From NCBI GenBank assembly GCA_031459765.1, contig JAVKHY010000005.1, forward strand, positions 68,577 through 132,576: a DNA stretch of 64,000 bases. The letters are read 5' to 3'. Below, in pieces: positions 1 to 64,000 of the stretch (the first letter of the stretch is position 1; each line of letters begins with the position of its first letter). The notes beneath the pieces were generated by a model. It was not told the origin of the DNA and searched no databases. It saw only the letters and a list, made by a program, of their open reading frames with translations. The position numbers were made by a program, and so were the translations under genes. The DNA is from Armatimonadota bacterium (GTDB lineage Bacteria; Sysuimicrobiota; Sysuimicrobiia; Sysuimicrobiales; Kaftiobacteriaceae).

Positions 1-1228
1 GTGCGGCGTCGTTCTGATTGACGGCAAGGACGTACCCGCGGTCGGGGATCATGATCCGTCCCGAGGCAAACCGCTGGACGATCCCCTCCCGCACGACCGC
101 GGCCGTGGGCAGGGCGGGGGTGAGGGGGCCGTAGCGCGGGGTGTAGACCGCCACCGCGCCGGCGTGGGGTGGCCGGTTCACCGCCGAGACCCACAGCACC
201 ACGTTGCCGGCGGTCTGCACGCGGCCCTGGAACTCGAAGGCCCGGATGAACGGCTCGCCGTCGCGGGTGATGGCGAAGACCGACCGCCGGGGGAGCGGGG
301 CGGAGACGAGTTCTCCGTCGATCACCACCATCCCCAGGGGGGCTCCCGTGCCGGAGAAGAAGCCGCCGTTGATCCCCGCCACGGCGTCATACCGGGTGGC
401 CACGACGCTCGTCGTCTCCATGCCCGCGCCCACGTCTCCCGCAATCACCGGCCGGATCTCCACGTCGGAGGCGCGCGGGTCCACGCGCAGGACGTGGACG
501 GCCGTGGACCCGCGCCCGGTGGCCACGCGCATCTTCTCGTAGGCGACGCTGGGCGGCAGCGGGGTGGTGGCCATCCAGGGGGGAATCACCAGCACCGCCA
601 CCGCCTGGGGGTGATACTTGATGAAGGTCTTGTAGCGGGCCGGCTTCTTCAGGTCCAGGTAGATGCGGGCGAGCCCCGGCATGTACTGCCGGATGCGCAG
701 CCGGCGCACGTACTCGTGGTCGACGGCCTCGGTGTGCCAGCGCGCGTTCCCCGCCTCCCACAGGTCCAGGACGATGCTGTGCCGCTCCGCATAGGCTCGG
801 AAGTTCACCGGGCCGTCGAGGCGGATCAGGAGTTTCCCGATGGGACCTTCCGTCGTCCACTCCACGCCGCCAATCATGGTCTGGGCCGCCGTCACCGGCG
901 ACCCGCCGCCCACCGGGCGGGGCGGAGCAGCCGTCGCCGCGTTCACCTCCGGCGGCTGGCCTGGGCCGGAGGAAGGCGCGGCGGAGGCGGGGGGGCCGGT
1001 CGAGGTAGCATCGGTCGGAGCGGACTCCTGAGGCGCGGAGGCCGCCGGCGTGGTCGTCACCGACGGAGCGGGCGGAGGAGAGGAAGGAGCCCCCGCCGGT
1101 CCGGGCACACTGCCGTCCGGCCCCAGGGCGCCCCAGGCAGCGGAGGCCAGCAGGAAGATCAGGACGGTGATGAGCGAGAGTCGAAGTCTCCTCAGCGACC
1201 TCACCGTGTGCAGGAACGGCCTTGCCAC
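1..1228 (-). CDS. Secreted AMIN-domain / phosphodiester glycosidase (NAGPA-like) protein, C-terminus cut by window edge
   Basis: Reading the minus strand from GTG at 1228 gives an N-terminal signal or anchor segment (LSLITVLIFLLASAAWGAL), then about 90 residues rich in Pro, Ala and Ser. Next comes an AMIN-like beta domain with the stretch KLLIRLDGPVNFRAYAE, and then a NAGPA-type domain with the characteristic INGGFFSGTGAPLG. The frame is still open at base 1, so the C-terminus is missing. AMIN domains usually bind peptidoglycan or target the periplasm; NAGPA-family domains are exopolysaccharide or phosphodiester glycosidases. A periplasmic or cell-wall role is therefore likely, but the substrate is unknown. 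GTG 1228 is preferred because GGCGGGG lies 7 nt upstream; GTG 1204 in the same frame is an alternative. Confidence 0.75.
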   Translation of the reverse strand, partial: MARPFLHTVRSLRRLRLSLITVLIFLLASAAWGALGPDGSVPGPAGAPSSPPPAPSVTTTPAASAPQESAPTDATSTGPPASAAPSSGPGQPPEVNAATAAPPRPVGGGSPVTAAQTMIGGVEWTTEGPIGKLLIRLDGPVNFRAYAERHSIVLDLWEAGNARWHTEAVDHEYVRRLRIRQYMPGLARIYLDLKKPARYKTFIKYHPQAVAVLVIPPWMATTPLPPSVAYEKMRVATGRGSTAVHVLRVDPRASDVEIRPVIAGDVGAGMETTSVVATRYDAVAGINGGFFSGTGAPLGMVVIDGELVSAPLPRRSVFAITRDGEPFIRAFEFQGRVQTAGNVVLWVSAVNRPPHAGAVAVYTPRYGPLTPALPTAAVVREGIVQRFASGRIMIPDRGYVLAVNQNDAA

Positions 1229-1350
1229 TAGAAATACCCCGCCCGCGGGGACCGCTAGACGCACCGGTCGCCGCCCGGAGGGGACCTTCCCGCAGGGCGA
1301 TGCAGCCCGGCCGCGTCGGGTCAAGGGCGCGGCGCGTCAGGCGGGAGCGC

Positions 1351-1505
1351 CGAAAAGAAAAGCGCCCCGGCCCACGAGAACCAGGACGCTGGGAAGACCG
1401 AGAAGGTTCCGATCTATCCCGAGATCCCCTTCCGGTGGGCCGGGGTCAGTCTACGCATCGCCGGCCTCACCCCCTTTCTGGTCAGCCATCTGGAAGACCT
1501 AAAAC
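1351..1505 (-). ncRNA. Candidate structured RNA or 5' leader upstream of the NAGPA-like gene
   Basis: Read on the minus strand, the arms CCCCGGCCCAC (1445-1435) and GTGGGCCGGGG (1375-1365) form a perfect 11-bp stem. It encloses about 59 nt that hold two smaller helices (GATCT/AGATC and GAACC/GGTTC). The 3' arm is followed by CGCTTTTCTTTTC, a U-rich tract like that of an intrinsic terminator. A sigma-70-like promoter lies just upstream on the same strand. No convincing protein is encoded on either strand. It could be a small RNA or a regulatory leader of the gene starting at 1228. It matches no riboswitch class that I can recognise. This entry also accounts for most of the 393-nt gap 1229-1621. 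Confidence 0.35.
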
Positions 1506-1511
1506 GCGTCC

Positions 1512-1541
1512 AGGGTAGCATTGCCCCTGCGGAGTTGTCAA
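1512..1541 (-). promoter_or_regulatory. Sigma-70-like promoter, minus strand
   Basis: On the minus strand a TTGACA -35 box (1541-1536) is followed after 18 nt by TACCCT (1517-1512). It points toward the candidate structured RNA and the gene starting at 1228. The -35 is a perfect consensus; the -10 is weak. Confidence 0.4.
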
Positions 1542-1621
1542 ATGCGGGGGCGCATCTGGGGCGGGGTCGTCGGGCATGGTCGAGGGGATCGCGGGCCGTT
1601 GTCGAAGAGGGCAGCAGTTCC

Positions 1622-3004
1622 ATGAACCTTCCCCGCATCGTGGTGGCCGGGACCCACAGCGGCTGCGGTAAGACCTCGGTGGCCCTGGGCCTGATCCGCG
1701 CCCTCCGCCGCCGGGGGATGACGGTCCAGCCCTACAAAGCCGGCCCCGATTTCATCGACCCTTCGCTGCTGGGCGTCGCCGCCGGGCGTCCCGCCCGCAA
1801 CCTGGATTGCTGGATGCTCCCTCAGGCCACCCTGGTGGAACTGCTGGTCCGGGGCGCGGAACAGGCCCAGATCGCGGTAATCGAAGGCATGATGGGGCTG
1901 TACGACGGTCACGGCGGCGTCGGCGACGACGGATCGACCGCCGAAGTGGCCAGGATCCTGCAGGCTCCCGTCATTCTGGTGGTCGACGTGGGCGGCTCCG
2001 CCCGCAGTGCCGCCGCCACAGCCCTGGGCTTCACGGCCTTCGACCCCCGGGTGAACATTGCCGGCGTGATCGCCAACCGGGTCGGCGGGGCGGCCCACGT
2101 CCAGATGCTGCGGGAGGCGATGGCCTCCTCCTCCGCCCCGCTGCTCGGCACTCTCCCCTGGGACGACCGGCTCCGGCTTCCCGAGCGTCATCTCGGCCTG
2201 GTGCCGGCCGCGGAGGCCTCCCCCGAGGCCGCGATCGAGGCGCTGGCCGACGCCGTGGCCGCGAATGTCGATCTCGATGCGGTGCTCCGGGTGGCCCGGA
2301 CGGCCCCGCCCGTCGTCGTCCACGGGCCGCCGGCATTCCCGCCGATTTCCGCCCCGGGGTCGGCGCGGATCGGCGTGGCGCGCGACGCGGCCTTCACCTT
2401 CTACTACCAGGACGGGCTGGAACTGCTGGAGGCCTACGGCGCCCGGCTCGTTCCCGTGAGCCCGTTGAAGGATGCCGGTCTCCCGGAGGTGGACGGTTTG
2501 TACCTCGGCGGGGGATTCCCCGAAATCTACGCCCGCGAACTGGCGGACAACGTCCCGATGCGGCGCGCGGTGGCCAGGGCCATCCGGCAGGGGATGCCGG
2601 TCTACGCCGAGTGCGGAGGGATGCTGTACCTGGCCGAGACGCTTGTGGACGGGACGCGCCGGGCGGAGATGGTCGGGGTCCTGCCCGCGTCCGCCCGGAT
2701 GCACGGACGCCCCATCGCCCTCAACTACGTCACCGTGGAGGCGGAGGCCGACACGCTGCTGCTGCGGACCGGCGAGTCGGTGCGCGGGCACCAGTTTCAC
2801 TGGTCCACGCTGGAGCCGACCGGTCCGCTGCCACTGGCCTACCGCTGCATGGGTGGCGCGGGGATCGCCGGCGGCCGCGACGGCATCGCCATGGGGGCGG
2901 TACTGGCCACCTTCACCCACGTCCACTTCGCGGCGAAGCCCGAGATGGCCGCCCGTTTCGTGGCCGCCTGCCGCCGCTTCGCCTCCGCCGGTGCGGCGCG
3001 CTGA
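1622..3004 (+). CDS. cobB: Cobyrinate a,c-diamide synthase (CbiA/CobB)
   Basis: ATP- and glutamine-dependent amidation of the a and c side chains of cobyrinate in cobalamin synthesis. The 460-residue product starts with the deaminase/synthetase-type P-loop GTHSGCGKTSVALGL at residues 9-23, and has PYKAGPDFIDPS shortly after. Near the C-terminus is a class I glutamine amidotransferase half with YLGGGFPEIYARELADN and the nucleophile context YAECGGMLYL, followed by a late GHQFHWS motif. Length and domain order match CbiA. The frame is open far upstream, but ATG 1622 begins directly at the conserved N-terminus and has GAGG about 11 nt upstream. No other corrin-ring gene is in the window. A B12-dependent mutase system lies near 50 kb. 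Confidence 0.93.
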   Translation: MNLPRIVVAGTHSGCGKTSVALGLIRALRRRGMTVQPYKAGPDFIDPSLLGVAAGRPARNLDCWMLPQATLVELLVRGAEQAQIAVIEGMMGLYDGHGGVGDDGSTAEVARILQAPVILVVDVGGSARSAAATALGFTAFDPRVNIAGVIANRVGGAAHVQMLREAMASSSAPLLGTLPWDDRLRLPERHLGLVPAAEASPEAAIEALADAVAANVDLDAVLRVARTAPPVVVHGPPAFPPISAPGSARIGVARDAAFTFYYQDGLELLEAYGARLVPVSPLKDAGLPEVDGLYLGGGFPEIYARELADNVPMRRAVARAIRQGMPVYAECGGMLYLAETLVDGTRRAEMVGVLPASARMHGRPIALNYVTVEAEADTLLLRTGESVRGHQFHWSTLEPTGPLPLAYRCMGGAGIAGGRDGIAMGAVLATFTHVHFAAKPEMAARFVAACRRFASAGAAR

Positions 3005-3147
3005 CGCCGCAGCAGGGCCGAGGGGGGCCGCAGGCTAAAGGGAGGAAGCAACGGGCATCATCGATCCGAAGGGGTGAACCGTCCATCCGGGGCACCGTCG
3101 CAGCGCTGATCCTCATCCTGGTCCTTGCCGGCACAGGGTACGGTGCC

Positions 3148-4770
3148 TTGAAACTCACCCGCTACTCCTGGGACGCCGTCGCGGCGTACCGCTCACCCTT
3201 CGTCACGCCGCTGCCCCGCGGGGCGGGCGGCCCGGCCCTGACCCGGCGGGTCGTCCTCGTCGTGGTGGACGGGCTGCGGCTGGATGCCTCCCGCGCGATG
3301 ACGACGCTCAACAGCCTCCGAGAGCAGGGCGCGGACTTCACGGCCTGGACGGAGGAACCGTCGCTGTCCTATCCGGGCTGGACGGTGATCGCCTCCGGTG
3401 CGACCCCGGAGGTCAGCGGGGTGACCACCAACTGGTACGAAGGCCGGGTGCCGGTGGACCACCTCTTTGCCTCGGCGCTGTCGGCCCGTCTGCGCACCGG
3501 CGTGGCCGGCAGCCCGGGGTGGGCGATGCTCTTCGACGGCGCGGTGGAGGCCCGGGTGCTCGTGAAGGATCCAGAAGACTACACCGACGTCGCCGCCGCC
3601 CACCGAACCAGCGCGGAGGCCACGGAAGGGGCGCTGGACCTGCTGGCGCAGGACGTCGAGTTCCTCCTGCTCCACCTGCCGGGCGTCGACATCCTGGGCC
3701 ACGGCTTCGGCGGCGCCAGTCCCCAGTACGCGGAGGGGGTGCGCCGCACGGACGGCCACCTCGCCCAGGTGCTGCAGGCCGTGGATCTCGCCACCACGAC
3801 GTTGATCGTCACGGCGGACCACGGCCACACCGATGCCGGAGGGCACGGGGGATGGGAAACGGCGGTGAAGCGGGTGCCGCTGGTCCTGGCCGGAGCCGGC
3901 ATCCGCCGCGGGGTGCAGGGGGCCGACGTCCGGCAATCCGACATCGCCCCCACCGTGGCCGCGCTGCTCGGCATCCCCATCCCGTCCCACAGCCAGGGAC
4001 GTCCGCTGGTCGAGGCGCTCGACGGCGACCTCTCCACCCTTCCCCGGCGCTGGGCCGAGCAGCAGCGCAACTTCTACAGCTACGTCGCCGGATTTCTCGG
4101 CCACCTGCCCCTGGCGGCGCTCTTCACCGATGCCCGGTTGAACGCCCTCCACGATGACGGACCGGACGGCATCGTCGCCCTGGCCGACGAGATCGCAGGG
4201 GACTACGCCGCCGGGCGGGAGGCGCGCCTGGAACGGGAGCGGCGGCGGCGCCTGCCTGTCGCCGTCGGCGCGGCGTTCCTCCCTCTCATCTACCTCGCCC
4301 TGCACGGGCGCAAGCGCGTGCTGCTGCCGGCGGCGCTCGGGGCGGCGGTCTTCTTCGCCGTCGACTACGGCCTGTTCTTCGCCCGGGGGGGCTCGTTCTC
4401 GCTCAGCGTGTTCAACAGCGAGGCGATGATTCAGCGGTTCTTCCAGCGCCGGCTGCTCGATGCGGCCGTCGCCGTCTCCGCCGGGGCGCTGCTGGCCGGC
4501 CTGCTCACGGCGCGGGGCGGGATGGGCGATGCCGCCCGGGCCGGCCTGGACACCGGAATGCTGACCGGCTACGCGCTGCTGCTGCAGGTGCTCTACTTCT
4601 TCTGGCGGTGGGACATTGCGTTCGCCTGGTACCTGCCGGACCTGCGGGCGGGCTTCAAGTACTACCTGGACCTGCTGAAGATGGTCCCCGTGGGGGTCCT
4701 GGCGCCGGGCTACATGCTGGTCGCCGTGCTGGGCCGCGGGATCGCCCGGACGCTGTTCGCCTTCCGCTAG
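3148..4770 (+). CDS. Membrane-anchored alkaline-phosphatase-superfamily phosphodiesterase
   Basis: The core resembles type I phosphodiesterase/nucleotide pyrophosphatase enzymes: RRVVLVVVDGLRLDAS supplies the first metal-binding Asp, PSLSYPGWTVIASG the nucleophile region, and ILGHGFGG and VTADHGHTDAGGHGG the second metal site. The last ~170 residues hold about five hydrophobic segments. The frame is open upstream, and 3088-3147 would encode another transmembrane helix (TVAALILILVLAG), but no ATG, GTG or TTG precedes it in frame after the cobB stop. TTG 3148 is the first standard start. A rare CTG at 3001, overlapping the cobB stop, would include the helix and may be the true start. The stop shares a CTAG with the stop of the opposing gene. 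Confidence 0.75.
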   Translation: MKLTRYSWDAVAAYRSPFVTPLPRGAGGPALTRRVVLVVVDGLRLDASRAMTTLNSLREQGADFTAWTEEPSLSYPGWTVIASGATPEVSGVTTNWYEGRVPVDHLFASALSARLRTGVAGSPGWAMLFDGAVEARVLVKDPEDYTDVAAAHRTSAEATEGALDLLAQDVEFLLLHLPGVDILGHGFGGASPQYAEGVRRTDGHLAQVLQAVDLATTTLIVTADHGHTDAGGHGGWETAVKRVPLVLAGAGIRRGVQGADVRQSDIAPTVAALLGIPIPSHSQGRPLVEALDGDLSTLPRRWAEQQRNFYSYVAGFLGHLPLAALFTDARLNALHDDGPDGIVALADEIAGDYAAGREARLERERRRRLPVAVGAAFLPLIYLALHGRKRVLLPAALGAAVFFAVDYGLFFARGGSFSLSVFNSEAMIQRFFQRRLLDAAVAVSAGALLAGLLTARGGMGDAARAGLDTGMLTGYALLLQVLYFFWRWDIAFAWYLPDLRAGFKYYLDLLKMVPVGVLAPGYMLVAVLGRGIARTLFAFR

Positions 4771-5108
4771 ACGGGAAAGCCGAGGCTCTGCAGGGCGACG
4801 CGGCCGTCCTCGGAGAGCCGCTCCGGTGTCCAGGGCGGGCTCCAGACAAACTCCACCTGAACCTGGTCGGCCCCGACGGACTGCAGTTTGTTGCGGATCT
4901 CTTCCGCCACATAGGGACCGATCGGACACCCCACGGCGGTGAGCGTCATCTTGATCGCCACGTTCCACCCGGTGATCTGCAGGTCGTAGATCAACCCCAG
5001 GTCATAGATGTTCACCGGGATCTCCGGGTCGTAGATCGTCTTCAGGACGTCGACGACCTGCTCCCGGGTCAGCGCCTCCGTGTCCTGCCGCTCCGTCGTC
5101 TCCACCAT
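4767..5108 (-). CDS. MIP18/SufT-family (DUF59) Fe-S cluster assembly protein
   Basis: A 113-residue protein of the DUF59 family, which takes part in maturation or targeting of Fe-S clusters (SufT, PaaD, MIP18). Visible hallmarks are DVLKTIYDPEIPVNIYDLGL at the N-terminal side and MTLTAVGCPIG, containing the conserved Cys, in the middle; FVWSPPWTPERLS follows. ATG 5108 is chosen because the family N-terminus begins just after it. A -10-like TACAAT lies only 7 nt upstream, so the message may have a very short leader. The gene converges with the phosphodiesterase; both stops are read from the same CTAG. Confidence 0.88.
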   Translation of the reverse strand: MVETTERQDTEALTREQVVDVLKTIYDPEIPVNIYDLGLIYDLQITGWNVAIKMTLTAVGCPIGPYVAEEIRNKLQSVGADQVQVEFVWSPPWTPERLSEDGRVALQSLGFPV

Positions 5109-5176
5109 GGCCTGATTGTACCACGGCAAAGGAAACCTCTCCCGCAGCGACAATACCTCGTGGGGGAGGCGCGACC

Positions 5177-7852
5177 GTGAGACTGCGTCTGTGGCTGCTG
5201 ATCCTCTTCGTCCTGCTCTTCATCCTGGCGCCGACGCTGGCCCGCTGGTACACGGACTGGCTGTGGTTCGGCGAGCTGGGCTACCGCCGCGTCTTCTGGG
5301 TGCCGCTGCTGTCGCGCATCGGCGTCACGGCCGTCGTCGGCGGGGGCCTGTTCCTCCTCTTGGTCCTGAACCTCCGTCCGCTGCTGCCGGCGCGCGAGGC
5401 CGACATCATCGATCTCGAGCCCCGGGGCCCCCGCCGCTTCCGCCGGCCGATCCGCTCCCGCGGGGGGACGCTGCTCTGGTCGCTGGCCGGCCTGCTGGCC
5501 TTCGCCGCCGGGCTCGCGGCCAGCCGGCGGTGGGCGATGTTCCAGCAGTTCGTGCACAGCCGCCGATTCGGGGTCGCCGACCCGCTCCACGGCGCCGACG
5601 TGGGATTCTACGTCTTCCGCCTCCCCGTCTACCAGTACCTGGAGGGGGCGCTCTTCGGGTGGCTGGTCGCGATCTTCCTGGTCGTGGCCGCCGGGTACTA
5701 CCTGCGCTACGCCTCACGGATGGTGCGCGGGGTGTGGGCTCTGCCCGGGGGCGCGCGCGCCCACCTCAGCCTGCTGGCCGGGCTGACGCTCCTGGTGCGC
5801 GGCTGGGGGTTCTGGCTGGATGCCTACGGCCTGGTGTACTCCCCGCGCGGGGCGATCTTCGGGGCCACCTATACCGATGTGCACGCCGTCCTGCCCGCGC
5901 TGCGGTTGCTTGCCGCGCTGTTCGTCATCGCCGCCCTGCTGCTCTTCGCCAACGTGCGGGCCCGCACGATCCGCTTCGCCGTCCTCACCGTCCTGGGAAT
6001 CGCCGTGGCCTGGGTCGCCGGGCTCGGCGTCTACCCGCGCCTCGTCCAGCAGTTCCGCGTCGCGCCCAACGAGCTGACGGTGGAGACGCCCTACCTCCGC
6101 CACGGGATCGCCGCGACGCTGCGGGCCTTCGGCCTGGATCGGATCCGCGAGGTGAGCTTTTCCGCGGATGCCGTCACCGCAGAGATCGTGGAGCGGAACC
6201 GCGCCACCATCGACAACGTGCGGCTGTGGGACTACCGTCCGCTGCTCTCCGCCTACCGGCAACTGCAGACCCTCCGACCCTACTACGTCTTCGGCGACGT
6301 GGACATCGACCGCTACCGGGTCGACGGCGGGCAGCGCCAGGTGATGCTCGCCGCGCGCGAACTGGACAGCGGCCGTCTGACGGCGCAGGCCCGCACCTGG
6401 GTGAACCAGCACCTGGTCTACACCCACGGGTACGGCCTGGTGATGAGCCCGGTGAACCGCATCACGGAGGAGGGGATGCCGGAGTTCTTCATCAAGGACA
6501 TCCCGCCCGTCGCGGTGCGCGGGCTGACCGTGACCCGGCCGCAGATCTACTTCGGGGAGCACACCGGCCGTTACGTCATCGTCAATACGGCCGTCCAGGA
6601 GCTGGACTACCCCAGCGGCGATACCAATGTATACACGGCCTACAGCGGTCGCGGCGGGATCCGGCTCACCCCGCTGCGACGCCTGGCCTTCGCCTATCGC
6701 TTCGGGGATCTCAAGCTGCTGCTCTCGCGGGACATCGGCGCCCAGAGTCGGATCCTCTTCGCCCGGGACCTCGGAAGCCGGCTGCGGCGTCTGGCGCCCT
6801 TTCTCACCTACGACACCGATCCCTACCTCGTCCTCGTGGGCGGCCGTCTGGTCTGGATCGTGGACGCCTACACCACGAGCAGCCGCTATCCCTACGCCAC
6901 CCCCCACGACGGGATCAACTACATCCGCAACTCGGTGAAGGTGGTGGTGGATGCGTACGAGGGGACGGTGGACTTCTACATCGTCGACCCCGGCGACCCG
7001 GTGGTGGACAGCCTGGCCGGGATCTTCCCCGAACTGTTCAAACCCGCCGCGGCGATGCCGGAGGAGATCCGTGCGCACCTGCGCTATCCGGTGGACATGT
7101 TCGAGATTCAGGCGCAGGTCTACGCCACCTTCCATATGCGTGATCCGCGGGTCTTCTACAACCGGGAAGACCTCTGGACGATCCCCACCGAGCTCTTCGG
7201 GAACGAGTCGGTGCCGGTGGAGCCCTACTACGTGACGATGCGCCTGGGGAACGAGCCCCGGCCCGAGTTCATCCTGATCCTCCCCTTCGCTCCCGCCAAC
7301 CGGGACAACCTGATCGCCTGGATGGCGGCCCGCAACGACGCTCCGGCGTACGGCGAGCTGGTCGTCTACCGTTTCCCCAAGGATCGTTTGGCGTTCGGGC
7401 CGATGCAGGTGGAGTCCCGCATCAACCAGGACCCCGTGATCAGCCAGCAGCTGACGCTGTGGAACCAGGAAGGCTCGCGCGTCATTCGGGGGAACCTGCT
7501 CGTCATCCCGCTCGAGGACACCCTGATGTATGTCGAGCCGCTGTTTCTGCAGGCGGAGCGCAGCACGCTGCCGGAACTGAAGCGGGTGATCGTGGCCAGC
7601 GGCCCCCGCATCGTCATGGCGGAGAGCCTGGAGGCGGCCCTGGACCAGCTGCTGGGGCGGACGCCGGGTCCGACGCGGCCGGCCGGCTCCCCGCCGGCAG
7701 GCGGGACGATCGGCGAGCTGATCCGTCAGGCCCGGGAGGCCTACGATCGGGCGCAGCAACGGCTCCGGCAGGGAGACTTTGCGGGTTACGGACAGGAGTT
7801 CGAACGACTGGGCGAGCTGCTCCGCCGGTTGGAGCAGGTCGAGCGGCCGTAA
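5177..7852 (+). CDS. UPF0182 (COG1615) family large integral membrane protein
   Basis: A protein of 891 residues with about seven N-terminal hydrophobic segments in the first ~300 residues (for example LWLLILFVLLFILAPTLARW), followed by a large soluble domain. The layout, and motifs such as WTDWLWFGELGY-like YTDWLWFGELGYRRVFW and ELDYPSGDTNVYTAYSG, are typical of UPF0182, a family of unknown function common in actinobacteria, cyanobacteria and Firmicutes. The C-terminal ~50 residues are rich in Gln, Arg and Glu (IRQAREAYDRAQQRLRQGDF), probably a helical tail. GTG 5177 has GGGGGAGG at good spacing. A role beyond membrane location cannot be assigned. Confidence 0.9.
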   Translation: MRLRLWLLILFVLLFILAPTLARWYTDWLWFGELGYRRVFWVPLLSRIGVTAVVGGGLFLLLVLNLRPLLPAREADIIDLEPRGPRRFRRPIRSRGGTLLWSLAGLLAFAAGLAASRRWAMFQQFVHSRRFGVADPLHGADVGFYVFRLPVYQYLEGALFGWLVAIFLVVAAGYYLRYASRMVRGVWALPGGARAHLSLLAGLTLLVRGWGFWLDAYGLVYSPRGAIFGATYTDVHAVLPALRLLAALFVIAALLLFANVRARTIRFAVLTVLGIAVAWVAGLGVYPRLVQQFRVAPNELTVETPYLRHGIAATLRAFGLDRIREVSFSADAVTAEIVERNRATIDNVRLWDYRPLLSAYRQLQTLRPYYVFGDVDIDRYRVDGGQRQVMLAARELDSGRLTAQARTWVNQHLVYTHGYGLVMSPVNRITEEGMPEFFIKDIPPVAVRGLTVTRPQIYFGEHTGRYVIVNTAVQELDYPSGDTNVYTAYSGRGGIRLTPLRRLAFAYRFGDLKLLLSRDIGAQSRILFARDLGSRLRRLAPFLTYDTDPYLVLVGGRLVWIVDAYTTSSRYPYATPHDGINYIRNSVKVVVDAYEGTVDFYIVDPGDPVVDSLAGIFPELFKPAAAMPEEIRAHLRYPVDMFEIQAQVYATFHMRDPRVFYNREDLWTIPTELFGNESVPVEPYYVTMRLGNEPRPEFILILPFAPANRDNLIAWMAARNDAPAYGELVVYRFPKDRLAFGPMQVESRINQDPVISQQLTLWNQEGSRVIRGNLLVIPLEDTLMYVEPLFLQAERSTLPELKRVIVASGPRIVMAESLEAALDQLLGRTPGPTRPAGSPPAGGTIGELIRQAREAYDRAQQRLRQGDFAGYGQEFERLGELLRRLEQVERP

Positions 7853-7858
7853 GAGAGG

Positions 7859-8017
7859 TTACGGCTGAGCCGGGCCCAACGTGGGGCGCTCCTCCGGGCG
7901 GAGGCGCTCCTCCGTCTTCCGGCGCTCCTCGGCCCTGCGGGTCTCGCGCTCCACCCACTCTTCGGGTGTCCAGGTGCCGACCCAGAGCTCCAGCGGGTCG
8001 CGGTGCCGTTCACCCAT
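7859..8017 (-). CDS. Small charged protein of unknown function (52 residues)
   Basis: An ORF below the usual length cut-off. ATG 8017 is preceded by an excellent Shine-Dalgarno (CGGAGGGA, about 8 nt away), and the frame runs to TAA at 7861-7859. The product starts MGERHRDPLELWVGTWTPEE and continues as an Arg/Glu-rich probable helix ending in LGPAQP. It contains three Trp residues near the N-terminus. It stops 6 nt from the convergent UPF0182 gene. I recognise no family. The strong ribosome binding site and the clean fit into the gap support it as real; a short regulatory or structural protein is possible. Confidence 0.6.
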   Translation of the reverse strand: MGERHRDPLELWVGTWTPEEWVERETRRAEERRKTEERLRPEERPTLGPAQP

Positions 8018-8109
8018 CGATCAGTCCCTCCGAAAAAGAACAACGCCCCCGCCCCAGACGGAGGCGTCGCGGCCTCAGATCACCTTCATGATAGCACGGG
8101 TGTCAAGCG

Positions 8110-8142
8110 GCCGGCGGTTTCCCGCTCGGGCGGGCCGCCGGC
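8110..8142 (-). terminator. Stem-loop after the enolase-superfamily gene
   Basis: Arms GCCGGCGG (8110-8117) and CCGCCGGC (8135-8142) are perfectly complementary. Inside them a second stem (CCCGC/GCGGG) closes on a short loop. The hairpin begins 2 nt after the stop of the minus-strand gene. No U-tract follows, so it may be a Rho-assisted terminator or an mRNA 3' end stabiliser. Confidence 0.5.
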
Positions 8143-8143
8143 G

Positions 8144-9256
8144 TCAGGCCGGGGCGAAAGACGCCCGGCGCGTGGTGACCTGCTCGATCCGGTCCAGGCG
8201 GACCTGGAACCCGAGGCCGGGAGCGCGGGGGACGGTGACCGTGCCGTCCGGGTTGATCGTCACCGGCGGATCGATGAGGTCCTCCTGGAAGTAGCGATCG
8301 CTGGCCGAGAGGTCGGCCGGAAGGGTGAAATTCGGGAGCGAGGCCAGGGCGATATTCGCCGCCCTGCCGATGCCCGTCTCCAGCAGACCTCCGCACCAGA
8401 CGGGGGCGCCGGCGCGCTGGCACAGGTCGTGGGTGGCCACGGCCGCGGTCAGGCCGCTCAGACGCGCCGCCTTGATGTTGATGATCCGGCAGGCGCCGAT
8501 CTCCAGGGCCTTGCGGGCGTCGTCCGGGCTGACGATGGACTCGTCCAGACACAAAGGGGTACGCAGCTGCGGTTGCAGCCGGGCGTGATCGACGAGATCA
8601 TCCTCCCCCAGCGGCTGCTCGATGAGCAGCAACTCGTAGTCGTCGAGATCGCGGAGCACGGCGGCCTGCTCCAGCGTATAGGCCGAGTTGGCGTCAACCT
8701 GGAGCCGGATCTGGCCAAAGCTCCGGCGGATGGCCTGCACGACGGCGACATCCCATCCCGGTTTGATCTTCACCTTGACCCGACGATAGCCGCGGGTGAG
8801 GAACTCCTCGACACGTTGAAGCAGCGTGCCCACCGTCGGTTCGATCCCCAGGCTGACGCCGACGTCGATCCGCTCCCGGGTGCCCCCCAGAGTCCGGGCC
8901 AGGCTGATCCCGCGGGACCGGGCGTAGAGGTCCCACAGCGCGGCCTCCACCCCGGCCTTGGCCATGTGGTGGCGGCGGAGGTGGCGGACCAGCGGGGGGA
9001 ACTCCGACGGGTGGGCGAAGTCGCGGCCCAGCACCAGGGGCAGGATGAAGGCCTCCAGCACATGCCAGGCCGTGCCGACGGTTTCCTCATTGTAGAGAGG
9101 CGCCCGCGCGGCCGGGGCCTCACCCCAGCCCTCCAGCCCGTCGGCAAAGAGCCGCACCAGCACGCACGTTTTCGTCTCCTCCCGCCCGAAGCTCGTCTCG
9201 AAGGGGAAGACCAGGGGGAGCTCCACGATCCGCAGTTCGGCACGTTCGATCTTCAC
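8144..9256 (-). CDS. menC: Enolase-superfamily o-succinylbenzoate synthase / N-acylamino acid racemase
   Basis: A 370-residue enolase-superfamily protein of the MLE subgroup. The acid-base pair is visible as the KxK motif in RRVKVKIKPGWD, and metal ligands as LQVDANSAYTLEQA, LLLIEQPL and LCLDESI; a second Lys lies in NIKAARLSGL. This is the OSBS/NSAR family, whose members make o-succinylbenzoate for menaquinone or racemise N-acyl amino acids. Its neighbour is a COG3375-type GNAT, joined by a GTGA start-stop overlap. That pairing is known from the N-succinyl-amino-acid D-to-L conversion pathway, so racemase activity is more likely than menaquinone synthesis. No other men genes are visible. Confidence 0.85.
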   Translation of the reverse strand: MKIERAELRIVELPLVFPFETSFGREETKTCVLVRLFADGLEGWGEAPAARAPLYNEETVGTAWHVLEAFILPLVLGRDFAHPSEFPPLVRHLRRHHMAKAGVEAALWDLYARSRGISLARTLGGTRERIDVGVSLGIEPTVGTLLQRVEEFLTRGYRRVKVKIKPGWDVAVVQAIRRSFGQIRLQVDANSAYTLEQAAVLRDLDDYELLLIEQPLGEDDLVDHARLQPQLRTPLCLDESIVSPDDARKALEIGACRIINIKAARLSGLTAAVATHDLCQRAGAPVWCGGLLETGIGRAANIALASLPNFTLPADLSASDRYFQEDLIDPPVTINPDGTVTVPRAPGLGFQVRLDRIEQVTTRRASFAPA

Positions 9257-10005
9257 CCGGCCACCTCCGCGCGTTTCTTCCGCAGGATGTACGCCCCCTG
9301 GACGAAGTCCACGGCCTCGTAGCCGGCGGCGAAGGCGCGTTGAAACGCCTCGCGGGTGCGCAGCCGCCACCGCCGGACGCCCTCGATGTCGGTCCGCCGG
9401 AGGGCGTCGAAGTCGGCGGGGATCTCGATCCGGAGGAGGGCGCCCTCCTCGTCGAGGACTTCGCCGGACGGCGGCCGCCCGCCGGCCAGCAGCCTCACGC
9501 GCTCGCTGCGCAGCCACCAGTCGACCTCCAGGCGGTCGCTGGGCAGGCCGCGGTTCAGGGCGTCCGGCATCTCCCCGTAGTAGTCCACGTAATACCGCGA
9601 CGCGCAGGCGCCGAGCCGGTGCAGGTTGAGGTGGGCGTTGGGCGCCTGGAGGGGGTCAAAGGTCCAGACCATCCGTTCCAACCCCCGGGCCAGGGCGGCC
9701 TCGCGCTGCGCCTGTTTGAGGCGGAAGCCGACACCCCGCCCCCGCCAGCTCCGGACCACGCCGGCCATGTGGGAGTAGAAGAGCGGTCGTCCCTCGCGCA
9801 GGCCGACGAAGCCGTAGCAGAATCCGATCAGTGCTCCTGTCGTGTCGAAGGCGCCCAGGACCAGACCGCCGGCGGAGACCGAGGCCAGCAGGTGGTGGGT
9901 GGGGACGACGTCGCGATCGGGCATGCCCCACACCTCCTGCTGTAGCGCTTCGACGGCGCGGAGGTCGGCCAGCGCGGTGAGCGGACGGATCACGATGTCA
10001 TCCAT
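9253..10005 (-). CDS. GNAT-family acyltransferase (COG3375 type)
   Basis: The 250-residue product begins MDDIVIRPLTALADLRAVEA. The acyl-CoA binding motif of GNAT enzymes appears as VVRSWRGRGVGFRLKQAQ; further typical stretches are FYSHMAGV and WTFDPLQAPNAHLNLHRLGA. COG3375 proteins often sit beside OSBS/NSAR enzymes and in the known pathway N-succinylate D-amino acids before racemisation. Here the stop overlaps the start of the enolase-superfamily gene by 4 nt, which suggests translational coupling. ATG 10005 is chosen over an upstream ATG because homology begins right there. An M20 deacylase-like gene at 28.9 kb could supply the last step; that link is inference. Confidence 0.82.
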   Translation of the reverse strand: MDDIVIRPLTALADLRAVEALQQEVWGMPDRDVVPTHHLLASVSAGGLVLGAFDTTGALIGFCYGFVGLREGRPLFYSHMAGVVRSWRGRGVGFRLKQAQREAALARGLERMVWTFDPLQAPNAHLNLHRLGACASRYYVDYYGEMPDALNRGLPSDRLEVDWWLRSERVRLLAGGRPPSGEVLDEEGALLRIEIPADFDALRRTDIEGVRRWRLRTREAFQRAFAAGYEAVDFVQGAYILRKKRAEVAG

Positions 10006-10200
10006 CGCCTCGCCCCCAGAGATTTTTCCACGGACCGGCAGGAGAATTCCACCTCGATGTCGCACACTTGCACAACGCACGTCTAACGTCCTGCGGCGTG
10101 TGGTAGGGTGCATCGGGAAGGAGCACCGGCGCACGGCGATCCGGTCGAGCTCCCCGGTGCGCGATTACGAGCGCGGAAGCGCGAAGGGGGGAACTTCGAA

Positions 10201-10239
10201 GTGGCAAAGAAGAAGGGTGCCAAGAAGAAGAAGCGGTAA
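10201..10239 (+). CDS. Candidate lysine-rich micro-ORF (12 residues)
   Basis: GTG 10201 opens a frame of 12 codons encoding VAKKKGAKKKKR (initiated as Met), ending at TAA. A GGGGGG-containing ribosome binding site lies about 9 nt upstream, and a strong intrinsic terminator begins 16 nt after the stop. It is thus a complete small cistron, divergent from the GNAT gene. The leader can form a GCACCGG/CCGGTGC stem at about 10123-10160. Eight of 12 residues are Lys or Arg, so a nucleic-acid- or ribosome-binding peptide is conceivable. It could equally be a leader peptide or a chance ORF in a small RNA. Confidence 0.4.
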   Translation: MAKKKGAKKKKR

Positions 10240-10254
10240 CCCACCGCTTCCCCG

Positions 10255-10296
10255 CGCGGCGATGGCCTGTTACGGCTGTCGCCGCGTTTCGTTTTT
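10255..10296 (+). terminator. Intrinsic terminator after the lysine-rich micro-ORF
   Basis: Arms CGCGGCGA (10255-10262) and TCGCCGCG (10279-10286) pair perfectly and are followed by TTTCGTTTTT. This is the clearest classical U-tract terminator in the window apart from the riboswitch. It acts on plus-strand transcripts and lies partly antisense to the 3' end of pncB. Confidence 0.7.
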
Positions 10297-11643
10297 CTGG
10301 AACATCTCCCGTTGCAGCGCCTCCAACTCTCCGCTCAGCGTCACCGGGGAGGGCGGGACGGTGTGGAGATGGGTGAAGGGCGCCGGCAGTCCGGCCAGAG
10401 CCTGCCGGCACCGTTCCCGCATCCGCCCCAGGGGCTCCGCGGCCGTGGCCCGCCCTGCGGCCATCACCCTCCGCAGGAGCGGTTCGGCGCCGGGCGGGCC
10501 GGATTCGTCGGCCAGGGCGATGACGTCCTGCGGCCCCTCCGCGGTCCGACGGCGCCACACCTGCTTGCGGCCCGGCAGCGTGGCCTTCCCCGCGGAGAGT
10601 TTGATCTTCGGTCCCTGGCGATCCTCGACCAGTTTGTAGACGCCGCCCATGGTGGGCGCGTCCTCGGAGGTGCCGAGGGCGGTGCCCACCCCGAAGGCGT
10701 TCACCGCCGCCTGCTGGGCCAGGATCTGCTCGATGCGGTACTCGTCCAGGTCGCCGGTCAGGATGATCTGGACGTCGGTCAGCCCGGCCTCGTCGAAGAT
10801 CGCCCGGACTGCCCGGCTCAGGGCGGCCAGATCGCCGCTGTCGATGCGCACCCCGCGCAGGCGCTGGCCCCGGCCGGCCATCTCCCGGGCGACGGTGACC
10901 GCGTTCCGCGCGCCCTGCAGCGTGTCGTAGGTGTCGATGAGCAGGATGGCGTTCTGGGGGAAGTCCCGGGCAAAGGCGCGAAACGCCGACAGTTCGTCCG
11001 GGAAGGACATCACGTAGGAGTGGGCCATCGTCCCGTAGACGGGAATCCCGTACTCCATCCCGGCCAGGACGTTGCTGGTCCCCACGCACCCGGCGATGTA
11101 GGCGGCCCGCGCGGCCTTCAGCGCGGCGTCGGCGGCGTGATCCCGGCGGGGGGAGAAGTCGATGACGCCGCGCCCCTGCGCCGCCAGCACCACCCGGGCC
11201 GCCTTGCTGGCCACCATGACCTGGTAGTTGATGGTGTTCAGGAGGAAGGTCTCCACCAGTTGCGCCTCGATCCGGGGGGCGATGATCTCCAGGACGGGCT
11301 CCGGCGGGAAGAAGAGCTCTCCTTCGGGGATGGCCCAGACCTCGCCGGTGAAGCGGAACCGGCGCAGGAAGTCCAGGAAGGCGTCGCTGAACAGGCGCAA
11401 CCCCCGCAGATAGGCGATCTGGTCCTCGCCCACCCGGAGGTGCTGGAGGTAGTAGAGCGCCGACTCCAGCCCGGCACTCACCAGGAAGGAGCGCCGCGGC
11501 GGCAGCGAGCGGATAAACAGGTCGAAGACGGCGACCTCGTTCATGCCCTGGCGCAGGTAGCTGTCGGCCATCACCAGCTCGTAGAGGTCGGTGAGCAGTC
11601 CCATGTTCTGGGGGGAGACGAAGCCGAAGGACGGGTAGCTCAT
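10270..11643 (-). CDS. pncB: Nicotinate phosphoribosyltransferase
   Basis: Preiss-Handler salvage: nicotinate plus PRPP to nicotinate mononucleotide for NAD. The 457-residue protein has the family start GLLTDLYELVMADSYLRQG, the loop FSPRRDHAADAALKAARAAY with the conserved His, and the phosphate-binding GVRIDSGDLAALS. A later LTGDLDEYRIEQI and FGVGTALGTS complete the PRTase barrel. The ~110-residue C-terminal extension carries VYKLVEDRQGPKIKLSAGK, seen in long NAPRTases. The start codon is 1 nt after the corA stop, so it is the last gene of a three-gene minus-strand operon (AdoHcyase-like, corA, pncB). Its 3' end overlaps the opposing terminator. Confidence 0.93.
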   Translation of the reverse strand: MSYPSFGFVSPQNMGLLTDLYELVMADSYLRQGMNEVAVFDLFIRSLPPRRSFLVSAGLESALYYLQHLRVGEDQIAYLRGLRLFSDAFLDFLRRFRFTGEVWAIPEGELFFPPEPVLEIIAPRIEAQLVETFLLNTINYQVMVASKAARVVLAAQGRGVIDFSPRRDHAADAALKAARAAYIAGCVGTSNVLAGMEYGIPVYGTMAHSYVMSFPDELSAFRAFARDFPQNAILLIDTYDTLQGARNAVTVAREMAGRGQRLRGVRIDSGDLAALSRAVRAIFDEAGLTDVQIILTGDLDEYRIEQILAQQAAVNAFGVGTALGTSEDAPTMGGVYKLVEDRQGPKIKLSAGKATLPGRKQVWRRRTAEGPQDVIALADESGPPGAEPLLRRVMAAGRATAAEPLGRMRERCRQALAGLPAPFTHLHTVPPSPVTLSGELEALQREMFQKNETRRQP

Positions 11644-11644
11644 C

Positions 11645-12607
11645 TCACAGCCACCGCAGCCGTCTGAAGGCCGCCACCATGCCCGCGGCCACCGCCACCA
11701 TGAACAGCAACACGGCCGCGGCGCCCCACGGCGCGCCGAAGGCCGGGACGGTGCGCTCGAAGTTCATGCCGTAAAACCCCGTAATCACGGCCAGGGCCCC
11801 GGACAGCGCCGTAATCACCGTGAGCACCTTGACGATTTCGTTGAGCCTGTTGCTGATCACGGACATGTAGATCTCCACCGCCCCGGTGAGGAGATCGCGG
11901 TGGGTGTCGATCATGTCCGTGATCCGCAGCAGGTGGTCGTAGACATCCCGGTAGTAGACCAGCGTCTCCGGCCGCACCAGGGCCAGGTCGCGCCGCATCA
12001 GGCTGCTGAAGATGTCCCGGAGCGGCGAGGAGACCCGGCGCATGTGCAGCAGCGACCGCTTCAGGGTCAGGAGGTGGTCGAGGGCCTGCGGCGTGGGCCG
12101 CCTGAAGAGCTGGTCCTCGGCCCGGTCCAGGGCCTGGTCGATGCGGTCGATCACGGGAAAGTAGGTATCCACCGCCGTGTCCACGATCGTGTAGAGGATG
12201 TAGTCGGTGTGGGTGCGCAGGGCGGGGGCGGCCTTGGCCAGCCGCAGGCGGGCCTCGTCGATGACCGGGCTGGGCTGGGGATGCACCGTGACCACATAGC
12301 GGGGAGAGAAGAACAGGTCGATCTCCTGCAGGCTGACGGTCTGGCGCTGCCCCGCAGGACGCAGGGCGTGCAGGGTCATGAAGCAATACCCGGCGTATTC
12401 TTCGAGTTTGGGACGCTGGGCCTGCTTCTGCGTGTCTTCGATGGCCAGGGGGTGGAAGTGGAAGACCTCGCGCATCATCCGGAGGTCGTCCTCGCCCGGC
12501 CCCGTGATGTCCACCCAGAGCAGGCCGTCGGGGCGGGCCAGCAGGTCGCCGACGGGCTGCGGCGGGTCTTCCACCACCTGCTCGCCGGCGCAGTAGACGA
12601 TCTTCAT
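11645..12607 (-). CDS. corA: CorA-family magnesium/cobalt transporter
   Basis: A 320-residue inner-membrane divalent cation channel. The large N-terminal cytoplasmic part includes FHFHPLAIEDTQKQAQRPKL, typical of CorA. The C-terminus has two transmembrane helices with the diagnostic GMN signature (GFYGMNFE) at the end of the first. The periplasmic loop after it is acidic-poor and short. Its ATG overlaps the stop of the upstream AdoHcyase-like gene (ATGA), and pncB follows 1 nt later. Mg or Co uptake would suit the PRPP- and NAD-related salvage gene downstream and the B12 needs elsewhere, but that link is only contextual. Confidence 0.93.
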   Translation of the reverse strand: MKIVYCAGEQVVEDPPQPVGDLLARPDGLLWVDITGPGEDDLRMMREVFHFHPLAIEDTQKQAQRPKLEEYAGYCFMTLHALRPAGQRQTVSLQEIDLFFSPRYVVTVHPQPSPVIDEARLRLAKAAPALRTHTDYILYTIVDTAVDTYFPVIDRIDQALDRAEDQLFRRPTPQALDHLLTLKRSLLHMRRVSSPLRDIFSSLMRRDLALVRPETLVYYRDVYDHLLRITDMIDTHRDLLTGAVEIYMSVISNRLNEIVKVLTVITALSGALAVITGFYGMNFERTVPAFGAPWGAAAVLLFMVAVAAGMVAAFRRLRWL

Positions 12608-13794
12608 CCGCCCACCCCCGGCGCGACCGCGGCAAGGGCGGCCACCTGCTCCTCCACCTCCGCGGGCATGAGGTGCAACCCGGGCGGGAACGCGTCGTGG
12701 CGGCGGACGATGAAGGCGATGCCGGCGAGCATCAGCGCCGTGGTCAGGTCGAAGGCATCGTAGGGATCGCCGAATCCCGCCGCCAGGTTCAGCATCGCCC
12801 CGCCGGCCAGGAGGTAGAGGCGGCGACCGTCCAGGAGGAACTCCTCGAGGCCCGGCCGCACTGGTGTTCGCCCGCCGCCGGGCGCGGCCGCGGCCCGGCG
12901 CAGCGCGGCGACATCGATCTCTCCGTTCGAATGTCCGGCGTTGGCCAGGATGCAGCCGTCGCGCAGCACCGCGACCTCCCCGGGGCCGATCACACCGTCC
13001 CGGCCGGTCGCCGTGATCACGACATCGGCCGCGCGCAGGGCGTCGGGCAGCGCGGCGACGCGGGCGCCCTGGTAACGCGCCTGCATCTGGCGGACGGGAT
13101 CGAGATCGGTGACCGTCACGTGCGCGCCGAGCAGCCGGGCGTACTCCGCGATGCCCTGACCCACCAGGCCATAGCCTATCACCGCGACGCGGCGGTCGAA
13201 CAGCGTCAGGCGGGTGACCTCGATGAAGGTGTGCCAGACCATCAGACCGACCAGGTAACGGTTGTGCAGGCCCCGCTTGAGCGTCAACCCGTCCCAGTTG
13301 AACACCGGCACCGGCAGGCGGAGCCGGCGGAGGAGGGCGATCCCCGTGCCGGTGGCCTCCATCGAGGCCCGCAGGGGCGGGATGCGCTCCGGGAACTGGT
13401 CCACCAGAAGCGCGGTCAGTTCTCCGCCCATCTCGCTGATGAACTCCGCCCCGGCGCCGGCCGCCCAGCGCAGCGCCTCCTGCCGTTCCGGCTCCGTCAT
13501 CCCCGCCCAGGCGTAGACCTCCGCTCCGGCCGCGCTCATGAAGGCGGCGACGTCGTCCCGCGTGGTGGCAGGGTTGCAGCCCACGACGAACAGGCGGGCG
13601 CCCGCCCGGAGGAGCGCCTCCACCACGGGGACCATCTTCACGTCCAGATGGATGTTGAGGGCGATGGTGCGGCCGCGGAGGAGGTGCGGGTCCAGCCGCT
13701 CCGCCACCGCCTCGGTCAGGGGGATGTGCCGCCGCAGCCAGAGGAGCTCCGCTGCGGCATCGGCGGCACGCGAGGCATCCCTGAGTCGCGACAT
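12604..13794 (-). CDS. Divergent S-adenosylhomocysteine hydrolase-like protein
   Basis: A 396-residue protein with the AdoHcyase fold. An N-terminal half with NPATTRDDVAAF is followed by the NAD-binding GYGLVGQGIAEYARLLGA and then NAGHSNGEID, and it ends near HLMPAEVEEQVAAL. It differs at residues that are catalytic in true AdoHcyases. The DDGGDLT motif is EMGGELT, the KSKFDN motif reads KRGLHN (Lys and Asn kept, Asp changed to His), and the GHPSFVM His is Asp (GDPYDAF). The C-terminal Lys/Tyr tail is lacking. An altered substrate is likely, and true AdoHcyase activity is doubtful. ATG 13794 is chosen; an upstream GTG at 13902 would add 36 unconserved residues. Confidence 0.75.
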   Translation of the reverse strand: MSRLRDASRAADAAAELLWLRRHIPLTEAVAERLDPHLLRGRTIALNIHLDVKMVPVVEALLRAGARLFVVGCNPATTRDDVAAFMSAAGAEVYAWAGMTEPERQEALRWAAGAGAEFISEMGGELTALLVDQFPERIPPLRASMEATGTGIALLRRLRLPVPVFNWDGLTLKRGLHNRYLVGLMVWHTFIEVTRLTLFDRRVAVIGYGLVGQGIAEYARLLGAHVTVTDLDPVRQMQARYQGARVAALPDALRAADVVITATGRDGVIGPGEVAVLRDGCILANAGHSNGEIDVAALRRAAAAPGGGRTPVRPGLEEFLLDGRRLYLLAGGAMLNLAAGFGDPYDAFDLTTALMLAGIAFIVRRHDAFPPGLHLMPAEVEEQVAALAAVAPGVGG

Positions 13795-13919
13795 GGGAAT
13801 GAACGACGGGTATCGGCAAGTTTGTTCGAGCGAAGGCGTCGTGCTCCTGCCGTGGTCCCGGGCCGGGGCGCGGCGGTGCCGCGGGCGGCAGCAGGAGATC
13901 ACCCCGAGGAGGTGGCGTC

Positions 13920-14393
13920 GTGCCCGTCGAGGTCGGTCAAAAGGTCCCCGATGTGCCCCTGGTCAATGCCGAGCGCAGGATCGTGAAGCTCTCCGAGTTC
14001 TTGGGCCGACCCACCGTGCTGGCCTTCTTTCCCGGCGCCTTCACGGGCGTGTGCACGAAGGAAGCGTGCACCTTCCGCGACTCGATGGCGCGCTTTGCCG
14101 GGGTCGGCGGGCAGGTGATCGGGATCAGCGTGGACAGCCCCTTCGCTCAGAAGGCGTTCGCCGACGCCCACAACCTGAACTTCACCTTCCTGAGCGACTT
14201 CAACCGCCACGCGGTGAAGACGTTCGGGATCGAGGATCCCAACTTCGCCGGCGGCGCCCTGCCCGGCGTGGCCAAGCGGTCGGTCTTCGTCCTCGACCGC
14301 GAGGGCACGGTGCGCTACCGCTGGGTCTCCGACAACCCCGGAGTGGAGCCCAACTACGACGAGGTGGCGGAGGCGGTCAAGGCGATGTCTTGA
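13920..14393 (+). CDS. PrxQ/AhpE-type peroxiredoxin
   Basis: A 157-residue thiol peroxidase. The active-site motif P-x3-T-x2-C is PGAFTGVC with the peroxidatic Cys at residue 45, and a second Cys at 50 gives the C-x4-C spacing of PrxQ-type atypical 2-Cys enzymes. The C-terminal half (RSVFVLDREGTVRYRWVS) is typical of AhpC/TSA proteins. GTG 13920 has a consensus AGGAGG 8 nt upstream. It is transcribed divergently from the AdoHcyase-like operon, with ~125 nt of shared upstream region in which I see no clear promoter. It probably reduces H2O2 or alkyl peroxides in the cytoplasm. Confidence 0.9.
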   Translation: MPVEVGQKVPDVPLVNAERRIVKLSEFLGRPTVLAFFPGAFTGVCTKEACTFRDSMARFAGVGGQVIGISVDSPFAQKAFADAHNLNFTFLSDFNRHAVKTFGIEDPNFAGGALPGVAKRSVFVLDREGTVRYRWVSDNPGVEPNYDEVAEAVKAMS

Positions 14394-14542
14394 GCGCGCC
14401 GACGGTCGGGCTGCAGACTGGCCGGTGACTCCACTGGGTGGTGGACACTGGGTCCGGACCCAGTTCCGTTCGGGAACCCGGGTGCGTCAGACCACCTCGC
14501 CCTCCGGGACGCGTTCCCCACGGGAATGGCGTGAATCGGCCT
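14394..14542. other. Convergent intergenic region with palindromes
   Basis: Between the converging prx and dinB genes lie a perfect loopless palindrome CTGGGTCCGGACCCAG (14448-14463) and the inverted stretch TTCCGTTCGGGAA. They probably act as bidirectional transcription barriers. There is no U-tract and no coding potential that I trust. Confidence 0.35.
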
Positions 14543-15691
14543 TCACCAATCGGCGGAACCCGGTTCCTCGCCGTCCACCCGCTCGCCGTCGCTCGCAGCG
14601 CCGCCGGCGTCTCCCGCTCCGCCACCATCCTCATGCGCCTCACGCCGGTGCGCCTCACGCCGGACCAGGCCCGAGACCCGCACGCCCACGAGGCGGACCG
14701 GCCGGTCAAGGGTAAACCGGTCCAGCAGGGTCAGGGCGGCCTCGCGGATCTGCCGGGCGTTCCCGATCTCTTCCTCCAGGGTGCGCGCGCGGGTGTGGGT
14801 CTTGAAGTCGTGGTAGCGGATCTTCACCGTGACGGTCCGGCCCCGGTAGCCGTCGCGGCGCAGGTCGTCCGCCACCTCCTCGGCCAGGGCGGCGATCGTC
14901 CGGACGATCACCTCCCGTTTCCGGGTGTCCACCTGGTAGGTGGTCTCCCGGCTCATCGACTTCGGTTCCCACTCCGTGACGATCGGGCTGTCGTCCTCCC
15001 CGCGGCAGACGTGATACAGGTACGCGCCGTGGTGTGGCCCCAGCAGCGCCTGGAGCCGCTCCAGCGGCACGGCGCACAACTCCCCGACCGTCCGGACGCC
15101 GAAGGCCTCCTGCAACCGCGCCGCGGTCTTGGGCCCGACGCCCCACAGCACCCGGACCGGCAGGTCCCGCAGCGTCTCCGCCGCGCGGTCGGCGGGAATC
15201 CGGGTCACCGCGTCGGGCTTGCGCAGCCCCGAGGCGATCTTTGCCAGCAGCTTGTTGGGTCCGATGCCGACGGAGATGGTGAGGCCGGTTTCCTCCCGGA
15301 TGCGGCGGCGGATCGTCTCGGCGAGGTCGAGGGGGTCCTCCGGGCGGGCCGAGACGTCCAGGAAGGCCTCGTCCACGGAGACCTGCTCCACGAGGGGCGT
15401 GTACTCGCGCAGGATGGCCATGATCCGCCGGGAGTACTCTCCGTAGGTCCGGAAGTCGACCGGCAGGAAGACCGCCTCCGGGCACAGGCGGTAGGCCGTC
15501 CGCAGCGGCATCGCGGAGTGGATCCCGTAGGCCCGCGCCTCGTAGGACGCGGTGCTCACCACTCCCCGCCGATGCGGATTCCCGTCGCCGCCCACGACCA
15601 CCGGCCTGCCCCGCAACTCAGGCCGCCGCAGCTGCTCCACCGCGGCGAAGAAGGCGTCCACATCGACGTGCAGGATGGTCCGGCCGGTCAT
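14543..15691 (-). CDS. dinB: DNA polymerase IV (Y-family translesion polymerase)
   Basis: A 382-residue Y-family polymerase for lesion bypass. It begins MTGRTILHVDVDAFFAAVEQ with the first metal-binding Asp residues, and the catalytic SVDEAFLDVS follows. The substrate-loop VVVGGDGNPHRRGVVSTASY, a helix-hairpin-helix (LWGVGPKTAARLQEAFGV) and a little-finger domain (TVTVKIRYHDFKTHTRART) complete the fold. The tail of about 30 residues is polar, with repeated HRREAHEDG-like sequence, and lacks a clear beta-clamp motif. ATG 15691 sits 8 nt after the stop of the upstream AlkZ-like gene, so the two probably form a DNA-damage operon. Confidence 0.94.
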   Translation of the reverse strand: MTGRTILHVDVDAFFAAVEQLRRPELRGRPVVVGGDGNPHRRGVVSTASYEARAYGIHSAMPLRTAYRLCPEAVFLPVDFRTYGEYSRRIMAILREYTPLVEQVSVDEAFLDVSARPEDPLDLAETIRRRIREETGLTISVGIGPNKLLAKIASGLRKPDAVTRIPADRAAETLRDLPVRVLWGVGPKTAARLQEAFGVRTVGELCAVPLERLQALLGPHHGAYLYHVCRGEDDSPIVTEWEPKSMSRETTYQVDTRKREVIVRTIAALAEEVADDLRRDGYRGRTVTVKIRYHDFKTHTRARTLEEEIGNARQIREAALTLLDRFTLDRPVRLVGVRVSGLVRREAHRREAHEDGGGAGDAGGAASDGERVDGEEPGSADW

Positions 15692-15698
15692 GGGGCCC

Positions 15699-16550
15699 TC
15701 ATCGGGGGCGCTTTCCCCCCTGCGTCGCCAGCAGCTGCGGGTGGACGAACACCGTCTCGCCGGCGATCTCGGCCTCAACGACCCGCCCGGCCAGCGCGCG
15801 ACGCGCGGCGGCGAACAACGCCGGCGGCCACCGGAAGAGGCCGGCGGCGGTGTCCACCGAGACGGCGCCCAGGGTCTGCACATAGCGTTCCAGCAGCACC
15901 GTGGCCGCCTCCAGCGTGGTGATGCCCGCTGCGGCCCGGACGACCTCGGGCAGCCAGCGGTCAAAGGTGTCCCAGATGTAAGCGTAGCTGCCCCGCTCCT
16001 CCTCCGCCACCTTGGCGATCAGGCAGCGCTCCTGCAGGTCGTGCAGGGCGCGGTGAAAGGCGCCGGAGCGGTCGCCGCCGGGGACGAACTGCCGGCGCAG
16101 GGTCCAGGTGGAGCACCGGCCGTGATCGCGGAGATACTCGTAGATCTCCTTGCCCAGGCGCGGCAGCCGCCCTTCCCGGTAGGCCTGCAGGTAGTCGTCG
16201 GGTTCACCGACGTTGCCGGTCAGGACAAAGAAACAGGGGAGGTAGATCGGGGAGACGAAGGTCGGCTTGCGGGCCAGCAGCCGCCCGTAGAACAGCTTGC
16301 GCTGCCGGACCAGTTCGTCCTTCCACCGCCAGGCCCACGTCCACATCCGATCGACGCTCCGGGTGTCCAGGACATCGAAGAGCCCCGGGAGATCCCCCGG
16401 ACCCGCGGTGAACGCGTAACAGAACCCCAGGGCGCGGACGAAGCGCAGCGCCCCGCCTTTGGTCCGAACCCGGTACGACTCCAGGAGCGCGCGACGGTAG
16501 CGTGCCACCTGAGCCCAGCGCAGACCGGCCACCCCCCACTCTTCTTCCAC
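15699..16550 (-). CDS. Winged-helix DNA glycosylase-like protein (AlkZ/YcaQ, HTH_42 family)
   Basis: A 283-residue protein resembling the HTH_42 family, which includes interstrand-crosslink glycosylases AlkZ and YcaQ. Supporting stretches are LRWAQVARYRRALLESYRV at the N-terminus, RALGFCYAFTAGPGDL, and a central winged-helix part around KEIYEYLRDHGRCSTWTLRR. The catalytic QxD/QxQ motif of AlkZ enzymes is not evident, so a divergent or non-catalytic relative is possible. GTG 16550 has GGAGGAGG about 11 nt upstream; the frame is open further upstream. It directly precedes dinB (7-nt gap), which supports a repair role. It is divergent from the M16 peptidase gene. Confidence 0.6.
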   Translation of the reverse strand: MEEEWGVAGLRWAQVARYRRALLESYRVRTKGGALRFVRALGFCYAFTAGPGDLPGLFDVLDTRSVDRMWTWAWRWKDELVRQRKLFYGRLLARKPTFVSPIYLPCFFVLTGNVGEPDDYLQAYREGRLPRLGKEIYEYLRDHGRCSTWTLRRQFVPGGDRSGAFHRALHDLQERCLIAKVAEEERGSYAYIWDTFDRWLPEVVRAAAGITTLEAATVLLERYVQTLGAVSVDTAAGLFRWPPALFAAARRALAGRVVEAEIAGETVFVHPQLLATQGGKRPR

Positions 16551-16607
16551 CGGGAGGACGGCCTCCTCCGCCGCGCCGCCGGGCGGGCACACCGGCGGCG
16601 CCGTCCT

Positions 16608-16637
16608 TTGGCAGGATGCGGCCGCAGTTGGTACACT
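16608..16637 (+). promoter_or_regulatory. Sigma-70-like promoter for the M16 peptidase operon
   Basis: TTGGCA (16608-16613), an 18-nt spacer and TACACT (16632-16637). Predicted transcription begins near 16644. That would make a GTG at 16648 almost leaderless and supports the later ATG at 16714 as the start of the peptidase. Confidence 0.45.
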
Positions 16638-16713
16638 GATACCGCGTTTGGTGTATGACGTGCCATCGCCCGTTCCGGTTGCTCCCACAAGGGGAACGTT
16701 TTCGTCAGGGAGA

Positions 16714-19344
16714 ATGCACGGGGGAATGCGGTCCCTGCGCACAGTCCGGCTGGCCAACGGTCTGGAGGTCCTGCTCCTGGAGTCGCACGCCGCACCGGTC
16801 GCCACCTTCTGGGTCTGGTACCGGGTCGGCAGCCGCAACGAGGCGCCGGGCACGAGCGGCATCTCCCACTGGGTCGAGCACATGCTCTTCAAAGGGACCC
16901 CCGCCCATCCCAAGGGGACCCTGACACGCTTCGTCGACCGCCGGGGCGGACGCTGGAACGCCTTCACCTGGAAAGACTACACGGCCTACCACGAGGTCCT
17001 GCCCGCCGAACACCTCCCCGTGGCCGTGGAGCTGGAAGCCGACCGCATGGCCAACACGATCTTCGATCCGGGCGAGGTGGAGAGCGAGCGGACGGTGATC
17101 ATCTCGGAGCGCGAGGGGAGCGAGAACTTCCCGTCCTACCTCCTGTACGAAGAGGTGGACAGCGTCGCCTACAAAGTCCACCCGTACCGGATTCCGGTCA
17201 TCGGCTGGAAGGACGACCTGCGGACGATCACCCGGGACGACCTGTACCGTCACTACCGCACCTACTACCATCCCGGCAACGCGCTGGTGGTCGCCGTGGG
17301 GGCGTTCGACTCCGACCGGATCCTGGACCTGATCCGCCGGTCCTTCGAGCCCATGCCGCCGGGGGATCCGCCGCCGCCGGTGCGGAGCCGCGAACCGGAG
17401 CAGGAGGGGGAGCGGCGCGTCGTGCTGCGGCGACCGGGCGGCGCCACCGCCTATCTCCAGATCGCCTACCACGTGCCGGCGGCGACGCATCCGGATCTCG
17501 CCGCCCTCCTGGTCATCGACGGCCTGCTCTCGGGATTCAAGAGCATCGTCCCCTTCGATCAGGCCGGCGGCGGCCGCAGTTCGCGCCTCTACCGGGCGCT
17601 CGTGGAGAGGCAGCTGGCCACCGATGTGACGACGTCCGTGATTCCCGCGGTGGACCCCACGCTCTTCCGCATCATGGCCACGGTACGGGCCGGCGCGGAT
17701 GTGCGGGCCGTCGAAGAGGCCGTGCTGCAGGAACTGGAGCGGCTGGCCCGGGATCCCGTCCCCGCCGCGGAGCTGGCCAAGGTCAAGAAACAGGCGAAGG
17801 CCCAGTTCGTCTTCGCCCGGGACGGCGTCTTTCGCACGGCCCTGGCCCTGGGCGCCTTCGCCGTCGTCGATCATGTCGAGGCCTTTCCCCGGTTGTTGGA
17901 GCGCATTGCAGAGGTCGACGCCGACGCGGTGCAGGCCGCCGCGGCCCGGTACTTCGTGGAGCGGCACCGGACCACCGGATGGTATCTCCCCGAACCCGGC
18001 GGGACCGCCGTCGCGGCACCCTCCGCCGCGTATCGTCCGGGAGTCTTCGGGTATCGCCCGCCCCCGCAGGCCGGGGCGCCGGCGGTCGCCGTCGTGCCGG
18101 ACACCGTGACGCGCGGCGTCCTGGCCAACGGGCTCACCGTGCTGGCCCACGAGCAGCCCGGCAGCGGGATGGTCGCGGTGCACGGCTATGTGAAGGCCGG
18201 GGCCCTCTTCGACGGCGGCAGGTCGGGACTGGCGCGGTTCGTGGCCTCCCTGCTGCAGCGGGGGACGCTGACCCGTTCCTCCCAGCAGATCGCGGAGGCC
18301 CTGGAGGGGATGGGCGCCAGCCTCACCGTCCTGGCCACCCCGGAGACGGTGTCGGTCGCCCTCCGGGTCCTCGCGGAGGACGCCCCCGCGGCGCTGGAGA
18401 TCGTCGGCGACCTCCTCATGCGTCCCGCCTTTCCCCCCGAGGAGGTGGAGAAGGTCAGGGGCGAGCTGTTGACCGGGCTGCGCATCACGGCGCAGGACAC
18501 GCGGACGGTTGCCGAGCGCGCCTGGCGCCGGCTGGTCTATCCGGAAGGCCACCCGCACCGGCAGATGGTGGAGGGCGAGGAAGCCGTCATCCAGGCGCTC
18601 ACCCCCGAGGCCCTCGCCGCCTTCCACCGGCAGCACTACCGGCCGGAGGCCACGATCCTGACCGTCGTCGGCGACCGGCCGGCGGGCGATATCCTGGAAC
18701 TGGTGGCCCGGGTCTTCACCGACTGGCCGCGCCAGGGCGTCTGGCGCCTGCCCCACATCCCCCCGGCCGGAGCGGCGGGAGGGCCGCGACGGGTCGAGGT
18801 GCGCCTGCCGGGCAAGGTGCAGTCGGACATCGTCCTGGGCGGGCCGGGGCTGGCGCGGAACGACCCGGCGTATTACGATGCGATGGTGGCCAACCTGATT
18901 CTCGGTCAGATCGGCATGATGGGCCGCCTGGGGGACAGCGTCCGCGAGCGCCAGGGCATGGCCTACTACGCCTACAGCGATCTGCGCGCGGGCCTGACCG
19001 CCGGCCCCTGGTGGGTGCGTGCCGGCGTGAACCCCAGGAATGAGGCGCGCGCCATCGACAGCATCGTCGGAGAGATCCGCCTCTTCCAGCAGGAGGGGCC
19101 CACCGGGGAGGAGCTTTCGGACGCCCGCAACTTCCTCATCGGCTCGCTGGCCCTGCGCCTGGAAACGAACGGCGGCATCGCCCAGACGCTGGCCGACATC
19201 GAGTTGTATGCGCTCGGACTGGACTACCTGGTCCGGTACCCGGAGATCATCCGCGGGATCACCCCGGAAGGGGTCACCGCCGCCGCGCAGCGCTTTCCGC
19301 TGGACGGCTATGCGGCGGCGGTGGCCGGACCGCCGCCCGGATGA
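16714..19344 (+). CDS. M16-family (insulinase/PqqL-type) zinc peptidase, two-domain fused form
   Basis: An 876-residue protein with two M16 repeats. The first carries the inverted zinc motif HxxEH (SHWVEH: His52, Glu55, His56) and the downstream acidic helix FDPGEVESERTVIISE. The second half, from about residue 450 (GVLANGLTVLAHEQPGSGMV), lacks the motif, as in the paired inactive subunits of processing peptidases. There is no signal peptide, so it is probably cytoplasmic or non-classically located and degrades peptides. ATG 16714 and ATG 16726 are both possible starts. Its stop overlaps the F420 reductase start (ATGA), so it leads an operon with npdG and cofE. Confidence 0.9.
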   Translation: MHGGMRSLRTVRLANGLEVLLLESHAAPVATFWVWYRVGSRNEAPGTSGISHWVEHMLFKGTPAHPKGTLTRFVDRRGGRWNAFTWKDYTAYHEVLPAEHLPVAVELEADRMANTIFDPGEVESERTVIISEREGSENFPSYLLYEEVDSVAYKVHPYRIPVIGWKDDLRTITRDDLYRHYRTYYHPGNALVVAVGAFDSDRILDLIRRSFEPMPPGDPPPPVRSREPEQEGERRVVLRRPGGATAYLQIAYHVPAATHPDLAALLVIDGLLSGFKSIVPFDQAGGGRSSRLYRALVERQLATDVTTSVIPAVDPTLFRIMATVRAGADVRAVEEAVLQELERLARDPVPAAELAKVKKQAKAQFVFARDGVFRTALALGAFAVVDHVEAFPRLLERIAEVDADAVQAAAARYFVERHRTTGWYLPEPGGTAVAAPSAAYRPGVFGYRPPPQAGAPAVAVVPDTVTRGVLANGLTVLAHEQPGSGMVAVHGYVKAGALFDGGRSGLARFVASLLQRGTLTRSSQQIAEALEGMGASLTVLATPETVSVALRVLAEDAPAALEIVGDLLMRPAFPPEEVEKVRGELLTGLRITAQDTRTVAERAWRRLVYPEGHPHRQMVEGEEAVIQALTPEALAAFHRQHYRPEATILTVVGDRPAGDILELVARVFTDWPRQGVWRLPHIPPAGAAGGPRRVEVRLPGKVQSDIVLGGPGLARNDPAYYDAMVANLILGQIGMMGRLGDSVRERQGMAYYAYSDLRAGLTAGPWWVRAGVNPRNEARAIDSIVGEIRLFQQEGPTGEELSDARNFLIGSLALRLETNGGIAQTLADIELYALGLDYLVRYPEIIRGITPEGVTAAAQRFPLDGYAAAVAGPPPG

Positions 19345-19997
19345 CGGGGCGCCCCGCGGGACGGATTGCGATCGTCGGCGGCACCGGCCGCCTCGGCCTG
19401 GGACTGGCGCGGCGGCTGGCCCGGGCCGGCGCGGGAGCGCAGGTGCTCATCGGATCGCGGGATCCGGCGCGGGCGCGGGCCGCTGCGGCGGACGCGGGGC
19501 TGGACCCGGAGGCGGGGCGCGGGAACGCCGAGGCGGCGGAGTTGGCCGAGATCGTGATCCTCACGGTTCCCGCCGAGGCCCATGCGGTCACGGTGGCCGG
19601 GCTGGCGCCGGTGCTGGCGGGGAAGATTGTGGTGGACACCACCCTGTCCTATGACCGGTCCACACGGACGATCGTGCTCGTGGACGGGCTCTCCGCCGCC
19701 GAGCGGGCGCAGCGACTGGTTCCCGGCGCGCGGGTCGTGGCCGGATTTCAGACCGTGAGCTGGACGATGCTGGCCGATCTCGATCGGCCGCTACGCGGGG
19801 ACGTCCTGCTCTGCGGCAACGACCGCGACGCCAAGGCGCAGGTGGGCGCGGTCGTGCGCCAGGTCCCGATGCGTCCCGTGGACGTGGGCACGCTGGAGCA
19901 GGCGCGCCTCCTGGAGCAGCTGGGCGGTCTGCTCATGGCGCTCAACCGTCGCTACGGAAAGAAGGATCTGGGCATCGTGATCGCCGGCCTGGAATGA
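19341..19997 (+). CDS. npdG: F420H2:NADP oxidoreductase (NPDG family)
   Basis: A 218-residue protein with an N-terminal Rossmann motif (RIAIVGGTGRLGLGLARRLA) and the NADP-phosphate-binding IGSRDPARA. The later stretches ILTVPAEAH, VVDTTLSYD and LLCGNDRDAKAQV fit the F420-dependent NADP reductase family, which transfers hydride between F420 and NADP. The neighbouring cofE gene, which overlaps by 4 nt (ATGA), strongly supports F420 use over a generic NADP-binding role. A plain NAD(P)-binding oxidoreductase remains the alternative. Confidence 0.87.
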   Translation: MTGRPAGRIAIVGGTGRLGLGLARRLARAGAGAQVLIGSRDPARARAAAADAGLDPEAGRGNAEAAELAEIVILTVPAEAHAVTVAGLAPVLAGKIVVDTTLSYDRSTRTIVLVDGLSAAERAQRLVPGARVVAGFQTVSWTMLADLDRPLRGDVLLCGNDRDAKAQVGAVVRQVPMRPVDVGTLEQARLLEQLGGLLMALNRRYGKKDLGIVIAGLE

Positions 19998-20761
19998 CGC
20001 CCCCTCCGCGGACGCTGACGGCGTGGGTGCCCTCCGGATTCCCGGACATCCGGCCCGGCGCGGACCTGGGAGCCGTCGTCCTGGACGTGCTGACCCGCAA
20101 CGACCTGACGCTGTGGCCCCACGATGTCCTGGTCCTGGCCCAGAAGGTGGTCAGCAAGGCGGAGGGCGCCGTCGTGCGCCTGGCCGATGTCACCCCCGGG
20201 GCAGAGGCAGAGGCCCTGGCCCGGGAAGCGGAGAAGGATCCCCGGTTGTGCCAGGTGATCCTGGACGAGTCCCGGCGGATCCTGCGCGTCCGCGCCGGGT
20301 TGATCATCGCCGAGCACCGCCTGGGCTTCATCTGCGCCAACGCCGGGGTCGATTTCAGCAACGTCGGCCTCGGCGCCGACTGGGTGTCGTTGCTGCCCCG
20401 GGATCCGGACCGCAGCGCCGCCGGCCTCCGGGACCGCATCGCCCGGGCCCACGGCATCCCCGTGGCGGTGATCATCAACGACACCCACGGGCGTCCCTGG
20501 CGCGAGGGCGCGGTCGGCGTGGCGATCGGCGTGGCGGGACTGGAACCGATCTACAGTTACATCGGGCAGGAGGACCGCTACGGCTACGTCCTGCATTCGT
20601 CCATCGAGGGCGTGGCCGACGAGCTCGCCGCCGCCGCCAGCCTCCTCCAGGGGCAGGCGGCGGAGGGGACGCCCCTCGTGGTCATCCGGGGGGCGCGGTT
20701 CACCCCCGACGGAGGCCGGACGAAACTCCTGCGCGAGCCCGACCGGGACCTGTTCCGATGA
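19994..20761 (+). CDS. cofE: Coenzyme F420-0:L-glutamate ligase
   Basis: A 255-residue GTP-dependent ligase that adds gamma-linked glutamates to F420-0. Motifs include VLVLAQKVVSKAEGAVV at the N-terminus, HRLGFICANAGVDFSNV in the middle, and VAVIINDTHGRPWREGAVGV, the metal and GTP site region. It is the single-domain archaeal or CofE type; the C-terminal FMN reductase domain of actinobacterial FbiB is missing. With npdG it shows that the organism probably makes and uses F420. The genes for F420-0 core synthesis (cofC, cofD, cofGH) are not in the window. Confidence 0.92.
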   Translation: MTPPPRTLTAWVPSGFPDIRPGADLGAVVLDVLTRNDLTLWPHDVLVLAQKVVSKAEGAVVRLADVTPGAEAEALAREAEKDPRLCQVILDESRRILRVRAGLIIAEHRLGFICANAGVDFSNVGLGADWVSLLPRDPDRSAAGLRDRIARAHGIPVAVIINDTHGRPWREGAVGVAIGVAGLEPIYSYIGQEDRYGYVLHSSIEGVADELAAAASLLQGQAAEGTPLVVIRGARFTPDGGRTKLLREPDRDLFR

Positions 20762-20768
20762 GGACGCG

Positions 20769-21893
20769 ATGAAGATCGCGAGCGTGCAGTGCCGCATGCT
20801 GGCCGCCACACTGCCGCGCCCCATCCAGTTCGGGATCGGGGCCTTCCCCACGTTCTCCGCCACCCTCGTCCGGATCACCACCGACGACGGGCTGAGCGGC
20901 GTGGGGGAGTGCATCGTGCGCAAGGCGCCCCGGGTGACCCGGACCGTGGTGGAGGAGCTGCTGGCGCCGGTGCTGATCGGGCGCGACCCCCATGATGCCG
21001 AGGGGCTGTGGGACGAGATGTTCCGGCAGCTGCGCGGGTGGGGACATTACCGGGGCTTTGTCTTCGAGGCGATCAGCGGCATCGACACGGCGCTGTGGGA
21101 CATCCTGGGCCAGGCGGCGGGACTGCCCGTCTACAAGGTGCTGGGCGGCGCGGGACGGACGCAGGTGCCGTGCTACGCCTCGTCGGTGTACTTCGCCGAC
21201 CTACCGACGATGGTCGAAGAGGCGCGGGCCCAGGTCGCCGCCGGCCATCGGGCGATCAAGGTCAAGATCGGCCGCCCGCCGGACCTGGGCGGGCGGCGGC
21301 AGGATGTGGCCTCGGTGAAGGCCATCCGGGACGCGTTGGGCCCGGAGGTGGACATCATGCTCGATGCCAACAGCGCCTACGACGCGGCGACGGCGATCAC
21401 CGTGTGCCGCCAGCTGGAAAAGGAAGACATCACCTGGATCGAAGAGCCGGTGCCGGCCGACGACCTGGACGGGTACCGGAAGGTGCGGGAAGGACAGAGC
21501 ATCCCCGTCGCCGCCGGGGAGAGTGAATTCGGCGTGTTCGGATTCAGGGAGCTCATCCTCAGGGGAGCGATCGATATTGTCCAGCCCGATGTGGCGCGTG
21601 TCGGTGGGTTCACGGCGGCGCGCCGCGTGGGGGCCCTCGTCCATGCCCACAACCTGCGCTACGCTCCGCACACCGGGTTCTCCGCCGGAGTGTCCCATCT
21701 GGCCGCGCTGCATGTGGCCGCCGCGGTGCCCAACCTGATGACCTACGAGTACTTCTATGCCCCCAACCCGCTGCGCGACCTGTTCACGGAGCCGTTCCCG
21801 ACGCCGGTCCGGGGGGTCGTGGACGTGCCGCAGCGGCCCGGCCTCGGACTGGAACTCGATGCGCGCGTCGTGAAGGAGTTCGAACTGACCTGA
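20769..21893 (+). CDS. Mandelate racemase / muconate lactonizing enzyme family protein
   Basis: A 374-residue enolase-superfamily enzyme, distinct from the OSBS-like one at 8 kb. Metal ligands and catalytic residues appear in order: KVKIGRPPDLGGR (KxK), MLDANSAYDAATA, ITWIEEPVPADDL and VAAGESEFGVF. A C-terminal RYAPHTGFSAGVSHLAALHV places a His in the MR-subgroup position. Members abstract a proton alpha to a carboxylate in sugar-acid dehydratases, racemases and cycloisomerases; the substrate cannot be told from sequence. It starts 7 nt after cofE and probably ends that operon, because a perfect 10-bp hairpin follows. Confidence 0.85.
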   Translation: MKIASVQCRMLAATLPRPIQFGIGAFPTFSATLVRITTDDGLSGVGECIVRKAPRVTRTVVEELLAPVLIGRDPHDAEGLWDEMFRQLRGWGHYRGFVFEAISGIDTALWDILGQAAGLPVYKVLGGAGRTQVPCYASSVYFADLPTMVEEARAQVAAGHRAIKVKIGRPPDLGGRRQDVASVKAIRDALGPEVDIMLDANSAYDAATAITVCRQLEKEDITWIEEPVPADDLDGYRKVREGQSIPVAAGESEFGVFGFRELILRGAIDIVQPDVARVGGFTAARRVGALVHAHNLRYAPHTGFSAGVSHLAALHVAAAVPNLMTYEYFYAPNPLRDLFTEPFPTPVRGVVDVPQRPGLGLELDARVVKEFELT

Positions 21894-21911
21894 CGACAAG
21901 TACAGGAATGG

Positions 21912-21937
21912 TCGGGCCGCGACGGAGCGCGGCCCGA
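21912..21937 (+). terminator. Perfect 10-bp stem-loop just upstream of the DRG GTPase start
   Basis: Arms TCGGGCCGCG (21912-21921) and CGCGGCCCGA (21928-21937) pair perfectly around the loop ACGGAG. It lies 18 nt after the stop of the enolase-superfamily gene and only 6 nt before the next ATG, where a Shine-Dalgarno would be expected. It has no U-tract. It may terminate the upstream operon or hold back translation of the GTPase. Confidence 0.5.
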
Positions 21938-21943
21938 TGACCC

Positions 21944-22915
21944 ATGCCGGCGAATCTGACCCCCGAGTATCTGGCCGCGGATCGGAAGTTCAAGGCGGCG
22001 GTCACCCCCCAGGAGAAGCTGGCCGCGCTGGAAGAGATGCTGGCCACCATTCCCAAGCACAAGGGCACGGAGAAGATGCAGGCGGACATCAAGCGCCGCA
22101 TCGCCCGACTGCGCGCCGAAGCCCAGCGGCAGCGCCGGGCCGCCCGGGGGAAGCCCTTCTACCATGTGGACAGAGAGGGCGCGGGCCAGCTCGTCCTGGC
22201 GGGCGCGCCGAACACGGGCAAGTCGGCGCTGCTGGCGGCTCTGACCAATGCCGCGCCCGAGGTCGCGGAGTACCCCTTCACCACCCGGGTCCCGCTGCCG
22301 GGGATGATGATCTATGAGAACGTGCAGATCCAGCTGGTGGATCTGCCGCCCATCACCGCCGATCTCACCGAGGGCTGGCTCTACGCCCTTATCCGGACCG
22401 CCGACGGGGTGCTGCTGGTCGCCGACCTGGCCAGCGACGACCTCCTCGAGCAGACCGACCAGGTGCTCACGCTGCTGGCCCGGGCCAACATCCACCTCAG
22501 CCCGCCCCCGGCGCCGCCGCACCAGAAACCTGCGCTGGTCATCGCCAACAAACTGGACGCCTCCGGCGCCGGCGACCGCCTGGCCCTCCTTCGCGAGTTC
22601 CTCGGCTCCCGGCTGCCCGTGCTGGCGGTGTCCGCCGGGATGGGAACCGGCCTGGAAGCGTTGCGCGAGGCGGCATTCCGGCTGCTGGGGGTGATCCGCG
22701 TCTACAGCAAGCCCCCGGGCAGGAAGGCCGACCTGTCCGCTCCCTTCATCCTGCCGGCGGGCGCCACGGTGCTGGACGCGGCGGAAGCCATCCACAAGGA
22801 CCTGCGGGACAGCCTCCGCTACGCGCGCCTCTGGAGGCGGCAGGGCGCGCAGGGCCAGATGGTCGGTCGCGATCACGTCCTCGCCGACGGGGATGTGATC
22901 GAGATCCACGCCTAG
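21944..22915 (+). CDS. DRG/OBG-type GTPase with TGS domain
   Basis: A 323-residue GTPase. The first ~65 residues are a basic helical region (MPANLTPEYLAADRKFK...), followed by G1 VLAGAPNTGKSALLAALT, the G2 region YPFTTRVP, G3 LVDLPPI and G4 VIANKLD. The C-terminal TGS domain (FILPAGATVLDAAEAIHKDL ... VLADGDVIEIHA) is shared with DRG, Obg-HflX relatives and ThrRS. G3 reads DLPP rather than the usual DxPG, as in several DRG-like bacterial proteins. A ribosome- or RNA-associated function is expected. It has no visible Shine-Dalgarno, since a hairpin occupies that site. Confidence 0.88.
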   Translation: MPANLTPEYLAADRKFKAAVTPQEKLAALEEMLATIPKHKGTEKMQADIKRRIARLRAEAQRQRRAARGKPFYHVDREGAGQLVLAGAPNTGKSALLAALTNAAPEVAEYPFTTRVPLPGMMIYENVQIQLVDLPPITADLTEGWLYALIRTADGVLLVADLASDDLLEQTDQVLTLLARANIHLSPPPAPPHQKPALVIANKLDASGAGDRLALLREFLGSRLPVLAVSAGMGTGLEALREAAFRLLGVIRVYSKPPGRKADLSAPFILPAGATVLDAAEAIHKDLRDSLRYARLWRRQGAQGQMVGRDHVLADGDVIEIHA

Positions 22916-23014
22916 GGCCCTGTGCGGGTAGGGACGCGGCCTCCGACGTTCGTATTTCACCGGTGAGGGAATCTACTCGCCGGCAGGTGTGGCGGGCGAA
23001 GAGGAGGACGGCAG

Positions 23015-23677
23015 ATGAAGCTCACCTACTACGGCCACGCGAGCTTTCTGCTGGAGAGCGACGGGACGTCCATCCTGATCGACCCCTTCAACGAGAAGTG
23101 TGGGTACCCGTTCCCGAAGGTCTCGCCCACGGCGGTCGTCGTGTCCCACGAGCACTTCGATCACAACTACGTCCAGGTCGCCGGCGGCTCGCCGCGGGTG
23201 ATCCGCGGCCTGCGCGCCGACGGCCAGGAGTGGGCCGACGTCCGGGAGCGCGTCGGGCCGGTCGCCCTGACGACGGTGAAGACCTACCACGACACCGCGC
23301 AGGGCAAAGAGCGCGGCCGAAACGCCATCTTCATCTTCGAGGCGGAGGGACTGCGCCTGGTGCACGCGGGCGATCTGGGCCACACCCTCTCCCCGGACCA
23401 GGTGAAGGCCGTGGGCCGGCCGGACCTGCTGTTGATCCCGGTCGGCGGCTACTACACCATCGGCCCCGCGGAGGCGACGGCGGTCGTGGACCAGCTCCGC
23501 CCGCGGGTCGTCGTCCCCATGCATTACAAGACGGAGGTGAACAAAGACTGGCCCATCGGCCCGGTGGACGACTTCCTGCGGGGCAAGAGCGGGATCAGGC
23601 GGCTGGGACACACCGTCACGGTGTCTCCGGCCACCCTGCCCGAAGGGCAGGAGATCTGGGTCCTAAGCCACGCCTGA
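23015..23677 (+). CDS. UPF0173 metallo-beta-lactamase-fold hydrolase
   Basis: A 220-residue protein of the UPF0173 (YtkL-type) group. The signature HxHxDH is SHEHFDH, preceded by ILIDPF; the later LVHAGDLGHT and VPMHYKTEVNKDWPI supply the other metal ligands. It binds two metals, usually Zn or Fe/Mn; the physiological substrate is unknown. ATG 23015 has a strong GAGGAGG site. A possible hairpin with arms CCGGTGAG/CTCGCCGG lies 40-60 nt upstream. The 3' end overlaps the convergent pepA end by 15 nt. Confidence 0.9.
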   Translation: MKLTYYGHASFLLESDGTSILIDPFNEKCGYPFPKVSPTAVVVSHEHFDHNYVQVAGGSPRVIRGLRADGQEWADVRERVGPVALTTVKTYHDTAQGKERGRNAIFIFEAEGLRLVHAGDLGHTLSPDQVKAVGRPDLLLIPVGGYYTIGPAEATAVVDQLRPRVVVPMHYKTEVNKDWPIGPVDDFLRGKSGIRRLGHTVTVSPATLPEGQEIWVLSHA

Positions 23678-25150
23678 CAGATAGGTGAGCAGGGTGCGCA
23701 CGCCGTAGCCCGTCCCGCCTTTGGGCAGGTACGGCCCCGTGCCTTCCTCCTTCTCGAGGAACGCCGTCGGCGCGATGTCGAGGTGAGCCCAGGGCCGGCC
23801 GCCGGTGAACTCCCGGAGGAAGATGGCCCCCTTCTGCGCGCCGCCGTACCGGCCGGCCGAGTTCCGCAGGTCGGCGATCGGACTGCGCATCTCCTCCAGG
23901 AACTCCTCGTACAGCGGCAGCCGCCACAGCCGCTCTCCGGCCGCCTCGGCGGCCTGGAGCAGCCGCGCGGCCAGGGCGTCGTCGTTGCTCATCAGGGCCG
24001 CGGCGTGGTAGCCCAGCGCCACGATTGCCGAGCCGGTGAGGGTGGCCAGGTCGATGATCTCGTCCACGTCTCCGGCGGCGGCGTACGACAGGGCATCGGC
24101 CAGGATGACCCGTCCCTCCGCGTCGGTGTTGTTGATCTCGATCGTCTTGCCGTTCATCGCCCGCACGATGTCGCCGGGTTTCACGGAGCGCCCGCTGGGC
24201 ATGTTCTCCACCGCGGCCACGATGCCCAGAACCCGGACCTTCGGGCGCAGCGCCGGCAGCGCCTTCATGGTGGCGATGACCGCCGCGCCGCCGGCCATGT
24301 CGCTCTTCATCCACTCCAGGTCGTCGCGCTTGAGGTTGACCCCCCCGCTGTCGTAGCAGACCCCCTTGCCGACGAGGGCCACCGCGCGCCGGGCCCGTGG
24401 CGGCGCGTACTCGAGGACGATGAGCCGCGGGGGCTGGTCGCTCCCGGCGCCGATGGCCAGCAGCGCCCCCATCCCCTGCGCCCGCATCGCGTCCTCATCG
24501 AGCACCGCGCACCTCAGGCCTGCCTGTCGGGCGACGTCTGCGGCGATCTCCGCCAGCCGGGGCGGAGGGAGGTGGTTGGGCGGCTCGTTGACCAGGTCCC
24601 GGGCAAAGATCGTCGCCTCGGCGAACAGCGCGCCGCGCCGGCGGCCTTCTTCGAGATGGTGCCGCTGGCCCTCGTCGGAGGCCAGCAGGGTCACCCGCTC
24701 CACTCTGCCGGCGTCCTCCTTCTTGTATTTGTCGAACCGGTAGGCTCCCAGCAGCGCGCCCTCGACGCTGGCCTGGGCCACGCCTTCCAGCGGGGCGGAG
24801 GGCGCGGTGGCGGGGGGAAACGCCACGTGGGCGGCCCGCGCCGCGGCGGCCGTCCGGATCACGGCCGCGGCCGCCTTGCGTATCACCTCCAGCGTGACGC
24901 GCTCGGCGGCGCCGAGGCCGACGGCGAGGACGCGCTTCGCCGGGATCCGGCCGTGGGTGTGCAGGACCAGGGTGCGGCCCGGCCGGGCCTCAAACTGCTC
25001 TTCCTGCAGGACGCCGGACAGGAGTCCTCCCAGCGCCCGGTCCACCCCCGCGGCGGCCCCCACGATCTTCCGGCCGTCGGCGTGCACCGGCACGGCCAGC
25101 GCGTCGCAGGCGATGGACTCCGGTCCTTCCGTCGAGACAGCGAACTCCAT
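23663..25150 (-). CDS. pepA: Leucyl aminopeptidase (M17)
   Basis: A 495-residue M17 aminopeptidase that releases N-terminal residues using two metals. The signature NTDAEGRV is visible, with VGKGVCYDSGGVNLKRDDLE before it and MKSDMAGGAAVIATM between, giving the usual Lys, Asp and Glu ligands. The N-terminal domain (residues 1-160) is the typical variable macro-like part. The catalytic domain ends normally. ATG 25150 is preceded by GGGAGGGG. It follows the ornithine cyclodeaminase-family gene by 14 nt on the same strand, so both are probably one amino-acid-salvage transcript. Confidence 0.94.
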   Translation of the reverse strand: MEFAVSTEGPESIACDALAVPVHADGRKIVGAAAGVDRALGGLLSGVLQEEQFEARPGRTLVLHTHGRIPAKRVLAVGLGAAERVTLEVIRKAAAAVIRTAAAARAAHVAFPPATAPSAPLEGVAQASVEGALLGAYRFDKYKKEDAGRVERVTLLASDEGQRHHLEEGRRRGALFAEATIFARDLVNEPPNHLPPPRLAEIAADVARQAGLRCAVLDEDAMRAQGMGALLAIGAGSDQPPRLIVLEYAPPRARRAVALVGKGVCYDSGGVNLKRDDLEWMKSDMAGGAAVIATMKALPALRPKVRVLGIVAAVENMPSGRSVKPGDIVRAMNGKTIEINNTDAEGRVILADALSYAAAGDVDEIIDLATLTGSAIVALGYHAAALMSNDDALAARLLQAAEAAGERLWRLPLYEEFLEEMRSPIADLRNSAGRYGGAQKGAIFLREFTGGRPWAHLDIAPTAFLEKEEGTGPYLPKGGTGYGVRTLLTYLSGVA

Positions 25151-25164
25151 GACCCCTCCCTGGA

Positions 25165-26118
25165 TCAACTCCAGATCGTGATGCCGGCCCCGTGCTCGCG
25201 GGCCAGGTCGTAGACCAGCTTCATCGCGGCCACATCTTCGAGCGCCACTCCCTGGGATTCGAACAGGGTGATGTCGTCGGCGGCGGCGCGGCCGCGGACC
25301 TCCCCCGTAACGATCCGGCCCAGTTCGACGACAGTCTCCCAGGTCGTGGCTCCTGCCCCGACCGCGTCGATCAAATCCCCGCACTCGACGCGGGCCTGGA
25401 CCAGATCGTCGACCGCACACACCGCGGCCCGCCCCACTGCCTCCGTGTCCAGCTCGCGGCGGGAGGCGGCGTTCGACCCCACGGCGTTGACGTGCATCCC
25501 CGGCTCCAGCCAAGCGCCGAGGAGGACGGGCTCGCGGGCATTGGTGACGGTGATCACGATCTCCGTCCCTTCGACCGCCTCGCGGCCCGACGCTTCGGCC
25601 ACGACCTCCGCCCCCAGTTCCTGGATCATCTCCGCGGCGAAGGCCTCGCGCCGCGCCGGGGACCGACTGTAACACTTCACCAGCGCCACCGGCCGCACCC
25701 GGCTCACCGCGAGCACCTGGCTGCGGGTCTGCCAGCCGGTGCCGATGATACCGACGGTGCCGGCCTCGGGGCGGGCCATGTACTTCGTGGCCACGGCGCT
25801 GGCCGCTCCGGTGCGCATCTGTCCCAACCGATCCGCCTCGATGACCGCCAGCAGCTCTCCGCTCTCGGCGCTGTAGAGGTAGGCCAGGAAGCGGGCGCCG
25901 CCCGGGACGCTGGTGTACGCCTTGAACCCCATCACGCCGAGCGCGGGCAGGCCGGCGGCCATGACGTGCAGGGTGCTGCGTCCGGTCTGGATCCGCTGGC
26001 GGGGCCGGTTCACAACCTCTCCCCGCCCCTGTCGGCGGAAGGCGTCCTCCACGACGGCGATCACGTCGTCGATGCGCAGCAGCCGGGTTACATCGGATTC
26101 GGTCAGGTAGAGCGCCAT
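25165..26118 (-). CDS. Ornithine cyclodeaminase / mu-crystallin family protein
   Basis: A 317-residue NAD(P)-binding enzyme. Family marks are the N-terminal LTESDVTRLLRIDDVIAVVE, the substrate Lys context GVMGFKAYTSVPGGARF, and the Rossmann segment AGTVGIIGTGWQTRSQVLA. VNAVGSNAASRRELD and AVGAGATTWETVVELG further support the family. Members include ornithine cyclodeaminase, alanine dehydrogenase and ketimine reductase; sequence alone does not separate them. It precedes pepA and is divergent from the Nudix-methyltransferase fusion, with a shared upstream region of about 65 nt. Confidence 0.87.
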   Translation of the reverse strand: MALYLTESDVTRLLRIDDVIAVVEDAFRRQGRGEVVNRPRQRIQTGRSTLHVMAAGLPALGVMGFKAYTSVPGGARFLAYLYSAESGELLAVIEADRLGQMRTGAASAVATKYMARPEAGTVGIIGTGWQTRSQVLAVSRVRPVALVKCYSRSPARREAFAAEMIQELGAEVVAEASGREAVEGTEIVITVTNAREPVLLGAWLEPGMHVNAVGSNAASRRELDTEAVGRAAVCAVDDLVQARVECGDLIDAVGAGATTWETVVELGRIVTGEVRGRAAADDITLFESQGVALEDVAAMKLVYDLAREHGAGITIWS

Positions 26119-26182
26119 GGACGCAGAGTGTGGAGTTCTGCGTGCAACCTTGCAGGCCTGCTCCCGATGTGCAACTGTGGGA

Positions 26183-27415
26183 ATGATGAGGATCGACGAG
26201 TCGTGGTATCGTCGTCCGCCGGAGGCGGAGGCCCACACGGCGGCCGGCGGGGTGGTGGTGCGGCGCGCGGGAGAGCGCCTGGAGGTCCTCCTGGTGCGGG
26301 AGGGAGCGGAACACGGCTACGTGCTGCCCAAAGGGCACGTGCATCCGGGCGAGCGACTTGAGGAGGCGGCGCGGCGGGAGATCGCGGAGGAGGCGGGAGT
26401 GCGGGATCTGGTGCTGCTCGGTCCCCTCGGCGTGCGGGAACGGTTGGACTACCGGAAGACCTCCTGGAAGATCGCCCACTACTTCCTCTTCGCCGCTCCG
26501 GATGTGCCGGGGGATCCTCAGGCCGGAGGGAGGACCGGGGCGGAACGCGCTGTCGGCCTGCCGGCCTCCGCCGCGACGTGGGCGCCCCTCGACGACCTTC
26601 CGGCGATCTTCTGGCCCGAACAGCGGCAACTGCTGACGACCTCGCGGGAGGACATCCGGGCCGCCTTCCTGCGGTACGAGGCGCAGCGCCAGTTCGGCCG
26701 GCAGGCCCGGTCCTACGCGCGCAGCGTGAGTCACGCCCAGGATCGGGATCTGGAACTGCTCGTGCGCCACCTGGCGCTCCGGGAGGAAGACCGGGTGCTG
26801 GACGTGGCCACCGGCACCGGATTCACGGCGCGGGCCCTGGGCCGGGTGGTCCGCGCCGTGATCGGGATCGACCTGACGCTCGGGATGCTCCGGGAGGCGC
26901 GGCGGATCGCCCCCGGGCCCCGCCTGCGCTGGGTGGTGGGGGACGCGGGGGCGCTGCCCTTCGCCGATGCCGTCTTCGACGTCGTCACCGTCCGGCGGGC
27001 CGCGCATCACTTTCCCGACCTGGTCGGCGCGCTGCGGGAGATGCTCCGCGTGCTGAAGCCGGGTGGACGGATCGGGATCGTGGACCAGGTCCCTCCGGAG
27101 GGTCCCGGCGGCGAGCTCATGGAGCGCCTGGAACGGTTACGGGACCCCAGTCATGTGAAGGCGCTGACCGCCTCCCGCTGGCGGCGGCTCGTCGGGGAGC
27201 TCGGCGTGGCGGTGAGGTTTCAGACCGTCGTGGAACGGAAGGTGACGCTGGCCGACTGGCTGGATCTGGCCGGTGCGGACGCGTCCCGACGGCGGGCCGT
27301 CGAGGAGGCTCTGGCGCGGGCCGACCCGGAAGCGCGCCGGGACATCGGCGACGACGGCACCGCCCCGCTGTCCTTCATGAAGCGGTGGATCGTCGTCACG
27401 GGGCTGAAGGGGTGA
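26183..27415 (+). CDS. Nudix hydrolase - class I methyltransferase fusion protein
   Basis: A 410-residue two-domain protein. The N-terminal ~170 residues are a Nudix domain with a complete Nudix box (GHVHPGERLEEAARREIAEE, ending AGV). The C-terminal ~230 residues are a UbiE-like SAM methyltransferase with motif I VLDVATGTGFTARAL, the acidic IGIDLTLGM and LPFADAVFDVV. The junction (EQRQLLTTSREDIRAAFLRY) is short and in frame, with no sign of frameshift. Nudix enzymes cleave nucleoside diphosphate linkages; the combined role is unknown. ATG 26183 is chosen because the first conserved residues follow it; the frame also opens at 26117, overlapping the divergent gene. Confidence 0.85.
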   Translation: MMRIDESWYRRPPEAEAHTAAGGVVVRRAGERLEVLLVREGAEHGYVLPKGHVHPGERLEEAARREIAEEAGVRDLVLLGPLGVRERLDYRKTSWKIAHYFLFAAPDVPGDPQAGGRTGAERAVGLPASAATWAPLDDLPAIFWPEQRQLLTTSREDIRAAFLRYEAQRQFGRQARSYARSVSHAQDRDLELLVRHLALREEDRVLDVATGTGFTARALGRVVRAVIGIDLTLGMLREARRIAPGPRLRWVVGDAGALPFADAVFDVVTVRRAAHHFPDLVGALREMLRVLKPGGRIGIVDQVPPEGPGGELMERLERLRDPSHVKALTASRWRRLVGELGVAVRFQTVVERKVTLADWLDLAGADASRRRAVEEALARADPEARRDIGDDGTAPLSFMKRWIVVTGLKG

Positions 27416-28250
27416 AGAGAAGGCTCGCAAACCCCGCGCGGGCTTCAAGGGCCGGAAGCCCGGTCTCCACGAAGCGCGTCCAGGCCGTCCGGATCTCGTC
27501 GCTCTGCGCCTGAGGCAGGTGCAGCCCGAGCGGCGGTTCGGGCCACGGCGGAGCGTCCACCTCCAGGGCCAGATCGTCGCAGTAATCCAGACAGGCCTGG
27601 AGGAACTCCTCCGGATCGCCGCGCCGGCCGTCGCCGAGGTCGAAGGGTGTCGCCGTCCGGTCGGTGTAGGCGGCCAGCAGGAGCCGGGTCATCGCGGCCA
27701 GCGCGGCCAGGGCCCGCACCTCTGTCCATCGATCCTGGATGCTCTGCTGCTCCTCCGCGGCCCGGCGGCCGAGAGTCGCCACCCAGCGGTCGACGACGGC
27801 CAGGCACCTCCCCACCGCGCGGCGCAGTCCGGCGTCGTCGGATCCGGCCAGGGCCAGCACCGCCACCGCGCCGTCCCGGGCCTTCGCCGCCTGCACCGGG
27901 GTGGCGATCCGCGGCATCACCACGTGCCGCTCGAGCCACCCATCGACCATCAACTCGATCTGCGACCGCGCGGCGTAGCGGTCCGCCCGTCCCCTCGCGG
28001 CTGCAGCCAGCCGCCGCCGCACGGCCGGACCCAGGGTCCCGGCCGCCTCCAGGAGGATGCGCAGCGGGACGTAGACAAACAGCGCCCACACCAGCAGGAC
28101 GAAGAACCACTGGTGTAGACCTCCCCCTGAGGCCAGCAGGACGGCCATCGTGAGGAGGAAGCCCAGGACGGCGACGACGGCCAGCGCCCGCCCCGCCGCG
28201 CCGCGGGTGCGCGCATCGGCCAGCCTGCTGAGCAGCAGCCGCAGGTCCAT
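27396..28250 (-). CDS. Hypothetical membrane protein with two N-terminal helices
   Basis: A 284-residue protein of no recognised family. Residues about 18-41 (GRALAVVAVLGFLLTMAVLL) and 47-70 (QWFFVLLVWALFVYVPLRIL) look like transmembrane helices. The rest is soluble, Ala/Arg/Leu-rich and probably helical, with several Trp and an acidic stretch (LDYCDDLALEVDAPPW). The first soluble segment after the helices is Arg-rich, consistent with a cytoplasmic side. The last 20 nt overlap the convergent fusion gene. ATG 28250 is the only sensible start. It is divergent from the YceI gene. Confidence 0.7.
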   Translation of the reverse strand: MDLRLLLSRLADARTRGAAGRALAVVAVLGFLLTMAVLLASGGGLHQWFFVLLVWALFVYVPLRILLEAAGTLGPAVRRRLAAAARGRADRYAARSQIELMVDGWLERHVVMPRIATPVQAAKARDGAVAVLALAGSDDAGLRRAVGRCLAVVDRWVATLGRRAAEEQQSIQDRWTEVRALAALAAMTRLLLAAYTDRTATPFDLGDGRRGDPEEFLQACLDYCDDLALEVDAPPWPEPPLGLHLPQAQSDEIRTAWTRFVETGLPALEARAGFASLLFTPSAP

Positions 28251-28293
28251 CAGACGGTGAACTCTTCGCCGGCCCGGGAGCCGTGACCTCGCC

Positions 28294-28878
28294 GTGATGG
28301 AGGAGCGCTATCCCTTCCTGGTGATGAGGGTCCTGACCGGGGCGGTGATCGCGGCCGCCACGCTCCTGCCCGTCGGCGCCTTCGTCGCCGACCCCGCGGC
28401 GAGCCGCGTCGAGTTCTTCGTGCGGGACAACCGCGGAGGATTTGCCGGCGTGGTCCGGGCGATGGAGGTGCGGGTCGCGGTCCGTGAAGACGGCGACGCC
28501 TTCGCCGCCGACGTTGAGGCCAGATTCGACGCGGCGAGCCTGACGACCGGGAACGGCCTGCGGGACAGCCAGATGCGCCGGGAGTTCCTGCAGACCGACC
28601 GCCATCCCGTCATCCTCTTCCACGGCACGGCGGTCCCGCAGGCCCGTCCGGGCGGACTCCCCTTTCCCGCGACGCTGCGGGGAACCCTGACCCTCCGCGG
28701 GGTGAGCCGGGAGGTCGAGATCCCGCTCCGGGTCACGGCGCTGGCCGACGCCTACCTCGCCGAGGGGCGGCTGACCATCCGCCTGTCTGAGTTCGGGATC
28801 CCCGTGCCCCGCTTCCTCATCTTCGTCGCCGAGGATCCGGTGGCGGTCAGCTTCAAGATTCGGCTCGTGCGGCGGTAG
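28294..28878 (+). CDS. YceI-family periplasmic lipid-binding protein
   Basis: A 194-residue protein with a hydrophobic N-terminus (VLTGAVIAAATLLPVGAF) and a lipocalin-like YceI barrel. Supporting features are DPAASRVEFFVRDNRGGFAG, the GLRDSQMRREFLQTDRHPVI segment and LRGTLTLRGVSREVEIPLRV. YceI proteins bind isoprenoid-type lipids in the periplasm. Secretion would suit a diderm cell. The start is uncertain: GTG 28294 and ATG 28297 precede the segment, while ATG 28324 would start right at the signal peptide. Confidence 0.85.
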   Translation: MMEERYPFLVMRVLTGAVIAAATLLPVGAFVADPAASRVEFFVRDNRGGFAGVVRAMEVRVAVREDGDAFAADVEARFDAASLTTGNGLRDSQMRREFLQTDRHPVILFHGTAVPQARPGGLPFPATLRGTLTLRGVSREVEIPLRVTALADAYLAEGRLTIRLSEFGIPVPRFLIFVAEDPVAVSFKIRLVRR

Positions 28879-28938
28879 GGCAGGCGTCGCCCCCGTCGAA
28901 GCCAATCAGGGTTCTCAGCTCTGCCACGGAGGTGAGCG

Positions 28939-30300
28939 ATGAACGCGCGCGCCTATGCCCGGGACCACCGCGACCGGTTTCTGGAGGAGTTGAAGGATCT
29001 GGTGCGCATCCCCAGCGTCAGCGCCCTGCCGGCGCACCGGGACGATGTGCGGGGCGCCGCCCAGTGGCTGCTGGAGCACCTCCGGGGCGTGGGGTTGACC
29101 GGAGAGCTGATCCCGATCGACGGCGGGCACCCCATGGTCTACGCGGAGTGGTTGGGGGCCCCGGGCCGGCCGACCGTCCTGTTCTACGGACACTACGATG
29201 TCCAGCCTGTCGAGCCGCTGGAGGAGTGGCTCTCGCCGCCCTTCGAGCCCACGGTGCGCGGGGAGAACCTCTACGCGCGGGGCGCCAGCGACGACAAGGG
29301 CCAGGTGTTCGCCATTGTCAAAGCCCTGGAGTCCTGGCTGCGCGGGGAGGGGCGGCTGCCCCTCAACGTCAAGCTGCTGATCGAAGGGGAGGAGGAACTC
29401 GGCAGCCCCGGGCTCAACCGCTGGATCGAACGTCACGGGAAGAAGGTGGCCTGCGACTTCGCCTGGGTTTCCGACGGCCAGCTCTTTGCCCCCGATCTGC
29501 CCACGATCGTCACGGGGTTGCGCGGCCTCTGCTACACCGAGGTGGAGGTCCGCGGGGCCTCCCGCGACCTGCACTCGGGCCAGCACGGCGGCGCGGCGCC
29601 CAATCCGCTCAACGCCCTGGCCGTGATCATCGCCGGGCTGAAGGACCGGCGCGGCCGCGTCACCGTCCCGCGATTCTACGCCCCGGTCAAGCCTCCGACC
29701 CCGGAGGAGAAGGCGTCCTGGGAGCGGCTGCCCTTTTCGGAGGAGGCCTACCTCAACGACATCGGCGCCACGGCGGCACCCGGGGAGGAGGGTTACGGCA
29801 TCCTGGAGCGGAGATGGGTGCGGCCCACGTTGGACGTCCACGGGATCGCCGGAGGCTGGACCGGCACCGGTCCGAAGACCGTGATCCCGGCCAAGGCGAC
29901 GGCGAAGATCAGCATGCGCCTGGTCCCCGAGCAGCGGGCGAAGAATGTGTTCCGGGGTTTCGAGAAGCGCGTGCGCCGGCTGGCCCCGCCCGGAGTGGAG
30001 GTCGCGGTGCGCCTGCTCTCGGGCAGCGACGCCGTGGTGGTCGATCCGGCGGCGCCGCCGATCCAGGCCGCGGCCCAGGTGGCGCGGGAGGTCTGGGGAC
30101 GCGATCCCGTCTACATCCGGGAGGGCGGCAGCGTCCCGGTGGTCACCCAGTTCTCCCGGGTCCTCAAGGTGCCGACGGTGATGTTCGGCTTCGGGTTGCC
30201 CGACGACAACCTCCACGCGCCCAACGAGAAGTTCTACCTCCCGTACTTCCACAAGGGCGTCGAGACGGTGATCGCCTGGGTGGAGCGCGTCGGCCGGTAG
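28939..30300 (+). CDS. M20-family metallo-dipeptidase
   Basis: A 453-residue M20 peptidase of the long dipeptidase/CNDP type. Zinc ligands lie in TVLFYGHYDVQPVEPLEEW, YARGASDDKGQVFAIVKAL and IEGEEELGSPGLN; a lid domain with RDLHSGQHGGAAPNPLNAL sits in the middle. A late RISMRL-like KISMRLVPEQ and HAPNEKFYL complete the pattern. It hydrolyses dipeptides or N-acyl amino acids in the cytoplasm. With the aminopeptidase, the dipeptide transporter and the racemase pair it suggests amino-acid scavenging. ATG 28939 has GGAGGTGA. The thioesterase gene starts 1 nt after the stop. Confidence 0.92.
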   Translation: MNARAYARDHRDRFLEELKDLVRIPSVSALPAHRDDVRGAAQWLLEHLRGVGLTGELIPIDGGHPMVYAEWLGAPGRPTVLFYGHYDVQPVEPLEEWLSPPFEPTVRGENLYARGASDDKGQVFAIVKALESWLRGEGRLPLNVKLLIEGEEELGSPGLNRWIERHGKKVACDFAWVSDGQLFAPDLPTIVTGLRGLCYTEVEVRGASRDLHSGQHGGAAPNPLNALAVIIAGLKDRRGRVTVPRFYAPVKPPTPEEKASWERLPFSEEAYLNDIGATAAPGEEGYGILERRWVRPTLDVHGIAGGWTGTGPKTVIPAKATAKISMRLVPEQRAKNVFRGFEKRVRRLAPPGVEVAVRLLSGSDAVVVDPAAPPIQAAAQVAREVWGRDPVYIREGGSVPVVTQFSRVLKVPTVMFGFGLPDDNLHAPNEKFYLPYFHKGVETVIAWVERVGR

Positions 30301-30301
30301 G

Positions 30302-31264
30302 ATGCCCTCCATCGCGGAGACCACGCTGGAGATGGTCCAGCTCGTGCTGCCCGGGCAGGCCAACGTCCGCGGCACGCTCTACGGGGGCATGATGATGCAC
30401 TGGATCACTACCGCGGCCACGATGGCCGCGATGCGGGTGGCCCGCGGCTCCGTGGTCCTGGGCAGCATGGACGACCTGGACTTCGTCGCGCCGGTGAGCA
30501 TCGGCGACCTCGTCACCCTGCGCGCCCAGGTCGAAGACGTGGGCCGGTCCTCCCTGGAGATCGGAGTGGAGGTGCACGCGGAGGATCCGCGCCGGGGCCT
30601 CCGCCGGCTGGCCACCGCCTCGCACCTGGCGATGGTGGCCGTGGACGACGCGGGGCGTCCCCGGCCGGTAGAGACCGCGATCACGCCCGCCGACCGGGAG
30701 GAGGAGGCGATCGCCGCGGCCGCGCGCCAGCGCCGGACGGCGCGGAAGGCGGCCCTGGCCGACCGCCGAGAACCGGCCGCGCCGGTGGAGGGCGACGAGG
30801 GACTCACCCACGCGATGCAGGTGGCGCGCATCGTCTTCCCCGAGGACGCGGTGCTGGGGACGATGATGTTCGCCGGGCGGCTGATGATGCACCTGGACGA
30901 AGCGGCCTCGATTCTGGCCCTGCGCTACTGTCGGGGGCCCATCGTCACCGCCTCGATCGACGCCCTGGCCTTCCACGCCCCGATTCGCGTGGGAGAGATT
31001 GTGATCTACCAGGCGGCGCTCAACTACGTCGGGAGGAGCTCGATGGAGATCGGCGTCCGCGTGCTGGCCGAGCACCCGCTGGAGGGCCGCCGCCGCCACA
31101 CCTGCACCGCCTTCCTCACCATGGTGCACATGACCGACCAGGGACCCCAGCCTGTTCCGCCCTTCACCCCCCGCACCGAAGCGGAGCGCCGCCGCTGGGC
31201 GGAAGCCGAGCAGCGCCGCGCCTCCCGGCAGGCCCGCCGCCAGCGGCTGCGGGAAGCGCACTGA
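30302..31264 (+). CDS. Acyl-CoA thioesterase with two hotdog domains
   Basis: A 320-residue protein made of two related hotdog domains (about residues 1-120 and 160-285). Each contains the GGMMMHW or GRLMMHLDEAAS type motif and a following VGRSSLEIGVEV / VGRSSMEIGVRV repeat. The 45-residue linker is Arg/Glu/Ala-rich, and the C-terminal 30 residues are strongly basic. This layout is that of ACOT7-like cytoplasmic acyl-CoA thioesterases, which hydrolyse long-chain acyl-CoA. The stop shares a base with the ATG of the DedA gene (TGATG). Confidence 0.87.
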   Translation: MPSIAETTLEMVQLVLPGQANVRGTLYGGMMMHWITTAATMAAMRVARGSVVLGSMDDLDFVAPVSIGDLVTLRAQVEDVGRSSLEIGVEVHAEDPRRGLRRLATASHLAMVAVDDAGRPRPVETAITPADREEEAIAAAARQRRTARKAALADRREPAAPVEGDEGLTHAMQVARIVFPEDAVLGTMMFAGRLMMHLDEAASILALRYCRGPIVTASIDALAFHAPIRVGEIVIYQAALNYVGRSSMEIGVRVLAEHPLEGRRRHTCTAFLTMVHMTDQGPQPVPPFTPRTEAERRRWAEAEQRRASRQARRQRLREAH

Positions 31265-31971
31265 TGCTGCCGGAGTTGATCGACTTCGTGCTCCACCTCG
31301 ACCGGCATCTCGATGCCGCCCTGACGCAGTACGGGACGCTGACCTACGCGCTGCTGTTCGGCATCGTGTTTCTGGAGACCGGGGTCGTCGTCACACCGTT
31401 CCTCCCCGGCGATTCACTGCTGTTCGCGGCCGGGGCGCTGGCGGCGCGCGGGTCGCTGGACCCCGTGCTGCTCCTGGTCCTCCTGACCGCGGCGGCGATC
31501 CTCGGCGATACGGTGAACTACTGGATCGGCGCCCTCGTCGGTCCCCGCGTCTTCCGCGCCGAGCGCGCCCGTCTCTTCCGGCGCGACCACCTGGAGCGGG
31601 CGCACCGCTTCTACGAGACCTACGGCGGGATCACGGTGGTCCTGGCGCGATTCCTGCCGATCTTTCGGACATTCGTCCCCTTCGTGGCGGGGATCGGCCG
31701 GATGACGTACCACCGGTTTCTCACGTACAACGTGGCCGGCGGTATCCTCTGGGTGTCTCTGTTCGTGGTGGGGGGCTACTACTTCGGCAACCTGCAGGTC
31801 GTGCGCGACAACTTCACCCTGGTCATCCTGGCCATCATCCTCATCTCGCTCCTCCCCGCCAGCCTCGAGACGCTCCGCCACGTCCGCCGGGCGCGGCAGG
31901 CGCCGACGATCCGGCCTACAGCGTCATCCGCGGGTCCAGGGCGTCGCGCAGACCATCCCCCAGGAGGTTGA
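31264..31971 (+). CDS. DedA-family membrane protein
   Basis: A 235-residue inner-membrane protein of the DedA/SNARE-associated family, linked to lipid scrambling and proton-motive-force-dependent export. The typical LETGVVVTPFLPGDSLLFAAG and RFLPIFRTFVPFVAGIGRM motifs with the key Arg are visible, followed by GILWVSLFVVGGYYFG. The final ~25 residues (RPTASSAGPGRRADHPPGG) are low complexity. They overlap the end of the opposing permease gene by 56 nt, so the true functional end may lie before the overlap. Confidence 0.9.
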   Translation: MLPELIDFVLHLDRHLDAALTQYGTLTYALLFGIVFLETGVVVTPFLPGDSLLFAAGALAARGSLDPVLLLVLLTAAAILGDTVNYWIGALVGPRVFRAERARLFRRDHLERAHRFYETYGGITVVLARFLPIFRTFVPFVAGIGRMTYHRFLTYNVAGGILWVSLFVVGGYYFGNLQVVRDNFTLVILAIILISLLPASLETLRHVRRARQAPTIRPTASSAGPGRRADHPPGG

Positions 31972-32800
31972 AGGCCATCACCGTCAGGAAGATGGCCAGC
32001 CCCGGAAAGATCAGGGTGTGCGGGGCGAGCTGGATGTACTGCCGCGCCGTACTCAACATGGCGCCCCACTCCGCGGTGGGCTGCTGCACGCCCAGGCCCA
32101 GGAATCCCAGCGCCGCGGCGGAAAGAATCGCGCTCGCCACCTGTAGGGTGCTCTGCACGACAAGGACGGCCAGCGTATTGGGCAACAGATGCCGGAGGAT
32201 GATGCGGCTCTGGCCGGCGCCGAGCGCCCGCGCCGCCTCGACGTACTCCAGGGTCTTCAGAGAGAGGACCTGTCCCCGGATCAGGCGGGCGTAGGTCGGC
32301 ACGGAGACGATGCCCACCGCGATCATCACATTGACCAGCCCCACCCCCAGCACGGTGACGAGCACGATGGCCAGGATGATCCCGGGAAAGCCGAGCAACA
32401 CGTCGATCACGCGCTGGCTGAGCAGGTCGAACCGGCCTCCCAGATAGCCCGCGGTCAACCCCACCGGCACGCCCAGCGCCACGCCGATCGCGACCGAGAT
32501 CGTGCCGATGACCATTGAGATCCGCGCGCCGTAGATGACGCGGCTGAGGATGTCCCGCCCCAGCTCGTCGGTGCCCAGCCAGTGCTCCCGGCTGGGACCG
32601 GCGAGGCTGCCCAGCAGGTCGGAGGCGTAGGGGTCATAGGGGGCGAGCCACGGCGCCAGCAGCGCCGACGCCGTGAACAGGGCGAGGATTCCGAGGCCCG
32701 CCAGCGCTCCACGATTGCGGCGCAGCCGGCGCCAGACCAGGGCCGCCGTGGACTGCGCCGGTCGGGGTCGGACCGCAACGGCCACGGAAGGGGCGACCAT
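31916..32800 (-). CDS. Dipeptide/oligopeptide ABC transporter permease (DppC type)
   Basis: A 294-residue permease. The N-terminal cytoplasmic segment and first helix RNRGALAGLGILALFTASAL are followed by the DppC-type PYDPYASDLLGSLAGPS, EHWLGTDELGRDILSRVIYG and LLGFPGIILAIVLV. The EAA loop YVEAARALGAGQSRIILRHL contacts the ATPase. The ATG overlaps the upstream permease stop by one base. Its 3' end overlaps the DedA gene on the other strand. With the neighbouring permease and binding protein it forms an importer lacking its ATPases here; these must be encoded elsewhere. Confidence 0.93.
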   Translation of the reverse strand: MVAPSVAVAVRPRPAQSTAALVWRRLRRNRGALAGLGILALFTASALLAPWLAPYDPYASDLLGSLAGPSREHWLGTDELGRDILSRVIYGARISMVIGTISVAIGVALGVPVGLTAGYLGGRFDLLSQRVIDVLLGFPGIILAIVLVTVLGVGLVNVMIAVGIVSVPTYARLIRGQVLSLKTLEYVEAARALGAGQSRIILRHLLPNTLAVLVVQSTLQVASAILSAAALGFLGLGVQQPTAEWGAMLSTARQYIQLAPHTLIFPGLAIFLTVMAFNLLGDGLRDALDPRMTL

Positions 32801-33720
32801 CACTCGTACCTGATCCGCGGGTCGAGCAGCGCGTAAAGCAGGTCCACCACGACATTCAGCAGGACGAAGGTCGTCGCAATCAACAGCACCGCTCCCTGGA
32901 TGACGGGGTAATCCCGCGCCAGCACGGCATCCACCAGCAGCCGTCCGACCCCCGGCCAGGCGAAGACGGTCTCGGTCAGCACGGCGCCGGAGAGGAGCGT
33001 CCCCAGCTGCAGGCCGACGACCGTGACCACCGGGATCAGGGCGTTGCGCAAGGCGTGCCGGCGGACCACGGCCGGTTCGGCCACGCCCTTGGCCCGCGCC
33101 GTCCGGACATAGTCCTGGCGCAGCACTTCCAACATGGCCGAGCGTGTCATGCGGGCGATGAGCGCCGCGGACGCCGTGCCCAGCGTGATCGCGGGGAGGA
33201 TGAGGTGCCGCCAGGTCTCGTGGCCGATCGCGGGCAACCACTGCAGCCGCACGGCGAAGATGAGGATGAGGTTCAGGCCCAGCCAGAACACCGGCATCGA
33301 GACGCCGGCCAGGGCCAGGATCATGAGCAGGGAGTCTGCCCAGGAGAGGTGTCGCGTGGCGGAGACGATGCCCGCGGGGATACCGATGAGCAGGGCCACG
33401 ACCATGCTGGCCAGAGCCAGGCGGACCGTGCGCGGGAAGCGCTGGGCAAGTTCCTCCGTCACCGGGGCGCTGTTGAACAGCGATCGGCCGAGATTCCCCC
33501 GCACGGCGTTGCCGAGGAAGATGCCGTACTGGACCACCAGCGGGCGGTCCAGGCCGAGGGAGTGGCGGATCTCCTGGACCACCTCGGCCGTCGCCGCCTG
33601 CCCCGCCATCAACAGCGCCGGATCGCCCGGGATGAGCCGGATCATAGTGAAGACGACGAGGGAAACGCCGAGCAGGACGGGCAGGGCCAACAGCAGCCGC
33701 TTCACCAGATAGACGGACAT
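32800..33720 (-). CDS. Dipeptide/oligopeptide ABC transporter permease (DppB type)
   Basis: A 306-residue permease that forms the second channel half. Visible marks are MSVYLVKRLLLALPVLLGVS at the start, IRLIPGDPA, the periplasmic GLDRPLVVQYGIFL and the EAA loop DYVRTARAKGVAEPAVVRRHALRNALIP. ETVFAWPGVGRLLVDAVLARDYPVIQ is highly typical of DppB/OppB. It lies 76 nt after the substrate-binding protein gene on the same strand and overlaps the second permease by 1 nt. Confidence 0.94.
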   Translation of the reverse strand: MSVYLVKRLLLALPVLLGVSLVVFTMIRLIPGDPALLMAGQAATAEVVQEIRHSLGLDRPLVVQYGIFLGNAVRGNLGRSLFNSAPVTEELAQRFPRTVRLALASMVVALLIGIPAGIVSATRHLSWADSLLMILALAGVSMPVFWLGLNLILIFAVRLQWLPAIGHETWRHLILPAITLGTASAALIARMTRSAMLEVLRQDYVRTARAKGVAEPAVVRRHALRNALIPVVTVVGLQLGTLLSGAVLTETVFAWPGVGRLLVDAVLARDYPVIQGAVLLIATTFVLLNVVVDLLYALLDPRIRYE

Positions 33721-33796
33721 CCCACGTGTACGATACGCGGCGACGGAGCCAGAGGCAACCGCCCCCCGGCGCCGTCGCCGCTCGATACCGCAGCGC

Positions 33797-35359
33797 CTAC
33801 CGGCTGAATCTCGCGTTCATGGCCAGGACGCGCTCGGTGGGGTGTACCAGCAGCCCCGTGACCTCGCGGCGCAGCCCCGTGATCTGCGACTCGCTGTGCA
33901 GGAACAGCCAGGGCGCATCCTGCATGATCAGCTCCATCGCCTGCTTGTAGGTCGCCGCGCGCCGCGCCGGATCGGTGATGGCGCGCGCCTGGTCCAGCAG
34001 GCCGTCCACGCGCTCGTTCTTGTAGAAGAAGCGCCCGGACCCGCCCGGGGCCCACTGGCTGCTGTGGAACAGGCTGTACAGCCCGTAGTCGGCGTCGCCG
34101 GTGACCGTGCCCCAGCCGAGCATGAACATCTCGATGTCGGTCTGGTCTACGGGCCGGTTCGTGACCTGGAGGTAGGTGGCCCACTCCATCGTCACCAGCC
34201 GCGCGTTGATGCCGGCTTCGCGCAGTTGCGCCTGCACCGCGGCGGCCACCGCCGCGTCCTGCACGTAGCGACCGGTGGGATGGTGCAGCGTCACATTCAG
34301 CCCCTGGGGAAAGCCCGCCTCGGCCAGCAGTTGCCGTGCCCTGGCCAGGTCACGCGGGTAGCTCATGATCGGCGCGTAGCCCACGATCCCGGGGGCGATG
34401 GGCGCGTCGCTGACCCGGGCCGCGCCGCCCAGGATGGTCTGCACGATCGCCCGCTTGTCCACGGCGTAGTTGAACGCCTGGCGGACGCGCACATCGGTGA
34501 ACGGGCGGCGCTGGTTGTTGAAGCCGATGTAGATCGTGCGCAGGCTGCTCGTGCGGTCCACGCGCACCGCGCGGTTGAGAGCCAGTCGCGACGTCTCCCG
34601 CGGCGGGACGCGCACCGCGACGTGGATCTGTCCCCCCTCCAGGGCCAGCACGCGCGCCCCGTCGTCGGGGATCACGCGCCAGACGATCTGGTCGATCACC
34701 GGTTTGTTTGGTCCCCAGTAGTCGGGATTCCGATCCAGGACGATGCGGTCCCCGCGCACCCATTCCCGGAACCGATAGGGCCCGGTGCCCACCGGTGCCG
34801 CGCCGTAGGGCATCCCCTGGGGCGGTCGCATTCCGCCCGCCCGTTCCACCGCCGCTGGGCTGTGGATCCCGACGAAGTCATGGGTCAGGTGCGCCAGGAG
34901 CGGCACAAAGGGACGGCCGGTCGTGATCCGCACGGTGTTGACATCAACGACATCCACGGAGGTGATCTCGCTCAACAGGAAGCGGAAGGTCACCCGGTTC
35001 TCCGGGTTGCGGAAGTAGTCCAGGTTCCACTTTACCGCCGCGGCGTCCAAGGGGGTGCCGTCGTGAAATCGGATCCCGCGGCGCAGCCGGATGGTCAGCT
35101 GGCGGCCGTCGGGCGACAGGCGGTGGGATTCGGCCAGCAGCGGCTCGATCTTGCCGTCGGGGGTGAGTTTGAACAGCGTCTCCACCACGTGTGCCATCGT
35201 CTCGCTGTCCGGAGCCGCGCTGGCGTAGAAACTCAACGTGACCGCATCGGCGCCCCGGCCGATGATCAGGGTGCCGCCCGACTGCTGGGCGAACGAGGGC
35301 GCCACCAGGACCGTCGCCACGACCGCCGCGGCGAACAGGGCAACAAGGCGTGTCTGCAC
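33797..35359 (-). CDS. ABC transporter periplasmic peptide-binding protein (SBP_bac_5)
   Basis: A 520-residue extracytoplasmic solute-binding protein. The signal peptide (TRLVALFAAAVVATVLVAPSFAQQ) has an AxA-like cleavage site and no lipobox Cys, so the protein is probably free in a periplasm. Family motifs are GGTLIIGRGADAVTL, LRRGIRFHDGTPLDAAAVKW, NPDYWG and FTDVRVRQAFNYAVDKRAIV. GTG 35359 is chosen because AGGAGG lies 7 nt upstream; ATG 35365 would abut that site. Genes for two permeases follow. Likely ligands are di- or oligopeptides, though the family also imports nickel, sugars and opines. Confidence 0.92.
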   Translation of the reverse strand: MQTRLVALFAAAVVATVLVAPSFAQQSGGTLIIGRGADAVTLSFYASAAPDSETMAHVVETLFKLTPDGKIEPLLAESHRLSPDGRQLTIRLRRGIRFHDGTPLDAAAVKWNLDYFRNPENRVTFRFLLSEITSVDVVDVNTVRITTGRPFVPLLAHLTHDFVGIHSPAAVERAGGMRPPQGMPYGAAPVGTGPYRFREWVRGDRIVLDRNPDYWGPNKPVIDQIVWRVIPDDGARVLALEGGQIHVAVRVPPRETSRLALNRAVRVDRTSSLRTIYIGFNNQRRPFTDVRVRQAFNYAVDKRAIVQTILGGAARVSDAPIAPGIVGYAPIMSYPRDLARARQLLAEAGFPQGLNVTLHHPTGRYVQDAAVAAAVQAQLREAGINARLVTMEWATYLQVTNRPVDQTDIEMFMLGWGTVTGDADYGLYSLFHSSQWAPGGSGRFFYKNERVDGLLDQARAITDPARRAATYKQAMELIMQDAPWLFLHSESQITGLRREVTGLLVHPTERVLAMNARFSR

Positions 35360-35432
35360 GGGCATCCCTCCTACGGAGAAGTTGGGTCAACAGATTCGGA
35401 GCGCAGGAGCGCTCTCCTCCGCTGCGAAGGTA

Positions 35433-35461
35433 TTGGACGGCACGAACGCCCGTGCTACGAT
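35433..35461 (+). promoter_or_regulatory. Sigma-70-like promoter for speD
   Basis: TTGGAC (35433-35438), a 17-nt spacer and TACGAT (35456-35461). It lies 52 nt upstream of the speD start, within the divergent region to the binding-protein gene. Spacing is ideal. Confidence 0.6.
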
Positions 35462-35513
35462 GGGGACCGTTGTGCCGGTCCGCCCGTTCGCGAGGGCGGT
35501 GGGGAGGTGGAGG

Positions 35514-35984
35514 ATGGAGACGATCGGGCACCACTACATCGCCGAGGCCTCCGGGTGCAACCCGGAGATCATCGGGAAGGTCGAGCTCGTGGAACAGATC
35601 CTGGTCCGGGCCGCGGAGATCGCCGGGGTGCAGGTGTGGTCGATCTCCTTCCACCGCTTCAACCCCAACGGGGTTTCCGGCGTCGTCGTGATTTCGGAGT
35701 CGCACCTCTCGGTCCACACCTGGCCGGAAGTGGGCTATGCCGCCCTGGACATCTTTACCTGCGGCGACACCAGCAAGCCGGAGGAAGCGGTGCAGTGGGC
35801 GTTGCAGCAGTTCGGCGCGACCAACGTCCACATCACCGAGGTGACGCGCGGGCTGGAGGAAGGCGACCGGGTCTTCTTCCACAGCATCGTCACCTGGGAG
35901 GAGGACCTCCTCAAGCGGGCGGTGAACGGGCAGGCCCGGTCGCGCGGCCGCCGACGCCGCGCCCCGGCCAAACCGAAGGCCTAG
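35514..35984 (+). CDS. speD: S-adenosylmethionine decarboxylase proenzyme
   Basis: A 156-residue class 1B AdoMet decarboxylase, which makes the aminopropyl donor for spermidine. It self-cleaves at Glu62-Ser63 (ISESHLSVHTWPE) to form a pyruvoyl group; the catalytic His68 and Cys83 (FTCGDT) occupy the same positions as in the well-studied Thermotoga enzyme. The family normally ends near residue 125-130; here about 20 extra residues follow, highly basic (RSRGRRRRAPAKPKA). ATG 35514 has GGGGAGG and a promoter upstream. No spermidine synthase is in the window. Confidence 0.95.
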   Translation: METIGHHYIAEASGCNPEIIGKVELVEQILVRAAEIAGVQVWSISFHRFNPNGVSGVVVISESHLSVHTWPEVGYAALDIFTCGDTSKPEEAVQWALQQFGATNVHITEVTRGLEEGDRVFFHSIVTWEEDLLKRAVNGQARSRGRRRRAPAKPKA

Positions 35985-36107
35985 CATCCCGACGGGGAAC
36001 CCCGGGGAGGATCCCGGGCCTCGCCGGCCGTCTTCGACCGTTCCGTCGTCTGACCGATGATCCCGACGGGCCGGGAGCACTCGGACCGGCCCGGGTGCAC
36101 CTGACCC

Positions 36108-36146
36108 GTGTAGGTTCACGAACGCGTCCCAGAGAAGTGTAGGTTC
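36108..36146 (+). repeat. Two direct copies of GTGTAGGTTC upstream of the FAD/Fe-S dehydrogenase
   Basis: GTGTAGGTTC occurs at 36108-36117 and 36137-36146, 29 nt apart, and the second ends 12 nt before the ATG of the next gene. The first copy continues into the short inverted repeat GTTCACGAAC. Placement suggests an operator or a control element at the ribosome binding region. An ATCCCGACGGG motif is also repeated (about 35988 and 36060) earlier in the same 174-nt spacer. Confidence 0.4.
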
Positions 36147-36158
36147 GTACCGCCGTCG

Positions 36159-39065
36159 ATGGATACCGAGCGCCTCGTCCACGCCCTGCGTGAAACGGTC
36201 CGCGGCGAAGTCCGCTTCGATCTCGTCTCCCGGACGCTTTACAGCACCGACGCCAGCATCTACCAGATCATGCCCATCGGGGTGGTCATCCCCCGCGGTC
36301 CCGAAGACATCGCGGCCACGCTGCGCATCGCCGTGGAGGAAGGCGTCCCCGTCCTGCCCCGCGGTGGGGGGACCAGTCTGGCCGGCCAGGCCGTCGGCCG
36401 GGCCATCGTCCTGGACTGTTCGAAGTACATGAACCGCCTCCTCGAAGTGGATCCGGCCGCGCGGTGGGCGCGCCTTGAGCCGGGTCTGGTGCAGGACGAC
36501 CTGAACGCGGCCGCGGGGCGGGCCGGGCTGCGCCTCGGTCCCGACACGGCGACGAGCAACCGGGCCACGCTGGGCGGGATGATCGGGAACAACTCCTCCG
36601 GCGCCCGGTCCATCGTCTACGGGAAGACTTCGGATCACGTCCAGGAGCTCACGGTCCTCCTCATCGACGGGACGGAGCTGCGCCTGCGACGGCCAACGCC
36701 TCAGGCCCTGGGCCAGAGCGCGCCGACGGCCGGCCGGGAAGGCGAGCTGTATCGCACGGCCGCCCGCCTGGCCCGGGAACACCAGGACGAGATCCGGCGG
36801 CGCTTCCCCAGGATCCTCCGCCGGGTCAGCGGCTACAACCTGGATCTGCTGGTCGACGATCCGACAGACCTGGTCGGCCTGATGGTCGGTTCGGAGGGCA
36901 CGCTCGGCGTCGTGACGGAGGCCCGGGTCGGCCTCGTGCCCAGGCCGGCGCACGCGGCGGTCACCGTGATCCATTTCTCCGACCTCTTCGCGGCCTTCGA
37001 GGCGGTCCCGGCGATCCTCAGCCACGGGCCGTCGGCGGTCGAGCTGATCGACCGGATGGTCCTGGAGATGACCCGCGCCCAGCGCGAGTACGCCCGGCGG
37101 ATGACCTTCGTGCAGGGCGATCCCGATGCGCTGCTCATCGTGGAGGTGTCCGGCGACGATCCCGAGGAGCTGCGGGGGAGACTGGGCGCGCTGGAGGCGG
37201 AGCTGCGCCGGGCGGGGATGGGCGAGGCCTTCATCCGGGCCCTCGACCCCGCGGACCAGGAGAACATCTGGCGGGTGCGCAAGGCGGGGCAGGGGCTGCT
37301 CCAGGGCGTCAAGGGCGACAGCAAGCCGATCACCTTCGTGGAGGACACCGCCGTGGCGCCGGCGCACCTGGCGGCCTACATGCGCCGGTTTCGCGAGATC
37401 CTGGACCGTCACGGCGTCCCGGCCGCCTTCTACGCCCACGCCAGCGTGGGATGCATCCACGTCCGGCCGCTCATCAATCTCAAGGACCGGCAGCAGATCG
37501 AGACGATGAAGGCCATCGCCCGCGAGGTGGGGGAGCTCGTCATCGAGTTCGGCGGCGCGATGAGCGGCGAACACGGCGACGGGCTGGTCCGCTCCTGGTT
37601 CGTGGAGCGGTTCTTCGGGCCCCGGATCTACGCCGCGTTCCGGGAGATCAAGCGGGCGTTCGATCCCCCGGGGCTGATGAACCCCGGGAAGATCGTGGAC
37701 GGCCCGCCGATGGATGCCTCGCTGCGGTACGGGCCCGAGTACAGGACCGTGCCCGTGGCCACCGTGTTCGACTGGTCGCGCGACGGCGGCTTCGCCCGGG
37801 CCGTCGAGTTGTGCAGCGGCGTGGGGGCCTGTCGCAAGACCGGAGAGGGAACGATGTGTCCCTCCTACATGGTGACCCGCGAGGAGGAACACAGCACCCG
37901 CGGCCGGGCCAATCTGCTGCGCGCCGTGCTCTCGGGCCTCCTCCCGCCCTCGGAGCTCAGCGGGCGGCGCCTCTACGAGGCCCTCGACCTCTGCCTGGAG
38001 TGCAAGGGCTGCAAGGCGGAGTGTCCGGCCAACGTGGATATGGCGAAGCTGAAGAGCGAGTTCCTGGCCCGCTACCACCAGGCCCACGGCCTGTCGCTGC
38101 GGGCCTGGGCCTTCGGGAACTTCCGCACCGTCGCCCGGCTGGCGCACGCCTTCCTGCCGGTCTCGTCGTGGCTCGCGGTGTCCCGTCCGATGCGCTGGAT
38201 GATGGAGGTTGCGGTCGGCGTGGACCGCCGGCGTCCGCTGCCGCCGCTTGCGCGCCCCACCTTCCTGCGCTGGTGGCGGGGGCGGGCGGCGCGCCGGAGC
38301 GGCGCGGCCGGTCGGCAGGCCCGGGGATCCCGCGGGCCGGTGGCGCTCTTCGCCGACACCTTCACGATCTACACCGCTCCGTCGATCGGCCGGGCCGCCG
38401 TGGAGCTGCTGGAGGCCTTCGGCTACGACGTCCTGCTGGCCCCGGCGGGGTGTTGCGGGCGGACGATGATCAGCAAAGGCCTGCTGGGACAGGCCCGGCG
38501 CGCCGCCGCCCGGAACGTCGACACCCTCCTGCCCCTGGTCCGGGCGGGCGTGGCGATCGTGGGCCTGGAGCCGAGCTGCCTGCTCACGTTCCGGGACGAG
38601 GTCCCCGACCTCGTCCCCGGCGACGGGGCCCGGGCGGTGGCCGCGCAGGCGCTGCTCATCGACGAGTTCCTGGCCCGCGAGCACGCCCGCACCCCGCTGC
38701 CGCTGGCAGGGATCGGCGCCGGTCGCCGCATCCTGCTGCACGGCCACTGCCATCAGAAAGCCCTGGCAGGCCTGCAGTCCGCCCGCGAGGTGCTCCGCGT
38801 CGCCGGGTTCGCCGTCGACGAGGTGGACTCGGGGTGTTGCGGGATGGCCGGATCCTTTGGATTCGAGCGGGAGCATTATGATCTCTCGATGGCCGTGGGC
38901 GAGCGACGGCTCCTCCCCGCCGTCCGCCGCCTCCCGGAGGACGCGGCGGTGGTGGCGATGGGGATCTCGTGCCGCCAGCAGATCGAGCACGGGACCGGTC
39001 GCCGGGCGCTGCACCTGGTTGAGCTGCTGAACGCGGCGCGGCTGGACGATGCGCGGCGTGGCTGA
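36159..39065 (+). CDS. FAD-linked oxidase / Fe-S dehydrogenase fusion (GlcD-GlcF type)
   Basis: A 968-residue D-2-hydroxyacid dehydrogenase-like fusion, similar in plan to YdiJ. The N-terminal half is a PCMH FAD domain (LPRGGGTSLAGQAVG, SNRATLGGMIGNNSSGARS) and a FAD-oxidase C domain (EFGGAMSGEHGDG, with the metal-binding His). The C-terminal third has two [4Fe-4S] motifs (CRKTGEGTMCPS and CLECKGCKAECPANVD) and two CCG motifs (GCCGRTMISKG, GCCGMAGSFGFE). It probably oxidises D-lactate, glycolate or D-2-hydroxyglutarate and passes electrons to the chain. Its end overlaps the MFS gene by 17 nt, so the transporter may move the substrate. Confidence 0.93.
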   Translation: MDTERLVHALRETVRGEVRFDLVSRTLYSTDASIYQIMPIGVVIPRGPEDIAATLRIAVEEGVPVLPRGGGTSLAGQAVGRAIVLDCSKYMNRLLEVDPAARWARLEPGLVQDDLNAAAGRAGLRLGPDTATSNRATLGGMIGNNSSGARSIVYGKTSDHVQELTVLLIDGTELRLRRPTPQALGQSAPTAGREGELYRTAARLAREHQDEIRRRFPRILRRVSGYNLDLLVDDPTDLVGLMVGSEGTLGVVTEARVGLVPRPAHAAVTVIHFSDLFAAFEAVPAILSHGPSAVELIDRMVLEMTRAQREYARRMTFVQGDPDALLIVEVSGDDPEELRGRLGALEAELRRAGMGEAFIRALDPADQENIWRVRKAGQGLLQGVKGDSKPITFVEDTAVAPAHLAAYMRRFREILDRHGVPAAFYAHASVGCIHVRPLINLKDRQQIETMKAIAREVGELVIEFGGAMSGEHGDGLVRSWFVERFFGPRIYAAFREIKRAFDPPGLMNPGKIVDGPPMDASLRYGPEYRTVPVATVFDWSRDGGFARAVELCSGVGACRKTGEGTMCPSYMVTREEEHSTRGRANLLRAVLSGLLPPSELSGRRLYEALDLCLECKGCKAECPANVDMAKLKSEFLARYHQAHGLSLRAWAFGNFRTVARLAHAFLPVSSWLAVSRPMRWMMEVAVGVDRRRPLPPLARPTFLRWWRGRAARRSGAAGRQARGSRGPVALFADTFTIYTAPSIGRAAVELLEAFGYDVLLAPAGCCGRTMISKGLLGQARRAAARNVDTLLPLVRAGVAIVGLEPSCLLTFRDEVPDLVPGDGARAVAAQALLIDEFLAREHARTPLPLAGIGAGRRILLHGHCHQKALAGLQSAREVLRVAGFAVDEVDSGCCGMAGSFGFEREHYDLSMAVGERRLLPAVRRLPEDAAVVAMGISCRQQIEHGTGRRALHLVELLNAARLDDARRG

Positions 39066-40254
39066 GGCCGCCGCCGCACCGCGGCCGCGCGGGGCGGGAT
39101 TCGACGCCCCGGCGCTGTGGGCCGCCACCGGCGCCCATTTCCTCAACGACTTCTACGTGGCGTTCCTTGCGCCACTGCTGCCGCTCGTGGTCGCCCGCTT
39201 CAACCTGTCTCTGGCGCTCGCCGGGTTGCTGGCCACCGTCCTGACGACCTCGGCGGCGATGTCCCAGCCTTTCTTCGGGGTGATCGCCGACCGGCTGCGC
39301 GTCCGGATCTTCGTCGTGGCCGGCCCCACCCTCACCGTGGCGACAATGGGCCTCATGGGCCTGGCGCCGTCCTACGCCTGGCTCATCGTGCTCCTCCTCC
39401 TCGCCGGCACGGGGACAGCCTCCTTCCACCCCCAGGGCGCGTCCACGGCGGGCGAAGCCAGCGGGCGGCGGAAGGGGGCGGGGCTGTCTCTCTTCGTCGC
39501 CGCCGGGGAGCTGGGCTATGCGCTGGGCCCGCTGGTCATCGTGATCGTCGTAGCCTCCTGGGGTCTGGGCGCGACGTGGATGGTGGCCGTTCCGGGCGTG
39601 CTGGCCTCCCTCCTCCTCTGGCGTCTGATCCCTCCGCACCGCGATCCGCCCCCGCGCCCCGCCGGGCAGACGCTGCGCCGCGACCTGCTGGAGGCCCTCC
39701 GCCCCCTGGCCGTCCTCTGGTTCATCGTCGTGCTGCGCAGCATCGTCATCTCGTCGTACCAGACCTTCATCCCCCTGCTGCTGAACGCGCGCGGAGGCTC
39801 GATCGTCGCCGGCGGAGTCGCGGTCTTCCTCTTCGGGGGCATCGGAGCCATCGGCGGCATCTCGGGCGGGACGCTCTCCGACCGCCTGGGGCGGAAGCGC
39901 ATGATGGCGCTGTCGCTTATCCTGAGCACGCCGTTGCTGTTCGCCTTCATCCACGCCCGGGGCCCGTGGGCGTACGTCTTCCTGGCCGCGGGCGGGGTCG
40001 CGATCTACCTCTCGGCCGCCGTGACGATCGTGATGGCACAGGAGTTGATGCCCCACCGGGCGAGCGTGGCCAGCAGCATCGTGATGGGGCTGGCCTGGGG
40101 CACCGCCGGGCTCTCCCTGACCGCGGTGGGCGCCCTCGGAGACGCCATCGGCCTGGAGCGGACCCTGATCGGGGTTCTGGGGCTGTCCGGGGTGGCGCTG
40201 GTGGCGGTGCTGTTCCTCCCCGCGGCGCCGCGCGCCGGGTCCACGCCGGCCTGA
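39049..40254 (+). CDS. Major facilitator superfamily transporter (Fsr-like)
   Basis: A 401-residue membrane protein with about 12 hydrophobic segments. The N-terminal WAATGAHFLNDFYVAFLAPL and FHPQGASTAGEASGRRKGAG match the fosmidomycin-resistance (Fsr) group, and SGGTLSDRLGRKRMMALS is the MFS A-motif. The substrate cannot be inferred; tight coupling to the D-hydroxyacid dehydrogenase gene (17-nt overlap) suggests organic-acid transport rather than drug export. The start used is ATG 39049. Confidence 0.88.
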   Translation: MRGVAEAAAAPRPRGAGFDAPALWAATGAHFLNDFYVAFLAPLLPLVVARFNLSLALAGLLATVLTTSAAMSQPFFGVIADRLRVRIFVVAGPTLTVATMGLMGLAPSYAWLIVLLLLAGTGTASFHPQGASTAGEASGRRKGAGLSLFVAAGELGYALGPLVIVIVVASWGLGATWMVAVPGVLASLLLWRLIPPHRDPPPRPAGQTLRRDLLEALRPLAVLWFIVVLRSIVISSYQTFIPLLLNARGGSIVAGGVAVFLFGGIGAIGGISGGTLSDRLGRKRMMALSLILSTPLLFAFIHARGPWAYVFLAAGGVAIYLSAAVTIVMAQELMPHRASVASSIVMGLAWGTAGLSLTAVGALGDAIGLERTLIGVLGLSGVALVAVLFLPAAPRAGSTPA

Positions 40255-40267
40255 GGGAACCTGCGGG

Positions 40268-40612
40268 TCAGGCCTCCGGTTCGAACAACTCGATGATGTT
40301 GCCGTCGGGATCGGCCAGCCGCGCCATCCGGCCGCCGTCCACGGTGCGGGGTGGACTGATGACGCGGGCGCCGCGGCGCTTCGCGTCGTTGAAGGTGACC
40401 TCCACATCGGCCACCTGGAAGGTGATCTGCATCGTGCCCGCCCCCCCGGGCTGCTCGCGCGGCTTCACCGCCAGCACCGGCCCGTCGGTGCGGAACTCCA
40501 CGCTGCGGTCGGACTTGGTGATCACGGTCAGTCCGAGGATGTAGGAGTAGAAATTCACCGACTTCTTCATGTCGGAGGCCAGAATGGCGACCTGCAACAC
40601 CTGGTCCAGCAT
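40268..40612 (-). CDS. VOC-superfamily (glyoxalase-like) protein
   Basis: A 114-residue single-VOC protein with two beta-alpha-beta-beta-beta modules. The first includes LQVAILASDMKKSVNFYSYI, the second QVADVEVTFNDAKRRGARVI and RLADPDGNIIELFEPEA. Metal ligands are partly visible as Glu in the C-terminal IIELFEP. The function (isomerase, dioxygenase or resistance) cannot be told. ATG 40612 has GGAGGTGA 13 nt upstream. It is the last gene of a minus-strand cluster with the RAM-domain and YggT genes. Confidence 0.86.
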   Translation of the reverse strand: MLDQVLQVAILASDMKKSVNFYSYILGLTVITKSDRSVEFRTDGPVLAVKPREQPGGAGTMQITFQVADVEVTFNDAKRRGARVISPPRTVDGGRMARLADPDGNIIELFEPEA

Positions 40613-40649
40613 CGAGATTAAGGATTCACCTCCGTTGTGAGATTGGTGT

Positions 40650-40892
40650 TCACCGCGAGATCGGCGTGACCACGCAGGTGGTGGTGCGGGTCACGCCCGG
40701 CGCCTGCTGGATGCGTGAGATGATCAGCCGTCCCAGGGCGTCCATGTTGTCCGCTTCGACGAAGGCGATGACGTCGGTGGGACCGGTGACGGCGTGGGCC
40801 GCGCTGACCCCGGGAATGGACTGGATGCGCGCCAGGGCTTCGCCCGCCTGTCCGGGCATCGTTCGCACCAGGACGTACGCCTGTACCGACAT
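40650..40892 (-). CDS. Stand-alone Lrp/AsnC ligand-binding (RAM) domain protein
   Basis: An 80-residue RAM domain without the DNA-binding half of Lrp/AsnC. It reads VQAYVLVRTMPGQAGEALA at the start and VTGPTDVIAFVEADNMDALG in the middle, the amino-acid-binding ferredoxin-like fold. Such stand-alone proteins sense amino acids and can associate with full-length Lrp. ATG 40892 has GGGGG 8 nt upstream; a GTG 9 nt earlier is an alternative. The neighbouring genes give no further clue to its ligand. Confidence 0.85.
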   Translation of the reverse strand: MSVQAYVLVRTMPGQAGEALARIQSIPGVSAAHAVTGPTDVIAFVEADNMDALGRLIISRIQQAPGVTRTTTCVVTPISR

Positions 40893-40928
40893 TTCTTCCA
40901 CCCCCTTCGCAGGGCTCCTCCGCTTCGG

Positions 40929-41198
40929 CTAATAGGACAGGGTCATGACGAGCAGGTCCACGACGATGCGCTGCGCCAGCACAAGGAGCAGGATGGCCAC
41001 CATCGGGGAGAGATCCAGTCCGCCGGCCGGGGGCAGGATCCGGCGGAGCGGCGCCAGCACCGGCGCCGTGGCGCGGTCCACGAACCGCACGGCGGGGTGA
41101 CCGCGGTCGATGCCGGGCACCCAGCTCAGGATGACGCGGAGCAGCAGGAGGACGTAGAAGGCCTGGAAGAGCAGGTTGACCAGCCCGATGAGGCTCAC
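40929..41198 (-). CDS. YggT-family membrane protein
   Basis: An 89-residue protein with two hydrophobic segments (LVNLLFQAFYVLLLLRVILS and LSPMVAILLLVLAQRIVVDL) and the family motif SWVPGIDRGHPAVRFVDRAT followed by PLRRILPPAGGLDLSP. YggT proteins are linked to osmotic tolerance and cell division or envelope functions. GTG 41198 has a G-rich site upstream. It follows the cspA terminator on the same strand, so a weak separate promoter or read-through may drive it. Confidence 0.87.
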   Translation of the reverse strand: MSLIGLVNLLFQAFYVLLLLRVILSWVPGIDRGHPAVRFVDRATAPVLAPLRRILPPAGGLDLSPMVAILLLVLAQRIVVDLLVMTLSY

Positions 41199-41273
41199 GG
41201 CGGCGTCCCCTACCCCTGAATTCCATCGGCCTGCGGGGGATTTCCTGTCAGCCGGCGCCGCCCGGGCGCAGAG

Positions 41274-41311
41274 CCAAGGGCCCGGCAGGTTCGTCCCTGC
41301 CGGGCCCTTGG
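41274..41311 (-). terminator. Perfect 16-bp stem-loop after cspA
   Basis: Arms CCAAGGGCCCGGCAGG (41274-41289) and CCTGCCGGGCCCTTGG (41296-41311) pair perfectly around the 6-nt loop TTCGTC. It starts 19 nt after the cspA stop. No U-tract follows on either strand. The stem is long enough to stall polymerase or to protect the cspA message 3' end. Confidence 0.7.
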
Positions 41312-41330
41312 GGCGACGTCGTGTTCGCGT

Positions 41331-41531
41331 TTAGAGCGGGACGACGTTCGCGGCCTGGGGTCCCTTCTTGCCGTCGACGATGTCGAACTGCACCTGCTGG
41401 CCTTCCTGCAGCGTGCGGAACCCGTCGGCCTGGATGGCAGTGTAGTGGACGAAGACGTCCTTGCCACCCTCCACGGAGATGAAGCCGTAGCCCTTCTCCG
41501 CGTTGAACCACTTCACGGTCCCAGTGACCAT
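41331..41531 (-). CDS. Cold-shock / CspA-family RNA chaperone
   Basis: A 66-residue single cold-shock domain binding single-stranded RNA and DNA. RNP1 is KGYGFISV and RNP2 VFVHYTAI; the start [14 protein letters not shown] and the end [15 protein letters not shown] are standard. AAGGAG lies about 11 nt before the ATG, and a strong promoter predicts a 5' leader of about 60 nt, as is common for csp genes. It is divergent from the SAM-riboswitch operon. Confidence 0.95.
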
Positions 41532-41600
41532 CTGGCGTGTTGCTCCTTTCCTTGCAAGCGTACAGATACGGGCACAACGAGCCTGTGACCTGTCCGGGCC

Positions 41601-41629
41601 AGCGTATCATGGCGCCGCAAGCGTGTCAA
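41601..41629 (-). promoter_or_regulatory. Sigma-70-like promoter for cspA
   Basis: On the minus strand TTGACA (41629-41624), a 17-nt spacer and TACGCT (41606-41601). The predicted transcript starts near 41594 and has a leader of about 62 nt. Confidence 0.65.
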
Positions 41630-41665
41630 CGCAGCAGCAGCAGTACCCGACGGCCCGCCGCGCCC

Positions 41666-41694
41666 TTGACGGATGGGACCCCCCGTGCTATAAA
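41666..41694 (+). promoter_or_regulatory. Sigma-70-like promoter for the SAM-riboswitch operon
   Basis: TTGACG (41666-41671), a 17-nt spacer and TATAAA (41689-41694). Transcription would start near 41701, about 16 nt before the riboswitch P1 helix. Confidence 0.7.
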
Positions 41695-41716
41695 CACAGC
41701 CAACTGAATACGGCGC

Positions 41717-41820
41717 TCCTTATCAAGAGCGGGTGAGGGACGGGCCCGATGACCCCCGGCAACCTGCGCGGACCCGCGCGAGGTGCCAATTCCCGCGGAC
41801 CAATTCCGAGAGATAAGAGG
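41717..41820 (+). promoter_or_regulatory. SAM-I (S-box) riboswitch
   Basis: The classic S-box core is present in order. The P1 5' strand is CTCCTTATC, followed by AAGAGCGGGTGAGGGACGG, then GATGACCCCCGGCAACC, a GCGCGG/CCGCGC-type P3 hairpin, GAGGTGCCAATTCC, and the P1 3' strand GAGATAAGAGG. These are the conserved kink-turn, pseudoknot and ligand-pocket elements of SAM-I. A transcription terminator follows at once, so SAM binding should switch the operon off. The regulated genes are homoserine kinase, a threonine-synthase-like enzyme and a sulfur carrier. Confidence 0.95.
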
Positions 41821-41826
41821 GACGCG

Positions 41827-41861
41827 CACCCCTCCAGGAATTGGAGGGGTGTGTTGTTTCT
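41827..41861 (+). terminator. Riboswitch-controlled intrinsic terminator
   Basis: CACCCCTCC (41827-41835), the loop AGGAATT and GGAGGGGTG (41843-41851) are followed by TGTTGTTTCT. It is the expression platform of the SAM-I riboswitch; the P1 3' strand lies just before its 5' arm, which allows a competing antiterminator fold. Confidence 0.88.
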
Positions 41862-41950
41862 CGGAGGCGATCAACAGAGACGATGAGGCGATCGAGCATC
41901 GGACCGGTGGGCCGGGGCTCCGCCGGCTGGGCGACGCCGGGAGCGCGGAG

Positions 41951-42907
41951 GTGATCGTTCGCGTCCGCGTGCCGGCGTCCACGGCCAACCTCGGGCCGGC
42001 TTTCGATGTCCTGGGCGTGGCGCTGACGCTGCACAACGAGGTGGAGCTCGAGCCGGGAGAGGCGACGACGGTGGTCGTGCGGGGCGAGGGGGAAGGGACG
42101 CTCCCTCCCACCGCGGCCAACCTCGTGGCGCGCGCGGCCGGGGGCGTGGCCCGGGCGGCGGGTGTGGCGCGGCAGTTCTCGATCCGCTGCCGTAACCGCA
42201 TCCCGCTGGGACGAGGGCTGGGGAGCAGTGCCGCGGCGATCGTCGGCGGTGCCGTCGCGGCGAACGAAGCGTTGGGCCGGCCCCTTTCCACCGGGGCGCT
42301 GCTCGAGTTGGCCTGGAAGATGGAAGGCCATCCGGACAATGTCGCGGCCGCCCTGCTGGGGGGTGTCGTGCTGGTGGACGTCTCTTCGGGGTCGGTGGCC
42401 TGGACCCGTTTGTTGCCGCGGTGGGAGCTGGAGTTCGTCGTCGCCGTGCCGGAGTTCTCCGTGGCCACCGGGGCGGCGCGGGCCGCCCTCCCGGCAGCCG
42501 TACCGCTGCGCGATGCCGTGGCCAACCTGGCCCGGACCGCCCGCCTGGTCGCGGCCTTCGCCACCGGGCAGCCGGAGCTGCTGCGCGGCGCCTTCGACGA
42601 CACGCTCCACCAGCCGTACCGCAGCGCCCTGGTGCCCGGGATGCAGGCGGTGATCCGGGCGGCGAACGAGGCCGGCGCCTATGGGGCGGCGCTGTCGGGC
42701 TCGGGGCCGACGGTCGTTGCCCTGGCGCCGGCAGGCGGAGGCGAGGCCGTCGGCCGGGCCATGGTGGAGGCCTTCGCCGCGGCCGGCCAGACCGCGGCGG
42801 CGAAGGTGCTCCAGATCGATGACGCGGGGGCCACGGTCGTGGACAGAGAGACACCGATGCGCCTTGGGGAGGGCGGCGATGGCGGCACAGCGCCTGCGAT
42901 GTCGTGA
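41951..42907 (+). CDS. thrB: Homoserine kinase
   Basis: A 318-residue GHMP kinase that makes O-phosphohomoserine. It begins VIVRVRVPASTANLGPAFDV, the family start, and contains the ATP loop PLGRGLGSSAAAIVGGAVAAN, MEGHPDNVAAALLGG and the C-terminal GAYGAALSGSGPTVVALAP. GTG 41951 is chosen with GGGAGC at 7 nt; the frame extends into the leader but not plausibly as protein. A SAM-I riboswitch controls it, and it overlaps the next gene by 29 nt. O-phosphohomoserine is a branch point to threonine and, in some organisms, to methionine. Confidence 0.94.
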   Translation: MIVRVRVPASTANLGPAFDVLGVALTLHNEVELEPGEATTVVVRGEGEGTLPPTAANLVARAAGGVARAAGVARQFSIRCRNRIPLGRGLGSSAAAIVGGAVAANEALGRPLSTGALLELAWKMEGHPDNVAAALLGGVVLVDVSSGSVAWTRLLPRWELEFVVAVPEFSVATGAARAALPAAVPLRDAVANLARTARLVAAFATGQPELLRGAFDDTLHQPYRSALVPGMQAVIRAANEAGAYGAALSGSGPTVVALAPAGGGEAVGRAMVEAFAAAGQTAAAKVLQIDDAGATVVDRETPMRLGEGGDGGTAPAMS

Positions 42908-44111
42908 GTGCGGGGCCACCTATCGGGCCGATCCGCTCTACGTCTGCGAGCGGTGCTTCGGACCGTTGGAGGTCGTCTACGACTACGACCGGCTGGCCGG
43001 GCAGCCGCTGCGGCGCCGCTTCGAGTCCGGGCCGCCGTCCATCTGGCGCTACGAGCCGCTGCTGCCCGTGGACCGCGTCCCGGAGATCGATCTCCAGCCG
43101 GGATGGTCTCCGCTCCTTCACGCGCCGCGGCTCGGACGGGAGCTGGGCCTCAGACAACTCTACATCAAGAACGACGGCGTCAACCCGACCTGGTCCTTCA
43201 AGGACCGGGTGGTCGGAGTGGCCGTGGCGGCCGCGCGTCACTTCGGCTTCGAGGTGGTGGCCTGCGCGTCCACGGGAAATCTCGCCCACGCCGTCGCCGC
43301 CCACAGCGCGCGGGCCGGTCTGCGGGCCTGTGTCTTCATCCCGCGGGGACTGGAGCGCGGCAAGGTCGTGGCCTCCGCCGCCTACGGACCGACCATTGTC
43401 GAAGTGGACGGGACCTACGACGAGGTGAACCGTCTTTGCGCGGAGATCGCCGAAGAGCATCCCTGGGCTTTCGTCAACGTCAACCTCCGGCCCTACTACG
43501 CCGAGGGCGGGAAGACGCTCGGGTTCGAAGTCGCGGAGCAGCTGGGCTGGCGGGCTCCCGATCACGTCGTCGTGCCGGTCGCCTCCGGGAGTCTCCTGGT
43601 GAAGATCCACAAAGGGCTGCAGGAGTTCCGGCGGACCGGTGTGATCCCCGCCGGGGGCCACACGCGGGTGCACGGCGCGCAGGCGGCCGGCTGCAGTCCT
43701 GTGGCCCTGGCCTTCGCCGAGGGGCGTGACGAGGTCCGCCCGGTCCGGCCCCAGACCATCGCCCGGTCCCTGGCCATCGGTGCCCCGGCCGACGGGCGAT
43801 ATGTCCTGCGCATCGCGCGGGAGACCGGCGGGCGCGTCGTCGCCGTATCCGACGAGGAGATCGTGGACGCCATGCGCCTGCTGGCCGCCACTGAGGGCAT
43901 CTTCACCGAAACCGCGGGCGGCGTGACGATCGGCGTCCTGCGGGCGCTGGCCGCCGAAGGCGTCTTCGGCCCGGACGATGTCGTCGTGGCCTACATCACC
44001 GGCATCGGCCTGAAGACGCTGGAGGCGGTCGAAGAGCGCCTGGCGCCGCCGATCCGCATCCCCCCGACGCTGCGCGACTTCGAGCGCGCCGTCCTGGACC
44101 TCGTGGGATAG
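42879..44111 (+). CDS. thrC: Threonine-synthase-like PLP enzyme with N-terminal zinc ribbon
   Basis: A 410-residue fold-type II PLP enzyme. It starts with a four-Cys zinc ribbon (CRECGATY and CERCFG; Cys8, 11, 23, 26), then NPTWSFKDRVVGVAVAAA with the PLP Lys108, the phosphate-substrate segment CASTGNLAHAVAAHSARAG and VVVPVASGSLLVKIHKG. It is annotated as threonine synthase, but here it is under SAM-I control and followed by a GG-tailed sulfur carrier. It may instead, or also, make homocysteine from O-phosphohomoserine. Trp106 replaces the small residue usual in NPTGSFKDR of classical enzymes, which could alter substrate choice. That is inference. Confidence 0.8.
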   Translation: MAAQRLRCRECGATYRADPLYVCERCFGPLEVVYDYDRLAGQPLRRRFESGPPSIWRYEPLLPVDRVPEIDLQPGWSPLLHAPRLGRELGLRQLYIKNDGVNPTWSFKDRVVGVAVAAARHFGFEVVACASTGNLAHAVAAHSARAGLRACVFIPRGLERGKVVASAAYGPTIVEVDGTYDEVNRLCAEIAEEHPWAFVNVNLRPYYAEGGKTLGFEVAEQLGWRAPDHVVVPVASGSLLVKIHKGLQEFRRTGVIPAGGHTRVHGAQAAGCSPVALAFAEGRDEVRPVRPQTIARSLAIGAPADGRYVLRIARETGGRVVAVSDEEIVDAMRLLAATEGIFTETAGGVTIGVLRALAAEGVFGPDDVVVAYITGIGLKTLEAVEERLAPPIRIPPTLRDFERAVLDLVG

Positions 44112-44164
44112 CCCGGGCGCGCTTGGTGCCCGATGGTCTTGAGGCGATGGAGGGAAGAGCACCG

Positions 44165-44437
44165 ATGGCCACCGTCCGGATCCCCGCTCCGCTGCGGAAA
44201 CTGACCGGCGACCGGCGCACCGTCCAGGCCGCCGGGAACACCCTGAGCGAGCTCGTGGAGGACCTGGATCGCCAGTTTCCCGGCATGAAGGCCCGGCTGG
44301 TAGACGGCGAGGGCCAGGTGCTTGCTTTCGTCAACATCTTCGTCAACGATCAGGACATCCGGTTCCTGCAGGGACTGCAGACGCCCGTCGCCCCGGACGC
44401 GGAGGTGGCCATCATCCCCGCCATGGCCGGAGGTTAG
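44165..44437 (+). CDS. MoaD/ThiS-family sulfur carrier protein (CysO-like)
   Basis: A 90-residue ubiquitin-like protein. It starts MATVRIPAPLRKLTGDRRTV and ends with EVAIIPAMAGG, the C-terminal diglycine used to carry a thiocarboxylate. Such proteins donate sulfur in molybdopterin, thiamine, cysteine (CysO) or methionine (HcyS) biosynthesis. No moaE, thiG or moeB is nearby, while a PLP enzyme is 53 nt upstream, so a role in amino-acid sulfur transfer is favoured. The frame opens upstream at 44123, but ATG 44165 fits the family start. Confidence 0.88.
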   Translation: MATVRIPAPLRKLTGDRRTVQAAGNTLSELVEDLDRQFPGMKARLVDGEGQVLAFVNIFVNDQDIRFLQGLQTPVAPDAEVAIIPAMAGG

Positions 44438-44506
44438 CCGGGCGGCCTGTGCCGCTGACGCGGGCGGACGACCGCGCGGCGGCCGGCCGCGCTATAGTGA
44501 GGAGGG

Positions 44507-45067
44507 ATGGCCCGCGAACAGTCCGGCCAGACCCAACGAGGCAACGTTCGTCGAGTCGCGGCGCCCGTGACCTCTCGATCCGCAGGGATCCTGCTCCTGG
44601 CCCTTCTGGCCGCGTCCGGCTGCCGGCCGTCCGCGCCCGCCGAGGTCTCCGTCTTCTTTACCCGCGCCGAGGGGAATGCGTTCGTGGTGGCGGAAGTCCG
44701 GCGGGCGGTCCCCCGGGGGAGTCCCGAGACCCTGCTGCGGGCCGCCTTCGAGGAGCTCCTGCGGGGACCGACGGCGGAGGAGCAACGGGACGGCCTGATC
44801 AGCGCCATTCCTCCGGGGACCACCCTGCGCCGCCTCCGGATCGTGGACGGAGTGGCCGAGGTGGACTTCTCCCGGGAATTTGAAGCCGGAGGCGGCAGCG
44901 CCAGCATGCTGGGGCGATTCTGGCAGGTGGTCTACACCGGAACCCAGTTTCCCCAGGCCCGGCGCGTGCAGATTTTGATCGACGGCGAGCGACGGGAGGC
45001 CATGGGCGGAGAGGGCGTGGTCATCGAGGAGCCGGTCGGCCGCCCACCGACGCCGCCCCGGTTCTAG
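44507..45067 (+). CDS. GerMN-domain lipoprotein
   Basis: A 186-residue protein. The lipobox LAASGC places the lipidated Cys near residue 39 after a hydrophobic signal peptide. The following ~130 residues carry a GerMN domain, first known from the spore germination protein GerM: VSVFFTRAEGNAFV, LLRAAFEELLRGPTAEEQRD and VAEVDFSREFEAGGGSASM are typical. Family proteins are not limited to spore formers. A TATAGT -10-like box lies about 8 nt before ATG 44507, so the mRNA could be leaderless; GTG 44567 is an alternative start within the signal. Confidence 0.83.
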   Translation: MAREQSGQTQRGNVRRVAAPVTSRSAGILLLALLAASGCRPSAPAEVSVFFTRAEGNAFVVAEVRRAVPRGSPETLLRAAFEELLRGPTAEEQRDGLISAIPPGTTLRRLRIVDGVAEVDFSREFEAGGGSASMLGRFWQVVYTGTQFPQARRVQILIDGERREAMGGEGVVIEEPVGRPPTPPRF

Positions 45068-45140
45068 CGCCGGGGGCGAGCGCAGGAAAGATCGGGGAGT
45101 CGGGGAATCCCCCAACCATCACCGCTGCGGTGTGCCGTTC

Positions 45141-46364
45141 ATGCCGAGCGAAGTCTTCGCCGAAGATCTCGAGAGGCTGCTGGAGCAGCTGGAAGGGGTG
45201 GCTGCGGCACGCATCGTCGCCACCGACGCAGGCGAGATCGACCGCATCTACGTGACTGCGTCGGGCGAGAGCGACGAGGCGAAGGTGCGCCAGATGGTGG
45301 CCGCCGCCCTCATGTCCCGGTACTCTCTGGCCGTCGATGCCTGGCGGATCCGCGTCGCCCGGCTGCGCGAGGCGCGCCCGGCGTCTCCCCGCTGGTCCCT
45401 GCACAGGGTGGAAGAGGTTCTCACGGCCACACAGACGCGCGTCACCGTGGAGTTGCGATCCGAGGACTCGGGCCGGGCGCCGCGGATCGGCACGGCGCGG
45501 GGGCCCACCGATGCGGCCGGCCGGCTGCGCACGGCGGCCCAGGCGGTCCTCGATGCTTTGAAGCCGTCTTTCGAAGAGGACGAGCGTCGGGCCCTGGTCG
45601 AGGCGATCCTGCCCGTGACCCTTGCTACGGGGAGGGCCGTGCTCGTGGCCGTTTCGGTCACCGGCGCCTCCACCGCCGAGCGCTACGTCGGTGCGGCGCT
45701 GGTAGAAGGCAGTGAGGCTGAGGCCGTGATCGCGGCCACCCTCGATGCCGTCGGCAAGCGGGGAGCGCCCCATCGGGGGCGGGGGTGGATGATGCGGGAC
45801 CGTCGTGAAGAACTGGAGTCGATGGAGGCGCACTACCGCCGCCTGCGGGAGCCGCAGCGGCTGATGCCCCGGCCGGCCCGTGCTCCCCACGAGAGGGGTC
45901 CGGACGATCTGGGGGCGGAGCCCCCGACGGGCGGACCGGAGCCGCCGGACCGCCCCGAGGCCCCCTCCGTCGAAGGGTTCGTCTCCGAGACGTTTACAGC
46001 CGAGGAACGACCCGCCGGCCGCCCGTCCCTTCCGCCCGCGCCCGACACCGGCCGGGGGGAGGAGGGCGTCACCACGCTGGAGCAGATCAGACCCGAGCGT
46101 CAGGGAGGTGTCGAGGTGGCCCAGCCGATGAACCGTGTGACCCCTTCGCCCAGGAGTTCGATGGAGGACGATTTCCTCCGCCACCTGGTGGCCACGGCGA
46201 CGCCGGTGCACATCCGATGCCGCGACGGATACGAAATTCTCGGCGGCGTCGTCCGGGAGTTCGGGACCTACAGCCTGCAGGTGGAGACCGATGCCGGCCG
46301 GGAGCTGGTCTTCAAGCACGGGATCATCTCCATCCGGCCGATGAGCGCGAGGTCCGTTGGCTGA
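45141..46364 (+). CDS. Large protein with C-terminal Hfq/Sm-like RNA-binding domain
   Basis: A 407-residue protein in three parts. Residues 1-70 ([20 protein letters not shown]...) form a small alpha/beta domain. Residues ~85-205 ([20 protein letters not shown]...) are a second one of unknown family. Next comes a Pro/Glu-rich linker of about 120 residues, and finally residues ~339-401 that match Hfq. There, [18 protein letters not shown] aligns with Hfq Sm1, and [14 protein letters not shown] with the YKH Sm2 motif (Phe for Tyr). The 3' end overlaps the carboxyltransferase gene by 8 nt, so it leads the propionyl-CoA operon. GTG 45132 is an alternative start. Probably an RNA-binding regulator; function unknown. 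Confidence 0.78.
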
Positions 46365-47904
46365 CGACCGCATTGCCGACCTCCGGGCGCGCAAGGCGCG
46401 CATTCGCGGACTCGGCGGTCCCGAGCGGATCGAGCGGCAGCACGCGGCGGGGAAGCTGACCGCCCGCGAGCGCATCGATCTCCTCCTCGATCCCGGATCC
46501 TTCGTCGAGCTGGACATCTTCGTCACCCATCAGGCCCGCCACTTCGGCATGGAGAAGACGGAGGCCCCGGCCGACGGCGTGGTCACCGGCTACGGGACCA
46601 TCGACGGCCGGCCGGTCTACCTCTTCTCCCAGGACTTTACCGTGCTGGGCGGATCCCTGGGCGAGGCGCATGCGGCGAAGATCTGCAAGGTGATGGACCT
46701 GGCCCTGCGCACCGGCGCCCCGGTGATCGGCCTCAACGACTCGGGGGGAGCGCGCATCCAGGAAGGCGTGGCCAGCCTGGGCGGCTACGCGGAGATCTTC
46801 TATCGGAACACGCTGGCCAGCGGGGTCATCCCGCAGATCTCGGCCATCATGGGACCCTGCGCCGGCGGGGCGGTGTACTCTCCGGCGATCACCGACTTTA
46901 CCATCATGGTCCGGGGCACCAGCTACATGTTCGTCACCGGCCCCCAGGTGGTGCGCGCCGTCACCCGCGAGGATGTCGGCTTCGAGGAACTGGGCGGGGC
47001 CGAGGTCCACGCCCGGCGCAGCGGCGTGGCGCACTTCGTCGCCGAGGACGACGCGGAATGCCTGCAGCTCATCCGCCGGCTGCTCGGCTACCTCCCGTCC
47101 AACAACCTCGACGATCCGCCCCGCGGGCCCTCCACGGACGACCCGCAGCGCATGGACGAGGCCTTGAACACCCTGGTCCCCGAAGACCCCGCCCGGCCCT
47201 ACGACATGCTGGAGGTGATCCGCCGCATCGTGGACCACGACTCCTTCCTCGAAGTGCAGCCCCACTACGCGCAGAATCTGATTACCGGTTTCGCCCGGCT
47301 GGACGGGAGGCCGGTCGGGATCGTCGCCCAGCAACCCGCGGTGCTGGCCGGCGTGCTGGACATCGCCTCCTCCACGAAGGGGGCGCGCTTTGTCCGGTTC
47401 TGCGACGCCTTCAACATTCCGCTGGTGACCTTCGTGGACGTGCCGGGCTTCCTGCCCGGCGTGGAGCAGGAACACGGCGGGATCATCCGTCACGGCGCCA
47501 AACTGCTCTTCGCCTACTGCGAGGCCACCGTGCCCAAGCTGACGGTGATCACCCGCAAGGCCTACGGCGGCGCCTACGACGTTATGTCCAGCAAGCACGT
47601 CCGGGGCGATCTCAATCTGGCCTGGCCCACCGCCGAGGTCGCGGTGATGGGCCCGGAGGGCGCCATCGAGATCATCTTCCGCAAGGAGCTCAGCGAGGCC
47701 GAGGACCCCGCCGCGCTGCGCGCCCGTCTGGTGGCCGACTACCGCGCTCAGTTCGCCAACCCCTACGTGGCCGCCGCGCGGGGATACCTGGACGACGTCA
47801 TCGAGCCCCGGGAGACCCGGCCGCGCCTGATTTCCGCGCTGGCCGTGCTCGCCGCCAAGCGTCAGTCGCTTCCGCGCAAGAAGCACGGGAATATCCCCCT
47901 GTAG
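46357..47904 (+). CDS. pccB: Acyl-CoA (propionyl-CoA) carboxylase carboxyltransferase subunit
   Basis: A 515-residue biotin-dependent carboxyltransferase. It has the N-terminal [20 protein letters not shown], the oxyanion-hole-forming [15 protein letters not shown] and [16 protein letters not shown], and the C-terminal [20 protein letters not shown] with [17 protein letters not shown]. Length and sequence fit PccB/MmdA-type subunits. The start is TTG 46357, 8 nt inside the Hfq-fusion gene, which implies translational coupling. With biotin carboxylase and BCCP downstream it forms a propionyl-CoA (or acetyl/propionyl-CoA) carboxylase feeding the mutase. Confidence 0.94.
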
Positions 47905-47978
47905 CCGACGGTCGGGGGAGAGGAGGGAGACGGGCCGCGGGTAGAACAGTGTACCCAGTTCTCCCCACGGTGGTGGCC

Positions 47979-48482
47979 ATGCCGGAAAGCACGACAACCC
48001 TGCGTCTCGAGTACGTGTCCGCCGGCGACGGGAAGTTCCGCGACTGGCTGCGGCGGTACCGGGAGGAAATTACCGGCGAACCCCCGCCGGAGGAGTGGCT
48101 GGACGCCTACATCCGGCACATCTTCAGCGAGCAGGGCAAGAGCCGCCACATCTGGTGGGCCCTGGACCACGCGCGTCCGGTGGGCTTCGCCGTGGCCATC
48201 ATCTCCCCTCCGGTCGCGGGGAATCCGCGCCCCCAGGGCACGATCGCCGAATTCTTCATCTATCCCGAGTACCGGCGCGAGGGCTACGGCCGGCGGATGG
48301 CCGAGGCGGTGATCGAGTTTCTCCGGAGCCGGGGAGTGCAGGATATCCACGCCTCCGTGACCCGCAACAACGTCCGCGGGCTGCGCTTCTGGGAATCCTG
48401 CAGTTTCGAGATCTCGCGGTACGTCCTCGTGCACCGCCCCGGGCTGCGGCGCGAGGAGGAAGAGGACGAGGACGAGCTCTAG
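47979..48482 (+). CDS. GNAT-family N-acetyltransferase
   Basis: A 167-residue GNAT protein. The acetyl-CoA loop is IYPEYRREGYGRRMAEAVIE, followed by ASVTRNNVRGLRFWESCSFE at the C-terminal side. The tail is acidic (REEEEDEDEL). It is inserted between the carboxyltransferase and biotin carboxylase genes of the propionyl-CoA operon. The target may be a protein lysine or a small amine; acetylation of operon enzymes is only speculation. ATG 47979 lacks a good Shine-Dalgarno; GTG 47973 is an alternative. Confidence 0.85.
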   Translation: MPESTTTLRLEYVSAGDGKFRDWLRRYREEITGEPPPEEWLDAYIRHIFSEQGKSRHIWWALDHARPVGFAVAIISPPVAGNPRPQGTIAEFFIYPEYRREGYGRRMAEAVIEFLRSRGVQDIHASVTRNNVRGLRFWESCSFEISRYVLVHRPGLRREEEEDEDEL

Positions 48483-48498
48483 TCGCCGTCCCTGGTCG

Positions 48499-49959
48499 GT
48501 GCTCATCGCCAACCGGGGAGAGATCGCCCTGCGGGTCATCCGGGCCTGCCGCGAGCTCGGGTATCGCGCCGTCGCCGTCTATTCTCCGGTGGACCGGACC
48601 GCTCCCCACGCCGTCTTCGCCGATGAGGCCCACCCGCTGCCCGGCGACTCCCCCGCCGACAGCTACCTGAACATCGGGACGCTGATCGAGATTGCCCGTG
48701 CCGCCCGGGTGGACGCCGTCCACCCGGGCTACGGATTCCTGGCCGAGAACCCCGCCTTTGCCCGGGCCTGCGAGCAGGCCGGATTGGCCTTTGTCGGGCC
48801 GCCGTCCGATGTCCTGGCGATCTGCGGTGACAAGGCGCGGACGCGGGCCCAGGTCGCCGCCGCGGGCGTGCCCGTGCTGCCCGGCACCGCTCCCCTGGAC
48901 GACGAGGAGGTGTCCGGGGCGGCCCTCCGGATCGGCTTTCCGCTGCTGGTCAAGGCCGCCGGCGGCGGCGGCGGCAAGGGCATTCACCTCGTCCGGTCGG
49001 CCGACGAGTTGGGGAATGTGGTGCGCCTGGCCCGCGGCGAGGCGCAGGCCGCCTTTGGCGACAGCCGGATCTATCTCGAACGCTGGCTGCCGGGGGCGCG
49101 ACACATCGAGGTCCAGGTGCTCGCCGACGGGACCGGCCGCGTGCTGGCGCTGGGGGAGCGGGACTGTTCGGTGCAGCGCCGTCACCAGAAGCTCATCGAG
49201 GAGTCGCCGGCCCCCTCCCTCGACCCCCCGATGCGCCAGCGGCTCCTGCGCTTTGGGGTGACCGCCGCCGAAGCGATCGGCTACCGCGGGGCCGGCACCG
49301 TGGAGTTCCTGGTGGGCGGGGAGGAGTGCTATTTCCTCGAGATCAACGCGCGCCTGCAGGTGGAACATCCCGTGACCGAGGTCGTCACCGGGATCGATCT
49401 CGTGGCCGAGCAACTCCACATCGCGCGCCACGGCGCGATGAGCGTCCGGGAGGCCCCCGCCCCGCGCGGCCATGCCCTGGAGTGCCGCATCAGCGCCGAG
49501 GATCCCCACCAGGGCTTTCTGCCCTCCCTGGGGCGGATTACGGCCGTGCGGGAACCCGGCGGTCCCGGAGTTCGGGTGGACAGCGGTCTGGCCCCGGGCC
49601 TCGAGGTGACGCGCCACTACGATCCGCTGCTCGCCAAGGTCATCACCTGGGGGCCGTCGCGCAGGACGGCGATGGCGCGGATGCGGCGCGCCCTGGAGGA
49701 GATGGTCGTGGACGGCGTGGCCACCACGATCCCCTTCCACCTCTGGGCGCTGGCCGATCCGGAGTTCGTCGCGGCCCGCCACACCACGGCCTTCGTCTCG
49801 CGGTGGGAGGCGCACAGGCCGGGCCGCCACGAGCGCACGGCGATCATCGCCGCCGCCGCGGCGGCCTTCCTCCGGGAGCAGGAACCCCGACTCCCCGCCG
49901 CCGTTCCCCCCGGGGGCTGGCTTCGGGCCGCCCGCGAAGAGGGGTTGCGGGGTGGCTGA
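48499..49959 (+). CDS. accC: Biotin carboxylase
   Basis: A 486-residue ATP-grasp enzyme that carboxylates biotin. It begins VLIANRGEIALRVIRACREL directly at GTG 48499; most homologues have three or four residues before this. The glycine-rich loop is KAAGGGGGKGIHLVRSAD, and the metal/ATP site EINARLQVEHPVTE. The C-terminal ~40 residues extend slightly past the usual end. It is followed by the BCCP gene with an 8-nt overlap. It acts with pccB and the BCCP; it may equally serve acetyl-CoA carboxylase. Confidence 0.94.
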   Translation: MLIANRGEIALRVIRACRELGYRAVAVYSPVDRTAPHAVFADEAHPLPGDSPADSYLNIGTLIEIARAARVDAVHPGYGFLAENPAFARACEQAGLAFVGPPSDVLAICGDKARTRAQVAAAGVPVLPGTAPLDDEEVSGAALRIGFPLLVKAAGGGGGKGIHLVRSADELGNVVRLARGEAQAAFGDSRIYLERWLPGARHIEVQVLADGTGRVLALGERDCSVQRRHQKLIEESPAPSLDPPMRQRLLRFGVTAAEAIGYRGAGTVEFLVGGEECYFLEINARLQVEHPVTEVVTGIDLVAEQLHIARHGAMSVREAPAPRGHALECRISAEDPHQGFLPSLGRITAVREPGGPGVRVDSGLAPGLEVTRHYDPLLAKVITWGPSRRTAMARMRRALEEMVVDGVATTIPFHLWALADPEFVAARHTTAFVSRWEAHRPGRHERTAIIAAAAAAFLREQEPRLPAAVPPGGWLRAAREEGLRGG

Positions 49960-50461
49960 ATACGTGGTGAGCCACGGAGGCCGTGCTCATGTGGTCACGG
50001 TGGAGCGCGACGGGGATCGCCTGCGCGTGACCCTGGACGGCCAGCCCTGTCTGGTGACCCTGGAGCGGTACCTCGGAGCCACCTGCTTTCTCCTGGGCGA
50101 AGGATCCCTGAGGACGCCGGTCGTCATCCGGTCCACGGCCGGAGAGCACCTGGTCGAGATCGGGGACGAGCAGTACCGGCTGCAGGTGGAGCCGCGCCTG
50201 CCCATTGCGCGCCGGGGAGGCGGTCCTGCCGCGGCGGGACCGCAGGAACTCCGCGCCCCGATGCCCGGGCTGGTCGTGGCCGTGGAGGTCGCCGCCGGCG
50301 ATGCGGTCAGCGCCGGACAGGTCCTGCTCATCATCGAGGCCATGAAGATGCAGAGCGAGATCCGGGCCCCCGCCTCCGGTCGTGTCCTCTCCCTCGGCGT
50401 TCGGCCCGGCGAGGAGGTGGCGGGGGGAGCGGTGCTGGCGGTGATCGAACCTACGGGGTAG
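49952..50461 (+). CDS. Biotin carboxyl carrier protein
   Basis: A 169-residue protein with a C-terminal biotinyl domain (MPGLVVAVEVAAGDAVSAGQ, then EAMKM with biotinylated Lys132). The N-terminal ~85 residues (AEYVVSHGGRAHVVTVERDG) form a BT-like domain, as in acyl-CoA carboxylase alpha chains split from their biotin part. It completes the three-subunit carboxylase with pccB and the biotin carboxylase. The GTG start overlaps the biotin carboxylase end by 8 nt. Confidence 0.93.
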   Translation: MAEYVVSHGGRAHVVTVERDGDRLRVTLDGQPCLVTLERYLGATCFLLGEGSLRTPVVIRSTAGEHLVEIGDEQYRLQVEPRLPIARRGGGPAAAGPQELRAPMPGLVVAVEVAAGDAVSAGQVLLIIEAMKMQSEIRAPASGRVLSLGVRPGEEVAGGAVLAVIEPTG

Positions 50462-50467
50462 CGGACG

Positions 50468-52057
50468 ATGGACGAGGCAAAGCGGTCCTCCAGGATCGAG
50501 ACGGCCGACGGCATCGAGATCAAGACCGTGTTCACGCCGGCCGACGTCCCCGCGGGGGAGTCCGGCCGGCCCGGCGAGTTCCCCTATACGCGGGGGATCC
50601 ATCCCACGATGTACCGCGGCCGGCTGTGGACGATGCGCCAGTACGCCGGCTACGGCACGGCGGAGGAGACGAACCGCCGCTTCCACCTCCTCCTGAGCGA
50701 AGGCCAGACCGGGCTCTCCGTCGCCTTCGACCTGCCCACCCAGATGGGCTACGACTCCGACCACCCGCAGGCCGAGGCCGAGGTGGGCAAGGCCGGCGTG
50801 GCCGTCGACACCCTGGCCGATATGGAGACGTTGCTGCAGGGGATCCCGCTTGACCGCGTGACGACCTCCATGACGATCAACGCCACGGCGGCGATCCTGC
50901 TGGCGATGTACATCGTCGTGGCCGAGCGCCAGGGGATCCCGCCGTCGTCCCTGGGCGGCACCGTGCAGAACGACATCCTCAAGGAGTACATCGCCCGGGG
51001 GACCTACATCTTCCCGCCCGGACCGTCCCTCCGCCTGGTGACGGACGTCTTCCGGTACTGCGCCGACCATCTGCCCCGGTGGCACCCGATCAGCGTCAGC
51101 GGCTACCACATCCGCGAGGCGGGAGCGACCGCCGTGCAGGAGGTGGCCTTTACGCTGGCGGACGGCCTGACGTATCTGCGGGCCGCGGTCGACGCCGGTC
51201 TGGACGTGGACCGCATCGCGCCGCGCCTCAGCTTCTTCTTCGCGGCGCAGATGAACCTGCTGGAAGAAGTGGCGAAGTTCCGCGCCGCGCGCCGGCTGTG
51301 GGCACATCTGGTCCGCGACCGTCTCGGGGCGAAGGATCCGCGCTCGCAGATGCTGCGCTTCCACACCCAGACCGCCGGGGTGGCCCTCACCGCCCAGCAG
51401 CCGGAGAACAACGTCGTCCGCGTCACCCTGCAGGCCCTGGCCGCCGTGCTGGGAGGGACGCAGTCGCTCCACACCAACGCCATGGACGAGGCCCTGGCCC
51501 TGCCCACCGAGGCGTCCGCGCTGCTGGCGCTGCGCACGCAGCAGATCCTGGCCTTCGAGAGCGGCGTCGCCGAGACCGTCGATCCGCTGGGCGGCGCCTA
51601 TGCGGTGGAATACCTCACCGCCGAGATCGAGCGGCGCGCCCGGGAGTTGATCGAGCAGTTGGAGGAAGCGGGGGGAATGCTTCGGGCCATCGAGAGCGGC
51701 CTGGTGCAGCGCCTGATCGCCGAAGCCGCCTACCGCGAGTCGCAGCGCATCGAGCGGGGCGAGCAGGTGGTGGTCGGCGTCAACCGCTTCACCACAGGCG
51801 AGACCGTCCGCCCCCGAATCCTGCGGGTGCCCGAGGAGGTGGTCCGGCGGCAGCAGGCCCGTCTGGCCGAGATCCGGCGGCGGCGCGACGGTGCCCTGGT
51901 GGAGCGCGCCCTCACCCGGTTGCGCGGGGCCGCGGCGGGTCGGGAGAACCTGATGCCCTTCATCCTCGATGCGGTGCGCGTCCATGCCACCCTGGGCGAG
52001 ATCTGCGACGTGCTGCGTGCCGTCTTCGGCGTGCACCGTCCGGCCGTGACCGTTTAG
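50468..52057 (+). CDS. Methylmalonyl-CoA mutase large (catalytic) subunit
   Basis: A 529-residue B12-dependent mutase catalytic chain. [20 protein letters not shown] is the CoA/substrate region, [19 protein letters not shown] the barrel core, and [30 protein letters not shown]-like [14 protein letters not shown] and [20 protein letters not shown] are conserved. The cobalamin-binding domain with DxHxxG is absent, so this is the separated large subunit found in archaea and some bacteria; the small subunit is not in the window. It converts (R)-methylmalonyl-CoA to succinyl-CoA. MeaB follows 3 nt later. Confidence 0.93.
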
Positions 52058-52060
52058 GCC

Positions 52061-52993
52061 GTGGCCTTGATCGACGAGGCTCTTGCCGGTTCCCACCAGG
52101 CGCTGGCCCGGATCATCTCCCTGGTCGAGGATGGCGATCCGGAGGGGCAGGCGCTGCTGCGCCGCCTGCACCCGCGTACCGGGGGCGCCTACACCGTCGG
52201 GATCACCGGGCCGCCCGGGGTCGGCAAGAGCACCCTGGTGGACGCCCTGACCCGCCTGCTGCGCAGCCAGGGGGTGACGGTGGCCGTAGTGGCGGTGGAT
52301 CCGACCAGCCCCTTCACCGGCGGGGCCCTGCTCGGCGACCGCATTCGCATGCAGGACCACGCCGTCGATCCCGGGGTGTTCATCCGCAGCATGGCGACGC
52401 GCGGGAGCCTGGGCGGACTGGCCCCGGCCACCTCCGATGTGGTCCGGGTCCTGGACGCCGCCGGCTTCCAGATCATCTTCATCGAAACCGTGGGCACCGG
52501 GCAGGCCGAAGTGGACGTCGTCGGCGCCGCCGACACCGTAGTCATCGTGCTCGTCCCCGGGTTGGGCGACACCGTGCAGACGATGAAAGCGGGAGTGATG
52601 GAGATCGGCGAGATCTTCGTGGTGAACAAGGCCGACCAGGGCGACGCCGACCGCACGGTGACCGAGGTGAAGATGATGCTGGCCCTGGCCCCGAAAAGGG
52701 GCGGGTGGGATCCCCCGGTGCTGCGGAGCGTCGCCGCGAACGGTGAGGGGGTGGCCGAGGTCCTCGAGGCCGTCCGGCGCCACCGGGCCTGGCAGGAGCA
52801 GGAGGCGAGGCTTCCGGCGCGCCGGCGCGAGCGGTGCCGCCGTGAGATCCTCCGCGCCGCCGAGCGGCGCCTGCAGGTCCGCCTGCTGGAGGTTGCCGCC
52901 CGCGGCCGCCGACTCGAGGATCTGACAGACCTGGTGGCGGCCGGGCGGCTCGATCCCGCCGCCGCCGCCGGGGAGTTGTTGAAGGACCTGTGA
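52061..52993 (+). CDS. meaB: Methylmalonyl-CoA mutase-associated GTPase MeaB/ArgK
   Basis: A 310-residue G3E GTPase that guards adenosylcobalamin loading of the mutase. G1 is GITGPPGVGKSTLVDAL; the following VAVDPTSPFTGGALLGDRIR, the FIRSMATRGSLGGLAPAT stretch, IIFIETVGTGQAEVDV (G3) and VVNKADQGDA (G4) are typical. The C-terminal helical arm is Arg-rich. GTG 52061 lies 3 nt after the mutase stop, and the epimerase start overlaps the end by 4 nt. Context and sequence agree fully. Confidence 0.94.
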   Translation: MALIDEALAGSHQALARIISLVEDGDPEGQALLRRLHPRTGGAYTVGITGPPGVGKSTLVDALTRLLRSQGVTVAVVAVDPTSPFTGGALLGDRIRMQDHAVDPGVFIRSMATRGSLGGLAPATSDVVRVLDAAGFQIIFIETVGTGQAEVDVVGAADTVVIVLVPGLGDTVQTMKAGVMEIGEIFVVNKADQGDADRTVTEVKMMLALAPKRGGWDPPVLRSVAANGEGVAEVLEAVRRHRAWQEQEARLPARRRERCRREILRAAERRLQVRLLEVAARGRRLEDLTDLVAAGRLDPAAAAGELLKDL

Positions 52994-53409
52994 GAGTCGA
53001 CCACCTTGGGATTGCCGTGGCGGATCTGGAGAGGGCGGTCGCGCTGTACGCCGCCCTCCTCGGCGGCCGCGTCGTCCACCGGGAAACTCTGGTGCAGGAG
53101 GGCGTGCGCCTGGCCTTCCTCGACGTGTCGGGTGTGCTGCTGGAACTGCTGCAGCCCACCGCCGAGGCGGGACCGCTGGCCCGATTCCTCCGCTCGCGCG
53201 GCGAAGGGTTGCATCATCTGGCCGTCGAGGTGCCCGATGTGGCCCGGGCCCTGGAGGAGGCGGGATCCGTCGGCGCTCAGGCGGTCGACCCCGCGCCGCG
53301 TCCCGGAGCGCGCGGGCGGATGGTGGCCTTCCTCCACCCCGCCGCATTGCACGGGGTGCTGATCGAACTCGTCGGTCCCGCGAAATCGTCCGGTCCGCCC
53401 GACGCATGA
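52990..53409 (+). CDS. mce: Methylmalonyl-CoA epimerase
   Basis: A 139-residue VOC-fold enzyme that converts (S)- to (R)-methylmalonyl-CoA. Metal ligands appear as His in VDHLGIAVADLERAVALY, Glu in LLELLQP, His in GEGLHHLAVEVPDV and Glu in GVLIELVGP. It ends the operon in a position that completes propionyl-CoA to succinyl-CoA. The start is GTG 52990 overlapping the MeaB stop. A 229-nt gap with a promoter for the next gene follows. Confidence 0.92.
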   Translation: MRVDHLGIAVADLERAVALYAALLGGRVVHRETLVQEGVRLAFLDVSGVLLELLQPTAEAGPLARFLRSRGEGLHHLAVEVPDVARALEEAGSVGAQAVDPAPRPGARGRMVAFLHPAALHGVLIELVGPAKSSGPPDA

Positions 53410-53492
53410 AGGGCCGTGGCGGTCAGAGGTGGCGGTCAGAGGGAGTTGGCCTGGTGACAGTCCGTGGCCCGGCAGCAATCGCTCGGCACGGC

Positions 53493-53521
53493 TTGTGCCG
53501 CGGGGCGATCGCTGCTATAAT
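53493..53521 (+). promoter_or_regulatory. Sigma-70-like promoter for the Rpf/YabE-like gene
   Basis: TTGTGC (53493-53498), a 17-nt spacer and a perfect TATAAT (53516-53521). The transcript should start near 53528 with a leader of about 110 nt that can fold (for example CCGC/GCGG before the ribosome binding site). I cannot fit the leader to the c-di-AMP riboswitch consensus. Confidence 0.75.
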
Positions 53522-53638
53522 CGCTTCGGTTTTCTCGCCGTCGCTTCGCGTCGCCGCGCCCGCAGCCGTCCCGTCTTGGTCGCCCGCAGGGCCCTGACCC
53601 TGCCGCAGTGAGACGCGGTACCTGATCGGAGGTGAGGC

Positions 53639-54682
53639 GTGCCCGATCCGCCCCGGACTCCGACCTTCCCTGAGAGGTCTGGTTTCCTCAACCCATCCGT
53701 CAGCCGGCCCGGGCTGATCAGTCTTCTCATCGTGGTCCTCGGGCTGTCCGGCGCCGCCGGCGCGGGGGTGGCCCGCGCGCTGTGGCGCAAGGACGTGGTG
53801 ATCGTCGAGGCGGGCGCCCTGCGGCATCACACCACCTTTGCGCGCACCGTCAAAGAGGCGCTGGAAGAGGCGGGCGTCCATCTGCAGCCCGGCGATGAGG
53901 TCTCGCCGGCGCCCACCACGGCGTTGCAGGAAGGGCTGCGCATCGTGGTGCGCCATCCGGTGCCCGTGACCCTCATCGCGGACGGAAAGACGCGCCTGGT
54001 GCGCAGTGCCGCACCCACGGTGGCGGAGCTGCTGGCCAGGCGGGGGATCACCCTGGGGGCGTCGGACAGGGTCTTCCCGTCCCGGCATGCGCCGCTGCGG
54101 CCCGGTCTGCGTGTGCGCGTGGTGCGGATCCGGCACGAGATCGAGAGCGAGCAGACGGTGATTCCGGTGTCCGTGGCGGAGACGCTCGCCGCCCGGCAGG
54201 GCGTCGTACGCCTGGTGCCCGGGTCCACCGGCCTGCGGGAGCGGGTCTGGCGCGTGACGCGTGCCGACGGCCGGATCACCTCCCGTGTCCTGCTCGGCTG
54301 GCGGACCGTGCGCCACCCCCTCGACCGCATGCTCAGCATGAGGGTGCCGCGGCCGGTCGCCGCCCGCGGCTCCGCTGTGGGCCGGGAATACATCGATCTG
54401 GTGGCCACGGCTTATGCGCCCTTCTGCTGTCGGGGCGTCGATGATGTGACGGCGCTGGGGGTGCAGGCCGGCTACGGCGTGGTGGCCGTGGACCCGCGGG
54501 TCATCCCGCTCGGCAGCCGCCTCTACATTGAGGGCTACGGGTACGCCATCGCGGCCGACACCGGCAGCGCGATCAAGGGACTGCGCATCGACCTGGGGTT
54601 CGACACCACCCGTGAGGCGCTGCGGTTTGGCCGGCGCCAGGTGCGGGTCCACATCATCCAGCGCGGACGTCCCCGCCGCTGA
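53639..54682 (+). CDS. Rpf/YabE-like cell-wall protein (DUF348, G5 and 3D domains)
   Basis: A 347-residue protein with one N-terminal anchor helix (PGLISLLIVVLGLSGAAGAG). Two DUF348 repeats follow (TVKEALEEAGVHLQPGDEV and TVAELLARRGITLGASDRV), then a G5 domain (RHEIESEQTVIPVSVAETLA ... RVWRVTRADGRITSRVLL), and a C-terminal 3D domain (LVATAYAPFCCRG, the Asp-containing AADTGSAIKGLRIDLGF). The 3D domain resembles MltA-type lytic transglycosylases, so peptidoglycan remodelling in growth or resuscitation is likely. GTG 53639 has GGAGGTGA. It directly precedes rsmA, as in Bacillus and actinobacteria. Confidence 0.92.
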   Translation: MPDPPRTPTFPERSGFLNPSVSRPGLISLLIVVLGLSGAAGAGVARALWRKDVVIVEAGALRHHTTFARTVKEALEEAGVHLQPGDEVSPAPTTALQEGLRIVVRHPVPVTLIADGKTRLVRSAAPTVAELLARRGITLGASDRVFPSRHAPLRPGLRVRVVRIRHEIESEQTVIPVSVAETLAARQGVVRLVPGSTGLRERVWRVTRADGRITSRVLLGWRTVRHPLDRMLSMRVPRPVAARGSAVGREYIDLVATAYAPFCCRGVDDVTALGVQAGYGVVAVDPRVIPLGSRLYIEGYGYAIAADTGSAIKGLRIDLGFDTTREALRFGRRQVRVHIIQRGRPRR

Positions 54683-54692
54683 CGACCTCCAG

Positions 54693-55610
54693 GTGAGGGA
54701 CCCCGGCGGGCGCGACGGCGACCTGCTCTCGGCCGCAGCGACGGCGCGCAGGCTCCGCGCCTACGGGCTGCGTCCCCGGCGTCGTCTCGGCCAGCACTTT
54801 CTGATCAGCCCGGCGGCCCTGGCCGCCATCCTCGAGGCCGCCGCGCTCTCCGGCAGCGACGGCGTGCTGGAGATCGGCGCGGGGATCGGCACCCTCACCG
54901 CGGCGCTGGCCACCCGAGCGAAAGCGGTCATCGCCGTGGAGTTCGACGCCGCCCTGATGCCTCCGCTGCAGGATGCCGTCGCCGCCTTCCCCAATGTGAC
55001 GCTGGTGCAGGGCGACATCCTGGCCCTGGACCTGGCCGCTCTGGTGGCCGGCCTGCCCGTCCCGCGCAAGTCGGTCAGCAACCTGCCCTACAACATCGCC
55101 GCGCCGGTGATCCTGGCGCTGCTGGAGCGCCCCCTGGGGTTCACCCGTCTGGTCGTCACCGTGCAGCGCGAAGTCGCCGATCGGCTCGTGGCCCGTCCCG
55201 GGGAGCGGGCGTACGGCGCCCTCTCCGTGGCGGTGCAGTACCGGGCTCGGGCGTCGATCGCCGGACGGATCAGTCCCGGCGCCTTCTATCCGCCGCCGGC
55301 GGTAGACTCGGCCATCGTGGTGCTGGAGACGCTTCCGGCGCCGGCCGTGGCGGTGGTCGATGAACCGCTGTTCTTCCGGGTCGTCCGCAGCGGGTTCGCC
55401 CAGCGCCGCAAGACACTGCGCAACGCGGTGGCCGCCGCGCTGGGCGTCGCCCCCGCCGCGGTGGAATCCGTCGCCTCCGCCGCCGGGATCGACCCGCGGC
55501 GACGGGCGGAGACCCTCACCCTGGAAGAGTTTGCGCTCCTGACGGACCTGCTGGCCGGCGCGCTGGCGGCGGAGGTAAAGGCACCGCCGCCGGGGAAAGA
55601 CACCAGGTGA
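54693..55610 (+). CDS. rsmA: 16S rRNA dimethyladenosine transferase (KsgA/RsmA)
   Basis: A 305-residue SAM-dependent enzyme that dimethylates two adjacent adenines near the 3' end of 16S rRNA. It has the N-terminal LRPRRRLGQHFLISPAALAA, motif I VLEIGAGIGTLTAALATRA, and the catalytic NLPYNIAAPVILALLE. VQREVADRLVARPGERAYG and QRRKTLRNAV in the C-terminal part are standard. GTG 54693 lies 10 nt after the Rpf-like gene. The next gene overlaps its stop by 4 nt. Confidence 0.94.
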   Translation: MRDPGGRDGDLLSAAATARRLRAYGLRPRRRLGQHFLISPAALAAILEAAALSGSDGVLEIGAGIGTLTAALATRAKAVIAVEFDAALMPPLQDAVAAFPNVTLVQGDILALDLAALVAGLPVPRKSVSNLPYNIAAPVILALLERPLGFTRLVVTVQREVADRLVARPGERAYGALSVAVQYRARASIAGRISPGAFYPPPAVDSAIVVLETLPAPAVAVVDEPLFFRVVRSGFAQRRKTLRNAVAAALGVAPAAVESVASAAGIDPRRRAETLTLEEFALLTDLLAGALAAEVKAPPPGKDTR

Positions 55611-56833
55611 TGGACGATCTCACGGAGTTCTACTCGGCGAGCGCGCGGGCGATGTCCCGTTCGCTCATCCGGGAGCTCCTCAAGCTCACCCGTCGCGGCA
55701 ACATCATCTCCTTCGCCGGCGGCCTCCCCGACCCGGCCACCTTCCCTGTGGAGGAACTCAAGAGGATCACGCTCGAGGTGCTGGAGCGAGAACCTCAGCT
55801 GGCGCTGCAGTACGGTCCGACCGAGGGGGACGTCCGCCTGCGCGACCAGCTGGTGGCCTGGATGGCCAAGGATGGGATCGCGGTCACCCGCGACCAGGTC
55901 CTGATCACCATCGGCTCGCAGCAGGGGCTGGACATCGTCGGCCGCGTCTTCCTTGACCCGGGGGACATCGTCCTCGTGGAGCGACCCAGCTACATGGCCG
56001 CCCTACAGGTCTTCCGGAGCTACCGGGCGGAAATGGTCGGGGTGGAGCAGGACGACGACGGCCTGCGCCCGGATCGCCTCGAGGAAACCCTCGACGCGCT
56101 GCGGCGGGCCGGCAAGCGCCCCAAGCTCCTCTACGTCGTCCCCGATTTCCAGAACCCCTCCGGAGTGACGATGAGTGCGCCGCGGCGGACAGCGGTGCTG
56201 GACCTGGCCCGCCGGCACCGTCTGCTCGTCGTGGAGGACAGCCCCTACCGGGAGCTGCGGTTTGAGGGTGCGTCCGTGCCGCCGCTGGCCGCGCTGGACC
56301 CTGAGGGCCGGGTGATCTATCTCTCGACCTTCAGCAAGACCCTCTGCCCGGGCCTGCGCATCGCCTGGGTCGCCGCCTCTGAGGAGATCATCCAGCGCTT
56401 CGTCACGGCGAAGCAGGGCATGGACCTCTGCTGCCCCGCCTTCACGCAGGCCATCGCCGCGGAGTTCGTCGCCCGCGGCCACCTGGGCGCGCGCCTCCCG
56501 CAGATCACCGCCCTCTACCGACGCAAGCGCGACGTCATGCTGGCCGCCCTGGCCCGGGAGATGCCCGAAGGGGTGAGCTGGACCCGTCCGGCCGGCGGGT
56601 TGTTCCTCTGGGTGCGGCTGCCCGCGGGCATGGACACCGAGCAGCTGCTGCGGCCGGCGGTGGAGGAGGAAGGCGTGGCCTACGTCGTCGGCGCGGGGTT
56701 CCACGCCGACGGCGGCGGGAAGAACACCATGCGCCTCAACTTCTCCTTCCCCTCGGAAGAGCAGATCGAGGAGGGAATCCGGCGGCTCGGTCGCCTCATC
56801 CGCACCCACGCTCCGGCCGTCAGGACGGCCTGA
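55607..56833 (+). CDS. PLP-dependent aminotransferase (class I/II, MocR/LysN-like)
   Basis: A 408-residue fold-type I aminotransferase. Motifs are IISFAGGLPDPATFPVEELK near the start, QYGPTEGDVRLRDQLVAWM, VPDFQNPSGVTMSAPRRTAV, the PLP-binding Lys in LSTFSKTLCPGLRIAWV, and the C-terminal MRLNFSFPSEEQIEEGI. It resembles 2-aminoadipate/aromatic aminotransferases of the LysN type. The substrate is not certain. Starts GTG 55607 and ATG 55610 are adjacent. Its place between rsmA and ispE is unusual for the conserved cluster, so it may be an insertion. Confidence 0.9.
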   Translation: MMDDLTEFYSASARAMSRSLIRELLKLTRRGNIISFAGGLPDPATFPVEELKRITLEVLEREPQLALQYGPTEGDVRLRDQLVAWMAKDGIAVTRDQVLITIGSQQGLDIVGRVFLDPGDIVLVERPSYMAALQVFRSYRAEMVGVEQDDDGLRPDRLEETLDALRRAGKRPKLLYVVPDFQNPSGVTMSAPRRTAVLDLARRHRLLVVEDSPYRELRFEGASVPPLAALDPEGRVIYLSTFSKTLCPGLRIAWVAASEEIIQRFVTAKQGMDLCCPAFTQAIAAEFVARGHLGARLPQITALYRRKRDVMLAALAREMPEGVSWTRPAGGLFLWVRLPAGMDTEQLLRPAVEEEGVAYVVGAGFHADGGGKNTMRLNFSFPSEEQIEEGIRRLGRLIRTHAPAVRTA

Positions 56834-56868
56834 GGGGCCGGCGTTCCGGAGCGGTCGTTCCCTCGGGG

Positions 56869-58197
56869 TTACCGTCGGGCTGTGACCAGCGGACCCATCA
56901 GGGCGGCGACGTCCCGGCCCACGACCACGCTGATGTCGGCACCGGGGCCGGGCTGGCGCGAGAAGATCTCCCGGGTGATCGCCCGCCCGCCCAGGACCTC
57001 CGCGATCATCCGCGCCACCAGGGTGCGGTCGCTGCGATAGGTGATCGTCGTCGTGCTCACCGGGACCTGGGCGGCATCGACGCGGACGATCCGGACGCCC
57101 AGCCGCTCCAGGCGCTGCGCGGTCTGCCGCGCCAGGCCCGGCACGCCGCTGCCGTTGAGGACCTCGACGCCGGTGGCGGCGAGCTCCGCCGGGCTGACCC
57201 CGTAGAACATCTCCAGCACCGTGCGGCGCACCAGGGTCTGATCGAGCTCCCAGTAGCTGTCGCGGATCACCCCGGGCAGGGTCTGGACGGTCAGGGCGCT
57301 GGCATCCAGGCGCGCCGCGAACATCCCCAGGGTCATCAGCTCGGCCATGGTCAGGTTGGTCTGCGTGTTCTCCTGGAACGCCTGCAGGAGATGGGGTGCG
57401 GCCAGAATGGTCCCGGGCGACTTCAGCTTCCGGAACAGGGCCAGGAGCATCTTCTGCTGGCGTCCGACCCGCGTGATATCGCCCATGGCGTCGTGGCGGA
57501 AGCGAATGTAGCCCATGGCCTGCTCGCCGTTCAGGAGCTGACGGCCCTTCTTCAGGTTGATGGTGAGGCCGGCCCAGTGGTCCGTGTACTTCATGTCCCG
57601 GTCCACGTCGATCTCGATCCCGCCCACGGCGTCGATGAGGCGGGCGAACGACTGCGGACCCAGCTTCACATAGTAGTGGACCGGCACCCCCAGGAGCTGC
57701 TCCACGGTCCGGATGGTCAGCGCGGGGCCGCCGAAGGCGTAGGCGGCGTTGATCTTCGTGACGCCCACACCCGGGATCGCCGTCCGTGTGTCCCGCGGGA
57801 TGGACAGCCCGCTGATCTGGCCGCGGCGCGGATCGAAGCTGACGAGCATCAGCGAGTCGGACCGGGCCACGTTGACGATCTGGCGGCGGGTGTTGAGGGT
57901 GACGTCCACGCCGATGATCAGGACGTTCACCCGGCGGTTCAGGCGCAGGCCCCAGCCGAAGGGACGCGCCGCGGGGGCGGGACGATCGACGACCTTGCTG
58001 CCGGTGAAGGCCTCATGGTGCGTAAACAGGTAGAGCGCGGCGCCGGCGAGCAGACCGGCGATCACGACGGGCGCGCCGAGCAGGGCGTAGCGGGCGTAGA
58101 CCCACCAGCCGCGCCGGCCGGACTTCGGCCCGGGGGCGGGCGGGACCGCCGGGATCTCAGGTGCGGGATGAGCGGGTTGAGACCCTGGAGTCCGCAT
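56869..58197 (-). CDS. LCP-family cell-wall glycopolymer transferase (LytR-CpsA-Psr)
   Basis: A 442-residue protein with a proline-rich cytoplasmic start, a single helix (ARYALLGAPVVIAGLLAGAA), an LCP domain and a C-terminal LytR_C domain. LCP marks are NVLIIGVDVTLNTRRQ, ARSDSLMLVSFDPRRG, LSIPRDTRTAIPG and MGYIRFRHDAMGDITRVGRQ, including the phosphate-binding Arg residues. LytR_C is VEVLNGSGVPGLARQTAQRL. These enzymes attach teichoic acid-like or capsular polymers to peptidoglycan. ATG 58197 is preferred, because the promoter overlaps the upstream ATG codons. Confidence 0.9.
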   Translation of the reverse strand: MRTPGSQPAHPAPEIPAVPPAPGPKSGRRGWWVYARYALLGAPVVIAGLLAGAALYLFTHHEAFTGSKVVDRPAPAARPFGWGLRLNRRVNVLIIGVDVTLNTRRQIVNVARSDSLMLVSFDPRRGQISGLSIPRDTRTAIPGVGVTKINAAYAFGGPALTIRTVEQLLGVPVHYYVKLGPQSFARLIDAVGGIEIDVDRDMKYTDHWAGLTINLKKGRQLLNGEQAMGYIRFRHDAMGDITRVGRQQKMLLALFRKLKSPGTILAAPHLLQAFQENTQTNLTMAELMTLGMFAARLDASALTVQTLPGVIRDSYWELDQTLVRRTVLEMFYGVSPAELAATGVEVLNGSGVPGLARQTAQRLERLGVRIVRVDAAQVPVSTTTITYRSDRTLVARMIAEVLGGRAITREIFSRQPGPGADISVVVGRDVAALMGPLVTARR

Positions 58198-58243
58198 GAC
58201 GCATGTGCCGTGCCCGGGGACCTCCCCCGCGCACGGCGTCTTC

Positions 58244-58271
58244 ATCATACGCCGTGGCGCGGGCCTGTCAA
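58244..58271 (-). promoter_or_regulatory. Sigma-70-like promoter for the LCP gene
   Basis: On the minus strand TTGACA (58271-58266), a 16-nt spacer and TATGAT (58249-58244). The transcript would start near 58237, giving a leader of about 40 nt before ATG 58197. It excludes the ATG codons at 58248 and 58245 as starts. Confidence 0.7.
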
Positions 58272-58287
58272 GGAAACCGGCAAGGAA

Positions 58288-58317
58288 TTGTCCCGGAAGG
58301 CACCTAACTGGTATATA
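58288..58317 (+). promoter_or_regulatory. Sigma-70-like promoter for ispE-purR
   Basis: TTGTCC (58288-58293), an 18-nt spacer and TATATA (58312-58317), back to back with the LCP promoter. It lies in a short AT-rich island, with ispE starts at 58443 or 58488. Confidence 0.5.
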
Positions 58318-58487
58318 CCTACTTCCGGCAGGGGGTTGTCCATTATTTTGCACGCCGTGGTAGCAGCGCTCTCCCGCGCGGCGCCCGCTCCTGTGCCCGT
58401 TCCCCATCGGCCTGCCGTGAGATCCGTGATGGAGGTGTCAGGGTGACGTCCGTCGAGGTCGGCCAGCGTCAGGAAGGAGGGAAGCCG

Positions 58488-59357
58488 GTGAAAGAGCTCC
58501 GTCTCCACGCCTATGCCAAGGTGAACCTGACGCTGGACGTGGGTCTGGCGCGGCCGGACGGCTATCACGAGATCGAGTCGGTGATGCACACCATCGCGTT
58601 GCACGACTCCATCACCCTGCGCGAGGCGGGCGCGGGCACGGAGGTCGTCGTCACCGACGGCGACGGCGTGCCCACCGATCACCGCAACCTGGTCTGGCGC
58701 GCCGCGGAGAGGCTGCGGGAGATGTTCGGGGTGACCCGTCCCGTCCAGATCGAGCTGGTCAAGCGCATCCCGGTGGCGGCGGGTCTCGGCGGCGGCAGTT
58801 CCGACGCGGCGATGACGCTGCTCGGGCTGGCCCAGCTGTGGAAGCTGCGCCTGGATGGCCGGGAGATGCTGGCCCTGGCCACGCAGCTGGGCGCGGACGT
58901 TCCCTTCTTCCTGGAAGGCGGCGGGGCGGTGGCCCGCGGCAAAGGCGAGCGGATCACCTACCTGCGTCCTCTCCCCACGACCTGGCTGGTGCTGGCGCGG
59001 CCGCGCATCGAGGTGTCCACGGCCTGGGCCTACCGCCAACTCGGCGCGATGGGCGTCGGGGCGCGGCCGCAGACGGCGGCGATGATCGAGGCCGTGCGGC
59101 GCGAGGATGTGCGCGAGGTCGGCCGGTTGTTGCGCAACGTCTTCGAGGATGTGATCGCCTCTCACTACCCGGTCGTCAGAGACCTCAAGGCCGCCATCCT
59201 GCGGGGGGAAGCCTACGGCGCGTCGATGAGCGGGACCGGGCCGACCGTCTTCGGCTTGATGGCCAACGAAGCCGCGGCGCACAAGACCGCCGACGACCTG
59301 CGGCGGTTTGCCGACGTGGACGTCTATGTCACCCGCACCTTTGCCGAGAGCCGCTGA
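58488..59357 (+). CDS. ispE: 4-(cytidine 5'-diphospho)-2-C-methyl-D-erythritol kinase
   Basis: A 289-residue GHMP kinase of the MEP isoprenoid pathway. It begins VKELRLHAYAKVNLTLDV, has the ATP loop IPVAAGLGGGSSDAAMTLLG, and ends with the YGASMSGTGPTVFGL motif. Two starts have good ribosome binding sites: GTG 58488 (AGGAGG, 7 nt), which fits the family length, and GTG 58443 (GGAGG, 7 nt), which adds 15 residues. The pathway implies DXP/MEP isoprenoid synthesis. It is the first gene of an ispE, nucleotidyltransferase, purR unit. Confidence 0.94.
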   Translation: MKELRLHAYAKVNLTLDVGLARPDGYHEIESVMHTIALHDSITLREAGAGTEVVVTDGDGVPTDHRNLVWRAAERLREMFGVTRPVQIELVKRIPVAAGLGGGSSDAAMTLLGLAQLWKLRLDGREMLALATQLGADVPFFLEGGGAVARGKGERITYLRPLPTTWLVLARPRIEVSTAWAYRQLGAMGVGARPQTAAMIEAVRREDVREVGRLLRNVFEDVIASHYPVVRDLKAAILRGEAYGASMSGTGPTVFGLMANEAAAHKTADDLRRFADVDVYVTRTFAESR

Positions 59358-59388
59358 CCGCCGGCGCGATCCTGGCCATGCGGACATC

Positions 59389-60135
59389 GTGACCGACGCC
59401 ATCGTCCTGGCCGGCGGGGGACGCGAGCCCGGCCTGGACGCCGGGGCGGCCAACAAGGGATTCCTGGAGATCGCGGGCCGCCCGTTGCTGGCCCGCGTCC
59501 TGGACGCGCTGCGGGGCGCCTCGGGGGTGGGGCGGATCGCCGTGGTCGGTCCCCCGGAGGCGATTGCGGCGGTCAGCACCGAGGTTGTCGTCGTCCCCGA
59601 CGGCGGGAGCATCATGGACAACGTGGTCCGCGCCGTGGAGGCGCTGGGCGCACGGGAGCCGGTACTGGTTGTGGCCTCGGATATCCCCCTGCTCACCGCG
59701 GCCGCCGTGGAGGCCTTCCTGGCCGGCTGCCGGGCCGCGCCGGCCGACTTCTGCTACGCCATCGTTCCCCAGGAGGCGATGGCGCGGGCCTTCCCCGCCG
59801 CGCGCAAGACCTTCGTACGCGTGACCGACGGCGTGTTCACCGGGGGGAGCGTCATGCTCGTCAACCCCGCCGTGATCGACCGGGTCCGGGATTTCGTCGA
59901 GCGCGTCATCGCCGCGCGCAAGAAACCCTGGATGCTGGCGCAGCTCTTCGGCTGGTCCATCATGATGAAGTTCGCCTCCGGGCGGCTCAGCATCGCCGAG
60001 ATGGAGGCCAGAGTCCACGAGCTGCTCGGCATCGTTGCCCGGGCCGTGGTCGTTCCCGATCCCGTGCTGGCCCTGGATGTGGACATGGGCAAACCGGAGA
60101 ACCTCGCCCTGATCCGGGCGGCCCTGGGAGGCTAG
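59389..60135 (+). CDS. MobA/IspD-like nucleotidyltransferase-family protein
   Basis: A 248-residue NTP transferase-fold protein. VTDAIVLAGGGREPGLDA is the nucleotide-binding start, and NKGFLEIAGRPLLARVLDAL contains the conserved Lys. The metal-binding Asp lies in LVVASDIPLLTAAAVEAFL. A C-terminal part (LSIAEMEARVHELLGIVARA) resembles other members found next to ispE. The exact nucleotide and sugar or alcohol substrate is unknown. GTG 59389 is chosen; the usual GxG loop reads GGGREPG. Confidence 0.8.
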   Translation: MTDAIVLAGGGREPGLDAGAANKGFLEIAGRPLLARVLDALRGASGVGRIAVVGPPEAIAAVSTEVVVVPDGGSIMDNVVRAVEALGAREPVLVVASDIPLLTAAAVEAFLAGCRAAPADFCYAIVPQEAMARAFPAARKTFVRVTDGVFTGGSVMLVNPAVIDRVRDFVERVIAARKKPWMLAQLFGWSIMMKFASGRLSIAEMEARVHELLGIVARAVVVPDPVLALDVDMGKPENLALIRAALGG

Positions 60136-60137
60136 GG

Positions 60138-60989
60138 ATGGTCCCGCGGCGCGAAGGCGGCAGGCTGCGTCGGGGCGAGCGCATGGTCATCATGGCTCAC
60201 CACCTGCTGAACGCCCCGCACCGGCTGTTCCCGCTGGGCACCTTCGTCGAGATGCTGGGGGCGGCCAAGTCCACGATCAGTGAGGACCTGGGGTTCATGC
60301 GGCAGGCCTTCGAGCGGTTCCAGCTGGGGAAGGTGGAGACCCTGGCCGGCGCCGCCGGGGGCGTGCGCTATCTCCCCTCACCCCGCCGGGAGCGGATTCG
60401 CGCCCTGGTGGAGGAGATCTGCCAGCGGCTGCGCGATCCGTCGCGGCTGCTGCCCGGCGGCTTCCTCTACACCGCAGACCTCACCTCCACCCCCTCCTAC
60501 GCCGTGCGCCTGGGCGAGGCCTTTGCCGCCTTCTTCGAGGAGAGCCGACCCGACGTCGTGCTGACCATGGAGGTCAAGGGGATCCCGCTGGCGCTGATGA
60601 CGGCGCGGGCCTTCGATGTGCCGCTGGTCACGATCCGCCGCGGGGCGCATCCCACCGACGGGCCCGCCGTGAGCGTGAACTACGTCTCCGGCTCCTCGCG
60701 CCTGGTGCAGTCGATGACGCTGCCGCTGAGGGCCATGACCCAGGGCGCACGCGTGCTGTTCATCGACGACTTCCTCCGCGGCGGCGGCACGGCGCGCGGC
60801 GTCTACGACCTGATGCGGGAGTTCCGCGCCGAGGTGGTGGGCGTGGGCGTGCTCATCGAGACGCCCAGCCCGCGCGAGCGCATGATCGACCGTTACATCT
60901 CCCTCATTCACTTTCAGGGAGTGGGCGAGCAGGGCGAGATCCTGATCACGCCGAGCCGGTTCGTCCTGGAATCCGCCCCCATCCGGTGA
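60138..60989 (+). CDS. purR: Pur operon repressor PurR (PRPP-binding)
   Basis: A 283-residue protein with an N-terminal winged helix (residues ~10-75, HHLLNAPHRLFPLGTFVEML, AAKSTISEDLGFMR) and a phosphoribosyltransferase-like effector domain. The PRPP loop is VLFIDDFLRGGGTARGVYDL, and the flexible loop VNYVSGSSRLVQSMTL. In Bacillus this protein represses purine genes until PRPP accumulates. It lies 2 nt after the nucleotidyltransferase gene. The position after ispE matches Firmicutes. After its stop, arms GTCCTCCC (61007-61014) and GGGAGGAC (61041-61048) could form a terminator without a U-tract. Confidence 0.93.
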   Translation: MVPRREGGRLRRGERMVIMAHHLLNAPHRLFPLGTFVEMLGAAKSTISEDLGFMRQAFERFQLGKVETLAGAAGGVRYLPSPRRERIRALVEEICQRLRDPSRLLPGGFLYTADLTSTPSYAVRLGEAFAAFFEESRPDVVLTMEVKGIPLALMTARAFDVPLVTIRRGAHPTDGPAVSVNYVSGSSRLVQSMTLPLRAMTQGARVLFIDDFLRGGGTARGVYDLMREFRAEVVGVGVLIETPSPRERMIDRYISLIHFQGVGEQGEILITPSRFVLESAPIR

Positions 60990-61101
60990 CCCCGAGCGCC
61001 GGCGGCGTCCTCCCGGCCCGTCGTCGCTGGGCGGGGTGAGGGGAGGACCTCGCGCAGGGTCAGGAACCCGGACCTGGCCCTCGATGCGTCGCATGCGTGC
61101 C

Positions 61102-61130
61102 TTGACGGATCCGGCGCCGTGCCCCACAAT
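61102..61130 (+). promoter_or_regulatory. Sigma-70-like promoter for the tetR-tolC-hlyD operon
   Basis: TTGACG (61102-61107), a 17-nt spacer and CACAAT (61125-61130). Transcription would begin near 61137, just before the TetR operator at 61149. Confidence 0.6.
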
Positions 61131-61148
61131 GGAAGCGCTTTCCCTTTC

Positions 61149-61166
61149 TGAGTGAGCGTTCACTCA
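61149..61166 (+). promoter_or_regulatory. TetR-type operator palindrome
   Basis: TGAGTGA-GCGT-TCACTCA, two perfect 7-bp arms around a 4-nt centre. It lies just past the predicted transcription start and 35 nt before the tetR start, an ideal position for autoregulation of the efflux operon by the encoded TetR protein. TGAGTGA-type half-sites are known for other TetR/AcrR regulators. Confidence 0.82.
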
Positions 61167-61200
61167 TTCTCTACGGGACGACCCCGCCGTCCCGGAGCCG

Positions 61201-61878
61201 GTGGCGATGAGGCGGATGCCCGCGCGGGTCAGGGCGAAGCAGGAGGCGCGGCGGACGCAGATCCTGGAGGCCGCGGCGAAGGTCTTTGCCCGCAAGGGCT
61301 TCGAGGGGGCGACGATCAGCGAGATCGCGCGCGCCGCCGGACTGGCCGAGGGCAGTATCTACAACTACTTCCGAAGCAAGGAAGATCTGCTCGTGCACAT
61401 CCCCCGCCAGTTTGTCCAGCCGGTGCTCAAGATGTGGACCCCCGCCGCCGGGGGGCCGCGCAGCCCGGAGGAGGCCGAGCGCCAGCTGCTGGGGCTGATC
61501 GGCGCGATGGCCGAGCGCCTGCGCAGCCAGACGCCGTTCCTCAAAGTCTTCGTCTCCGCGCTGCCGTATCTCAGTCCGGCGGCCCGGCGGCAGTACATGC
61601 GGATCCCCACGGCGGCTGCAGAGCGGCTCGAGGAGTTCCTCCGGGCGGGGATGGGCGCCGGGGTATTCCGTCAGGACCTGAATTCCACGATCGCCTCGCG
61701 CGCGCTGCCCGGCATGCTTATGGCCTTCGTGCTGATGCAGGAGATCATGCTCGGTCAACGATTGATCCCCTACGACTACGGGACGATCGTCGCCGAAGTG
61801 GTGCGCCTCTTTCTGTATGGGGCGGTGCCGCGCGGCGAGACCACCCGCACCCCATCATCCCAAGGAGGACGGACGTGA
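61201..61878 (+). CDS. TetR/AcrR-family transcriptional regulator
   Basis: A 225-residue repressor. The DNA-binding part is TQILEAAAKVFARKGFEGAT and ISEIARAAGLAEGSIYNYFR, the classical TetR helix-turn-helix. The C-terminal ligand domain is hydrophobic (GMLMAFVLMQEIMLGQ). It should bind the palindrome at 61149 and control itself plus the following TolC and HlyD genes. Starts GTG 61201 and ATG 61207 are both possible. The stop overlaps the TolC start by 4 nt (GTGA), so they are co-translated. Confidence 0.93.
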   Translation: MAMRRMPARVRAKQEARRTQILEAAAKVFARKGFEGATISEIARAAGLAEGSIYNYFRSKEDLLVHIPRQFVQPVLKMWTPAAGGPRSPEEAERQLLGLIGAMAERLRSQTPFLKVFVSALPYLSPAARRQYMRIPTAAAERLEEFLRAGMGAGVFRQDLNSTIASRALPGMLMAFVLMQEIMLGQRLIPYDYGTIVAEVVRLFLYGAVPRGETTRTPSSQGGRT

Positions 61879-63209
61879 GAGGCATTCGACTGATCGTGGT
61901 ACTGACGCTCCTGACCACCCTTGCCGTTGGAGCACCCGTCCCGGCGCAGCCCGCGCCGCCTCCGCCGCGGTCCTTTTCCCTCACCGAGGCCGTCACCCTC
62001 GCCCTGCAGCAGAACATGCAGCTGCGGGTGGCGGCCTTCGAAGTGGCCATCGCCCGGGCGCAGCTGGCCCAGGCGCGCGGAGCGAAGGGCCCGCAGGCGA
62101 GCGCGCAGGGCAGCTACACCCGGACCCAGGAGCAGGGGCCGACGGTGCTCACGCTGGGGGGGATCCCGGTGGTCATCCCGCCGCCCTCGCCCAATCTCTA
62201 CGACGTCCGCCTGGTCCTGCAGTATCCGCTGTACACCGGGGGGAGCCTGGAGGCGCAGATCGCCCTGGCCGAGGCCAACGTGCGGGGCGCGGAGGCGACG
62301 CTGGAGCGGATCAGGCAGTCCATCGTGTTCAGCGTCCGCCAGGCCTACTTCCAGGTGCTGCTGGCCCGAGCGGGCCTGGAGGTGGCCGAGCGCAGCGTCG
62401 CCCAGGCGACGGAGAACCTGCGTGTGGCCCGGGCCCGGGTCGCCGCGGGCGCCTCCCCACGATTCGACGAAGTGCAGGCCGAGGTCGCGCTGGCCAGCGC
62501 CCGGCAGAGCCAGGTGCGCGCCCGCAACGGCATGGCCCAGGCCGTGCAGGCCCTGGCCGGGCTGCTCAATCTCCCGGTGAACACGCCGCTGACGCTCACC
62601 GAAACCTTCAGCGTCCGACCGGTACGAGACACTGCCGATGCCCTGGTGGCCCGATCGTTGCAGAGCCGGCCCGAGTTCGCGGAACTGGCCGCGCGGCAGG
62701 CCGCCGCGGAGGCCGGGATTCGCCTGGCCGAAAGCGGGGCCCGGCCCACTCTGGCCGTGCAGGGCGGCGGCAGCTATTCGAACACGACCGGGCTGTTTGC
62801 CGGCCAGGCCGCGACCGCGTCCTGGTCCGTGACCCTGGCTGCGACGCTGAACCTCTATGACGGCGGCATCACCCGGGAGCGTATCCGTGAGGCGCGGTTG
62901 CGGCTGGAACAACTGCGCGCCATGGAGGCGCAGCAGAAACTGAGTGTGGAGCTGGAGGTCCGCCAGGCGTACCTGAATCTCCTCTCGGCCGCGGAGGAAC
63001 TGAGCGGCGCGGACGCCCTGATCGCCCAGGCCCAGGAGGCCCTCCGTATCGCCACCGTGCGGTTCCAGTCCGGGGTCGGCACGACCCTGGAAGTCCTGAA
63101 CGCCCAGACCTCCGCCTCCGAGGCCGAGGCGGCGAAGGCTCAGGCTCTGTTCAACTACAACCTGGCCCGCGCCACCCTGGAGCGCGCCGTCGGCGCCGAG
63201 GTGCCCTGA
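61875..63209 (+). CDS. TolC-family outer-membrane efflux protein
   Basis: A 444-residue protein with a signal peptide (LIVVLTLLTTLAVGAPVPAQ) and two OEP repeats of about 190 residues. Each has a long coiled-coil helix pair; SLTEAVTLALQQNMQLRVAA marks the first, and RQAYLNLLSAAEELSGADAL with FQSGVGTTLEVLNAQTSASE the second. Ala, Gln, Glu and Arg richness fits the periplasmic helical barrel. As a trimer it should span an outer membrane, evidence that the organism is diderm. GTG 61875 has AAGGAGG 6 nt upstream. Confidence 0.93.
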   Translation: MRGIRLIVVLTLLTTLAVGAPVPAQPAPPPPRSFSLTEAVTLALQQNMQLRVAAFEVAIARAQLAQARGAKGPQASAQGSYTRTQEQGPTVLTLGGIPVVIPPPSPNLYDVRLVLQYPLYTGGSLEAQIALAEANVRGAEATLERIRQSIVFSVRQAYFQVLLARAGLEVAERSVAQATENLRVARARVAAGASPRFDEVQAEVALASARQSQVRARNGMAQAVQALAGLLNLPVNTPLTLTETFSVRPVRDTADALVARSLQSRPEFAELAARQAAAEAGIRLAESGARPTLAVQGGGSYSNTTGLFAGQAATASWSVTLAATLNLYDGGITRERIREARLRLEQLRAMEAQQKLSVELEVRQAYLNLLSAAEELSGADALIAQAQEALRIATVRFQSGVGTTLEVLNAQTSASEAEAAKAQALFNYNLARATLERAVGAEVP

Positions 63210-63213
63210 GGCC

Positions 63214-64000
63214 ATGCCCCGTCGCCTCCGGATCATCGTCCCGCTGGCGGTCGTCGCCGCGCTGCTGGCCTGGGTCGTCGTGCGGTCCATCCGCCCGTCG
63301 CGCCAGCCCGACGAGATGGTGGCGGCGTCAGGGACGATCGAGGCCCTGCAGGTCAGCGCGGCGAGCAAGGTCCCGGGGCGCATCGAGCGGATCCACGTCG
63401 CGGAAGGCGACACGGTGCGGACGGGCCTGCCGCTGGTGACGATCGACGGACGGGAGTTGCGGGCCCAGATCGACCAGGCCCGGGCCGCGATCGACGCCGC
63501 GCGGGCGCGTGTCGCCCAGGCCGAGGCGGCGCTGGTCCTGCAGCAGCGGCAGGTGGCGGCGCAGATCGCGCAGGCCGAAGCGGCGCTGGAAGGCGCGCAG
63601 TCGCGCATGCGTCAGGCCGCCGAAGCGCGCGCCCTCACCTCCTCCCAGGCCGCGTTGCAGGTCCGGCAGGCGGAGGCGGCGCAGGCCGCGGCCACCCAGC
63701 ATGTGCGGGCCGCCCGCGCCGCCCGGGACCGGGCCACCCAGGACCTCCGCCGGATGGAAGCGTTGTTCAGGGACGGGGCGGTGAGCGCGCAGCAGCTCGA
63801 CGCCGCCCGCTCCGCGGCCAGCGCGGCCCAGGCCCAGTACGATGCGGCGGTGGAGATGGCCGCCCAGGCCGAGGCGGCGCTGCGTCTGGCCCGGGACAAC
63901 CTCCGTCAGGTGCGGCTGCGGGAGGAGGAGGTGGCCGCGGCGCGGGCCCAGGCCGAGCAGGCCCAGGCCAGCCTGCGGCTCGCCCGGGCCGGAGAAGAGC
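63214..64000 (+). CDS. HlyD/EmrA-type membrane-fusion adaptor, C-terminus cut by window edge
   Basis: ATG 63214 opens a frame that runs off the right edge (262 codons seen). The N-terminus has a signal anchor (RIIVPLAVVAALLAWVVVRS), then a biotinyl-lipoyl half domain (ASKVPGRIERIHVAEGDTVR, TIDGRELRAQIDQARA) and a very long Ala/Gln/Glu/Arg-rich coiled coil with many AQAEAAL-type repeats. It is the periplasmic adaptor joining the TolC channel to an inner-membrane pump, which should be encoded just beyond the window, probably an ABC or MFS transporter. It follows the TolC gene by 4 nt. Confidence 0.9.
   Translation, partial: MPRRLRIIVPLAVVAALLAWVVVRSIRPSRQPDEMVAASGTIEALQVSAASKVPGRIERIHVAEGDTVRTGLPLVTIDGRELRAQIDQARAAIDAARARVAQAEAALVLQQRQVAAQIAQAEAALEGAQSRMRQAAEARALTSSQAALQVRQAEAAQAAATQHVRAARAARDRATQDLRRMEALFRDGAVSAQQLDAARSAASAAQAQYDAAVEMAAQAEAALRLARDNLRQVRLREEEVAAARAQAEQAQASLRLARAGEE

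Follow-up and report, generated by a model that had tools for sequence, protein, structure and literature searches.

We found that a single gene in the stretch of DNA analyzed here (64,000 nucleotides, referred to as the window) encodes one protein that carries an intact Nudix domain ahead of a class I SAM methyltransferase. The gene is a single open frame of 410 codons plus TGA, within a stop-to-stop span of 434 codons, and is composed as follows.

26183 to 27415, plus strand: Nudix-methyltransferase fusion gene, 410 amino acids plus stop, with whole or partial orthologues at the corresponding site of nine relatives.
26237 to 26635, plus strand: Nudix domain, residues 19 to 151 (PF00293, 1.6e-17).
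26333 to 26401, plus strand: complete Nudix box, residues 51 to 73 (translation and alignment).
26645 to 26722, plus strand: linker helix, residues 155 to 180 (AlphaFold2 model and alignment).
26684 to 27412, plus strand: YcgJ-type class I methyltransferase, residues about 168 to 410 (PF08241 and similarity to YcgJ, 1xxl).
26798 to 26824, plus strand: SAM motif I, LDVATGTGF, residues 206 to 214 (translation and alignment).

A preliminary description of this gene had placed an intact Nudix box and an intact SAM motif I in one uninterrupted 410-codon frame, and both the Pfam domains and the translation agree with it. NUDIX (PF00293) scored 64.2 bits at residues 19 to 151 against a gathering cut-off of 21.1, and Methyltransf_11 (PF08241) scored 83.9 bits (1.3e-23) at residues 206 to 297 against a cut-off of 21.2. 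Since both scores are well above the cut-offs, the two calls are not chance motifs. The Nudix signature has the pattern G-x5-E-x7-REUxEExGU, which is present in full at residues 51 to 73 of the translation, and G51, E57, R65, E66, E69, E70, and G72 are unchanged in all nine aligned sequences. An AlphaFold2 model (mean pLDDT of 81.8 and pTM of 0.70, with four sequences in the alignment and low confidence at residues 1 to 8 and 108 to 128) contained both folds, joined by a continuous helix spanning residues 155 to 180. The start at 26183 or 26186 is backed by the residues right after it, IDxSWYxRP, which are conserved in relatives. A consensus search found no promoters or terminators. We considered whether the Nudix half might be a non-enzymatic ligand-sensing module that regulates the methyltransferase, as non-catalytic Nudix domains typically lie within multidomain proteins (sections of a review of the Nudix clan, PMC5389931). 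However, a complete Nudix box with acidic residues invariant in 9/9 aligned sequences is unexpected for a pure sensor, and we regard this reading as very unlikely.

The draft genome containing the window (G000) is one of 43 from the phylum in our searchable set, 10 of which belong to the same family (f1). The gene-neighborhood comparison proposed in the preliminary description recovered the fused order at a conserved site in four more species of the family; the copies are clean in three of them and frameshifted in the fourth. The clean copies, from G002 (65% identical), G003 (56%), and G005 (55%), extend the fused state over three genera (g1, g2, and g4), and their linkers vary in length and sequence between genera. 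The methyltransferase half of G002 contains a short run of unread bases; an in-frame GTG lies just ahead of the methyltransferase fold in this species and may allow additional internal initiation. G001 also has the fused order, but a tandem duplication of ∼19 bases close to the beginning of the Nudix domain puts its gene out of frame, which means that this copy is either broken or misassembled (L102:380-540).

That two relatives have two genes at this site and that the G001 draft shows a broken frame could suggest that no fusion exists in vivo, the appearance of one being due to an assembly or sequencing error or concealing two proteins made from two starts. Yet three assemblies besides the window are cleanly fused, at 55 to 65% identity and with differing linkers, and four clean fused assemblies (window included) from three genera exclude a joining error. 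In the window, the frame contains no ATG, GTG, or TTG from the end of the Nudix domain up to residue 182, where the first in-frame start codon past that domain, a GTG, falls within the conserved N terminus of the methyltransferase. Since the linker lacks all three codons, a separately started methyltransferase is unlikely in the window. The clean fused relatives and the linker devoid of start codons thus led us to reject assembly error and a double start, the two outcomes that the preliminary description had named as refuting it, and we place their probability close to nil. The gene is a true fusion that encodes a single protein, as the preliminary description had it.

Two genes on the opposite strand delimit the site.

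25165 to 26118, minus strand: divergent neighbor, ornithine cyclodeaminase/mu-crystallin family (PF02423, 6.2e-67; synteny).
27396 to 28250, minus strand: convergent neighbor without a Pfam family, forming the other border of the insertion site and overlapping the fusion gene by 20 bases.

The ornithine cyclodeaminase-family gene borders the site in all 10 family genomes, and the orthologue of the gene at 27396-28250 directly borders the other side in 9 of them. In G005 (L104:2082-7078), ∼5 kb of other genes separate the fusion gene from its usual convergent neighbor. The product of 27396-28250 is a conserved protein with no Pfam match, and its gene adjoins that of the cyclodeaminase in different families of the order. 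The conserved neighborhood also includes a thioesterase-superfamily gene (30302-31264 in the window) whose single product contains two 4HBT stretches.

The methyltransferase is present at the site in 10/10 family genomes, which display three states. It is fused in five (G000, G002, G003, G005, and the frameshifted G001), and it is split from the Nudix gene in two, as adjacent separate genes in the same direction: in G008, the Nudix frame ends at a TAG and the methyltransferase starts further downstream, and in G009, the Nudix TAA is followed four bases on by the ATG of the methyltransferase. The remaining three (G004, G006, and G007) have the methyltransferase alone at the site, and no Nudix match above 39% identity was found genome-wide (best matches, 36 to 39%); these genomes are drafts of 86 to 93% completeness, although the site was covered by sequence in all three. 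Outside the family, the cyclodeaminase gene and a gene of the 27396-28250 type were adjacent, with no methyltransferase between them, in 5 of the 6 regions retrieved from order-level outgroups (G010, G011, G012, G022, and G029). In the region retrieved from outgroup G013, neither a 27396-28250-type gene nor a methyltransferase was found; the stretches of G015 and G018 held only an M20 gene and are outside this count. The comparison of the family site with the outgroup arrangement lacking the methyltransferase suggests that the methyltransferase was probably inserted, in antisense orientation, between two old neighbors in the ancestor of the family. The Nudix gene either stood beside it from the outset or was added later.

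We then compared trees of the locus. A tree of nine concatenated neighbor proteins (gapped, with G001 contributing only 592 of 2,727 positions) grouped g1 with g3 (support of 100) and g2 with g5 (99), and its deeper nodes were weak (63 and 55). The methyltransferase trees placed g3 with g5 (74 and 87), in contrast to its position with g1 (100) in the neighbor-gene tree, and the supports of the Nudix tree (29 to 54) were too low to place free-standing copies. Parsimony was run on two topologies entered by hand, with G001 scored as fused despite its frame being broken near the start. On the neighbor-gene tree with equal costs, a fused ancestor required 3 changes, whereas an ancestor with the methyltransferase alone required 4 and one with separate genes 5. 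When fission cost four times as much as fusion and a penalty was set on regain of the Nudix, separate genes followed by three independent fusions became slightly cheaper (5 versus 6). These counts fit either one fusion followed by splitting and loss, or several fusions. These results bear on the reading that the loss of a stop codon ran two genes together without functional consequence. The variation of the linker between genera, the slightly lower cost of repeated fusion when fission is expensive, and the split or incomplete pair in 5 of the 10 genomes are all in keeping with a neutral event; on the other hand, equal costs make the fused state ancestral, so that the joint would have persisted over several genera. 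Overall, we hold a neutral fusion to be improbable.

The explanation that we favor, with about an even chance of being correct, is that of a bifunctional protein whose Nudix half, from the neighborhood of Ndx1 and Ap4A hydrolases, and YcgJ-type methyltransferase half each perform their own reaction. The Nudix half would depend on a metal to hydrolyze either a dinucleoside polyphosphate or a compound linked to a nucleoside diphosphate, and the methyltransferase half would use SAM to methylate a small molecule. Fusion would serve mainly to provide the two enzymes in equal amounts as housekeeping activities, not to hand over a substrate. Since the methyltransferase persists in related species that lack the Nudix half, a hand-over does not seem to be required and an obligatory two-step reaction is unlikely; the two halves are probably independent of each other. 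Nevertheless, that some species do without a partner is no proof of independence in those that retain both, and the occurrence of the fusion in g1, g2, and g4 with all key residues of the Nudix box conserved suggests that some coupling is useful. The preliminary description had proposed either a sequential reaction on a nucleotide-linked compound or a coupling of Nudix housecleaning to methylation. The latter is possible. In the former, the Nudix domain would cut a nucleotide-linked metabolite and the methyltransferase would methylate the released product, a scheme consistent with a covalent fusion in which neither motif is damaged in any of the four clean genomes and with the adjacent codirectional genes of two further genomes, including the stop and start four bases apart in G009. 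However, it is disfavored by the 3/10 family genomes with the methyltransferase but not this Nudix at the site, by a Nudix gene standing alone in an 8.4-kb contig in G014 (a 38% methyltransferase match lies on a different contig), and by the lack of a nucleotide-sugar or other biosynthetic cluster around the gene. We consequently judge the sequential scheme unlikely, and the overall reading of the preliminary description is partly supported. Ten genomes with one locus in three states, together with outgroups free of the insert, constitute a natural test of fusion as functional coupling, and the value of the gene lies more in probing the meaning of a fusion than in representing a novel type of system.

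We found no fused copy in the other 33 genomes of the phylum. Free-standing orthologues of the Nudix half occur in G014 (65%) and in G029 (53%); in G029, a methyltransferase of 45% identity lies ∼14 kb away from the Nudix gene. Among 1,095 genomes from three other phylum-level groups (301, 396, and 398 genomes), none of the matches listed covered both halves, in a scan that was insensitive in that few best candidates per genome were scored under strict E-value limits and that, having returned no match whatever in the 398-genome group, had no internal control there. In G247, G065, G231, and G309, matches continued past stop codons into the region upstream of the methyltransferase, and these candidates were discarded, as the fetched regions contained no Nudix. 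Likewise, no Nudix adjoined the methyltransferase relatives outside the family in 178 sequences (loci and window, with many overlapping copies). None of 519 matching plasmid records had a single place covering 80% of the query, and a scan of viral contigs, for which one protein supplied six short peptide patterns, yielded no related protein; on these two grounds, we rejected a mobile or phage origin. The predicted structure of a 559-residue Sylvanvirus methyltransferase (BFVD model A0A3G5AKG4) aligned with the fusion model over 357 columns at a high rmsd of 11.3, and this protein might carry a second domain as well. Proteins whose names join a methyltransferase to a NUDIX hydrolase occur in public annotation, perhaps with the two in the opposite order. 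Among the papers listed, our literature search found neither a published Nudix-methyltransferase fusion nor the phrase "Nudix-methyltransferase," and the word methyltransferase is absent from the main text of the Nudix clan review (PMC5389931).

The nearest solved relatives of the methyltransferase half, by both sequence and fold, are Bacillus subtilis YcgJ (PDB 1xxl) and BH2331 (PDB 1vl5). YcgJ matched residues 184 to 409 at 2.5e-33 and was the best Foldseek match of the model (3.9e-23, 34% identity, TM-score of 0.86 by target length); judged by aligned length, none of the best 50 Foldseek rows was a solved chain spanning both halves. The preliminary description had called this half UbiE-like, which holds at the level of the Methyltransf_11/Ubie superfamily but not for UbiE/MenG proper: TIGR01934 scored 74.7 bits against a cut-off of 158.35, and the other NCBIfam equivalog models for UbiE/MenG were also below cut-off among the matches listed. 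A genuine MenG is encoded elsewhere in the G000 genome (204.7 bits). Given the missed cut-offs and this true MenG, we rejected a UbiE/menaquinone role and assign the half, from its sequence and fold, to the YcgJ-type class I SAM enzymes. YcgJ itself is given only as a putative SAM-dependent methyltransferase in PMC3662625.

Unfused relatives of the methyltransferase provided a side lead on the wider group. In other families of the phylum, 7 of 10 loci (L180, L181, L183, L184, L186, L188, and L189) place them beside ilvB and ilvC, frequently together with ilvN and leuA. In loci of alphaproteobacterial type, the methyltransferase follows leuC and precedes leuD in all four examined (L029, L030, L033, and L037, three from Hyphomicrobium and one from a "Proteobacteria bacterium"; L034 was fetched and left out), and one of three plasmid contexts, on a Pseudomonas plasmid (L190), reads leuC-leuD-MT-leuB. 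For the two large groups, NCBIfam naming of the neighbors used a single example per group. No ilv or leu gene was found by the fused gene in the window neighborhood or among the conserved family neighbors, and the ilv/leu-linked groups and the family methyltransferase do not form one clade in the tree. This gene context does no more than hint at a carboxylic-acid metabolite as the substrate of the wider methyltransferase group. Trans-aconitate methyltransferase offers an analogy, in that it neutralizes a carboxylic acid by forming a methyl ester. The location of unfused relatives beside branched-chain amino acid genes in three lineages could thereby point to a two-headed metabolite-repair enzyme, whose Nudix half would clear a harmful nucleotide while the methyltransferase would methyl-esterify an unwanted carboxylic acid, a reading to which we attach little probability. 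The series of fused, split, and Nudix-free loci is also useful toward the substrate of YcgJ methyltransferases, which have solved structures.

Compared with known systems, the Nudix half had its best profile matches to Ndx1, the diadenosine hexaphosphate hydrolase of Thermus thermophilus (3.9e-11), and to the Ap4A hydrolase 3i7u (1e-10), with many Nudix classes close behind. It is thus weakly nearest to the Ndx1/Ap4A hydrolases, a similarity that makes its substrate class a guess. The fusion has in common with both proteins the PKG residues that open the Nudix box, but Ndx1 and 3i7u are free-standing and short, at 126 and 134 residues, whereas the family of the fusion has added N-terminal WYxRP and C-terminal FWPEQR segments. 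YcgJ and BH2331 correspond to the entire methyltransferase half as class I enzymes and, unlike the fusion protein, lack a Nudix domain; UbiE/MenG share only the superfamily. A Nudix domain fused to a second enzyme is known from the mycobacterial Nudix-phosphatase, in which the partner is not a methyltransferase. The same holds for Tnr3/Nudix of thiamin metabolism (a table entry in PMC4921024). The protein described here joins two enzyme families that are each very common, and this new pairing of domains is limited to one lineage.
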